NCBI GenBank assembly: GCA_003141435.1 | Contig: PLLW01000087.1 | Location: forward strand, 41,313-76,926 | Reading direction: 5' to 3' | DNA: 35,614 bases | DNA from: Ignavibacteriales bacterium | GTDB lineage: Bacteria; Bacteroidota; Ignavibacteria; Ignavibacteriales; Ignavibacteriaceae | In this document: piece after piece, positions 1 through 35,614 of the stretch | How the letters are laid out: each line of letters begins with the position of its first letter | Numbering within the stretch: position 1 is the stretch's first letter | Program-made: the position numbers and the translations under genes | Notes under the pieces: generated by a model | Told to the model about the DNA's origin: nothing | The model's database searches: none | The model's input: the letters and a program-made list of their open reading frames with translations, nothing else

Positions 1-321
1 AAAAAGTATAGCGCTCTTTATAATATTGATCCTGAATCAGGTGAAGCAAAAAACTTCAGGATAGATGCCGGTTTGGAATCAGTTAGTACTGCAGAATTTA
101 AAATAGCAGAGAATCTTCTTTATAAAGGAAATCTTCGGTTATTCACACGATACAAAAGCCTGGATGTCTGGGATGTTAGATGGGACAATGCAGTAATTGC
201 TAAGATTAATGATTTCCTGAATGTTAATCTAACCTATTTATTTATTTATGAAAAAGCCCAGTCACCTACAGCACAAATGAAAGAATCTTTACAGTTAGGA
301 TTTTTCTATTCAATTTTATAA
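1..321 (+). CDS. DUF3078 family outer-membrane protein, 3' end only
   Basis: An open frame enters from the left edge in frame 1 and stops at TAA 319-321, so about 106 C-terminal residues are visible and the start lies outside the window. The visible part has a short aromatic strand pattern (RYKSLDVWDVRWDNAVIAKI, then LNVNLTYLFIYE, then ESLQLGFFYSIL) typical of the last strands of a beta-barrel. This closely follows the C-terminal pattern I know from DUF3078 proteins of Bacteroidota, where a 'D-V-W-D' segment is followed by 'KIN...N...YD' and a final 'KE-LG--Y' strand. Function is unknown; an outer-membrane location is inferred. It is convergent with gyrA, 84 bp away. A TTG at position 73 is an internal codon, not a start. 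Confidence 0.7.
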   Translation, partial: KKYSALYNIDPESGEAKNFRIDAGLESVSTAEFKIAENLLYKGNLRLFTRYKSLDVWDVRWDNAVIAKINDFLNVNLTYLFIYEKAQSPTAQMKESLQLGFFYSIL

Positions 322-405
322 ATAGCTTATAAACCGAGAGGCGTTGTTTTCTTAATATATATCACTTGTTACAATACTGCAAGTGCAGAATAGCGCGTCT
401 ATAGT

Positions 406-2865
406 TTATTCTTCAGCGTTAACTTCTTCACCATTGCCTTCTTCATCAGGAACGACCTTGGCAATATCAGCTATTGTATCTCCTTCATTGAGTCTAATAA
501 CTCTTACTCCTTGTGTATTTCTTCCCATCACGCGTATCTCTTTAATACTCTGCCTAATAACCATTCCCTGGGTAGAGATAATTACAAGTTCGTCGCCATC
601 AACAACTTCCATCATCGCGATCATTTTTCCAACTTTCTCACTTGTCTTTACAGTAATTACACCTTTCCCACCGCGATGAGTAATTCTGTAGTCGTTGATA
701 TCTGAACGTTTACCATAACCCTTCTCAGTTACAACAAGTATATTGTCGTTTCTTTTTATAACAAGCAGCCCCACCACGATATCACCTTTACTCAGGTTTA
801 CGCCTCTTACACCAGTCGCTACTCTACCCATATTTCTTACATCTTTTTCATGGAACCGGATTGCCAGGCCATTTTTAGTGCCAATCACTATATCATTGCT
901 TCCATCAGTCATTTTAACTGATATAAGTTTGTCATCCGAGGAAATATTTATAGCATTTATTCCTCCTTTTCTCACATTACCGTATGCAGAAAGAACTGTT
1001 TTCTTAATTGTTCCTTTTTCTGTTACCATAACAAGATAGCTGTCATCCTTGAATTCTTTTACTGCAACAAACGCTGCAATCTTTTCTTCTTTTTCCTTTT
1101 CAATAAGATTAAGAATTGACCTTCCTCGGGTTGCCCTTCCTCCTTCAGGAAGCTCATGGACTTTTAGCCAATAACATTTACCCTGATCAGTAAAGAACAT
1201 TATATAATGATGAGTTGAGGCAATAAACATATGTTCAATAAAATCATCATCCTTCGTACCAGCACCTGTTACTCCTTTGCCGCCTCGTCCCTGCTTGCGA
1301 TATCCACTTACAGGGAATCTCTTGATAAAGCCGTTATGAGAAATTGTTACAACAACATCTTCTTCAGCTATTGTATCCTCTAAAGAGAATTCTTCGTAGT
1401 TATATACAATCTCTGTTCTTCTTTCATCTCCGTACCTATCTCTGATAGCGAGCAGCTCGTCTTTGATTATTAGATATCTTTTTTCTTCCGAAGATAGTAT
1501 ACCTTTAAGTTTTTCGATAAGCTTAATTAAATCTTTATATTCATCTTCAATCTTCTTTCTTTCAAGTCCCGTTAACCTTTGCAAACGCATGTCAAGAATT
1601 GCCTTGGCTTGAATTTCGCTTAGTTTAAACCGGCGGATGAGATTATTCTTAGCTGTTTCAACATCTCTTGATTTCTTGATTGTATCAATTACAGCATCAA
1701 TGTTATCCAGCGCAATTATGTAGCCTTCAAGTATATGGGCACGTCTTTCAGCAGCATCCAGTTCGTACTGTGTCCTTTTAATAAGAACGTCCATACGGTG
1801 GACGATAAAATGCTGCATCATTTCCTTTAGTGTAAGAACTTTAGGAGCTCCATGTACAAGAGCAAGCATAATTACGCCAAAGGTAGTTTGCATTGAAGTG
1901 TGTTTAAATAATTGATTAAGCACAACAGCCGGCTGACCATCTCTTTTTAATTCAATAACAACCCTCATACCATCTCGATCAGATTCGTCCCTGATGTTTG
2001 AAATATCGGCGAGCGTACCAGCTCTTACAAGATCAGCAATCTTTTCAATTAAGTTTGATTTATTAACCTGGTAGGGTAGTTCAGTTATAATGATGTTTTC
2101 TCTACCATTCTTAAGGGTTTCGGTATTTGCCTTGGCACGTATTACAATTCTGCCTCGTCCTGTAGTATAAGCATCCTTCACTCCCTCATACCCATAAATA
2201 ATACCACCCGTAGGAAAATCTGGAGCAGAAATATATTTCATCAATTTTTCCGAAGGTAGCTCCGGTTTATTAATTAAAGCTATTAATCCATTAATAACTT
2301 CAGTTAAATTGTGAGGAGGAATATTAGTTGCCATTCCGACAGCAATACCGCTTGAACCGTTAACTAGTAAATTTGGAAGATAGGAAGGAAGCACGGTCGG
2401 TTCCTGAAGGGAATCATCAAAATTAGGGGCAAAAGAAATTGTGTTTTTATCAAGATCACGAAGCATCTCATCGGCAATCCTTGAAAGTCTTGCTTCTGTG
2501 TATCTCATTGCTGCAGGAGAGTCGCCATCGACCGAACCAAAGTTTCCCTGTCCATCAACCAATGGATATCTTAAAGAAAAACTCTGAACCATTCTAACCA
2601 TAGAATCATAGACGGCTGTATCGCCATGAGGATGGAATTTACCGAGAACTTCACCCACAATCCTGGCAGATTTTTTATAAGGCTTATTGTATGCCACACC
2701 AAGTTCATGCATTCCATATAAGACTCTGCGATGAACTGGTTTTAACCCATCCCTGACATCCGGCAAAGCTCTAGCCACAATGACTGACATTGAGTAATCG
2801 ATATAGGATGATTTCATTTCATCCTCGAGTGTTACCGGAACTATTTTTTCAAATATTGTTGCCAT
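406..2865 (-). CDS. gyrA: DNA gyrase subunit A
   Basis: The 819-residue protein is the breakage-reunion subunit of gyrase, which forms an A2B2 complex with GyrB and introduces negative supercoils using ATP. The N-terminus runs into the winged-helix/tower region with the motif [20 protein letters not shown]. The catalytic tyrosine is Tyr122 ([13 protein letters not shown]), at the same number as in E. coli. A GyrA box, QGRGGKG, lies at residues 525-531 and marks a DNA-wrapping C-terminal beta-pinwheel, so this is gyrase rather than topoisomerase IV ParC. The quinolone-determining segment has Thr83 and Asp87 where E. coli has Ser83 and Asp87. The acidic tail ends [12 protein letters not shown]. 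The gene follows gyrB after 57 nt and is the last gene of the leftward replication block. The start ATG at 2863-2865 matches the family start. Confidence 0.98.
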
Positions 2866-2922
2866 ATTTCTCTGATATTTTTTTTAGCTTATAATTTTCA
2901 GATCGAATAAAAATCAATTAGG

Positions 2923-4905
<1,983 letters not shown>

Positions 4906-4908
4906 TTA

Positions 4909-5193
4909 TTATGAAAATTTTATGAACTTAATTCTTTCTTCTTTGAAGAATGTGTTTATCTTTTCTACGATAATGCTTTCACTGAATTTTAGCTCGCTGC
5001 GCCAAACCGAATTCTCTACTTTCAGGAATAAGGTTTTCTTATCAACCTTAACAGCTTTGGCAACTTTGCCTAAATCCGGAAATATTTCAAAGAAATTTTC
5101 CACTACCTCAGTCTCTTTAATTCTTTTTCTTAAACCTTCAAACTCAGGTTGAGAATCAATAATATCCGATAATTTCAAGAAACCATTATCCAC
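4909..5193 (-). CDS. dciA: DciA-like (DUF721) replicative helicase loader
   Basis: This is a DUF721 protein. DciA members of this family load or recruit the replicative helicase DnaB in bacteria that lack DnaC and DnaI. The C-terminal half carries the family pattern: a hydrophobic strand (KTLFLKVENSVWRSEL) followed by a helix ending in an Asn (IIVEKINTFF). The frame is open from a TTG at 5197-5199, but I chose GTG at 5191-5193. It lies 6 nt after a strong GGGGGAG ribosome site (5200-5206), whereas the TTG touches that site with no spacer. This gives 94 residues and an 8-nt overlap with recF. The start codon lies inside an exact DnaA box. Its position between recF and gyrB agrees with a replication role. 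The helicase-loader role is inferred from family and neighbours. Confidence 0.85.
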   Translation of the reverse strand: MDNGFLKLSDIIDSQPEFEGLRKRIKETEVVENFFEIFPDLGKVAKAVKVDKKTLFLKVENSVWRSELKFSESIIVEKINTFFKEERIKFIKFS

Positions 5194-5194
5194 A
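5186..5194 (+). promoter_or_regulatory. Consensus DnaA box over dciA start / recF stop
   Basis: TTATCCACA reads on the plus strand at 5186-5194, an exact match to the classical DnaA box. On the minus strand the same nine bases contain the likely dciA GTG start (5193-5191) and the recF TAA stop (5188-5186). A single 9-mer could arise by chance, but its exact placement on a second start codon in the replication operon parallels the box over dnaA. Binding is not shown. Confidence 0.5.
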
Positions 5195-6298
5195 GGCAAC
5201 TCCCCCTGACCTTAGATTTATATGTCTGTCATTTCCGTTTTTCGGCATGAATGCAGTATTTGTCAAGTCAGTCATAGTAATAAATGCTTGCCCAAGTTCT
5301 CTTAAATATTCACTGATTCTCTGAGATCTCTTCATATCCAATTCTCCAAAAATATCATCAAGAAGGAAAAGTGGCACAATTCCCATAATTTCTTTTAAAT
5401 AAAAGAATTGGGCAAATCGCAAAACTACCTGGAATGTTTTATGTTGCCCCTGAGAACCATAAGTTTTAAGATTTAAATTATTTATTTCAAGTAAAAAATC
5501 ATCTCTGTGTGGCCCGACAAGGTTAGAAGAGCGTTTGAGTTCTTCATTTCTTTTTAATTCAATCAATCTCGTAAACTCCTCTTTTAATCCAGATCCATCA
5601 TAATTCTCCAGATAAGAATATTTTAATCCAGGAACCTCGTCGTTTCCCATAATAATTTTATATGAAGCAGCTATATATTTTAAAAAATTTGAAGTAAAAT
5701 TTAATCTGTAATTTATAAGACTTAAACCTGAATCAATTAGTTTTTCTGTCCATGCGTCAAGTTCATCAAAAAGATACTGTCTCCTATCTTCCTTCAGTTG
5801 GAACAAGAGTGCAGATCGCTGCCTTAAAGTCTTACTGTAATCTAATAAAGTTTTCAGATAATTTTCGCTTGATTGTGAAATAACAGAATCGACGAATCTT
5901 CTTCGTTCTGCAGGGGGTCCTTGGGTAATGTAGTGGTCTGAAGGAGTTAAAATTACAACAGGGAATGTTCCTATTATATCTGCTGATCGAGAAATAAGTT
6001 TTGTATCTTTAAAGTAATGTTTTTTATTGTCTGCAACTGAATAGACAATTCTTACTTTATTTTCACTTAAATCATTAAATATTCCATTAAGTTCGAATCC
6101 TGCTTCATTAAAACTAACCGCTTCAATATCTGATGTTGAGTTATTACTTTTACTTGTACAAAGATAATAAATACCCTCAAGAACTGTAGTTTTACCCTGT
6201 CCGTTTCCTCCGATTATAAAATTGAGTTTATCAGAAAAATTCAAATATGTGTCTTTATGACTTCTAAAATTCTTTAAATTAATAGAAGATAAAATCAT
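5186..6298 (-). CDS. recF: DNA replication/repair protein RecF
   Basis: The 370-residue SMC-like ATPase helps RecO and RecR load RecA at gapped DNA and stalled forks. The Walker A motif GGNGQGKT is at residues 30-37, near the start as expected for this family. The signature region YGSQGQHKTFQVVLRFAQ and the Walker B motif PLFLLDDIFGELD are both near the C-terminus. The N-terminus, starting at ATG 6296-6298, begins with the family pattern 'L-NFR-' (INLKNFRSHKD). The gene starts directly after the dnaN stop with no spacer, and its stop overlaps dciA, so the four genes are almost surely cotranscribed and probably translationally coupled. Confidence 0.97.
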   Translation of the reverse strand: MILSSINLKNFRSHKDTYLNFSDKLNFIIGGNGQGKTTVLEGIYYLCTSKSNNSTSDIEAVSFNEAGFELNGIFNDLSENKVRIVYSVADNKKHYFKDTKLISRSADIIGTFPVVILTPSDHYITQGPPAERRRFVDSVISQSSENYLKTLLDYSKTLRQRSALLFQLKEDRRQYLFDELDAWTEKLIDSGLSLINYRLNFTSNFLKYIAASYKIIMGNDEVPGLKYSYLENYDGSGLKEEFTRLIELKRNEELKRSSNLVGPHRDDFLLEINNLNLKTYGSQGQHKTFQVVLRFAQFFYLKEIMGIVPLFLLDDIFGELDMKRSQRISEYLRELGQAFITMTDLTNTAFMPKNGNDRHINLRSGGVACG

Positions 6299-7408
6299 TT
6301 AATTATTCAGACGTACCGGCATAAGCAACAACATGAGATCTTCATTTTCGGAAAGTGCAGTAGGTTCAATTATACACGCTTTAGTGGGAGAATGAAGTTT
6401 AAATATCAACTCCTCACTATTCACATGAGAAAGTATCTCGCTTACATATGCAGTATTAAAACCTATATCCATTGGCTCGCCACTATAATCGCAATAAATG
6501 TTCTCGGTTGCATTTGAACCATGATCAACATCTTCAGCTGATATTTCCAGATTATTTTTTCCAATTGAAAATTTAACCTGTTTGGAGTTGGAAGCAGAGA
6601 ATAAAAGCATTCTCCTAATCGCGGAATGGAGATTATCTCTTTTTACTTTTAACTGGTTTTCATTTTCTGCAGGAATAACGCTTGAATAAGCGGGATATTT
6701 TTCTCCTATAAGACGTGAAGTAAATTCAAGTTCATCTATATGAAAAGAGATATTGGTTTTACTGAAAAATATTTTTACATCAGAATCAGTAAGGAGTTTT
6801 GAAAGCACTGAAATAGCTCTTTCTGGCACTATGTATTGTTCCTCGGCATCTGTTTTAACAGTTTTATAAACATATTTAACCAAGCGGTGTCCATCTGTAG
6901 TGACAAACTTCAAGCCTTCTTTAGTAAATTCCAATAGGGTCCCTGTCATAGCTGGCCGCATATCTTCTTTGCTCATCGCAAAAGATGTCTGATCAATTGC
7001 TTTTTTAAGATCTGTTCCATTTATTGAAATTTCTTTTTCTTTCACAACAGATGGAATTGCGGGAAATTCTTCAGGCGAAGAATAACTTAGATTATATACT
7101 CCATTTTCTGTTTTAATTTTTAATTTTTGATTATCTTCAACTTCAAAATGAATCTGCGTATCCGGTAAGGAACGGATTATATCATATAATAGGCGTGCGG
7201 GGATAACCATTCTCAAATTTTTATCTGCATTAACATTTAGTATTGACCTTAATGCAATTTCAAGATCGGTTGCACTAACTGTTAATAATCCATCTTTAAT
7301 TTCGAATAGGAAATTTTCCAGAATGGGCATCGGTGTTCGACCTGGTACCGCAGGAATAATCTTGGATAAAAGCTTCTCTATTACCCTGCTATTTATTTTG
7401 AATTCCAT
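6299..7408 (-). CDS. dnaN: DNA polymerase III sliding clamp (beta subunit)
   Basis: This 369-residue beta clamp forms a dimeric ring around DNA and tethers polymerase III and other clamp-binding proteins. Three repeated clamp domains of about 120 residues fill the length. Recognisable pieces are the N-terminal PMPILENFLFEIKDGLLTVSATDLE, the central DGHRLVKY and the C-terminal LLLMPVRLNN, which forms part of the clamp-binding pocket. An AAGGAG ribosome site lies at 7418-7423, nine bases before the ATG at 7406-7408. The gene is separated from dnaA by a lipoprotein gene and an AT-rich gap, and abuts recF with no spacing. Confidence 0.97.
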   Translation of the reverse strand: MEFKINSRVIEKLLSKIIPAVPGRTPMPILENFLFEIKDGLLTVSATDLEIALRSILNVNADKNLRMVIPARLLYDIIRSLPDTQIHFEVEDNQKLKIKTENGVYNLSYSSPEEFPAIPSVVKEKEISINGTDLKKAIDQTSFAMSKEDMRPAMTGTLLEFTKEGLKFVTTDGHRLVKYVYKTVKTDAEEQYIVPERAISVLSKLLTDSDVKIFFSKTNISFHIDELEFTSRLIGEKYPAYSSVIPAENENQLKVKRDNLHSAIRRMLLFSASNSKQVKFSIGKNNLEISAEDVDHGSNATENIYCDYSGEPMDIGFNTAYVSEILSHVNSEELIFKLHSPTKACIIEPTALSENEDLMLLLMPVRLNN

Positions 7409-7547
7409 TAAAACATTCTCCTTCTAAAACATTTAAATTTACTAAATTTTTATTGGAATCTCAATGAAAATATTAGTTATATGAGCCCTTATAATACGCC
7501 CGAGATGACATATCTTATACCAATTTATTTTATGGTTTTTCCCCATA

Positions 7548-7943
7548 TTAGGGACTTGTTGGCGCTGCCTGGTCGTCACTGCTGGATATAGTAGCATATA
7601 AAACATATGCACCATTATTTGTTAAGGTGGAGGTATACATAACCAAAATTCTCGTTCCAGCCGAAATAGTCAAATTTCCGCTTACCGCTCCTTGTGAAGA
7701 CCCACTTAGAGCATTGACCGGAATGGCAAAATTTGTGTCGTAGTTGTAGGTACCCTTTGGTATTTCCTGCAAAATCACAGAATTCCCCGGTGTCAGAGTA
7801 ATATCTTCACCTCTGAAATTAACATACACAGTTCCTTGAGCTAAATTTGTAAATGTGACTGAGTTGTTAACTTTTCCTGAACATCCATTTATCAAAATAA
7901 ATGATAAAATAAAACAAATGAATAGAGGTAATCTATATTTCAT
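7548..7943 (-). CDS. Small predicted lipoprotein, function unknown
   Basis: I do not recognise this 131-residue protein. It has a short basic N-terminus, a hydrophobic stretch and a lipobox (LINGC, Cys21), so it should be lipidated and anchored to a membrane. The mature part is rich in Ser, Thr, Asn and Gly and in beta-strand-like stretches (VTFTNLAQGTVYVNFRG, then GTRILVMYTSTLT), and suggests a small beta-sandwich. The tail ends DDQAAPTSP. The ATG at 7941-7943 has an AGAGG ribosome site five bases upstream, so translation looks real. Its position between dnaA and dnaN, normally adjacent genes, is unusual. It is probably a recent or lineage-specific insertion into the origin region. Confidence 0.8.
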   Translation of the reverse strand: MKYRLPLFICFILSFILINGCSGKVNNSVTFTNLAQGTVYVNFRGEDITLTPGNSVILQEIPKGTYNYDTNFAIPVNALSGSSQGAVSGNLTISAGTRILVMYTSTLTNNGAYVLYATISSSDDQAAPTSP

Positions 7944-8285
7944 TTTAGCCTCTTAATACTTAATAGAAAATTATATCAAAGAATTATAATAATCAATAAA
8001 TTTATGGATACACACATCATTATTAATATTATCTATATAAAGATATAATATAATAGTTATAATAAGGATGTTAATATGTTAATAAGCATATATTAGTTAA
8101 AAATCGAACGAAAAAGAAGACAATCATAATAATTGAATGTTGGTAAGTAGTGTGCGAAGCTAGATTTTATCATGAGTTGTTGATAAGCCATGGTTTATTC
8201 ACAAATACTTTTGGACATACGGACATATTATCGACATCATTTTTTTGCGTAAAAAAACACATCTTCAAAATGGGAATATTGAGGA
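7944..8285. other. oriC: AT-rich gap downstream of dnaA, candidate oriC unwinding region
   Basis: This 342-bp stretch has no convincing gene. The left half, roughly 7950-8110, is almost entirely A and T (for example the run at 8021-8090). The right half, 8178-8236, carries three sites with zero or one mismatch to TTATNCACA. An additional one-mismatch site (TGTTAATAA, 8077-8085) lies in the AT-rich part. In many bacteria the unwinding element lies between dnaA and dnaN and is flanked by DnaA boxes, and this layout fits that. Box orientation is mixed. That this is the working origin is inferred from sequence layout. Confidence 0.6.
8178..8236. promoter_or_regulatory. Cluster of three DnaA boxes
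   Basis: Three nine-base sites lie within 59 bp. TGTTGATAA at 8178-8186 is a minus-strand TTATCAACA with one mismatch to TTATNCACA. TTATTCACA at 8195-8203 matches TTATNCACA exactly. TTATCGACA at 8228-8236 has one mismatch. The cluster flanks the AT-rich run to its left, as expected for an origin. The last box is 50 bp from the dnaA stop codon. Confidence 0.6.
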
Positions 8286-9704
8286 TCATGTACTGCTTAA
8301 TTCAATCTGTGTCCGGAGATTATCGACCAGATGCTTGACAGTATTATCGATTATTTTCATTCCCTCAATTGTGTTGCAGGCGTGTATTACAGTAGAATGG
8401 TCTCGTCCCCCAAAGTTCAAACCGATAGTTTTTAATGAACATTTTGTAAGTTCTTTTGAAAGATACATTGCTACCTGCCGTGCAAGCACAACTTCCTTTT
8501 TCCTAGTTTTATCTCTTATTTTATTTTCATCTACTTTCAGATAGTTACATACGGTTTTAGTTATTGTTTCAATAGTAATATTTATTTTTCTATCTGTAGC
8601 AATTTCCTGAACGGTTTTTTTGGTAAGTGCAAGATTGATTTCCCTAGAGTTTAAAGATACATTTGCGAGGAGTTTTATTAAACACCCCTCGAGTTCACGG
8701 ATATTGGAAGTAATATTTGAAGCAATATATTCCAGAATATCATTAGCAATATTCATTCCATAATCTTCAGATTTCTTTTTCAGTATAGCTATCCTTGTTT
8801 CAAGATCAGGAGGCTGAATGTCAGCAGTTAATCCCCATTGAAATCTTGAAATTAGTCTATCATCCAGCCCCTTCAGATCCTTTGGAGGTTTATCGCTGGA
8901 AAGTATGATTTGTTTTCTTAATTGGTGAAGTATATTGAATATCTGAAAAAAATAGTCCTGGGTCTTCTCTTTTCCTATCAAGAATTGGATATCATCGATA
9001 ATGAGAACATCCATATTTCTGTAAAAATTAGAAAACTCATTTATCTTATTTGATTGAATGGCTTCAACAAATTCAACAGTAAAGGTATCAGCTGAAAGAT
9101 AAATTATTTTTTTATCAGGGAAATTATCGAGAATTTTATTCCCGATCGCTTGAATCAAATGTGTCTTTCCAAGTCCAACTCCGCCGTACACAAAAAACGG
9201 ATTAAATGATGTTCCTCCGGGGTTATCACTGATAGCACCTGCCGCAGCTCTTGCAAGTTGATTTCCCTCCCCTTTTATAAAATTGTCAAACTTATAACGA
9301 GGATTAAGGAAAGTTTCGAATACTGATTTTAACTTTGTAGAAATTGCGGTAGAATTATTTGATGGCAGTTCTTTTTTAATTGACGAGGATATTTCAAAAG
9401 TTTCTTTTTCTTCGGAAATAACGTAGGCAAGTTTAGCATTTGGCCCCAATACCTCATGAATCGTTTTAGTGATTAATGTATTAAAATGCTCATCTATCCA
9501 TTCCCAGAAAAATTGGCTTGGCAGCTGAACTTTTAATATAGAATCTGACATTTCTAATGGTTTTATTGGTAAAAACCATGTGTTATATGTCATCTGAGAC
9601 ACGTTATCCTTAATAACGCGAAGACATTCTTTCCAAGTGGCTGAAATGTCGCTTGAAAAATTATTGTTTATAGATGAGATATTAGAAGTTAAATAGTTAT
9701 CCAC
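8286..9704 (-). CDS. dnaA: Chromosomal replication initiator DnaA
   Basis: The 472-residue AAA+ initiator binds DnaA boxes, unwinds the origin and recruits the helicase. Domain I spans roughly residues 20-95 (TWKECLRVIKDNVSQMTYNTW), followed by a short linker. The AAA+ domain has Walker A GGVGLGKT at 174-181 and a Walker B/DEAD-like strand (VLIIDDIQFLIGKEKTQ). Domain IV ends with the DNA-binding signature GGRDHSTVIHACN at about 432-444. The start is GTG at 9702-9704. A stop codon lies two codons upstream in frame and no ATG occurs before domain I, so this start is nearly forced. No clear ribosome site precedes it. An exact DnaA box covers the start codon, consistent with self-repression. Confidence 0.98.
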   Translation of the reverse strand: MDNYLTSNISSINNNFSSDISATWKECLRVIKDNVSQMTYNTWFLPIKPLEMSDSILKVQLPSQFFWEWIDEHFNTLITKTIHEVLGPNAKLAYVISEEKETFEISSSIKKELPSNNSTAISTKLKSVFETFLNPRYKFDNFIKGEGNQLARAAAGAISDNPGGTSFNPFFVYGGVGLGKTHLIQAIGNKILDNFPDKKIIYLSADTFTVEFVEAIQSNKINEFSNFYRNMDVLIIDDIQFLIGKEKTQDYFFQIFNILHQLRKQIILSSDKPPKDLKGLDDRLISRFQWGLTADIQPPDLETRIAILKKKSEDYGMNIANDILEYIASNITSNIRELEGCLIKLLANVSLNSREINLALTKKTVQEIATDRKINITIETITKTVCNYLKVDENKIRDKTRKKEVVLARQVAMYLSKELTKCSLKTIGLNFGGRDHSTVIHACNTIEGMKIIDNTVKHLVDNLRTQIELSST

Positions 9705-9705
9705 A
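9697..9705 (+). promoter_or_regulatory. Consensus DnaA box over the dnaA start codon
   Basis: TTATCCACA lies at 9697-9705, an exact match to the classical box. On the coding strand it reads TGTGGATAA, so the GTG start and the codons for Asp2 and Asn3 are inside the box. DnaA autorepression through boxes near its promoter is known in several bacteria. A box directly on the start codon could affect transcription elongation or act as part of the origin. Binding is inferred. Confidence 0.6.
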
Positions 9706-10131
9706 ATTTATTTGAAGAAAAATGTTGAAATTTATATTTAAAAAAGACCATCTATTTTCTTGCATATTTTTTACCAACAATTTATTAACATTAAACAAAT
9801 TTTATTAACCCCCCTTAATTAAGCAAGTTAAGAGCATTTGTTTTAGCCCCGCCCACATTTTCCAAAATAAAATTAACCGTTTATTTTGCTTTATGATTTG
9901 TGAAACATTTTCACAAAGAAAAGTTACCCACATTTAATGAACAGCAAGAATGCGGCTTTAACCACCTGAAAAAATAGCAAGGAAACCCTCGCGTAGCAAA
10001 TTAATTCTTTTATTTTAATAAAATATATTTATTGGATTTGGTAATTATTAATTATTTAAGAGATCAAAAGGACTTGTTATTTGTATATTAGGTTGTTATT
10101 TTTAAAGTCTTTTTGAAATTAGGAGTTGAGA
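9706..10131. other. dnaA-rpmH intergenic region with DnaA-box-like sites
   Basis: This 426-bp divergent spacer must hold the promoters of the leftward dnaA block and the rightward rpmH block, but I see no unambiguous promoter hexamers on either strand. It contains box-like sites TTATTAACA (9782-9790) and TTACCCACA (9924-9932), each one mismatch from TTATNCACA or TTATCCACA. It also holds a run of six C (9809-9814), a CTTAATTAAG palindrome (9814-9823) and the long palindrome annotated separately. The right part (10001-10060) is strongly AT-rich. It may form the second half of a bipartite origin. No open frame longer than a few dozen codons was seen. Confidence 0.55.
9897..9917. promoter_or_regulatory. 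Perfect palindrome, operator-like
   Basis: TTTGTGAAA and its exact reverse complement TTTCACAAA are separated by three bases (CAT), giving 9-bp arms in a 21-bp site. The core TGTGA-N7-TCACA resembles a CRP/FNR-family operator, although the classical spacing is N6. It sits midway between the divergent dnaA and rpmH genes. It is not followed by a T-run, so it is not a terminator. The binding protein is unknown. Confidence 0.45.
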
Positions 10132-10278
10132 ATGAAAAGAACGTATCAGCCAAGCAATAGAAAACGAAAGAATAAGCATGGTTTTAGGGAAAGAATGAGT
10201 TCGAGAAGCGGCAGGCAAGTTCTTTCCAGAAGAAGAGCCAAAGGCAGAAAAAAATTAACCGTTAGTGATGAGAACTAA
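10132..10278 (+). CDS. rpmH: 50S ribosomal protein L34
   Basis: This 48-residue ribosomal protein begins [18 protein letters not shown] and continues with [20 protein letters not shown], which is the L34 pattern, very basic and rich in Arg and Lys. The C-terminal tail KKLTVSDEN is the form usual in Bacteroidota-type L34. A clear AGGAG ribosome site lies at 10121-10125, six bases before the ATG. It heads the rpmH-rnpA-yidD-yidC cluster that is found next to dnaA in many bacteria. It is short enough to be missed by gene callers using a minimum length of 60 residues. Confidence 0.97.
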
Positions 10279-10283
10279 GTCTC

Positions 10284-10682
10284 TTGAAAAAGTTTGGTCT
10301 TTCTGCACAAGAAAAAATAAAGAGCAGAAAAGATTTTGAAGAACTATATTCAAAAGGCATAATCTTATTTTCCTCAACAAAAAAAATTAAAGCTATTTAT
10401 ATAATTGATCAGAACTCTATTAAACCTGGAGTAAAAATTTCTGTTGCTATAGGGCATAAGTCCGGTAATGCAGTTTGGAGAAACAGGGTAAAAAGGCTTT
10501 TAAGAGAATCATTTAGATTAAATAAGAATATAATCATGAAAAAAGCTGAAGAGTTAAGGCTTTTCATTAGAATAATTTTTTCACCTTATTCGATAAATAT
10601 GAGGAAGAACAAAAGTATTTACTTAAAAGATATAATGCCCGACGTTATAGATATAATGTCCAGGATAAGCATCAATGTATAA
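10284..10682 (+). CDS. rnpA: Ribonuclease P protein component
   Basis: The 132-residue basic protein binds the RNase P RNA and helps mature the 5' ends of tRNAs. The family signature is present at residues 61-78 ([18 protein letters not shown]), and the N-terminus [25 protein letters not shown] matches the typical family start. The start codon is TTG at 10284-10286. An in-frame stop at 10269-10271 leaves no ATG or GTG in between, so the TTG is well supported. It begins five bases after the rpmH stop, and its own stop shares one base with the yidD ATG, so translation of the three genes is probably coupled. The RNA partner (rnpB) was not seen in the window. Confidence 0.96.
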
Positions 10683-10891
10683 TGTGGAGAGCAGCAGTTT
10701 TTCTCATAAAATTATATCAAAAATTCATATCACCTCTTTTTCTGCCATCATGCAGATTTAATCCTTCTTGTTCTGAATATGCCGTCCAGGCTTTTACCAA
10801 ATATGGTATTTTTAAGGGAACTATAAAATCAGTTTGGCGGATAGTAAGATGTAATCCTTTCAATAATGGTGGATTCGATCCCGTAAAATAA
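10682..10891 (+). CDS. yidD: Membrane protein insertion efficiency factor YidD
   Basis: This 69-residue protein assists YidC-dependent insertion of inner-membrane proteins and is membrane-associated through an amphipathic N-terminus. The three conserved Cys positions are visible: Cys24 and Cys30 in [11 protein letters not shown] and Cys57 in [16 protein letters not shown]. The ATG overlaps the rnpA stop by one base (TAATG), and yidC begins 11 bases downstream. Length and motifs are normal for the family. Confidence 0.95.
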
Positions 10892-10902
10892 TGGATTTTT
10901 AA

Positions 10903-12759
10903 ATGGATAGACAAACAACTTTAGCTTTTATTCTCATTGGCGCTGTTTTCGTACTATGGCTTTATTTAAGCACCCCAGAGCCGATTAAACAAACACCCTT
11001 AAAACAAGATTCTTCTCTCGTAAATAAAGGAAATACAGTATTACCACCTGTTGCAGAAGTTACGGATAGTATAAATAATCCGAAAGAACAACCTAATAGT
11101 TTAAGATTTGGGAAATATTTTACTTTACAACCGAAACAAGAAAGGATCATTACTATTGAGAATGATAACTTACTTCTTGAGTTTTCTACCAAGGGGGGCA
11201 ATTTAAGAAAGGCATACTTGAAGAAATTCAATAATTGGTATTCAATAAAAGATACAAGTTTAGATATATATAAAACAAAGGTTCAGCTTATTAATTATTC
11301 AAGGGGAGGAACGTATGATCTTTCCTTTGTTTCTTCTGACGGCAAGGCGGTAAATACCTCAGGGCTTGATTTCACCACTGATGCCGATAAGGCTTATTAC
11401 AGGATAGCAGGGAAAGACAGTCAGCAGTTCAACTTCCGATTAAATATAGCGGAAGGGAAATTCATAAACAAGAAGTTTACATTCTACGGCGACAGATATA
11501 ATATAGGCAGTGATATCGAATTAACCGGGATGAGTTCTCTTATCAGTAATAATTCTTATGATTTGGTTTGGTCGAACGGGATAAATTTTGTTGAAGAGAA
11601 TTCTGTTGATGAAGATAATCAATCTAATGCAAGCCTTTATTATGGAGATGAACATGTTATTGTAAAAGCTTCAGATGTAGGCAAAAAGGTTGAGAAAGAA
11701 TTTAATGGGAAAGTCGATTGGGTTGCTGTAAGAGATAAATATTTCACAGTAATAATAGCTCCGACAAATCCTTTAGAAATTGATGGTGCTTATTTTCAGG
11801 GGACTAAATATGCCCAAGAAAGTGGTTTAAGGGATTACTATAATATCCGGCTAACTGTTCCATTCAGGAATAATCAATATGAAAAGAGAACATTTACTCT
11901 TTATTTTGGACCAGTCAATTATGACATATTAAAAGCATATAATGATCATTTTGAAAAAATCGTGGAATTCGGGAGTTTTTTTGGTCTTAAGTTTATAATC
12001 AGACCCATAGCAGAATATGTGCTTCTGCCTTTATTTAATTTTCTTCACTCTTTTATTCCGAATTATGGGTTTGTAATAATTCTTTTTTCATTGATTATTA
12101 AGTTTGTTCTTTATCCGCTGACAAAAAGCAGCATGCAATCTATGAAAAAAATGCAGCTGTTATCCCCGAAGATAAATGAGATAAAAGAAAAATTCAAAGA
12201 TGATCCCACTAAGGTTCAAAAGGAAACAATGAATCTTTACAGGATTTATGGGATTAATCCAGCCGGCGGATGTCTTCCGTTAATATTGCAGATGCCAATA
12301 TTTATTGCAATGTGGGGATTATTCCAAGTTTCAGTGGAACTTCGTCAGCAACCTTTTATGTTTTGGATTCATGACCTTTCACGTCCAGATATTGTATTAT
12401 CATTACCATTCAAACTCCCTATTTTTGGTATGGACAAGATAAGCGGACTTGCTGTTCTAATGGGTGTTACAACATTTGTACAGCAAAAAATGACCGTTAA
12501 AGACCCCAAACAGCAGGCAATGATTTATCTTATGCCAGTATTTCTTACAATAATGTTTATGAGTTTTCCCTCAGGATTAAATCTTTATTATTTTATGTTT
12601 AATCTATTTTCAATCGCACAGCAATATTATATTAATAATAAGCATGATGGCATGGAACTAGTTCCTGTTGCTAACCCCAAAAAATCAAAGGGTTTTATGC
12701 AAAAGATAATGGAATCTGCAGAACAAAATGCCAAGGCCCAGCAGAAGAGAAAGAAATAA
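10903..12759 (+). CDS. yidC: Membrane protein insertase YidC
   Basis: The 618-residue insertase/chaperone integrates inner-membrane proteins alone or with SecYEG. It has the long Gram-negative form: an N-terminal anchor (TLAFILIGAVFVLWLYL), a large periplasmic beta-domain to about residue 350, and the conserved C-terminal five-helix core. In the core, LIIKFVLYPLTKSSMQSMKK places Lys400 where E. coli has its groove Arg366; Lys here is the form I associate with Bacteroidota. The segment GINPAGGCLPLILQMPIFIAM is also diagnostic. The tail is basic (QQKRKK), which may contact ribosomes. It lies 11 nt after yidD and 49 nt before the patatin-barrel gene. Confidence 0.97.
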   Translation: MDRQTTLAFILIGAVFVLWLYLSTPEPIKQTPLKQDSSLVNKGNTVLPPVAEVTDSINNPKEQPNSLRFGKYFTLQPKQERIITIENDNLLLEFSTKGGNLRKAYLKKFNNWYSIKDTSLDIYKTKVQLINYSRGGTYDLSFVSSDGKAVNTSGLDFTTDADKAYYRIAGKDSQQFNFRLNIAEGKFINKKFTFYGDRYNIGSDIELTGMSSLISNNSYDLVWSNGINFVEENSVDEDNQSNASLYYGDEHVIVKASDVGKKVEKEFNGKVDWVAVRDKYFTVIIAPTNPLEIDGAYFQGTKYAQESGLRDYYNIRLTVPFRNNQYEKRTFTLYFGPVNYDILKAYNDHFEKIVEFGSFFGLKFIIRPIAEYVLLPLFNFLHSFIPNYGFVIILFSLIIKFVLYPLTKSSMQSMKKMQLLSPKINEIKEKFKDDPTKVQKETMNLYRIYGINPAGGCLPLILQMPIFIAMWGLFQVSVELRQQPFMFWIHDLSRPDIVLSLPFKLPIFGMDKISGLAVLMGVTTFVQQKMTVKDPKQQAMIYLMPVFLTIMFMSFPSGLNLYYFMFNLFSIAQQYYINNKHDGMELVPVANPKKSKGFMQKIMESAEQNAKAQQKRKK

Positions 12760-12808
12760 TGTAACTGAAATTTGTTGGTATTTATTAAACTGTACATTTT
12801 TTTAATAC

Positions 12809-15508
12809 ATGAAGACAATAATTAAAATATTCTTCTTGCTGATATTGTTTTCATGTGTTTATTATTCTCAAACCACCAAAGTTCTCACACTTCAATATAA
12901 GACTCACCAGCTCCCGTTTAATTTAACCGAAAAAATTTCTAATGACAGGCCCACAATTTCGTTAGCATTAAGCGGCGGGGGAACCAGGGGTTTTGCGCAG
13001 ATAGGAGTTTTAAAGGCATTTGAAGAGTCTGGAATTCCTTTTGATATCATTGTGGGCACAAGCATTGGAAGTGTAGTCGGTGGGCTTTATGCATCCGGAT
13101 ATTCGGCAGACGCACTTGATTCTATAATAAAGAATACTGACTGGAAAAATCTTTTATCCCTTGATAGGGAAACCAATCGAAGAGAATTATTTATTGATCA
13201 GAAGATCACAGAAGATAAGGCAATCTTCTCTCTCCGTTTAAAAGGTTTGAAACCAATTATTCCTAATTCCATTTATAATGGGGAAAAGCTTGCCAACTAC
13301 CTTAATCTTCTTTCAATACAGTCCCCAATCCATACATATGATGGTTTTTCGAAATTAAAGTATAATTTCTTTGCTGTATGCACAGATCTTGTCTCGGGAA
13401 ACCCTGTAATTTTCAACAGTGGATCTTTAAGCCAGGCGATGAGAGCAAGTTCAAGCGTAACTTTCCTTCTGCCACCAGTAAAAGTAGATTCGCTGACCCT
13501 AGTGGATGGAGGGCTTATTGCCGACATACCATCCAAAATAGCTTCCGGCATGAGTGATTATACAATTGCCATAAACACCACAAGTGGTCTGCGCTCTTCA
13601 GAAGAATTGCAATACCCCTGGCTGATTGCAGATCAGATTGTTAGTATATCTATGAAGCTTCTTAATGAAGAACAACTAAAAATTGCAAATTTTGTAATTA
13701 CACCCAAGATGACAAAATCTGCTAATGATTTTTCTAATCTTGATTCTCTTGTTGAAGAAGGATATCAGTCAACTCTTCCTGTTATAAAAAATTTAAAGGA
13801 AAAGATTGATTCGTTATACTATAAGAAATTCAAAGGAACAGAATATTATATAAAAAACATTATTTCATCAACAGATAATTCTGATGAAGAAAACCAGATT
13901 ATGCAAAAATATTTACTGAAAGATTCGGTTTCAAATTTTGATATTTTGGCTGATCTCAACAAATTATTTAATTCAGGAAACTACCGGGATCTGAGTGCGG
14001 AAGTAAAAGAATATAATGGATATACAACGATAAAATTTATTAAAGAATATAATCCGCAAATTAGAGGCATCAAATATTCAGGCATTAATATTATCAGTCA
14101 TGCCAAGGTAGATTCAATCTTTAATCATCTATTAAATAAACCATATAATGCAAGGAAATTATCTGAAACCATTATTGAGGTATTAAGGAATTACCGGAAG
14201 GTTGGGTATTCGCTTGCAGAGGTGGACAGCATCACATTTGATGAACATAAAGGTGAGATTTTCCTAAAATTTAATGAGGGGATGATCTCAGATATTAAGA
14301 TTGAGGGAAATATCAATACAAGTCCCAGTATAATTACCCGGGAATTTCCTTTACGAACCGGAGATTATTTCTATTATGAAGATGTGGAAAGAGGATTGAC
14401 AAATTTAAGGAGTACGAATCTCTTTGAAGATATTGATTTAACAGTTAAAAAAGTTAATGATAGAAATATTGTAATTCTAAAGGTTGTTGAAAAAATTTCC
14501 AGCCTTATTAGGTTTGGTCTCAGAGCTGATAATGAAAGAAAAGCTCAGATAAGTATTGATTTAAGAGATGAGAACCTATTTGGTTCAGGAACAGAAATAG
14601 GTTTTATTTTTTATGGGGGGACAAGAAATTTGGCATATATTCTTGAACATAAATCAAATAGGATTTTTAATACATACCTCACTTATAATATAAATGTGTA
14701 CTATAAGTCGGGTGATTATTATGATTATAAAGATGATCCGACAAAAACAGGCAATAGTTTTTCAAGCATCTTAACTGGAGAGTACAGGCAGATAGATTAC
14801 GGAGGTTCTTTGTCGCTTGGTTCTCAAGTAGAAAGATTCGGTAATCTTATTTTGACTGGTAAATATCAGTTTGAAGAAACCAAAAATACTCAGAATAATC
14901 CGATTGATCCTTCTAAAGTAAAAGTTGTCAGTATTAAAATCGGCTCTACTATTGATACACAGGACAAATATCCTTATCCAGAAAAGGGAATTTATTTTTA
15001 TGGATCATATGAAACAGCCCAAACAATTTTTGGGGGACAAGTAGGTTTTCTGAATATCGGATTTGATTATAAAAATTATTTTTCTTTAAGTGAAGGGCAT
15101 ACCTTTTCTCCAAGACTCATGATGGGGTTTGCAGATAAAACGCTTCCATTTAATGAGCAGTATTCGCTTGGCGGGCAGTATTCTTTTTTCGGGATGAGAG
15201 AAAATGAATTAAGGGGCAGGCAGTTATTTTTAGCTTCCATGGAATACAGGTATAAATTACCTTTTAACATTTTCTTTGATACATATTTCAAGCTCAGATA
15301 TGACCTTGGTTCTGTTTGGGCATATCAAGATGAGATCAGGTTTAAGGACCTCAGGCATGGAATCGGGACATCATTATCTTTCGATACGCCTATAGGACCA
15401 GCAGATTTTGCAATCGGAAAAAGCTTTTTATTCAAGAAAAACCTGCCCGGAAATCCATTAAGCTGGGGAGATTTGTTATTTTACTTCTCAATCGGCTATT
15501 ATTTTTAA
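12809..15508 (+). CDS. Patatin-like phospholipase fused to a BamA-type outer-membrane barrel
   Basis: The 899-residue protein begins with a hydrophobic signal sequence (about 20 residues). A patatin domain follows: an oxyanion loop at 56-61 (GGGTRG), the nucleophile elbow GTSIGS with Ser85, and the catalytic DGG with Asp233. Residues about 415-560 look like two POTRA-type repeats, including the pattern IKIEGN...TREFPLRTGDYF. The rest has alternating strands and ends in a terminal aromatic (IGYYF), typical of the D15/BamA barrel. This is the PlpD-like (type Vd secretion) layout, in which the barrel may export or anchor the lipase. The known Pseudomonas protein has one POTRA; here I see two. 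The Ser/Asp dyad is intact, so it is probably active. Its substrate is unknown. It lies downstream of yidC on the same strand. Confidence 0.88.
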   Translation: MKTIIKIFFLLILFSCVYYSQTTKVLTLQYKTHQLPFNLTEKISNDRPTISLALSGGGTRGFAQIGVLKAFEESGIPFDIIVGTSIGSVVGGLYASGYSADALDSIIKNTDWKNLLSLDRETNRRELFIDQKITEDKAIFSLRLKGLKPIIPNSIYNGEKLANYLNLLSIQSPIHTYDGFSKLKYNFFAVCTDLVSGNPVIFNSGSLSQAMRASSSVTFLLPPVKVDSLTLVDGGLIADIPSKIASGMSDYTIAINTTSGLRSSEELQYPWLIADQIVSISMKLLNEEQLKIANFVITPKMTKSANDFSNLDSLVEEGYQSTLPVIKNLKEKIDSLYYKKFKGTEYYIKNIISSTDNSDEENQIMQKYLLKDSVSNFDILADLNKLFNSGNYRDLSAEVKEYNGYTTIKFIKEYNPQIRGIKYSGINIISHAKVDSIFNHLLNKPYNARKLSETIIEVLRNYRKVGYSLAEVDSITFDEHKGEIFLKFNEGMISDIKIEGNINTSPSIITREFPLRTGDYFYYEDVERGLTNLRSTNLFEDIDLTVKKVNDRNIVILKVVEKISSLIRFGLRADNERKAQISIDLRDENLFGSGTEIGFIFYGGTRNLAYILEHKSNRIFNTYLTYNINVYYKSGDYYDYKDDPTKTGNSFSSILTGEYRQIDYGGSLSLGSQVERFGNLILTGKYQFEETKNTQNNPIDPSKVKVVSIKIGSTIDTQDKYPYPEKGIYFYGSYETAQTIFGGQVGFLNIGFDYKNYFSLSEGHTFSPRLMMGFADKTLPFNEQYSLGGQYSFFGMRENELRGRQLFLASMEYRYKLPFNIFFDTYFKLRYDLGSVWAYQDEIRFKDLRHGIGTSLSFDTPIGPADFAIGKSFLFKKNLPGNPLSWGDLLFYFSIGYYF

Positions 15509-15523
15509 TTTTCATAGGGATTT

Positions 15524-16990
15524 TTAAGATACAGATGAAATTAATTTTTCATAAAGCCGGACATATTTTCCAGCAGATTTATCCCACGAAAAATCTTTAT
15601 TCATTCCGTTTTGCTGAATCTTGTTCCATGTCTGTTTAAATGGAAAAGTATCAATCCCTCTTTTGATAGACAAAAACAGAGCAAGGCCTGAATAATCATA
15701 AAAGGAAAAACCATTCCCTGAATCGGATCCCTGATGTTTTTGTTCATCCCAATCTTGTACAGTATCTGCAAGCCCCCCCGTTTTTCTTACAACAGGAACG
15801 GTGCCATATTTAAGACTATAAATCTGAGTTAAACCGCAGGGTTCATATAGTGAAGGCATCAAGAACATATCGGAACCAGCTTCAACCAGATGTGATAACT
15901 CAATATTAAAACCGATATAAGATGCTACTTTAGAGGGAAAATTATTTGTCAATGATCTAAACAGGTCTTCATATTTTTCTTCTCCATTTCCAACAATTAT
16001 CCATTGTGCATTTAGTTTTATGAGTTCAGGTAAAGTTTCTTTAAAGATATCAAATCCTTTTTGGTCTGTTAATCTTGATATAATTCCTATTAGTGGAATG
16101 TTGTCATCAAATATCAGATTAAAATGATCGAGCAGATATTTTTTATTTTTTAATTTACCAGAAAGTTCATCACTGGAATAATGGAATGGCAGATAAAAAT
16201 CTCTAGCTGGGTCCCAATCGGCATAATCAACTCCATTTAAAATTCCATATAGAGAATTCCGACGTAAAAGCAGGACATTTTCAAGACCAAACCCGTATTC
16301 CGGAGTTAGTATCTCTTTAGAATAAGTTTCACTTACAGTAGTAATAATATCAGCAAACCAGAGACCGGTTTTTAGAAAGGAAAATGTATTTTCAATTTCT
16401 ACAGGTCCTTCCCGGAAATAGTATCTTTCATTCAGATCAGCTTTTAGCATTGACGATTTTGAAAATCTTCCCTGATATCCAATATTATGAATGGAAAATA
16501 GAGTTTTTGTTTTTGAAAATAGGGGATCGTTTTTATAATTATCTTTAATATAGAGAGGAATGAGGCCGGTCTGCCAGTCATTGCAATGGATAATATCCGG
16601 AGCCCATTTTTCAATTCGTATTGCTTCTATAACGCCCTTAGAGAAAAGTATGAATCGCTCATCCTCATCCTCATCAATTGTATAAACAGTTTCTCTATGG
16701 AAATAATATGGACAATCGATAAATACTATTATGACGTTTGACTCCGGAAGTTTGCTCTGGTAAAGTTTTACAATTCTCGTATTCCCAGCAACTTTTATTG
16801 ATATCTCTCCAATATCCCGACGATACTGAAGATCAAATTGAGTATCATCAATATCAGAATACTTAGGTATATAAACCTTTACTTCACATCCCAGGTTTGC
16901 TAAGGCTTTTGGAAGAGCGCCGGAAACATCTGCCAACCCCCCTGTTTTTATAAAGGGAACGGCTTCAGAAGATACGAAGGCAATTTTCAT
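15524..16990 (-). CDS. glgA: Glycogen synthase (ADP-glucose type)
   Basis: The 488-residue GT5 glycosyltransferase adds glucose from ADP-glucose to growing alpha-1,4-glucan. The N-terminal KTGGL motif is at residues 15-19 (Lys15 binds the nucleotide sugar). The C-terminal Rossmann half has GIISRLTDQKGFDI and the conserved acidic loop SLYEPCGLTQIYSLKYGT with Glu383, followed by a second KTGGLADTV motif. Length is normal for bacterial GlgA. It is convergent with the patatin gene, leaving a 15-bp gap. Together with malQ about 3 kb to the right it indicates glycogen or maltodextrin metabolism. No clear ribosome site precedes the ATG at 16988-16990. Confidence 0.96.
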   Translation of the reverse strand: MKIAFVSSEAVPFIKTGGLADVSGALPKALANLGCEVKVYIPKYSDIDDTQFDLQYRRDIGEISIKVAGNTRIVKLYQSKLPESNVIIVFIDCPYYFHRETVYTIDEDEDERFILFSKGVIEAIRIEKWAPDIIHCNDWQTGLIPLYIKDNYKNDPLFSKTKTLFSIHNIGYQGRFSKSSMLKADLNERYYFREGPVEIENTFSFLKTGLWFADIITTVSETYSKEILTPEYGFGLENVLLLRRNSLYGILNGVDYADWDPARDFYLPFHYSSDELSGKLKNKKYLLDHFNLIFDDNIPLIGIISRLTDQKGFDIFKETLPELIKLNAQWIIVGNGEEKYEDLFRSLTNNFPSKVASYIGFNIELSHLVEAGSDMFLMPSLYEPCGLTQIYSLKYGTVPVVRKTGGLADTVQDWDEQKHQGSDSGNGFSFYDYSGLALFLSIKRGIDTFPFKQTWNKIQQNGMNKDFSWDKSAGKYVRLYEKLISSVS

Positions 16991-17163
16991 AGAATGAATT
17001 CATATTTTTTATCTATAAATATTACTTGTTTCAAGTGTAATTATATAAAATATTCATAATAAATCAATTTAAATCTATTTCATTTTAAAGGAAAGTAGAT
17101 AAAATAACGGTTAGTTAAAATTAATTTAATTATTTTTAAGTATTAAATATTGGAGGTATGATC

Positions 17164-17418
17164 ATGGCAAAAACACTTCTTATAATATTAGTGGGAAAAA
17201 GGAAAGAAACAGCAGTAAAAGTTCAACAAGTACTAACTGCATGGGGATGCATTATCAAAACCAGGCTAGGAATCCATGATGGTGTAATGGATAATTGTTC
17301 TGATGAAGGGCTGCTAATACTTGAATTATACGGAACTGACGACCAGAAAAAGGAGCTAGCGAGGAAAGTTGAAGTCCTTTCGGGAGTTTCTTCACAACTT
17401 GTAAATCTTTCTTTATAA
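17164..17418 (+). CDS. Small ACT-like protein, possibly TM1266/hydrogenase-regulator-like
   Basis: The first in-frame ATG is at 17158, but GGAGG at 17152-17156 would then leave one base of spacing. The ATG at 17164 is seven bases away, so I chose it, giving 84 residues. The protein shows a beta-alpha-beta-beta-alpha-beta pattern: strand TLLIILVG, helix ETAVKVQQVLTAW, strand CIIKTRLGIH, strand EGLLILELYG, helix QKKELARKVEVLSG, strand VSSQLVNLSL. This is the ACT/ferredoxin-like fold and resembles the small TM1266-type family found with iron-only hydrogenases and the NikR C-terminal domain. No DNA-binding part is present. No hydrogenase genes are near, and the neighbouring gene is a PLP-dependent lyase 41 bp downstream. 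Its ligand and role are unknown. Confidence 0.75.
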   Translation: MAKTLLIILVGKRKETAVKVQQVLTAWGCIIKTRLGIHDGVMDNCSDEGLLILELYGTDDQKKELARKVEVLSGVSSQLVNLSL

Positions 17419-17459
17419 TTTTGATTTCTTTTAAATAATATTTATAAAAATTTTCTTTA

Positions 17460-18674
17460 ATGAAAAATATGAAAATAAGCAATACTTCTTTTGATACAAA
17501 ATGTGTGCATGCTGGCATAGAAGATAATGAATTCGGGGCGGTAGTTCCCCCAATATATCAAACCTCCACCTTCAAATTTCAATCGGTACAGCAAGGAGCA
17601 AAGCTCTTTGCCGGTGAAGAGAAAGGTTATATATATACTAGAATGGCGAATCCGACAGTGGAAGCCCTTGAAAATTGTGTAGCTGAACTTGAGGGCGGAT
17701 ATAAGGGACTTGGTTGTGCCAGCGGAATGGCGGCAATCCATACTGTGTTGGCTACACTTACATCCGCAGGAGATCATGTCCTTTGTTCGTCAGCAGTATA
17801 CGGACCAACAACTACACTTCTTAATACAATACTCAAAAAATTTGGGGTTGATGCTGATTATGTTGATACATCCAATCTTGAAGAAGTGAGGAGGGGGATA
17901 AAACCGAATACAAAGATAGTTTATATTGAGACCCCCGGAAATCCAACCTTATATATTTCCGATATTAAAGAAATATCCAAATTGGCGAAAAAGCAAAATG
18001 CTGTTACTGTTGTAGATAATACTTTTATGAGTCCCGCATTACAGCGCCCTCTTGAACTAGGAGCCGATATAGTTCTACACAGTCTTACGAAATTTTTAAA
18101 TGGACATGCTGATGTAGTGGGTGGAATAATTGTAGTAAAAGATGAAGACACCTATAAAAACTTCAGAAGAACTTTAAATCAATTAGGCGGAGTAATTGAT
18201 CCATTCAACTCATTTCTTGTGCACAGAGGGATAAAAACATTATCAATCCGCATGCAGAGGCATTGCGAAAATTCTCAGGTGATAGCAGAATATCTGGAAA
18301 AACATTCCTTAATAAAAAAAGTAGTTTATCCCGGATTAAAAAGTCATCCCCAATATGAATTAGGATTGAAACAGCATGATGGGCATGGGGGGATGATAAC
18401 TTTTGAAATGGCAGGAGGGTTCGAAGCAGGGCAGATACTGATGAATTCGGTAAAACTTTGCCAACTTGCTGTCAGTCTTGGGGGTGTTGAAACACTTATA
18501 CAGCATCCAGCTAGCATGACTCATTTTTCCATGGGGAAAGCTGCAAGGGTTATGGGAGGAATCACCGAAGGATTAGTAAGATTTTCGGTAGGAATTGAAA
18601 ATGTAAATGATATAATAAATGATCTTGAACAAGCACTCCAAAAAGTCGAAAAGGCAAATTTACAAGAAGGTTAA
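17460..18674 (+). CDS. PLP-dependent trans-sulfuration enzyme (methionine gamma-lyase/cystathionine lyase family)
   Basis: The 404-residue protein belongs to the Cys/Met metabolism PLP family (fold type I). The Schiff-base lysine is Lys211 (SLTKFLNGHADVVGG), Asp186 (VVDNTF) pairs with the PLP nitrogen, and Tyr59 and Arg61 (YIYTRMANPT) are the phosphate-binding pair. Tyr114 lies in SAVYGPT. Overall similarity in IQHPASMTH, RLSVGIE-like and RHCENSQ segments is closest to methionine gamma-lyase and cystathionine gamma-lyase. Classical methionine gamma-lyases have Cys after YG, and here it is Pro116, so the substrate cannot be assigned. Candidates are methionine, cystathionine or O-acetylhomoserine. 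It starts at ATG 17460 (or 17469), 41 bp after the ACT-like gene and probably in one operon with it. Confidence 0.9.
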   Translation: MKNMKISNTSFDTKCVHAGIEDNEFGAVVPPIYQTSTFKFQSVQQGAKLFAGEEKGYIYTRMANPTVEALENCVAELEGGYKGLGCASGMAAIHTVLATLTSAGDHVLCSSAVYGPTTTLLNTILKKFGVDADYVDTSNLEEVRRGIKPNTKIVYIETPGNPTLYISDIKEISKLAKKQNAVTVVDNTFMSPALQRPLELGADIVLHSLTKFLNGHADVVGGIIVVKDEDTYKNFRRTLNQLGGVIDPFNSFLVHRGIKTLSIRMQRHCENSQVIAEYLEKHSLIKKVVYPGLKSHPQYELGLKQHDGHGGMITFEMAGGFEAGQILMNSVKLCQLAVSLGGVETLIQHPASMTHFSMGKAARVMGGITEGLVRFSVGIENVNDIINDLEQALQKVEKANLQEG

Positions 18675-19246
18675 TGATAGATCATTCATACCTACTTATA
18701 GTACAATATTCAAAGGCATGGGAGTCGGGTTAGTTCATTTACACCTCTGAGGTTAAGGAAAGGGTACTGGTTTTTTGACCTAAATTAGTTTGAATTTTAT
18801 GCGGCAAAAAAGGGGAAAGCGGAATTATAATATATAGAGGGGTACTTTTTTTCAGGCAAGAAAGGTGAACTTTTCAAATGTAGAGACACCAATGGCGAGA
18901 GGGGAGGAAGGGATAGAAAATCCAAATTTGCAGTCAATTCCAGTAGCTCTCATCTTGCTCTCAAGTAGCTCTTTTTAAGGGATGGGAGCAAAATGGGGGT
19001 CATAGGAGCAGGCTGATTGGGCTGCCCAGGCATTTACCAAGAATTATTTTGAACAGATATGATATAGATTCTTAAACCCGAAATAGAAAATAAGAGGGGG
19101 CTTATTAGAGAGTAAAAACAGGGCTATTTTTATATCATTGTTTTTTTTCTTTTGGTTTTTAAAGATTTATTTCCTTTATTTAATTAAATGAAATTCAGTT
19201 TATTGAATAGATAGATAATAGATTAATCACTAATAAGGAGTTCTCC
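18675..19246. other. 572-bp gene-free region, unexplained
   Basis: No convincing gene, tRNA or rRNA is visible. By hand count, G exceeds C about two to one over 18721-19140 on the plus strand. Small structures are present. AGTAGCTCT occurs twice (18942-18950 and 18964-18972) and GGGTACT twice (18762-18768 and 18840-18846). Nested complementary pairs AAATAG/CTATTT and AATAAG/CTTATT enclose a G-run near 19081-19129. It may be decayed sequence or hold a small RNA. The right end carries the ribosome site of the barrel gene (AAGGAG, 19235-19240). Confidence 0.5.
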
Positions 19247-19777
19247 ATGAAAACAGTACTAGCTACTTTTTTATTTGCAGTTCTTTTGGTTACATTCAGT
19301 AATCAGTCATATTCTCAATATCAGGTCGGTAAAAATACAGGAAGCCTTAGTGTAGGTTTCGGTGGTGGCGGATTGACCGGTACAGGTGCTGTTCCGATTT
19401 CGGCAGAATTTAATTTTCTAAATTTTGAAAAGAATATTCAAGCCGGTGTTTTTGCTTCTTATTCTTCAACAAGTGAAGATTTCTATTATGGTAAATGGAA
19501 ATATACATACATAATTATAGCTGCACAGGGTAATTGGCACTTTATGCCAGGTGAAAAATTGGATCCATTTGCAGGACTATCTTTGGGATATGATATTGGT
19601 TCTGTTTCATCTACTTATAACAGTGGATACTCATATTATAATTATTCCCCAACAATAGGTGGACTCTTTTTCAGCGCACAGGCTGGATTGAACTACTGGT
19701 TCAGCGATAAATGGGCTGTTCAGGTTAGAGTTGGTTATTTCCCATATGCATCAATTGGGGTTACAGCAGGATTTTAA
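19247..19777 (+). CDS. Small outer-membrane beta-barrel protein
   Basis: The 176-residue protein has a clear signal peptide (MKTVLATFLFAVLLVTFSNQ, cleavage near YSQ). The mature chain shows alternating strands with Gly and aromatic residues (VGKNTGSLSVGFGGGG, FEKNIQAGVFASYSS, WAVQVRVGYFPYASIGVTAGF) and ends in a terminal Phe, as in outer-membrane barrels. It resembles porin-family or OmpX/OmpW-like 8-strand barrels of Bacteroidota. An AAGGAG ribosome site is six bases before the ATG at 19247. A terminator follows directly, so it is probably a monocistronic gene. The exact function is not recognised. Confidence 0.8.
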   Translation: MKTVLATFLFAVLLVTFSNQSYSQYQVGKNTGSLSVGFGGGGLTGTGAVPISAEFNFLNFEKNIQAGVFASYSSTSEDFYYGKWKYTYIIIAAQGNWHFMPGEKLDPFAGLSLGYDIGSVSSTYNSGYSYYNYSPTIGGLFFSAQAGLNYWFSDKWAVQVRVGYFPYASIGVTAGF

Positions 19778-19798
19778 TTAGTTAAATCCTTAAATTTT

Positions 19799-19836
19799 TC
19801 CGCCTGGACTCAATTGAGATCAGGCGGATTTTTATT
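19799..19836 (+). terminator. Rho-independent terminator of the barrel gene
   Basis: TCCGCCTG (19799-19806) pairs with CAGGCGGA (19821-19828), giving an 8-bp stem. The loop contains a small inner palindrome CTCAATTGAG (19809-19818). A T-rich run (TTTTTATTTT) follows. It lies 21 bp after the stop of the outer-membrane barrel gene. Confidence 0.9.
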
Positions 19837-19909
19837 TTAAACAGATCATTCTTTCTATATTATTGCCTCTTTTTATATTTTTGGTTATAAAAAATTAACA
19901 AGGTTCATC

Positions 19910-21451
19910 ATGAGATTTGAGAGAAGAGCAGGAGTTTTACTTCATCCCACTTCACTACCGGGTAAATTCGGGATAGGTGACATAGGTTATGAAGCCTATA
20001 ATTTTGTTAATTTTCTTGAAGCAGCGGGACAAAAATTATGGCAGATATTCCCATTAGGACCAACCGGTTATGGAGATTCCCCATATCAGTGTTTCTCAGC
20101 TTTTGCCGGCAATCCTATTATTATAAGTCCAGAAAAACTTAGGGAATGCGGACTACTTTCAGATGAGGACATTATGAACACACCATCGTCCAATCCTGCT
20201 AAAATCGATTATGGCGCAGTGATTGAATATAAGACTTCACTAAACAATAAAGCCTACAATAATTTTAAATTAGATAAGAAAGGACAGCAAAAGGAATATT
20301 CCGAGTTTGTTGAAAGAAATCATGACTGGCTTGATGATTTTTGTTTCTTTATGGCTGCTAAGGATTATCATAAAGGGGTCGAATGGACGACATGGGATAA
20401 AGATCTTGTACTAAGGAACGAAAAAGCATTAGAAGTCTGGAAGATCAAATTATCGGATAGGATTGACTACTATAGATTTCTTCAATTTATTTTTAATAAA
20501 CAGTGGTCAGAATTAAAAGAATATGCGAATAAAAAAGGCATTAAAATTATAGGCGACATACCGATCTTTGTTGCTTTTGACAGTGCCGATGTTTGGGCTC
20601 AGAAGGAATTATTTTCTGTAAACAAGGAAGGTAAGCTCCTCTTTGTTGCCGGTGTTCCACCGGATTATTTCAGCGCGACAGGGCAACTATGGGGAAATCC
20701 ACTATTTAACTGGAAGGAAATGGCTAAAGATGATTTCCTTTGGTGGAGGAAAAGGATATCTAACCTACTTAAACTAGTTGATATAGTCAGGATCGATCAT
20801 TTCAGGGGATTTGACGCTTATTGGGAAATCCCGGGTGGTTCGAAAAATGCCGTCAAAGGCAGATGGGTCAAAGCTCCGGGAGAGAAATTATTCGATATTA
20901 TTCAGAAGTATCTTAGGAAAATTCCTATAATGGCTGAAGACCTCGGTGTAATTACAAAATCGGTAACAGCATTGAGAGAAAAGTATGAATTCCCCGGTAT
21001 GAAGATTCTGCAATTTGCATTTGGCACAGGCATGGAGACAAAATTCCTTCCTCATAATATTACTTTTAATTCAGCTGTTTATACCGGTTCACATGATAAT
21101 GATACAACAAGGGGATATTTTGAAAAAGTCAAGCATGAGGATAACGATATTTATTCGCACACTCAGAAATATCTAAATTATTTTGGGGATAATATTACGT
21201 TTGAATTGATCAGAACTGCATACAAGACCGCAGCAGACACGGTAATAATTCCTATGCAGGATATTCTTAATCTTGGAGGGGAAGCGAGAATGAATTTTCC
21301 CGGTACTTCATCCGGGAACTGGGCATGGAGATTCAGCTGGGACCAAGTACCGCATGATCTAGCAAATACGTATAAAGAATTGGCCACTCTTTATGAGAGA
21401 CCCCCGAAGCCGAAAGAAAAAGAAGTGGAATTAAAGATTGAAAAATTCTGA
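19910..21451 (+). CDS. malQ: 4-alpha-glucanotransferase (amylomaltase, GH77)
   Basis: The 513-residue enzyme transfers maltodextrin segments between alpha-1,4-glucans and releases glucose. The three catalytic carboxylates fit family numbering: nucleophile Asp296 (RIDHFRGFD), acid/base Glu343 (MAEDLGVIT) and Asp396 (GSHDNDTTRG). The N-terminal substrate loop (LLHPTSLPGKFGIGDIG) is also characteristic. The length is that of the short bacterial GH77 form without extra N-terminal domains. A weak AAGG lies before the ATG at 19910. It is convergent with uvrB, 14 bp apart. With glgA nearby it indicates glycogen or maltodextrin turnover. Confidence 0.96.
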   Translation: MRFERRAGVLLHPTSLPGKFGIGDIGYEAYNFVNFLEAAGQKLWQIFPLGPTGYGDSPYQCFSAFAGNPIIISPEKLRECGLLSDEDIMNTPSSNPAKIDYGAVIEYKTSLNNKAYNNFKLDKKGQQKEYSEFVERNHDWLDDFCFFMAAKDYHKGVEWTTWDKDLVLRNEKALEVWKIKLSDRIDYYRFLQFIFNKQWSELKEYANKKGIKIIGDIPIFVAFDSADVWAQKELFSVNKEGKLLFVAGVPPDYFSATGQLWGNPLFNWKEMAKDDFLWWRKRISNLLKLVDIVRIDHFRGFDAYWEIPGGSKNAVKGRWVKAPGEKLFDIIQKYLRKIPIMAEDLGVITKSVTALREKYEFPGMKILQFAFGTGMETKFLPHNITFNSAVYTGSHDNDTTRGYFEKVKHEDNDIYSHTQKYLNYFGDNITFELIRTAYKTAADTVIIPMQDILNLGGEARMNFPGTSSGNWAWRFSWDQVPHDLANTYKELATLYERPPKPKEKEVELKIEKF

Positions 21452-21465
21452 CAAACGCAGTGGAA

Positions 21466-23478
21466 TTATTTTATCATTTTCTTGAGTCTATTGATCTCAT
21501 CCCTTAATGCAGCTGCTCTTTCAAATTCAAGATCTTTTGCCGACTGTTTCATCTGTTGAGTAAGCTCCTCAATTAAATCCTTCTTCTGATCGTTATTCAT
21601 ATACTTTAAAACCGGCTCAGCTACTTTAGCAAAAGAGAAATCCTGCTGTTCTTCCTTTTTGCGAACATCCGCAATTGAAGTTGAGGACATAATTTCCTCA
21701 ACGCTTTTATAAATTGTAAGAGGGGTAATATTATTATCCAGGTTATACTTAGCCTGGACAATTCTTCTTCGATTTGTTTCGGCAATAGTTTTACGCATGG
21801 ATTCAGTAATTTTATCCGCATACATGATAACAATACCATTCACGTTTCTTGCGGTTCTTCCGGCAGTCTGCATCAATGATCGTTCACTTCTGAGGAAACC
21901 TTCCTTATCTGCGTCAATAATAGCTACGAGGGAGACCTCAGGTAAATCGAGCCCCTCTCTTAAAAGATTAACGCCAACGAGGACATCAAAATCACCAAGG
22001 CGCAGATCTCTTAATATCTCAACTCTTTCAAGGGCGTCGATATCGCTATGGATATATCTAACGCGAATACCGATTTTGTCAAGGTAATCGCTCAGATCTT
22101 CTGCCATTTTTTTTGTTAAGGTAGTTACAAGGACTCTTTCATTTTTGACAGCTCTAGCCCGGACTTCTCCAATAAGGTCATCGATCTGTCCTTTTATTGG
22201 GCGAACTTCGATGGCGGGATCCAATAAGCCGGTTGGGCGAATAATCTGTTCAACGATAACCCCCCCGCTTTTTTCTAATTCAAAATCAGACGGAGTAGCG
22301 CTGACAAAGATAACCTGATTAAGCATCTTTTCGAATTCCTCAAACTTCATTGGGCGGTTATCGAGGGCAGAGGGGAGGCGGAATCCATATTCAACAAGAG
22401 TTTCTTTTCTTGACCGGTCGCCGTTATACATTCCCCGAACCTGGGGAATAGTTGCATGGGATTCATCTATGATAGTTAGAAAATCCTTTGGAAAATAGTC
22501 CATGAGATTATAAGGTCTGGTGCCGGGAGTTCTTCCATCCATATAAACGGAGTAATTTTCAATTCCTGAACAGTACCCAATTTCTTTCATCATTTCTATA
22601 TCGAATTTGGTTCTCTGCTCAAGGCGTTGAGCTTCGAGATATTTTTCCTGAGAATGGAAATATTTTAATCTTTCCTCAAGATCAATCTCGATATTACCTA
22701 TAGCTTTCTGTACCTGTTCACGGCTTGTAACAAAATACTTTGCAGGATAAACGGCTGTGGAGTCAACCTCTCTTAAAACCTCTCCGGTGACGGCATCAAT
22801 TATGGATATTTTTTCAATTTCATTATCCCAGAATTCAAGTCTGATTGCTTCCTCATATTGGTAGGCGGGGATAATTTCGACGACGTCTCCCCTTGCGCGG
22901 AAAGTCCCGCGTGAGAATTCTACATCGTTTCTAACATAATGTATTTCAATCAAGTCTCTAAGCAGTTTTTTCTTTTCGATCCTTGCGCCTTTTTTTAGGA
23001 TAATGACCTGTTTGGCATATTCCTGAGGGGCCCCGATACCGTATATACAGCTAACGCTGGCGATAATGATTGTATCGGTTCTTCCTTCAATTAAAGCAGT
23101 AGTAGCCTTCAATCTAAGGCGGTCTATTTCTTCATTGACTGAAAAATCCTTTTCGATAAACACATCGCTTGAAACGACATAGGCTTCCGGCTGGTAATAG
23201 TCATAGTAGCTTATAAAAAACTCGACACTATTTTTAGGGAAAAAGGACTTGAACTCAGAATAGAGCTGGGCTGCGAGAGTTTTATTGTGCGAAATAATTA
23301 AAGTTGGCTTATTTATCTCCTTAATAACATTAGATATTGTGAAGGTTTTACCGCTACCTGTTACCCCAAGGAGGGTTTGGTATTTGTCCCCCCTTTTAAT
23401 TCCCTCAATCAATTCCTTAATAGCCCGAGGCTGGTCGCCTGAAGGTTGATAACTTGATACAAGTTCAAAATTATTCAT
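21466..23478 (-). CDS. uvrB: Excinuclease ABC subunit B (UvrB)
   Basis: The 670-residue helicase-like subunit verifies damage in nucleotide excision repair with UvrA and UvrC. The Walker A motif GVTGSGKT is at residues 38-45 and the DESH box at 338-341, both at the usual family positions. The damage-probing beta-hairpin ([11 protein letters not shown]) follows the first motif. The helicase C-terminal half has [15 protein letters not shown] and AGRTARN. The C-terminal UVR domain that contacts UvrC is present ([18 protein letters not shown]). The methyltransferase gene ends 43 bp upstream on the same strand, so they may share a transcript. Confidence 0.98.
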
Positions 23479-23521
23479 AATGGGCTAACCCAAACCGTAT
23501 AGGAATGTTCCAAGTGACATA

Positions 23522-24073
23522 TTACTTTACAACACGTAATTTAAAATATACTTCTTCCGGAGAGAAGATCCCGGCGCAGAATCTTTCATACATTACCGGC
23601 TCAATATTTACAAAGAAGTCCATCCATTTAAGGGCAGAGAAGTGAGAGGTAATAAATCTTTTCTCTAAAATTTCAAACTGTGCCTTTCCCTCATAATTAG
23701 TCCGATGGTTCAGTTTCCATTTCTCATAGAATTTAAGCTTCCTATTTCCGATAAATTCATAATTATCGAATGTCCTAATTGAGAAGGGGATTTTATGGTC
23801 AGGTTCGCCGAAGTACTTGGTATTAAGAAAGAAGGGAGCGTAAACTATAATAATTGTATTAGGTTTTGAGATCCGGTATAACTCGGTGACAGTTTTATGA
23901 AAACTGTCAAGATGCTCAAGGATATGGGAACAGAATATTTCCTCGAAGGTATTGTCATCAAAGGGGTAAGGGAAAGAATTGACATTATGGATTTGATTTC
24001 CCCCATAGTCAACGATGTCCAAGTTAATATAACCTTGTTTGAAGTTTTTGCCGCATCCCAGGTTTAATTTCAT
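23522..24073 (-). CDS. Class I SAM-dependent methyltransferase
   Basis: The 183-residue protein begins with the motif MKLNLGCG (SAM-binding motif I, with the Gly-rich loop at residues 5-8), followed by an acidic strand (YINLDIVD) and a family-typical CSHILEHL segment with the post-motif pattern of methyltransferase type 11. A 'RISKPN...IIVYAPF' strand fits motif III. The substrate is not recognised. It could act on a small molecule, a sugar or a lipid; the C-terminal part is aromatic and not diagnostic. It is upstream of uvrB by 43 bp and likely cotranscribed. A functional link to repair is not implied by this placement. Confidence 0.8.
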   Translation of the reverse strand: MKLNLGCGKNFKQGYINLDIVDYGGNQIHNVNSFPYPFDDNTFEEIFCSHILEHLDSFHKTVTELYRISKPNTIIIVYAPFFLNTKYFGEPDHKIPFSIRTFDNYEFIGNRKLKFYEKWKLNHRTNYEGKAQFEILEKRFITSHFSALKWMDFFVNIEPVMYERFCAGIFSPEEVYFKLRVVK

Positions 24074-24284
24074 ATCGTTCTTAGTTTATTGGAAATAGTA
24101 AGATCAAATTTAGCTATTTGGGATGATTATTGATAGTTAAAAAGGGAACACCAGCAGATCATTGGGAATTTTGGAAAGAGGGGCATATGATCAACAAAAA
24201 AAAAGGGAGACGGGAAATGGGTGTAGAGAAAAGAACCGAGAAGAGATTCAAGTGAAGATAGGGGAGAGTTTTTGGTTTAAATGA

Positions 24285-24313
24285 AAAAAGCTGTCCTTTT
24301 GGGACAGCTTTTT
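24285..24313 (-). terminator. Rho-independent terminator of rlpA
   Basis: AAAAAGCTGTCC (24285-24296) pairs exactly with GGACAGCTTTTT (24302-24313) around a 5-nt loop, giving a 12-bp stem. On the minus strand it ends with a T-run. It lies 22 bp downstream of the rlpA stop (24335) and before the methyltransferase start. Its mirror symmetry means it could also act in the other direction, but no plus-strand gene ends here. Confidence 0.92.
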
Positions 24314-24334
24314 ACTTGATAGGATTCAAATATT

Positions 24335-24823
24335 CTAATTCAGAGAGATAACGGGGAAATTAACCCCTTTTAGAGAAACCTGATCAACTTTGACCTTTTG
24401 GTATCCCCTATCCATAATACCCAAAACATCTGCAGAAGCTTTAGAAAGATCCAGTTCTCTGCCTCTTATATACGGCCCCCGGTCATTGATCCTTACAATA
24501 ACTGATTTATTGTTGCGAGGATTAGTGATACGCAAAAGAGTTCCGAATCTTAACTTCTTATGAGCAGCAGTAAAAGCCATCTGATTGAAGAATTCGCCAT
24601 TTGCAGTCTTTCTACCATGGAAATGGGGACCATACCATGAAGCAGTCATTGTACCCTTATCAATGTAGTTGATAACTGAAGCATTGACAACCGCCTGGCG
24701 ATCAGATGTGGAAACTGTTTCTTTTACTGAGTTTACGATATTACTCTCTTCCTTTGATACTAAGGTGAATCCTACCAGTGAAATCATAACCAAAATTATG
24801 AACGTTTTAGTTATTGAATTCAA
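24335..24823 (-). CDS. rlpA: RlpA-like septal ring lytic transglycosylase (DPBB domain)
   Basis: The 162-residue protein has an N-terminal hydrophobic signal (TFIILVMISLVGFTLV) and a double-psi beta-barrel at about residues 58-148. The barrel carries the usual RlpA motifs: TASWYGPHFHGRKTANGE, FTAAHKKLRFGT and VRINDRGPY with the catalytic Asp, then LDLSKASADVLG. RlpA proteins cleave denuded glycan strands during cell separation. No SPOR domain is present, so it is the short form. No lipobox Cys is visible. The start is TTG at 24821-24823, supported by a GAGGTG ribosome site four bases upstream, and no alternative in-frame ATG precedes it. A terminator lies 22 bp downstream. Confidence 0.88.
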   Translation of the reverse strand: MNSITKTFIILVMISLVGFTLVSKEESNIVNSVKETVSTSDRQAVVNASVINYIDKGTMTASWYGPHFHGRKTANGEFFNQMAFTAAHKKLRFGTLLRITNPRNNKSVIVRINDRGPYIRGRELDLSKASADVLGIMDRGYQKVKVDQVSLKGVNFPVISLN

Positions 24824-25080
24824 TGTTCACCTCTCTCATTGTTGTTCAATAATTAGCAACCGCAAGTTATACCCTTAGGAAAGGAATATCAACTAGCCGG
24901 GAGACATTGAGGGGCTCTTAGGCAAGGGCACGACTTATCGACTTTTTCAGAGTTTGGGACGGTAATCAGCCAATCTTAGCCACCAGGGAAAGAGTTTATA
25001 AAATAATTAATAATGTTATTATTGTTGTGGCACTTTTCTAATATTTGTATGTATAAAATCATATCTTCCCGGAGTATCAG

Positions 25081-28000
25081 ATGAGCTCATTAAAGAAACT
25101 GTCCCTCCTACTTCTAACAGCGCTCCCATTTTTATTAGGAAGTTCAAATCCAGTTTCCCAAGCCGACAATCCCTTTACAATTACTAATTTTACAACCTTT
25201 TCACCAGGGACAGTGGTTACGGTTAATCTTTATTCCTATAATAACACGGGTGCTGAGTTCAAGTTTGCACTTCTTAAAATTACAGATCCCTTAAGTTTTT
25301 ATTCCAGCTTAAGTTCCAGTTACAGTTTTGACATATGGGGGAAGGATAAGGAAATATTACTACGCTATACCGAGAAGGTAAAAGAATGGAGTGATTATAT
25401 TGCCGGGAACAATGCTTATGGAAAAGGAAATGTAACAGTAGGGAAGATAGATGAGGCGGGAATATATATTGTTCAGGCGATAAGGGGGGAACAAGTTGCG
25501 TATTGCGCCGTGGTCGTATCGGACAATGCAATAGTATATAAGAATTCTACCAGCCAAATTTTAGCATTTCTGACCAATGTTAAGTCCAGCGAATTCCAAA
25601 AAGAGGTTAAGTTCACATTGATTTACAATAAGGTTACCACAAGCATATTTACTGATAAAGACGGGCTTGCCTTATTCAATATTAAGGGGAGGGGAAATCA
25701 GGATTTTGAAAGCCGTCCTCTTTTAGCAGCCCAAAACGGGAAAGAAACCATCATAAGCAATCCATTTTTTTATTTTGGGGGAGGAGGCGAAAACCTGTTA
25801 ACTGCATATGTATATACAAACCAGCCAATATACAGACCGGGGCAGAACGTATATTTTAAGGCAATTCTGAGAGACAAGGAGGGGAATGAATTAAAGAATA
25901 TTGCCGGAACAGATTTTTCGATAACAGTTAAATCCCCTAAGAATAAAGAGGTATACTCACAAACACTTAAATCTGATGACTTAGGGGCAATATCCGGAAA
26001 CCTAAAACTAGAGGAAGGGGCAGACTTAGGGAATTATTCTATTATAATATCCAAAGGAGAGAGCAATTATTATGGTTCATTTGAAGTTCAAGAATATAAA
26101 AAGCCTGAATACCAGGTAAGAATAGAACTTCCTAAAAATAATTATGCAAATAAGGATGAGATAACCGGGAAGGTTAAAGCAGACTATTATTTTGGTTCAC
26201 CTGTAAATAATGGTACGGTAGTTTTGAAGATATATAAGAAATATTACTGGCGACCATGGTGGTACTGGTCAGATTATTCATGGTTTTACAAGAGTTTTGA
26301 CAAAGTTAGCCCATATAACTGGAGAGAGCTGACCTTTGTACAGCAAATGGATGGAATATTAAATAGCAAGGGAGAATATGAATTCACATATAAAGTAAAC
26401 GAGGAATTAAGTGCCGATTATGTGTATGTAATTTCAGCAGAAGTTACAGATGCATCAAGGATGGCTGTTACAGGGAATTCCAGTGTTTTTATAACCAGAG
26501 GGAGCTTCTCAATTTTTACCACACCGGACAATTATTTTACAGAAACAGGGAAGCCGGTAGTACTAAAAATAAACTCGGCAGATTTTAAGGATAATCCCGT
26601 AGAGACAGACTTCAAAATAATCATACATCATCCTTTGGATCAGCTGGACAGCCAGAGGCATATCAGGGGAGCGGAGAAAGATTCATTAACCGGAAGGACA
26701 GATAAATCCGGCAAAGCAATAATCAGTTATTATCCAAGGAACCTCAGGGCAGGTTATTATAATTACACAGTTATAGCGAGAGATGAAAAGGGAAGAGAAA
26801 TTACATCACAAAGCTCATTTTATTATGGTAAGAATGAATACTATAGCTATAACGGGCAGGGAGTTGAAATTGTAACAGATAAGGATTCCTATGAGAAAGG
26901 GGACAGTCTGACTGCATATATTTTTCTACCCAAACCCGGGACGGAACTGCTCCTTACATATGAATCAAATGAAATATTCTATTATAAAAAGATATATGCC
27001 AAAGATAGAAGCATAGTTATAAAGGAAAAGTTAGGTGAACGGTTCGCACCAAGTTTTAATATAAGTGTTACCTTTATGAAAGACGGGAAGTTCTTTAATA
27101 ACTCCAAACAGGTAGGGGTTCTGGCAAAGGATAAATTCCTGAACATATCCATTCTACCGGATAAAAAAGAATATAAGCCAGGGGACAACGCATCATATAA
27201 AGTTGTAGTAAAAGATTACAAGGGGAATCCTGTTAAAAATACGGAGATCTCATTCGGAGTGGTTGACGAGAGTATATATGCAATTAAAGAAGATGAAACA
27301 CAGGATATAAAATCATTCTTTTATGCTCCACAGTATTCATATATCCCGGCAAATAATTCCTATTCATACGCACAATCGAGCGGGCAAAGCAGGCAGATAA
27401 CGTCAATAGATAAAAATTATTTTGACCAGGGTTTAATTGAGCAAAAAGGGAATGGAAGATTATACGGCAAAATTAAAAATAAAAAAGGTAAGACTTTTGG
27501 GGGAATTAAACTTATTCTTAACAGTAATAGTAATTTTTATATAACCACAACGGATACTTTAGGGAATTATGAGTTTAGTAAAATCAAACTGGGGGAATAT
27601 TCACTTTACTTTTTTAATCCGCAGAGCTCACTTATACTTATTGACAAGGTAGGAGTTGGTAAAGAGAAGAAATTTGATGCGGTAATAGATTGGCCATTTA
27701 ATCAATTTCCTGCCGGTCAGCAAAATGGCATTGTTGGGCGGGAAGGTTTAGCAGGGGGAATAGATAATGCTATGATAGAAATGAAAGGCACTCCCCAGAT
27801 GATGGAGAAAAGCATGAACACTGCAAAAGTTGATTATAAAGAAGCAGTTGTAAGGAGTAACTTTGCGGATGCTGCATATTGGGTTCCGAATGTAAGGACA
27901 AACGATAACGGGATTGCTGAGGTTAAATTCAAGATGCCAGATAACCTGACAACATGGCGGACTTCAGTAAAAGGGATTACAATGAAAACCGACGTTGGGC

Positions 28001-30045
28001 AGGAAGTAAATAAATCGATCACCAGGAAAGATCTTTTGATAAGGATGGAGACGCCGCGCTTCTTCAGGGAGGGGGATGAGATTACGATATCCACAATTGT
28101 TCATAATTATCTTAATGAGAAGAAGAGGACGAAGATTTCATTTAAAGCGGATAATCTTAAACTTATCAGGTCGAATATTAATACTCCCGGATATTCAACC
28201 AACATGTATAATCAAGAAGAAGGATTATATGAACTTACAATTGATAAGAATACAGAGCTTCGGATTGACTGGATAGTTAGAGTTGATATTCCCATAGGGG
28301 AGGTTAAACTAAACGCGGAAGCCTTAACCAATAGTGAGTCAGATGCACTGCAACTGAAAGTACCGGTTATTCCGAAAGGAATAAGAGAAGTAAAATCAGT
28401 TACGACAGAATTCTCGGACAAAAAGGAAGAAAACCTGCAATTCAATATTCCGAAAGATGTTGATTTAAGGAGCGCAAAATTTTCATTTGCAGTAACGCCG
28501 ACGCTTGCAGGGACAATATTAAAGGCACTTGATGATCTAGCGGGATATCCTTACGGGTGCGTTGAGCAGACAATGAGCAGGTTCCTTCCGACAATAATAG
28601 CTGCCAATACATTTAAGGATCTTAATATCCCATTAAAGTCAAATACTATAACCGAGATGCCTGAAATGGTAAATGCAGGGCTGCAGAGGTTATACAGCTT
28701 CCAGCATGCCGACGGTGGATGGGGTTGGTGGACAAATGACAATACTCATCCTTACATGACTGCTTATGTAATATACGGGATGAACCTGGCAAAACAGGCA
28801 GGATATTCTTTAGATGAAGAGGTATACAGACAAGGAATAGAAAATCTAAATGCCCAATTAAATAATGTTCAACCGGATCCGACCACACTTTCCTATATGC
28901 TTTATGCTCTTTCTTCATCTAAAGATGAAAAGTATACTTCTTTTATTTCGGATAAAATAAAAGGAATGGAGGTCAATAAGTTAAACGCATATTCCCTATC
29001 ACTTAATATTATGTCATTGGTGAACATTAATGAAAACGGGCTTGCAAAGGAATATGCAGACAGGTTAATCTCAATGTCCGTCAGCAAAGGAGGTATGGTA
29101 TTCTGGAGCGGGAAGGAATGGCATTATAATTGGCAGGATGACATGGTTCAGTCGACTTCATTTGCAGTTAAAGCATTGATAAAGTCGGGAAGCCAGTCAG
29201 GGCTTATTTCCAAAGCTGTAAGCTGGCTAATCATGCAGAAGCAAGGATATTCATGGAGATCAACGCAAGAAACAGCGGCAGTTATATTTGCTTTGTCAGA
29301 TTACCTTAAGACCACAAATGAATTAAATCCAGATTATACCTACACTGTTTATCTAAATGATAAAAAAATTGTCAGTAAGAAAATTGGAACCGGGGATATT
29401 TACAGTCAGCCGGAAGAAATAAATATCAATGGACTGACAGAGAAGAATTTAATAAACGGGGACAATTATATAAAGATAATAAAAGAAGGACCCGGCAAGT
29501 TATATTTTTCTGGATTGAATCAATATTATGAATCTGAGCAATCGACGACGGTCAAAGGCAACACTTTTAATGTAAGGAGAGAATATTATCTGCTCAAACC
29601 TGAACAGAAGGAAGGGAAGATTATCTATACAAAAAATGATATTGACGGCGGGTTAAAATCAGGAGATGAACTGCTGGTTAAGACATTTGTAGAGACCAAA
29701 TCGGATAACCTGCAATACTTCATTCTTGAGGACATGCTTCCATCCGGGTTTGAGACAATTAAAGATGAAAATAAATATGAGATTGAGGGGGAGAATAATT
29801 ATCGTATTTATCCTGACTTCCGGAGATTCAGACCATGGCGGTGGTTTTATGCAGATAAAGAATACAGAGATGAGAAAGTTTCATTCTTTGTTACAAACAT
29901 TAACAAGCAGATGGAATTTTCCTATTTAATTAAAGCCCAGATACCGGGAACAGTTACAATATCCCCTGCGCAGGCATATTTGATGTATTACCCGGAAGTA
30001 AAGGGAAACAGTGAATGGGTAGAAATTAAAACCACGGACAAGTGA
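25081..30045 (+). CDS. Periplasmic alpha-2-macroglobulin family protein
   Basis: The 1654-residue protein resembles bacterial alpha-2-macroglobulins, which trap proteases that enter the periplasm. A signal peptide (about 27 residues) has no lipobox Cys, unlike most bacterial members. MG2 carries YRPG at 251-254. The internal thioester motif CVEQ is at residues 1160-1163 (YPYGCVEQTMSRF), with the alpha-alpha-toroid TED around it (DGGWGWWTNDN). A probable bait region lies between residue 733 and about 925. It contains a carboxypeptidase-regulatory-like domain at about 790-855 (GRLYGKIKNKKGKTFGG, then SKIKLGEYSL). A GGAG ribosome site is six bases before the ATG. The usual partner pbpC is not next to it; the next gene is gpsA in opposite orientation. 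Confidence 0.9.
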   Translation: MSSLKKLSLLLLTALPFLLGSSNPVSQADNPFTITNFTTFSPGTVVTVNLYSYNNTGAEFKFALLKITDPLSFYSSLSSSYSFDIWGKDKEILLRYTEKVKEWSDYIAGNNAYGKGNVTVGKIDEAGIYIVQAIRGEQVAYCAVVVSDNAIVYKNSTSQILAFLTNVKSSEFQKEVKFTLIYNKVTTSIFTDKDGLALFNIKGRGNQDFESRPLLAAQNGKETIISNPFFYFGGGGENLLTAYVYTNQPIYRPGQNVYFKAILRDKEGNELKNIAGTDFSITVKSPKNKEVYSQTLKSDDLGAISGNLKLEEGADLGNYSIIISKGESNYYGSFEVQEYKKPEYQVRIELPKNNYANKDEITGKVKADYYFGSPVNNGTVVLKIYKKYYWRPWWYWSDYSWFYKSFDKVSPYNWRELTFVQQMDGILNSKGEYEFTYKVNEELSADYVYVISAEVTDASRMAVTGNSSVFITRGSFSIFTTPDNYFTETGKPVVLKINSADFKDNPVETDFKIIIHHPLDQLDSQRHIRGAEKDSLTGRTDKSGKAIISYYPRNLRAGYYNYTVIARDEKGREITSQSSFYYGKNEYYSYNGQGVEIVTDKDSYEKGDSLTAYIFLPKPGTELLLTYESNEIFYYKKIYAKDRSIVIKEKLGERFAPSFNISVTFMKDGKFFNNSKQVGVLAKDKFLNISILPDKKEYKPGDNASYKVVVKDYKGNPVKNTEISFGVVDESIYAIKEDETQDIKSFFYAPQYSYIPANNSYSYAQSSGQSRQITSIDKNYFDQGLIEQKGNGRLYGKIKNKKGKTFGGIKLILNSNSNFYITTTDTLGNYEFSKIKLGEYSLYFFNPQSSLILIDKVGVGKEKKFDAVIDWPFNQFPAGQQNGIVGREGLAGGIDNAMIEMKGTPQMMEKSMNTAKVDYKEAVVRSNFADAAYWVPNVRTNDNGIAEVKFKMPDNLTTWRTSVKGITMKTDVGQEVNKSITRKDLLIRMETPRFFREGDEITISTIVHNYLNEKKRTKISFKADNLKLIRSNINTPGYSTNMYNQEEGLYELTIDKNTELRIDWIVRVDIPIGEVKLNAEALTNSESDALQLKVPVIPKGIREVKSVTTEFSDKKEENLQFNIPKDVDLRSAKFSFAVTPTLAGTILKALDDLAGYPYGCVEQTMSRFLPTIIAANTFKDLNIPLKSNTITEMPEMVNAGLQRLYSFQHADGGWGWWTNDNTHPYMTAYVIYGMNLAKQAGYSLDEEVYRQGIENLNAQLNNVQPDPTTLSYMLYALSSSKDEKYTSFISDKIKGMEVNKLNAYSLSLNIMSLVNINENGLAKEYADRLISMSVSKGGMVFWSGKEWHYNWQDDMVQSTSFAVKALIKSGSQSGLISKAVSWLIMQKQGYSWRSTQETAAVIFALSDYLKTTNELNPDYTYTVYLNDKKIVSKKIGTGDIYSQPEEININGLTEKNLINGDNYIKIIKEGPGKLYFSGLNQYYESEQSTTVKGNTFNVRREYYLLKPEQKEGKIIYTKNDIDGGLKSGDELLVKTFVETKSDNLQYFILEDMLPSGFETIKDENKYEIEGENNYRIYPDFRRFRPWRWFYADKEYRDEKVSFFVTNINKQMEFSYLIKAQIPGTVTISPAQAYLMYYPEVKGNSEWVEIKTTDK

Positions 30046-30088
30046 CTGGATAAATATTACAGATAAGGGCGCGGGTGAATAAACGGAG

Positions 30089-31084
30089 CTATTCCATTTT
30101 CATATCGCGGGTCATTAGATCTGTTGTAGCTTTGACGGGATCTTTATCTTCAAAAAGTATTTTATATACTTCGTTAGTAATAGGAGTTTCGACTTTATAT
30201 TTTTTTGCCAGCTGTGAGGCAGACCGGCATGTTTCAATTCCTTCGGCGACCATGTCCATGTGCTTAATGATCTCTTTAAGTTTTTTACCTGCCCCCACCT
30301 GTTCGCCGACAAGCCTGTTACGGCTATAGTGGCTCATGCAAGTCACAATCAAGTCACCCATGCCTGATAAACCGGCAAAGGTTTCAGGCTGAGCTCCCAT
30401 AGCGATGCCAAGTCTAGAAATTTCGGCTATTCCCCTGGTCATGATAGCTGCCTTGGTATTATCGCCAAACTTTGCACCTTCGATAATTCCGGCACCGATA
30501 GCGATCACATTCTTGAAAGCACCTCCAAGTTCAACACCGAGGATATCCATTGAAGTATATACCCTGAAATAGGAAGTTATAAAAGCTGCCTGTATGGATT
30601 TGGAAGTATCCTTATATTTAGATGCAGCCACTACAGCGGTAGGAATTCTTTTACTAACTTCTTCGGCGTGGCTGGGTCCCGATAAAATTCCCAACTGATC
30701 TTCACTCAAAGAGGGGATTTCTTCTTTAAGCATTTGAGACATTGTAAGAAGGGATTTTTTTTCAATACCTTTAGCCACATTGACTAAAATAGCATCCTTA
30801 ATATTTAGAGGGGATATTTGCTGAACAACATGTCGCAGAAACTGAGAGGGGACAGCAAGAACAATCATATTCTGATTGTGGGTAGCCTCTTTTATATCAT
30901 TAGTAATAATAATTTCTTTCGGGATATGGATTCCGGGAAGGTATGTTTCATTCAGCCTAGTTTTATTTAAAACTTTAGCGTAGCTCTTATGATACTCCCA
31001 TAGGGTAACATTATGACCGTTGTAATGGAGTAAAACAGCAAGAGTAGTTCCCCACCCTCCTGCTCCTAAGACAGATATCTTCAT
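30089..31084 (-). CDS. gpsA: Glycerol-3-phosphate dehydrogenase [NAD(P)+]
   Basis: The 331-residue cytosolic enzyme reduces dihydroxyacetone phosphate to sn-glycerol-3-phosphate, the backbone precursor for phospholipids. The nucleotide-binding GAGGWG loop is at residues 7-12. Lys105 (NVAKGIE) and Lys191 (LGGAFKNVIAIGAGI) are the usual active-site lysines, and GLSGMGDLIVTCMSHYSRN is a family signature. The ATG directly follows the plsY stop with no spacing, so the two genes are probably translationally coupled, which makes sense because GpsA supplies the PlsY substrate. Confidence 0.98.
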   Translation of the reverse strand: MKISVLGAGGWGTTLAVLLHYNGHNVTLWEYHKSYAKVLNKTRLNETYLPGIHIPKEIIITNDIKEATHNQNMIVLAVPSQFLRHVVQQISPLNIKDAILVNVAKGIEKKSLLTMSQMLKEEIPSLSEDQLGILSGPSHAEEVSKRIPTAVVAASKYKDTSKSIQAAFITSYFRVYTSMDILGVELGGAFKNVIAIGAGIIEGAKFGDNTKAAIMTRGIAEISRLGIAMGAQPETFAGLSGMGDLIVTCMSHYSRNRLVGEQVGAGKKLKEIIKHMDMVAEGIETCRSASQLAKKYKVETPITNEVYKILFEDKDPVKATTDLMTRDMKME

Positions 31085-31762
31085 TTAGATGACAGAGTTT
31101 TTTTTCTTTTTAGAAAAGCTTACTTTGGATTCGCTTCCATTCAATAATCTGACCACATTTTTTCTATGTGTAAAGATTACAAGCAAAGAAACAAATATTA
31201 TAAATGGAAGAAGTGTGCTATAACCTGGGACATCGACATGAAAGATATTTTCTCTAATAATAAGGGTCAATGGAACGGCGATTGCTCCTATTATTGAGGC
31301 GAGTGATACATAACGGGATATTGAAACAACAATGATAAAGACACCAACGGCTACAAGCATATCAACGGTAACAATCATTAAAAGCATTCCCATAGCAGTG
31401 GCAATTCCTTTACCTCCTTTAAATCCGGCAAATACAGTCCAAATATGTCCAACTACTGCAGAGATTCCGGCAATAATCTGGACGAGAGTAAAATCATCAA
31501 AAGGAGTTGCATTTTCAAATGGAATTGCGCCTCTATGGAGCCGGGCAATTACAATGACAGCAATGGCGCCTTTCAAAACATCCAATACAATTACGAACAG
31601 ACCATGTTTCCAACCGAGCACGCGCATTACATTAGTACCGCCGGCATTACCGCTACCGTAATTTCTTATATCGATACCATGAGAAAGTTTACTTACAATA
31701 ATGCTTGTTGGTATAGAACCTACTAAATAAGATAGTATTATAATAGATGCCAAAAGAAACAT
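31085..31762 (-). CDS. plsY: Glycerol-3-phosphate acyltransferase PlsY
   Basis: The 225-residue integral membrane enzyme transfers acyl from acyl-phosphate to glycerol-3-phosphate, the first step of phosphatidic acid synthesis. The conserved loops are present: YLVGSIPTSIIVSK, then NYGSGNAGGTNVMRVLGW, GHIWTVFAGFKGGKGIATAMG, and a C-terminal HRKNVVRLLNGSE. Several hydrophobic helices lie between them, consistent with a multi-pass protein. It is followed by gpsA with no intervening base, which is a sensible metabolic pair. Confidence 0.97.
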   Translation of the reverse strand: MFLLASIIILSYLVGSIPTSIIVSKLSHGIDIRNYGSGNAGGTNVMRVLGWKHGLFVIVLDVLKGAIAVIVIARLHRGAIPFENATPFDDFTLVQIIAGISAVVGHIWTVFAGFKGGKGIATAMGMLLMIVTVDMLVAVGVFIIVVSISRYVSLASIIGAIAVPLTLIIRENIFHVDVPGYSTLLPFIIFVSLLVIFTHRKNVVRLLNGSESKVSFSKKKKNSVI

Positions 31763-31820
31763 AACAATCCAAATAATTTAACTATTAAACTAAATATCTT
31801 AAACTAAATAAGCAATGCTA

Positions 31821-31849
31821 AAAAAAAGGATATCCGGTTATGGATATCC
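31821..31849 (-). terminator. Rho-independent terminator of the VOC gene
   Basis: GGATATCC occurs twice, at 31828-31835 and 31842-31849, six bases apart. Each copy is its own reverse complement, so they pair as an 8-bp stem. On the minus strand the hairpin is followed by seven T (opposite 31821-31827). It lies 28 bp downstream of the VOC gene stop and before the plsY promoter region. Confidence 0.88.
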
Positions 31850-31877
31850 CGTTATTATCATAAAAAATGAGGGAAAG

Positions 31878-32228
31878 TTAATTTCCCTGAAATAGCCCTA
31901 TAATATTTCCATCGATATCTTTAATAAGGGCATAATATCCCATGGCGGGGATAATAGTTTTTTCCCTATAAGTATCTCCGCCGAGTTTTTTTGCCTTATC
32001 AAGATAACTCTCAATTCCGACAACTCTAACATGGAATATAGTGGTATCGCCGGATGAAATATTATCTGATTTTCTTAAACCAACGGTAAATCCCTTATGG
32101 GTATTATAAAGATGATATCCTCTGCCAAAGGGGCGGAATTCCCAGCCGAATAATTTACTGTAGAACTCCGCCGACTTGTCTGTATCTTTTGATGGTATTT
32201 CAATATGTGCAATTAAATCAGAAGCCAT
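31878..32228 (-). CDS. VOC (glyoxalase/dioxygenase-fold) family protein
   Basis: The 116-residue protein has the paired beta-alpha-beta-beta-beta pattern of vicinal-oxygen-chelate proteins. Typical VOC pieces are AHIEIPSKDTDKSAEFYSKLFGWEF near the start and YYALIKDIDGNIIGLFQGN at the end, which places the usual metal-ligand positions at His8 and a C-terminal acidic region. The substrate is not identifiable; family members include glyoxalases, antibiotic-resistance proteins and uncharacterised enzymes. A GGAG ribosome site lies five bases before the ATG at 32226-32228. A terminator follows, so it is likely a single-gene unit. Confidence 0.85.
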   Translation of the reverse strand: MASDLIAHIEIPSKDTDKSAEFYSKLFGWEFRPFGRGYHLYNTHKGFTVGLRKSDNISSGDTTIFHVRVVGIESYLDKAKKLGGDTYREKTIIPAMGYYALIKDIDGNIIGLFQGN

Positions 32229-32296
32229 TTAATCTCCAAAATAATTTATCGACTCCTTATAACATAAAAACAATTTTTCTAACAAAACAAAACTAC

Positions 32297-35200
32297 TTAA
32301 TTAATATTTATTTTTCCGCTTCTATCAGAATATCGTCCTTTTGAATCAGACAATCTTATTAAAATATTTCCTTTAATACCTTGAGGAATTCCATTCCAGG
32401 TATAACTATTTGTTTTTCTAAAATCATGTGGAATATTATCCGCTATTAAATTCCAGGATTTACCATTATCACTGGAGTATTCAATCCTAACAGTGGAAAT
32501 TTTATTACTTCCTTTCCACGAAATATTCATATCGGAGCCGGACGGATAGAAGGTGTTTCCAGATGGCTGAACTATCTTCAAACCAGGTAAAACATTTAGG
32601 TTGAAATAGAGGTCACTCATATCTGAAACTGTCGGGTCGCTTGCGTCTGTTATTCTAATACGCGCGAGTGTGGACGGAAGTACATTACCGATTATCCATC
32701 TAAAGGCACCAGTAGAAGGATAATTAGTTACAAGAGAAGTCCAGGTTTGTCCATTATCTTCAGATAATTCTATATTGACATTATTTATCTTAGTAGAAAC
32801 CCACTTAATTACAGTATCTGGATTAATACTATGATTAATATACTCCCCTCCATTAGGGAAGGTTACTCTTAAAACTTTTTCAGAGTGTATAGAGAAGAAA
32901 CCGGATTGTGCCGAAGGAGATCCAGTTTCTAACGCGCTTATTTTTATCATACAAAGATCAGATCTGCGAGGCATAGGAGGGACATACCAATTTAAAAGTC
33001 CGTTACTTGGAATTCTTGCGGCGATAGTTGACCAGTTAGCTCCTCCATCAATAGTGACAATGATATTTACACTGTCGATGTTGGTGGAAGTCCATCTTAT
33101 CACTTGATAAGTAGAATCTAGCCAGTTTTCTCCACCCACAGGAGCCACCATATTAATTGTTCTAAAGGGCTGGGGGGAAATAGTAAATACTCCATCGCTG
33201 TAAGCCATAGGGGAGCCAGTAAGAGCCTCACTGATTCTGATCCTATATAGAGTAGAAGGAATTGAGAAAGTTGTAACGTAACTACCATTGCTAGGGGTGG
33301 TATTCACCAAAGTATACCAAGAAGAATCTTGAAGACCATTAGTAATGGTATATTCAATTTTAACATTTTCAATTCCGGTAGAGGTCCATAGTATATTGAC
33401 AGGGGAACCTGCTTGATAAACATCTCCTGCTTTAGGGGATTGAACAGAAATAGTTGCTAAAGGTTTTATACTAAAGACCTGGCTGCTAACATCGGAAGGA
33501 ACGCCATCAGCAGCATCACTGACCCTAACCTTGCACTGTGTTGAATTTACGTTTGGCAGACTCCACGCGTAAGAACCTGAACCGGGTAAATTATTTGCAA
33601 TTATAGTCCAATCAGTTCCATTATCAGAGGTTAATTCTATTTTAATAGAATTTATAGCAGTTCCATTCCAGGTTATGTTATGTGTTGTACCTGCCTGCCA
33701 CGATTCTCCGCCAACAGGAGAAGTAAGTTTTATGGATTGAACAATAAGGTTTGTAATGGTAAAATTATTATTAGAAATACCATACGGCTGACCGGTGCCG
33801 TCAGCATTACTGATTTTTATCCTGCATAGAGAAGAATTTACACTTGGAATATTTTGCCATACATATTGACCGATACTTGGAGTAGAAGCGATAATTAAAC
33901 TCCAGTCAGCCCCATTATCAGTAGTGAATTGAATTTTAACATTTGCTACATTTGTAGATGTCCATGAGATATTTGTATTAGAACCTGCCTGCAGAGTTTC
34001 ACCTCCATTGGGGGAAAGAACAGTAATATCCGGAGGAGGAGCTATTGTAAATGTAGCTGTGCTTTGATTAACGGGGAATCCATTAACTGCGTCAGTAATC
34101 CTAATCCTGCAGTTTGATGAAGGAGTATTAGGAACCTGAGTCCATGAATAATAACCTGTACTTGGAATATTTGCGACAACGGAATTCCAGTTGAGTCCAT
34201 TATTTGTAGTATAATCAATATTAACAGCGGTAACACCAGTGCTGCCCCAACTTATTACCTGAGTAGTTCCTGCCTGCCATATTTCGCCACCGTTAGGACT
34301 TTTGACAGAAATATCCCTTGGGATATTATTATAAATAACAAAAGTGCTGTCAGAGATAGCGAAAGGGGCACCTACATCTGCGTCACTAATTTTTACTCTG
34401 CATAACGAAGAGTTCTGGGAAGGGACCGGAGACCAGAGATAAGATCCGTTATTCGGGGTGCTTTGAACAATAGACAACCAGTTAGAACCATTATTGGTAG
34501 TATATTCTATTTTAATATTGGCAATTGTAAGAGGGAAATAAGGAGAACTCTTTAATTTTATGTTTGATTTGCCGCCGCCTATGATTTTTCCTAATGCATT
34601 CCATCTAATAATTTGGCTTGAGCCGGACATCCAGTTCTCACCGCCATCGGGGGAAATTATTTTAAGAGCAGGCTGCGGGGAAATAGTAAAAACGCTATCG
34701 CTAGCATCCGACGGATAACCGTCTGAAGCATCAGAGATTCTTACTCTTGCATTAGTAGAAGGTACATTCGGGAGAGCGCTCCACAGGAAATATCCAACGC
34801 TAGGGGTGCTGTTTGTAATAGTACTCCAGGTTGATCCATTATTTAATGTATATTCAATTTTAACATTACTAACCTGAGAGCTATACCATGTAATCGGCTG
34901 GCTTGAATTTTCATTCCAATTTTCCCCACCATTTGGGCTTAAGACTTGAATAACCTGAGGAGAAGTAATTGAAAAAACTGATTTACTTTTATCGGTAACC
35001 GTAGGATCTGAAACATCAGTAATTCTTAATAAACATTGGGTAGATGGGGAATTAGGTATTGGATTCCACACATAATAGTTGCTGTCTGCCGGGTAAGTAA
35101 GAACAACAGGATTCCAGGTTGTACCGTTGTTTAAGGAGAATTCAATTTTTATACTTGTGATTCCGCTAGAGACCCATTCTATTCTGAAGGAGTCATTTAC

Positions 35201-35614
35201 ATAAAGAACTTCGCCACCGTTTGGTTTTGAAAGGGCGAGAGTTTTTGCCCCGGTGTTAAATACGTTAAAGAAACCTGTGCTAATACCGATAGCTGCTTTA
35301 TCATCAGTCGTTATTCTTATCATTCCCTGAGAAGTCGGCAGGTTTGGAATTGGATACCACAGGTAGGCACCGTTATTCACAACATTGTCTGCAAGTACTA
35401 TCCAGGTTGCACCATCATTAGTGGAGAATTCAATCTTAACTGTAGAAGTTGAGTTACTTGACCACTGAATAGTGGTGGTTGATGCCACTTTTAAGGAATC
35501 ACCATTTTTAGGTGAAGTAACTGTCAAAGTTACATTACCCGAAGTTGTACCGTTACTTGTTCCGACAACTGTTGTATTATCTTTACAACTGTGAATCAGA
35601 AACGACAGCAAAAG
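32297..35614 (-). CDS. Ig-like-repeat surface lipoprotein, 5' end cut by window edge
   Basis: About 1105 residues are visible, ending at TAA 32297-32299. The start lies just outside: the visible beginning (LSFLIHSCKDNTTV) is the tail of a lipoprotein signal, with lipobox-like IHSC and Cys about nine residues in. The TTG at 35609-35611 is inside the signal, so it is not the true start. The rest is eleven related domains of about 95-100 residues. Most share SPNGGE near the beginning, 'W-ST' and 'VKIEY-T-NG--W' in the middle, and 'RI-ISDA---G-P' near the end. This matches the Ser/Thr-rich Kre9/KNH-like domains common in Bacteroidota and Ignavibacteria secreted proteins. It is probably a surface adhesin or scaffold anchored by lipid. 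No C-terminal secretion domain is evident. Confidence 0.85.
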   Translation of the reverse strand, partial: LLLSFLIHSCKDNTTVVGTSNGTTSGNVTLTVTSPKNGDSLKVASTTTIQWSSNSTSTVKIEFSTNDGATWIVLADNVVNNGAYLWYPIPNLPTSQGMIRITTDDKAAIGISTGFFNVFNTGAKTLALSKPNGGEVLYVNDSFRIEWVSSGITSIKIEFSLNNGTTWNPVVLTYPADSNYYVWNPIPNSPSTQCLLRITDVSDPTVTDKSKSVFSITSPQVIQVLSPNGGENWNENSSQPITWYSSQVSNVKIEYTLNNGSTWSTITNSTPSVGYFLWSALPNVPSTNARVRISDASDGYPSDASDSVFTISPQPALKIISPDGGENWMSGSSQIIRWNALGKIIGGGKSNIKLKSSPYFPLTIANIKIEYTTNNGSNWLSIVQSTPNNGSYLWSPVPSQNSSLCRVKISDADVGAPFAISDSTFVIYNNIPRDISVKSPNGGEIWQAGTTQVISWGSTGVTAVNIDYTTNNGLNWNSVVANIPSTGYYSWTQVPNTPSSNCRIRITDAVNGFPVNQSTATFTIAPPPDITVLSPNGGETLQAGSNTNISWTSTNVANVKIQFTTDNGADWSLIIASTPSIGQYVWQNIPSVNSSLCRIKISNADGTGQPYGISNNNFTITNLIVQSIKLTSPVGGESWQAGTTHNITWNGTAINSIKIELTSDNGTDWTIIANNLPGSGSYAWSLPNVNSTQCKVRVSDAADGVPSDVSSQVFSIKPLATISVQSPKAGDVYQAGSPVNILWTSTGIENVKIEYTITNGLQDSSWYTLVNTTPSNGSYVTTFSIPSTLYRIRISEALTGSPMAYSDGVFTISPQPFRTINMVAPVGGENWLDSTYQVIRWTSTNIDSVNIIVTIDGGANWSTIAARIPSNGLLNWYVPPMPRRSDLCMIKISALETGSPSAQSGFFSIHSEKVLRVTFPNGGEYINHSINPDTVIKWVSTKINNVNIELSEDNGQTWTSLVTNYPSTGAFRWIIGNVLPSTLARIRITDASDPTVSDMSDLYFNLNVLPGLKIVQPSGNTFYPSGSDMNISWKGSNKISTVRIEYSSDNGKSWNLIADNIPHDFRKTNSYTWNGIPQGIKGNILIRLSDSKGRYSDRSGKININ
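32300..35533 (-). repeat. Eleven tandem Ig-like protein repeats
   Basis: The coding sequence holds eleven diverged copies of about 95-100 codons, each with the pattern SPNGGE, then W-S-T, then IEY-T-NG, then a final 'F-I' strand. The copies differ at the DNA level (roughly the same motif but different codons), so they are old duplications and not recent tandem repeats. The fourth copy carries a 22- to 24-codon insertion at about 34520-34591. Confidence 0.8.

What the first reader, a model, noticed from the sequence alone, without database searches (positions are those of the whole stretch)
5186..9705. Exact DnaA boxes on the GTG start codons of both dnaA and dciA
TTATCCACA occurs at 9697-9705 across the dnaA GTG and at 5186-5194 across the likely dciA GTG; in the second case it also contains the recF TAA stop. 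Both genes therefore open with GTG-GAT-AA. I estimate by base composition (about 36% GC) that an exact 9-mer would be expected about 0.5 times in the window on both strands, so two copies placed on two replication start codons are noteworthy. DnaA could directly repress its own gene and its helicase loader, linking initiator level to helicase loading. DciA being the loader is known for this family; the joint control is inference.
Basis: partly seen in the sequence, partly recalled or inferred. Interest (0 to 1): 0.65.

Follow-up and report, generated by a model that had tools for sequence, protein, structure and literature searches.

The report
Conserved dnaA box, chance dciA box
Of two identical binding sites for the replication starter protein DnaA, the one at the start of the dnaA gene is conserved across a bacterial order as part of the probable replication-origin and self-control region, while the one at the start of dciA is found in this genome only and looks like a coincidence made by a single ATG-to-GTG change.

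Summary

dnaA site: a real DNA element. An exact box lies at the same distance from the conserved DnaA Trp codon in 62 of 83 species of the order (Ignavibacteriales), and 17 more have a one-mismatch form; control spans score 2 of 3804. In 37 of the 62 the box is out of frame with dnaA or followed by a stop, so it is conserved as DNA. It ends a same-orientation DnaA-box array upstream of dnaA. With a second cluster and a DnaA-trio-like element between dnaA and dnaN, this forms a probable bipartite oriC and autoregulatory region.

dciA site: not conserved. None of 76 relatives has an exact box at the dciA start. Nearly all start with ATG, and the only same-genus genome has TATGGATAA, one substitution away. 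A rhomboid gene in the same genome also starts with an exact box on GTG.

Joint dnaA-dciA control is not supported. The most unusual by-product is a palindrome, GTGAAA(N)GTTTCAC, next to the distal DnaA boxes in 77 of 83 species.

The parts
9697..9705 (+). Exact DnaA box TTATCCACA (TGTGGATAA in the dnaA direction) on the dnaA GTG start
   Evidence: conserved in 62/83 species of the order, one mismatch in 17 more
8286..9704 (-). dnaA
   Evidence: Pfam Bac_DnaA 7.4e-69, DnaA_N, Bac_DnaA_C
9771..9790 (-). Middle pair of degenerate DnaA boxes, TGTTAATAA-AT-TGTTGGTAA
   Evidence: coordinates; conserved position near -150
9898..9916 (.). Palindrome TTGTGAAAATGTTTCACAA
   Evidence: core GTG.AA-N2..4-TT.CAC in 77/83 species at -258..-298; the only GTGAAANNNTTTCAC in this genome
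9924..9932 (+). Distal DnaA box, degenerate here (TTACCCACA); exact TTATCCACA in the same-genus relative
   Evidence: exact in about 41 of 83 species in the bins -320 and -300
8047..8085 (-). Tandem degenerate DnaA boxes followed by TTATTA repeats: candidate unwinding element (DnaA-trio-like) between dnaA and dnaN
   Evidence: pattern in 19/83 species on this strand, 0 on the other, 0 in shuffles
8178..8203 (.). DnaA-box-like pair downstream of dnaA (TTATCAACA on minus 8178-8186; TTATTCACA on plus 8195-8203)
5186..5194 (+). Exact TTATCCACA on the dciA GTG start and recF TAA stop; probably coincidental
   Evidence: exact box absent in 76 relatives; same genus has TATGGATAA
4909..5193 (-). dciA (DUF721 helicase loader)
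   Evidence: Pfam DciA 3.5e-13
5186..6298 (-). recF, overlapping the dciA start by 8 bases

Best explanation
The dnaA-start box is the gene-proximal end of a conserved array of same-orientation DnaA boxes that fills the dnaA 5' region. DnaA bound there most likely represses dnaA (autoregulation), and the array most likely also serves as the upstream half of a bipartite oriC whose unwinding half lies between dnaA and dnaN. In some lineages, this one included, the GTG inside the box became the dnaA start codon. The dciA copy arose in this lineage by an ATG-to-GTG start-codon change in the context T-ATG-GAT-AA and has no demonstrated role. Shown here: conservation, position, frame independence, the array, and absence at dciA. 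Inferred: DnaA binding, repression and the origin role.
For: Exact box at the dnaA start in 62/83 species and one mismatch in 17 more, against 2/3804 control spans. In 37/62 it cannot be translated in frame with dnaA. Upstream of dnaA there are 305 relaxed boxes in the dnaA direction and 27 against it, with 23.6 expected in shuffles; downstream there are 226 against 20 expected. Tandem 11-bp spacing and a trio-like element. Local GC-skew minimum just upstream of dnaA in the window. For dciA: no exact box in 76 relatives, ATG start in 72 of 78, same genus T-ATG-GAT-AA, and a rhomboid gene with the same GTG-GAT-AA start.
Against: No binding or expression data. The trio-like pattern was found in only 19/83 species with my strict pattern. 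The promoter and transcript start of dnaA are unknown, so repression rather than another effect is assumed. Only one same-genus genome was available to judge the dciA site.
Confidence: 0.8

Rival explanations
1. One reading: DnaA binds both start codons and jointly represses its own gene and the helicase-loader gene.
For: Exact consensus at both start codons; DciA is a helicase loader in other bacteria (PMC5109545).
Against: The dciA box is absent from all 76 relatives tested, including the same genus. dciA lies inside an operon-like run of overlapping genes (dnaN-recF-dciA-gyrB), so a block there would also hit gyrB. Chance copies on GTG starts occur in the same genome.
Confidence: 0.07
2. 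Both boxes are by-products of coding: T-GTG-GAT-AA is simply V-D-N/K at a GTG start.
For: About 17 of the 39 genomic copies are read as V-D-N/K inside genes; the gyrB codons for V-D-N of EVVDN give the box in three relatives; a rhomboid gene starts the same way.
Against: For dnaA the box is kept where it is out of frame (31 species) or followed by a stop (6 species). This reading fits dciA only.
Confidence: 0.03
3. The dnaA-start box acts only as part of the origin (DnaA loading, looping to the dnaA-dnaN half) and does not regulate dnaA transcription.
For: It belongs to a polar array with tandem 11-bp spacing and is paired with a downstream cluster and trio-like element, as in bipartite origins (PMC5043019).
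Against: Its fixed place at the dnaA start, about 70 bp or more from the other boxes, fits transcriptional or translational control too; autoregulation through upstream DnaA boxes is widespread (PMC8203912).
Confidence: 0.25

Closest known systems
dnaA autoregulation through DnaA boxes in the dnaA promoter (E. coli, B. subtilis and others; review PMC8203912)
   Same: Consensus TTATCCACA box in the dnaA 5' region, with further boxes near it
   Different: Here the conserved box sits on or about 6-15 bases before the start codon, and in some species the start codon is inside it; repression is not tested
Bipartite origin flanking dnaA (oriC1/oriC2, Epsilonproteobacteria; PMC5043019)
   Same: DnaA-box clusters upstream and downstream of dnaA, with the candidate unwinding element downstream
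   Different: Different phylum; upstream boxes all in one orientation, with an added palindrome; no unwinding data
Basal unwinding system, tandem DnaA boxes plus DnaA-trios (PMC8287927, PMC6669920)
   Same: Tandem box-like sites followed within a few bases by TTATTATTA, which reads 3'-AAT-5' repeats on the other strand
   Different: Boxes are degenerate; the strict pattern was found in 19 of 83 species only
Predicted origin of Melioribacter roseus (PMC3534657)
   Same: Related organism; origin placed in the 303-bp dnaA-dnaN region, where the trio-like element is seen here
   Different: The main-text passages retrieved do not mention an array upstream of dnaA

Membership tests
dnaA autoregulatory DnaA box | Consensus DnaA box in the dnaA 5' region, conserved in relatives | tested here: met
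   62/83 exact, 17/83 with one mismatch
dnaA autoregulatory DnaA box | DnaA binds it and represses dnaA | not testable with these tools
   needs footprinting and reporters
Bipartite oriC around dnaA | DnaA-box clusters on both sides of dnaA above chance | tested here: met
   upstream 332 against 23.6 expected, downstream 226 against 20 expected
Bipartite oriC around dnaA | DnaA-dependent unwinding in the downstream half | not testable with these tools
   only a sequence pattern was seen
Basal unwinding system | DnaA box(es), short spacer, repeated trios | tested here: inconclusive
   present in the window and 18 other species with a strict pattern; not detected in the rest
DnaA-regulated dciA | DnaA box at the dciA start conserved in relatives | tested here: not met
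   0 exact of 76 relatives; 2 with one mismatch; same genus TATGGATAA
parS site (for the palindrome) | TGTTTCACGTGAAACA | tested here: not met
   the palindrome has the half-sites in swapped order; a one-mismatch parS lies elsewhere in the genome, G000:C121:7830

The most novel reading that the evidence does not exclude
The palindrome GTGAAA(N)GTTTCAC beside the distal tandem DnaA boxes is the site of an unrecognised origin-binding regulator of the Ignavibacteriales (half-sites like those of parS but in swapped order), acting with the DnaA array on initiation and dnaA expression.
Probability: 0.35. Interest if true: 0.6.

Novelty: new member of a known kind. Interest (0 to 1): 0.32.

Why it matters
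It separates a conserved replication-control site from a coincidence that looked equally striking by eye. It also gives a concrete, testable origin architecture for a poorly studied bacterial order: a polar DnaA-box array ending at the dnaA start codon, a conserved palindrome, and a candidate unwinding element on the other side of dnaA. The claim that DnaA controls its helicase loader should not be carried forward from this window.

Tried and rejected
Joint DnaA control of dnaA and dciA was rejected on non-conservation. The pure coding-coincidence reading was rejected for dnaA and kept for dciA. The palindrome as parS was rejected: half-sites are in swapped order and real parS-like sites lie elsewhere. 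An Rfam scan of the window gave nothing. A literature search for a DnaA box on a start codon gave no paper; one for Ignavibacterium oriC gave one paper. Eleven of the 59 short stretches fetched around dciA starts gave no alignment and were left out.

Full report
Observation. TTATCCACA occurs twice in the window, at 5186-5194 and 9697-9705, on the GTG codons of dciA and dnaA. Dinucleotide shuffles give 0.35 copies per window and at least two in 6 of 100; the genome holds 39 in 3.08 Mb. The count alone is weak evidence, so the positions have to be judged by comparison.

The dnaA site. The window belongs to an Ignavibacteriaceae-type genome. I took dnaA with its flanks from 83 species of the order and used the codon of the conserved Trp (residue 23) as reference. 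Between -90 and -40, 62 of 83 have exact TGTGGATAA and 17 more have one mismatch, mostly TGTTGATAA, TGTGGACAA or TGTGGAAAA. Equivalent 50-bp spans elsewhere in the same loci have it in 2 of 3804. In 31 of the 62 the GTG is out of frame with dnaA, in 6 it is followed by an in-frame stop, in 11 an in-frame ATG follows, and in 14, the window included, it is the only upstream start. The box is therefore kept as DNA whether or not it is translated, and its use as a start codon is secondary.

Its surroundings. In the region upstream of dnaA, relaxed boxes number 305 in the dnaA direction and 27 against it (23.6 expected from shuffles on both strands). They fall in three places: a tandem pair 11 bp apart near -295, a pair near -150, and the start box. 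In the window the distal box is degenerate (TTACCCACA, 9924-9932) and the middle pair is 9771-9790. Downstream of dnaA there are 226 boxes against 20 expected, in both orientations. In 19 species, the window included (8047-8085), tandem boxes are followed by TTATTA repeats that resemble the basal unwinding system (definition in PMC8287927). The local skew minimum lies just upstream of dnaA in the window and near dnaA on average in 19 loci. For Melioribacter roseus the origin was predicted between dnaA and dnaN (PMC3534657). The best reading is a bipartite origin around dnaA, as in Epsilonproteobacteria (PMC5043019), with autoregulation through the upstream array, as known elsewhere (PMC8203912). 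Binding and repression are inferred, not shown.

The dciA site. In 76 relatives with a readable dciA start, none has an exact box within 25 bp and two are one mismatch away, close to what permuted motifs give. Start codons are ATG in 72 of 78, most often in T-ATG-CCT-GA or T-ATG-CAT-AA. The same-genus genome reads T-ATG-GAT-AA, so a single ATG-to-GTG change gives the box; the outgroups indicate that ATG is the older state. In the same genome a rhomboid gene (Pfam Rhomboid, E=2.4e-31) also opens with T-GTG-GAT-AA, and about 17 of the 39 genomic copies are in-frame V-D-N/K codons inside open frames. In three relatives the gyrB codons for V-D-N of EVVDN give a box at one fixed place. The dciA box is therefore most likely a coincidence. 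A species-specific role cannot be excluded, because only one same-genus genome was available.

The palindrome. Just dnaA-ward of the distal boxes lies GTGAAA(N)GTTTCAC, at -258 to -298 in 77 of 83 species and in four genomes of one family outside the order. The strict 15-base pattern occurs once in this genome and 0-3 times in 30 relatives. Its half-sites are those of parS in swapped order, but true parS-like sites lie elsewhere. The fourth arm position varies (A or G), which would also fit two inverted weak DnaA sites. What binds it is unknown; no described counterpart was found in one literature search.

Verdict. Observation confirmed. The dnaA part is real and of a known kind. The dciA part and the joint-control model are not supported.

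Noticed in passing
window 9898-9916: Palindrome TTGTGAAAATGTTTCACAA beside the distal DnaA boxes upstream of dnaA; core conserved in 77 of 83 species of the order at a fixed place and rare elsewhere in the genomes.
   Followed up: partly
window 8047-8085: Tandem degenerate DnaA boxes followed by TTATTA repeats between dnaA and dnaN, a candidate origin-unwinding element shared by 19 of 83 species.
   Followed up: partly
L303 (G000:C109, box at 40617-40625): A rhomboid protease gene of the same genome also starts with an exact DnaA box on its GTG codon, a useful chance control.
   Followed up: yes
window 7548-7943: A 131-aa lipoprotein-like ORF without Pfam match between dnaA and dnaN; similar short lipoprotein-like starts are seen at this place in some relatives.
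   Followed up: no
L044:14422, L058:14823, L061:11764: Exact boxes at the same codons of gyrB (V-D-N of EVVDN) in three relatives, explained by coding.
   Followed up: yes

Follow-up and report, generated by a model that had tools for sequence, protein, structure and literature searches.

Bacterial alpha-2-macroglobulins (A2Ms) were reportedly studied by Budd et al. in 2004, and the bait region of human A2M is approximately 40 amino acids long. Bacterial as well as human A2M baits are described as largely disordered in PMC4498604. According to PMC9352918, the segment behind the bait threads a channel in A2M, and a cut in the bait allows this segment to retract, upon which the molecule collapses. 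For the SusC/RagA-type transporters, PMC7782687 describes the NTE of SusC as an Ig-like domain of seven strands, behind which a flexible Ton box lies. Mutations reported there showed that Bt1763 requires its Ton box, DEVVVTG.

The stretch of DNA analyzed here (35,614 nucleotides from an Ignavibacteriales genome, referred to as the window) carries an A2M gene, the features of which are listed in Table 1. When its own genome was searched with the 1654-residue product, the gene itself was the sole match (E 0.001). MG2, MG3, A2M_BRD, A2M, TED_complement, and bMG10 all exceeded their Pfam cut-offs, so that the domain set of the A2M superfamily is present; the A2M domain was located at residues 932-1019 (3.9e-19) and TED_complement at residues 1148-1241 (2.3e-19). 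CD109 was the best sequence match in the PDB, and A2M and C3 were the top structural matches of an AlphaFold model of residues 595-1030. The thioester that the first-pass annotation had called intact was confirmed as a motif: the cysteine of GCVEQ is residue 1160, and the motif is kept in each of the 15 sequences that made up the initial set of orthologs. A match to the NCBIfam model SCO2321 (23 of 300 bits) was disregarded.

Residues 1-40 do not contain a cysteine, and thus the lipobox by which Type I A2Ms are defined is lacking, in agreement with the plain signal-like N-terminus claimed before. Cysteine was likewise absent from residues 1-40 of the 12 other proteins in the initial set of relatives whose sequence extends to the N-terminus (the start codon of L011 being uncertain). 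The protein is probably secreted and probably resides in the periplasm. The earlier statement that pbpC was not seen also held: BiPBP_C, the C-terminal domain of PbpC, had no match in the genome, which is 93% complete, in a search that a PbpC without BiPBP_C would escape and the controls of which included E. coli and Caulobacter, both positive. An RlpA-like DPBB protein is encoded upstream of the A2M gene and gpsA and plsY homologs downstream, all on the opposite strand, and the window lies near dnaA/dnaN/gyrBA. Two further frames were noted in the window. The frame at 32297-35611 on the minus strand, which stops 3 bases short of the window end, matched the Kre9/KNH and Reelin-subrepeat families and probably encodes a large secreted protein; the 176-residue frame at 19247-19777 on the plus strand yielded zero Pfam matches at E 0.001.

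Table 1. Features of the A2M gene, with positions in the window and residues of the product in parentheses
Feature	Position	Strand	Basis or remark
Alpha-2-macroglobulin (A2M) gene	25081..30045	+	open from ATG, 1654 aa
Signal-peptide-like N-terminus without lipobox Cys (1-28)	25081..25164	+	end approximate; read from sequence by eye
MG2 domain (242-336)	25804..26088	+	Pfam 1e-25
A2M_BRD domain (595-734), ending in pre-bait DESIYAI strand	26863..27282	+	Pfam 4.7e-13; AlphaFold
Bait region (736-924), 189 aa	27286..27852	+	alignment anchors VVDESIYAI and RSNFADAAYW
First bait linker (736-789), Tyr/Ser/Gln-rich	27286..27447	+	pLDDT <50 at 762-774
CarboxypepD_reg / transporter-NTE-like beta-sandwich (790-872)	27448..27696	+	AlphaFold pLDDT 94; profile matches
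Second bait linker (873-924); Ton-box- or plug-like pieces sit here in some relatives	27697..27852	+	877-919 almost all pLDDT <50
Conserved post-bait strand RSNFADAAYW (925-934), alpha'NT counterpart	27853..27882	+	alignment; role by analogy with PMC9352918
Thioester motif CVEQ (1160-1163)	28558..28569	+	sequence, alignment
bMG10 domain (1496-1639)	29566..29997	+	Pfam 3.3e-24

The bait was modeled with AlphaFold in its context, using an alignment of 44 sequences. pLDDT fell below 50 at residues 762-774, 877-904, and 906-919, and the strands of a beta-sandwich were placed within residues 792-859. Modeled alone, residues 790-872 (83 amino acids) gave seven strands with a mean pLDDT of 94.2 and a pTM of 0.83. 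As modeled, this part of the bait is a separate folded domain of the transthyretin/CarboxypepD_reg kind. Compared with solved structures, it matched carboxypeptidase D (5aq0) with Z 9.5 over 78 residues and the SusC NTE (9hfj) with Z 8.6 over 76 residues, among many others; the fold is a common one, with Z of at least 8 in 72 of 996 chains. The carboxypeptidase-regulatory-like domain that had been proposed inside the bait is therefore borne out by the structure prediction. The first-pass annotation had named a prediction without a separate folded domain in this stretch as the finding that would speak against it; that outcome did not occur, because residues 790-872 are confidently predicted as one. 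The Met-rich segment also reported there amounts to a short piece containing five Met at residues 898-912.

Relatives were first surveyed in 59 genomes including that of the window. An A2M match was obtained in 24 of them, and the window gene and 14 loci (L002-L015) were ortholog-like. The starts of the two bait anchors were 194-211 residues apart in the window protein and in the 13 ortholog-like loci spanning the bait (L010 does not contain the region); the frames L010 and L158 yielded no bait. Later sampling drew loci or stretches from many of the 75 genomes that gave a match. An alignment of 88 A2Ms was prepared from the window protein, 78 frames from 80 named loci, and 9 further loci. Baits of 185-244 residues were found in Ignavibacteria records and in some labeled Bacteroidetes, Flexithrix, or Chitinophagales, and baits of 41-109 residues in Acidobacteria, most Armatimonadetes, Chloroflexi, one Chlorobiota record, and others. 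Baits of 140-176 residues with a low-complexity look occurred in a planctomycete, omnitrophote, and alphaproteobacterial set. In a tree computed from the sequence behind the bait, the window protein fell into a clade of 21 rows with a sister clade of 11 rows, each supported at 100/100 and joined at 92/88. Because all 32 rows share a long bait, the domain was probably already present in their common ancestor. The domain aligns through the relatives, so the insertion noted in the first pass is present but is not peculiar to the window gene. L047, on a contig labeled Thalassovita (Alphaproteobacteria), encodes an A2M clustering with those of Flexithrix and of a Chitinophagales genome (100/100), and this contig is probably mis-binned.

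A second kind of A2M in Bacteroidota comprises approximately 1900-2200 residues and is marked by a DASL or similar motif in front of the bait. Such large-type A2Ms were matched in 104 of the 120 genomes of family f27 and in 76 of 149 of family f30. The N-termini of 24 transporters (NTE, Ton box, and plug), with no A2M included, served to build an HMM, which was used to search 148 unique A2M frames. It gave nothing below 0.1 on reversed sequences and replaced a three-sequence HMM, the reversed control of which had produced one hit (0.009). The best bait match of the transporter HMM was L144 (7.8e-46). The same bait matched the NCBI SusC/RagA model TIGR04056 with 1e-63 over model positions 3-219 of 981, the 216 bits being set against a whole-protein cut-off of 368, and the bait of L330 matched RagA (6sli) with 1.2e-41. 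In eight Pfam-scanned proteins, picked because the cassette was already evident, CarbopepD_reg_2 and Plug exceeded the Pfam cut-offs beside A2M in six, and Plug and A2M in the other two. The Ton boxes of these baits, LEEVVVTGYG for example, are of the same kind as the required box of Bt1763. Overall, the transporter likeness is far more evident in large-type than in window-type baits.

Several proteins deserve separate mention. L145, from a genome in the same family as that of the window, encodes a large-type A2M with the bait LDEVIVVSERPLIEKSSTNTTRIVSSDEI...LPVRGGRVDEVGYIVEGI, which by eye resembles the Ton-box region of Ignavibacteria transporters, e.g. L168. The 2076-residue A2M of L205 contains, near its N-terminus, a segment resembling the C-terminal half of a transporter plug, at residues 272-361 and thus outside the bait; it reads YIVDGQPV...LYGNKALNGAIHVITK (E 3.4e-8). 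In f27, the baits of L358, L373, L376-L379, L383, L384, L388, L392, and L394 (the last together with a box) carry a plug piece and no NTE, so that lineages keep opposite ends of the cassette.

Baits were then counted in a pooled set of 297 unique sequences, which were merged only if identical: 36 of the window type, 182 of the DASL type, 19 of the DAGV type, 56 from other phyla, and 4 divergent ones. The transporter HMM matched 23 of the 36 window-type baits, and the remaining 13 had no recognized part. For the DASL type, 56 of 182 baits were matched by the HMM, 64 contained a strict Ton box, and 86 had any recognized NTE, box, or plug. Neither the HMM nor the Ton-box test was positive for any of the 56 other-phyla, 19 DAGV-type, and 4 divergent baits, or for any of 2,970 shuffled baits. 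Outside the baits, the strict Ton box was found 0 times in 157,770 residues of the DASL type, once in 50,823 residues of the window type, and once in 87,339 residues from other phyla, where "outside" means, for loci added from f27 and f30, the flanks fetched rather than whole proteins. A chance origin of the Ton-box match was rejected on the basis of the shuffled baits and the 157,770 residues outside DASL-type baits. Transporter-HMM matches outside the bait were seen in 0 of 36 window-type, 1 of 182 large-type, and 6 of 56 other-phyla proteins, in the last case near the N-terminus. The first two counts led us to reject an accretion of CarboxypepD_reg domains anywhere in the protein for the window and large types. 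L062, L076, L078, L096, L098, and L099, all A2Ms from other phyla, have CarboxypepD_reg-like domains, some in tandem, within their first 300 residues and not in the bait.

Moreover, 89 baits (70 of the DASL type and 19 of the window type) were compared by blast with 72 transporter frames, which were cut by the locus ends and covered the barrels only in part. All 1,674 matching pieces hit the N-terminal module, which made up 22,510 of the 48,844 residues searched; the 26,334 residues beyond it drew none, and random transporter fragments were rejected as the source of the baits. The strict Ton-box motif had been defined after inspection of the first 33 large-type baits, 15 of which contained it; 49 of 149 did so in the set added later. 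For f27 and f30, 160 loci were read among the matches and gave 157 unique baits, those of the same family not being independent, and both queries used for adding these loci were themselves box-bearing. Boxes were present in 15 of the 30 best matches from f27 versus 6 of the 50 other unique baits; no such slope was apparent for f30 (13 of the 30 best matches versus 21 of the 47 others).

When 49 transporter N-termini and 14 bait cassettes were placed in one tree, four changes between transporter and bait labels were needed. Three of these were forced by well-supported branches, and the bootstrap was not fully settled. The cassette of L148 clustered with transporters from the window's genome and from a related one (99/97), on a long branch that was flagged as unsure; that of L335 joined one transporter from its own genome plus one other (97/95). 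Gains or losses are both possible in principle, and captures are the simplest reading of the label changes. With four changes, three of them forced, the tree did not favor one vertical origin for all cassettes, this judgment being drawn from 49 sampled transporters with the unsettled bootstrap and the long L148 branch. As far as this one tree goes, baits have probably captured transporter modules repeatedly.

On balance, we lean toward the window protein being a periplasmic, thioester-dependent protease trap with a transporter-derived bait, which possibly serves as an integrated decoy. By analogy with described A2Ms, it would trap proteases as follows. The bait would be built round a domain most likely descended from the N-terminal module of a TonB-dependent transporter (NTE, Ton box, and plug), of which the window gene would have been left with the NTE-like domain alone, other lineages keeping the Ton box, the plug, or all three. 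A protease would cleave one of the two flexible linkers flanking the folded domain, and either cut should suffice. Once the bait is broken, the RSNFADAAYW strand would slip out of its channel, the molecule would collapse, and the exposed CVEQ thioester would tie down the protease. The anatomy of the window protein fits such a channel mechanism because linkers flank a folded domain that is followed by a conserved strand and then by the thioester motif. As an integrated decoy, the bait would mimic the periplasmic face of abundant outer-membrane proteins and be cut in their stead, an idea that would explain why the baits draw on the periplasmic face exclusively and why captures apparently recurred. 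We put forward the decoy role tentatively. The window's genome has TonB_C at 4 places and 16 Plug matches (15 above the cut-off), which favors the overall reading. It is weakened by the lack of a strict Ton box in all 36 window-type baits, by the 13 of these and the 96 of 182 large-type baits without any recognized part, and by the sub-threshold plug pieces of L148 and L051. It is also conceivable, if doubtful, that Bacteroidota A2M traps repeatedly capture and keep the transporter N-terminal module, as a decoy or as a handle by which TonB would hold or fire the trap, with the window gene as a late, reduced member.

The bait might instead be a permissive site that tolerates nearly any soluble insert, which would be kept or would decay with no selection on what it is. 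Because the genomes in question contain many transporter genes, the soluble N-terminal module of these proteins would be a likely accidental donor; 32-67 CarboxypepD_reg_2 matches per genome were counted in six genomes. Different lineages keep different pieces: the 182 large-type baits comprise 4 with NTE only, 13 with NTE and box, 39 with box only, 13 with plug only, 5 with NTE and plug, 3 with box and plug, 9 with all three, and 96 with none. Unselected filling would explain this patchwork, which is equally compatible with a decoy, and filling is also favored by residues 801-900 being the least conserved hundred of the protein, with 14-37% identity to the window protein in 13 relatives as opposed to mostly 25-60% elsewhere. 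However, the 39 box-only baits recur amid otherwise diverged sequence (as seen in an alignment of 19 baits), the cassette tree has at least three transporter/bait changes, and a long bait with the domain persists throughout the window clade. Filling without selection may have happened; like the decoy role, to which we give about the same odds, it is less likely than not.

Another explanation would be that the window-type domain came from a separate CarboxypepD_reg protein, its likeness to transporter cassettes being a coincidence of position. When the family profile of the window insert was searched against the PDB, NOMO2 (3e-15) and scaffoldins ranked ahead of SusC (0.6), and SdrD_B was the top Pfam match of the insert; both results favor this explanation, as do the 6 of 56 other-phyla A2Ms with CarboxypepD_reg-like domains at the N-terminus. 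The window domain scored 19.3 of the 32.3 bits that Pfam requires for CarboxypepD_reg and 26.2 of the 29.7 bits for SdrD_B, and Pfam scans of the protein and of the bait gave no Plug match. Among six relatives' baits scanned, the CarboxypepD_reg cut-off (PF13620/PF13715) was reached in L051, L043, L118, and L049 and was missed in L052 and L048. In contrast to what a separate origin would predict, plug pieces occur directly behind the same domain, at the same place, in L148, L051, and L043, which belong to the sister clade. The L148 bait shows CarboxypepD_reg (4.3e-15) and then a Plug piece (0.0038, below the Pfam cut-off) containing INIRGGRTDGSQIIIDGV. The plug piece of L051 likewise falls under the cut-off, and those of L051 and L043 are shorter than that of L148. 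The transporter HMM matched L148 with 1e-24, L051 with 2.2e-10 over HMM positions 3-145, and L043 with 2.6e-8 and 8.6e-5. These pieces, invisible from one sequence, are the best clue to the identity of the domain. For the window protein itself, the HMM gave an E of 8.9e-4 with the whole protein and of 8.5e-5 with the bait alone. A single hhalign comparison of the window-type insert profile with the transporter profile reached 97.5% (P 8e-12), versus 0.3-0.4% for two of A2M's own domains used as controls. Because the PDB profile search prefers NOMO2 over SusC and the fold is common, the window domain by itself does not single out transporters, and its transporter origin rests mainly on the relatives. 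A separate source appears rather unlikely to us, and a transporter origin of the window's own bait domain is quite likely as judged from these comparisons.

If a Ton box in the bait bound TonB, the trap might be tethered to the energized inner membrane, or TonB might pull the bait out of its channel and so fire the trap without a cut. Exact DEVVVTG is present in some baits, e.g. that of L143, and is the box for which the mutation in Bt1763 is described in PMC7782687; box-bearing baits look flexible from their sequence, and TonB is present in the window's genome. The strict motif, however, was found in 0 of 36 window-type baits including that of the window, so that docking to TonB does not explain the window gene, and 18 of 182 large-type baits keep the plug without a box. 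Such docking is improbable. The alternative offered in the first-pass annotation, a ligand-binding or anchoring domain that localizes the protein, is most improbable. In its favor, adhesin and pilin domains are among those with a similar fold. However, activation would release a domain lying between the cut sites or leave it attached to one half only, which makes this an odd position for an anchor; the Pfam scan of the window A2M revealed no C-terminal sorting domain, and no other finding supported anchoring. The same annotation also proposed that the domain may change the range of target proteases.

We thus return to the protease trap with a transporter-derived bait. Taken alone, the gene in the window represents only a modest variant, but what recurs across many Bacteroidota genomes is unexpected and lies far beyond the shuffle and flank controls. 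Whereas baits have been described as largely disordered, many Bacteroidota A2M baits are filled with recognizable transporter modules, which were probably taken more than once. No prior publication on transporter-derived A2M baits of Bacteroidota was found in the open-access literature searched with macroglobulin plus transporter or phylum terms. Baits of this kind would be a first indication of what these bacterial A2Ms protect, or of what holds them. They would also allow a new kind of test of what the SusC NTE does, a function described as unknown in PMC7782687.

Compared with known systems, the window protein shares with the Type I bacterial A2Ms (ECAM/YfhM and Sa-A2M) the CXEQ thioester, the array of MG domains, and a bait placed before the A2M/TED half. 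It differs from them in the lack of a lipobox cysteine, the lack of a PbpC domain match in the genome, and the predicted folded domain in the bait. With the Type II protein MagD it has in common that it is a bacterial A2M with a bait and no lipobox. MagD, however, as described in PMC5764988, has no thioester and belongs to a six-gene operon, whereas the thioester motif of the window protein is intact and its neighbors lie on the other strand. Domain order and thioester are shared with human A2M, A2ML1, and CD109, the baits of which are short and unstructured, unlike that of the window protein. From the SusC/RagA-type transporters (NTE PF13715, Ton box, and Plug PF07715) the baits differ in lacking the barrel, and the window gene has the NTE-like domain only; the cassette itself is shared by these transporters and by baits in many relatives, some of which have an almost complete series of NTE, box, and plug.
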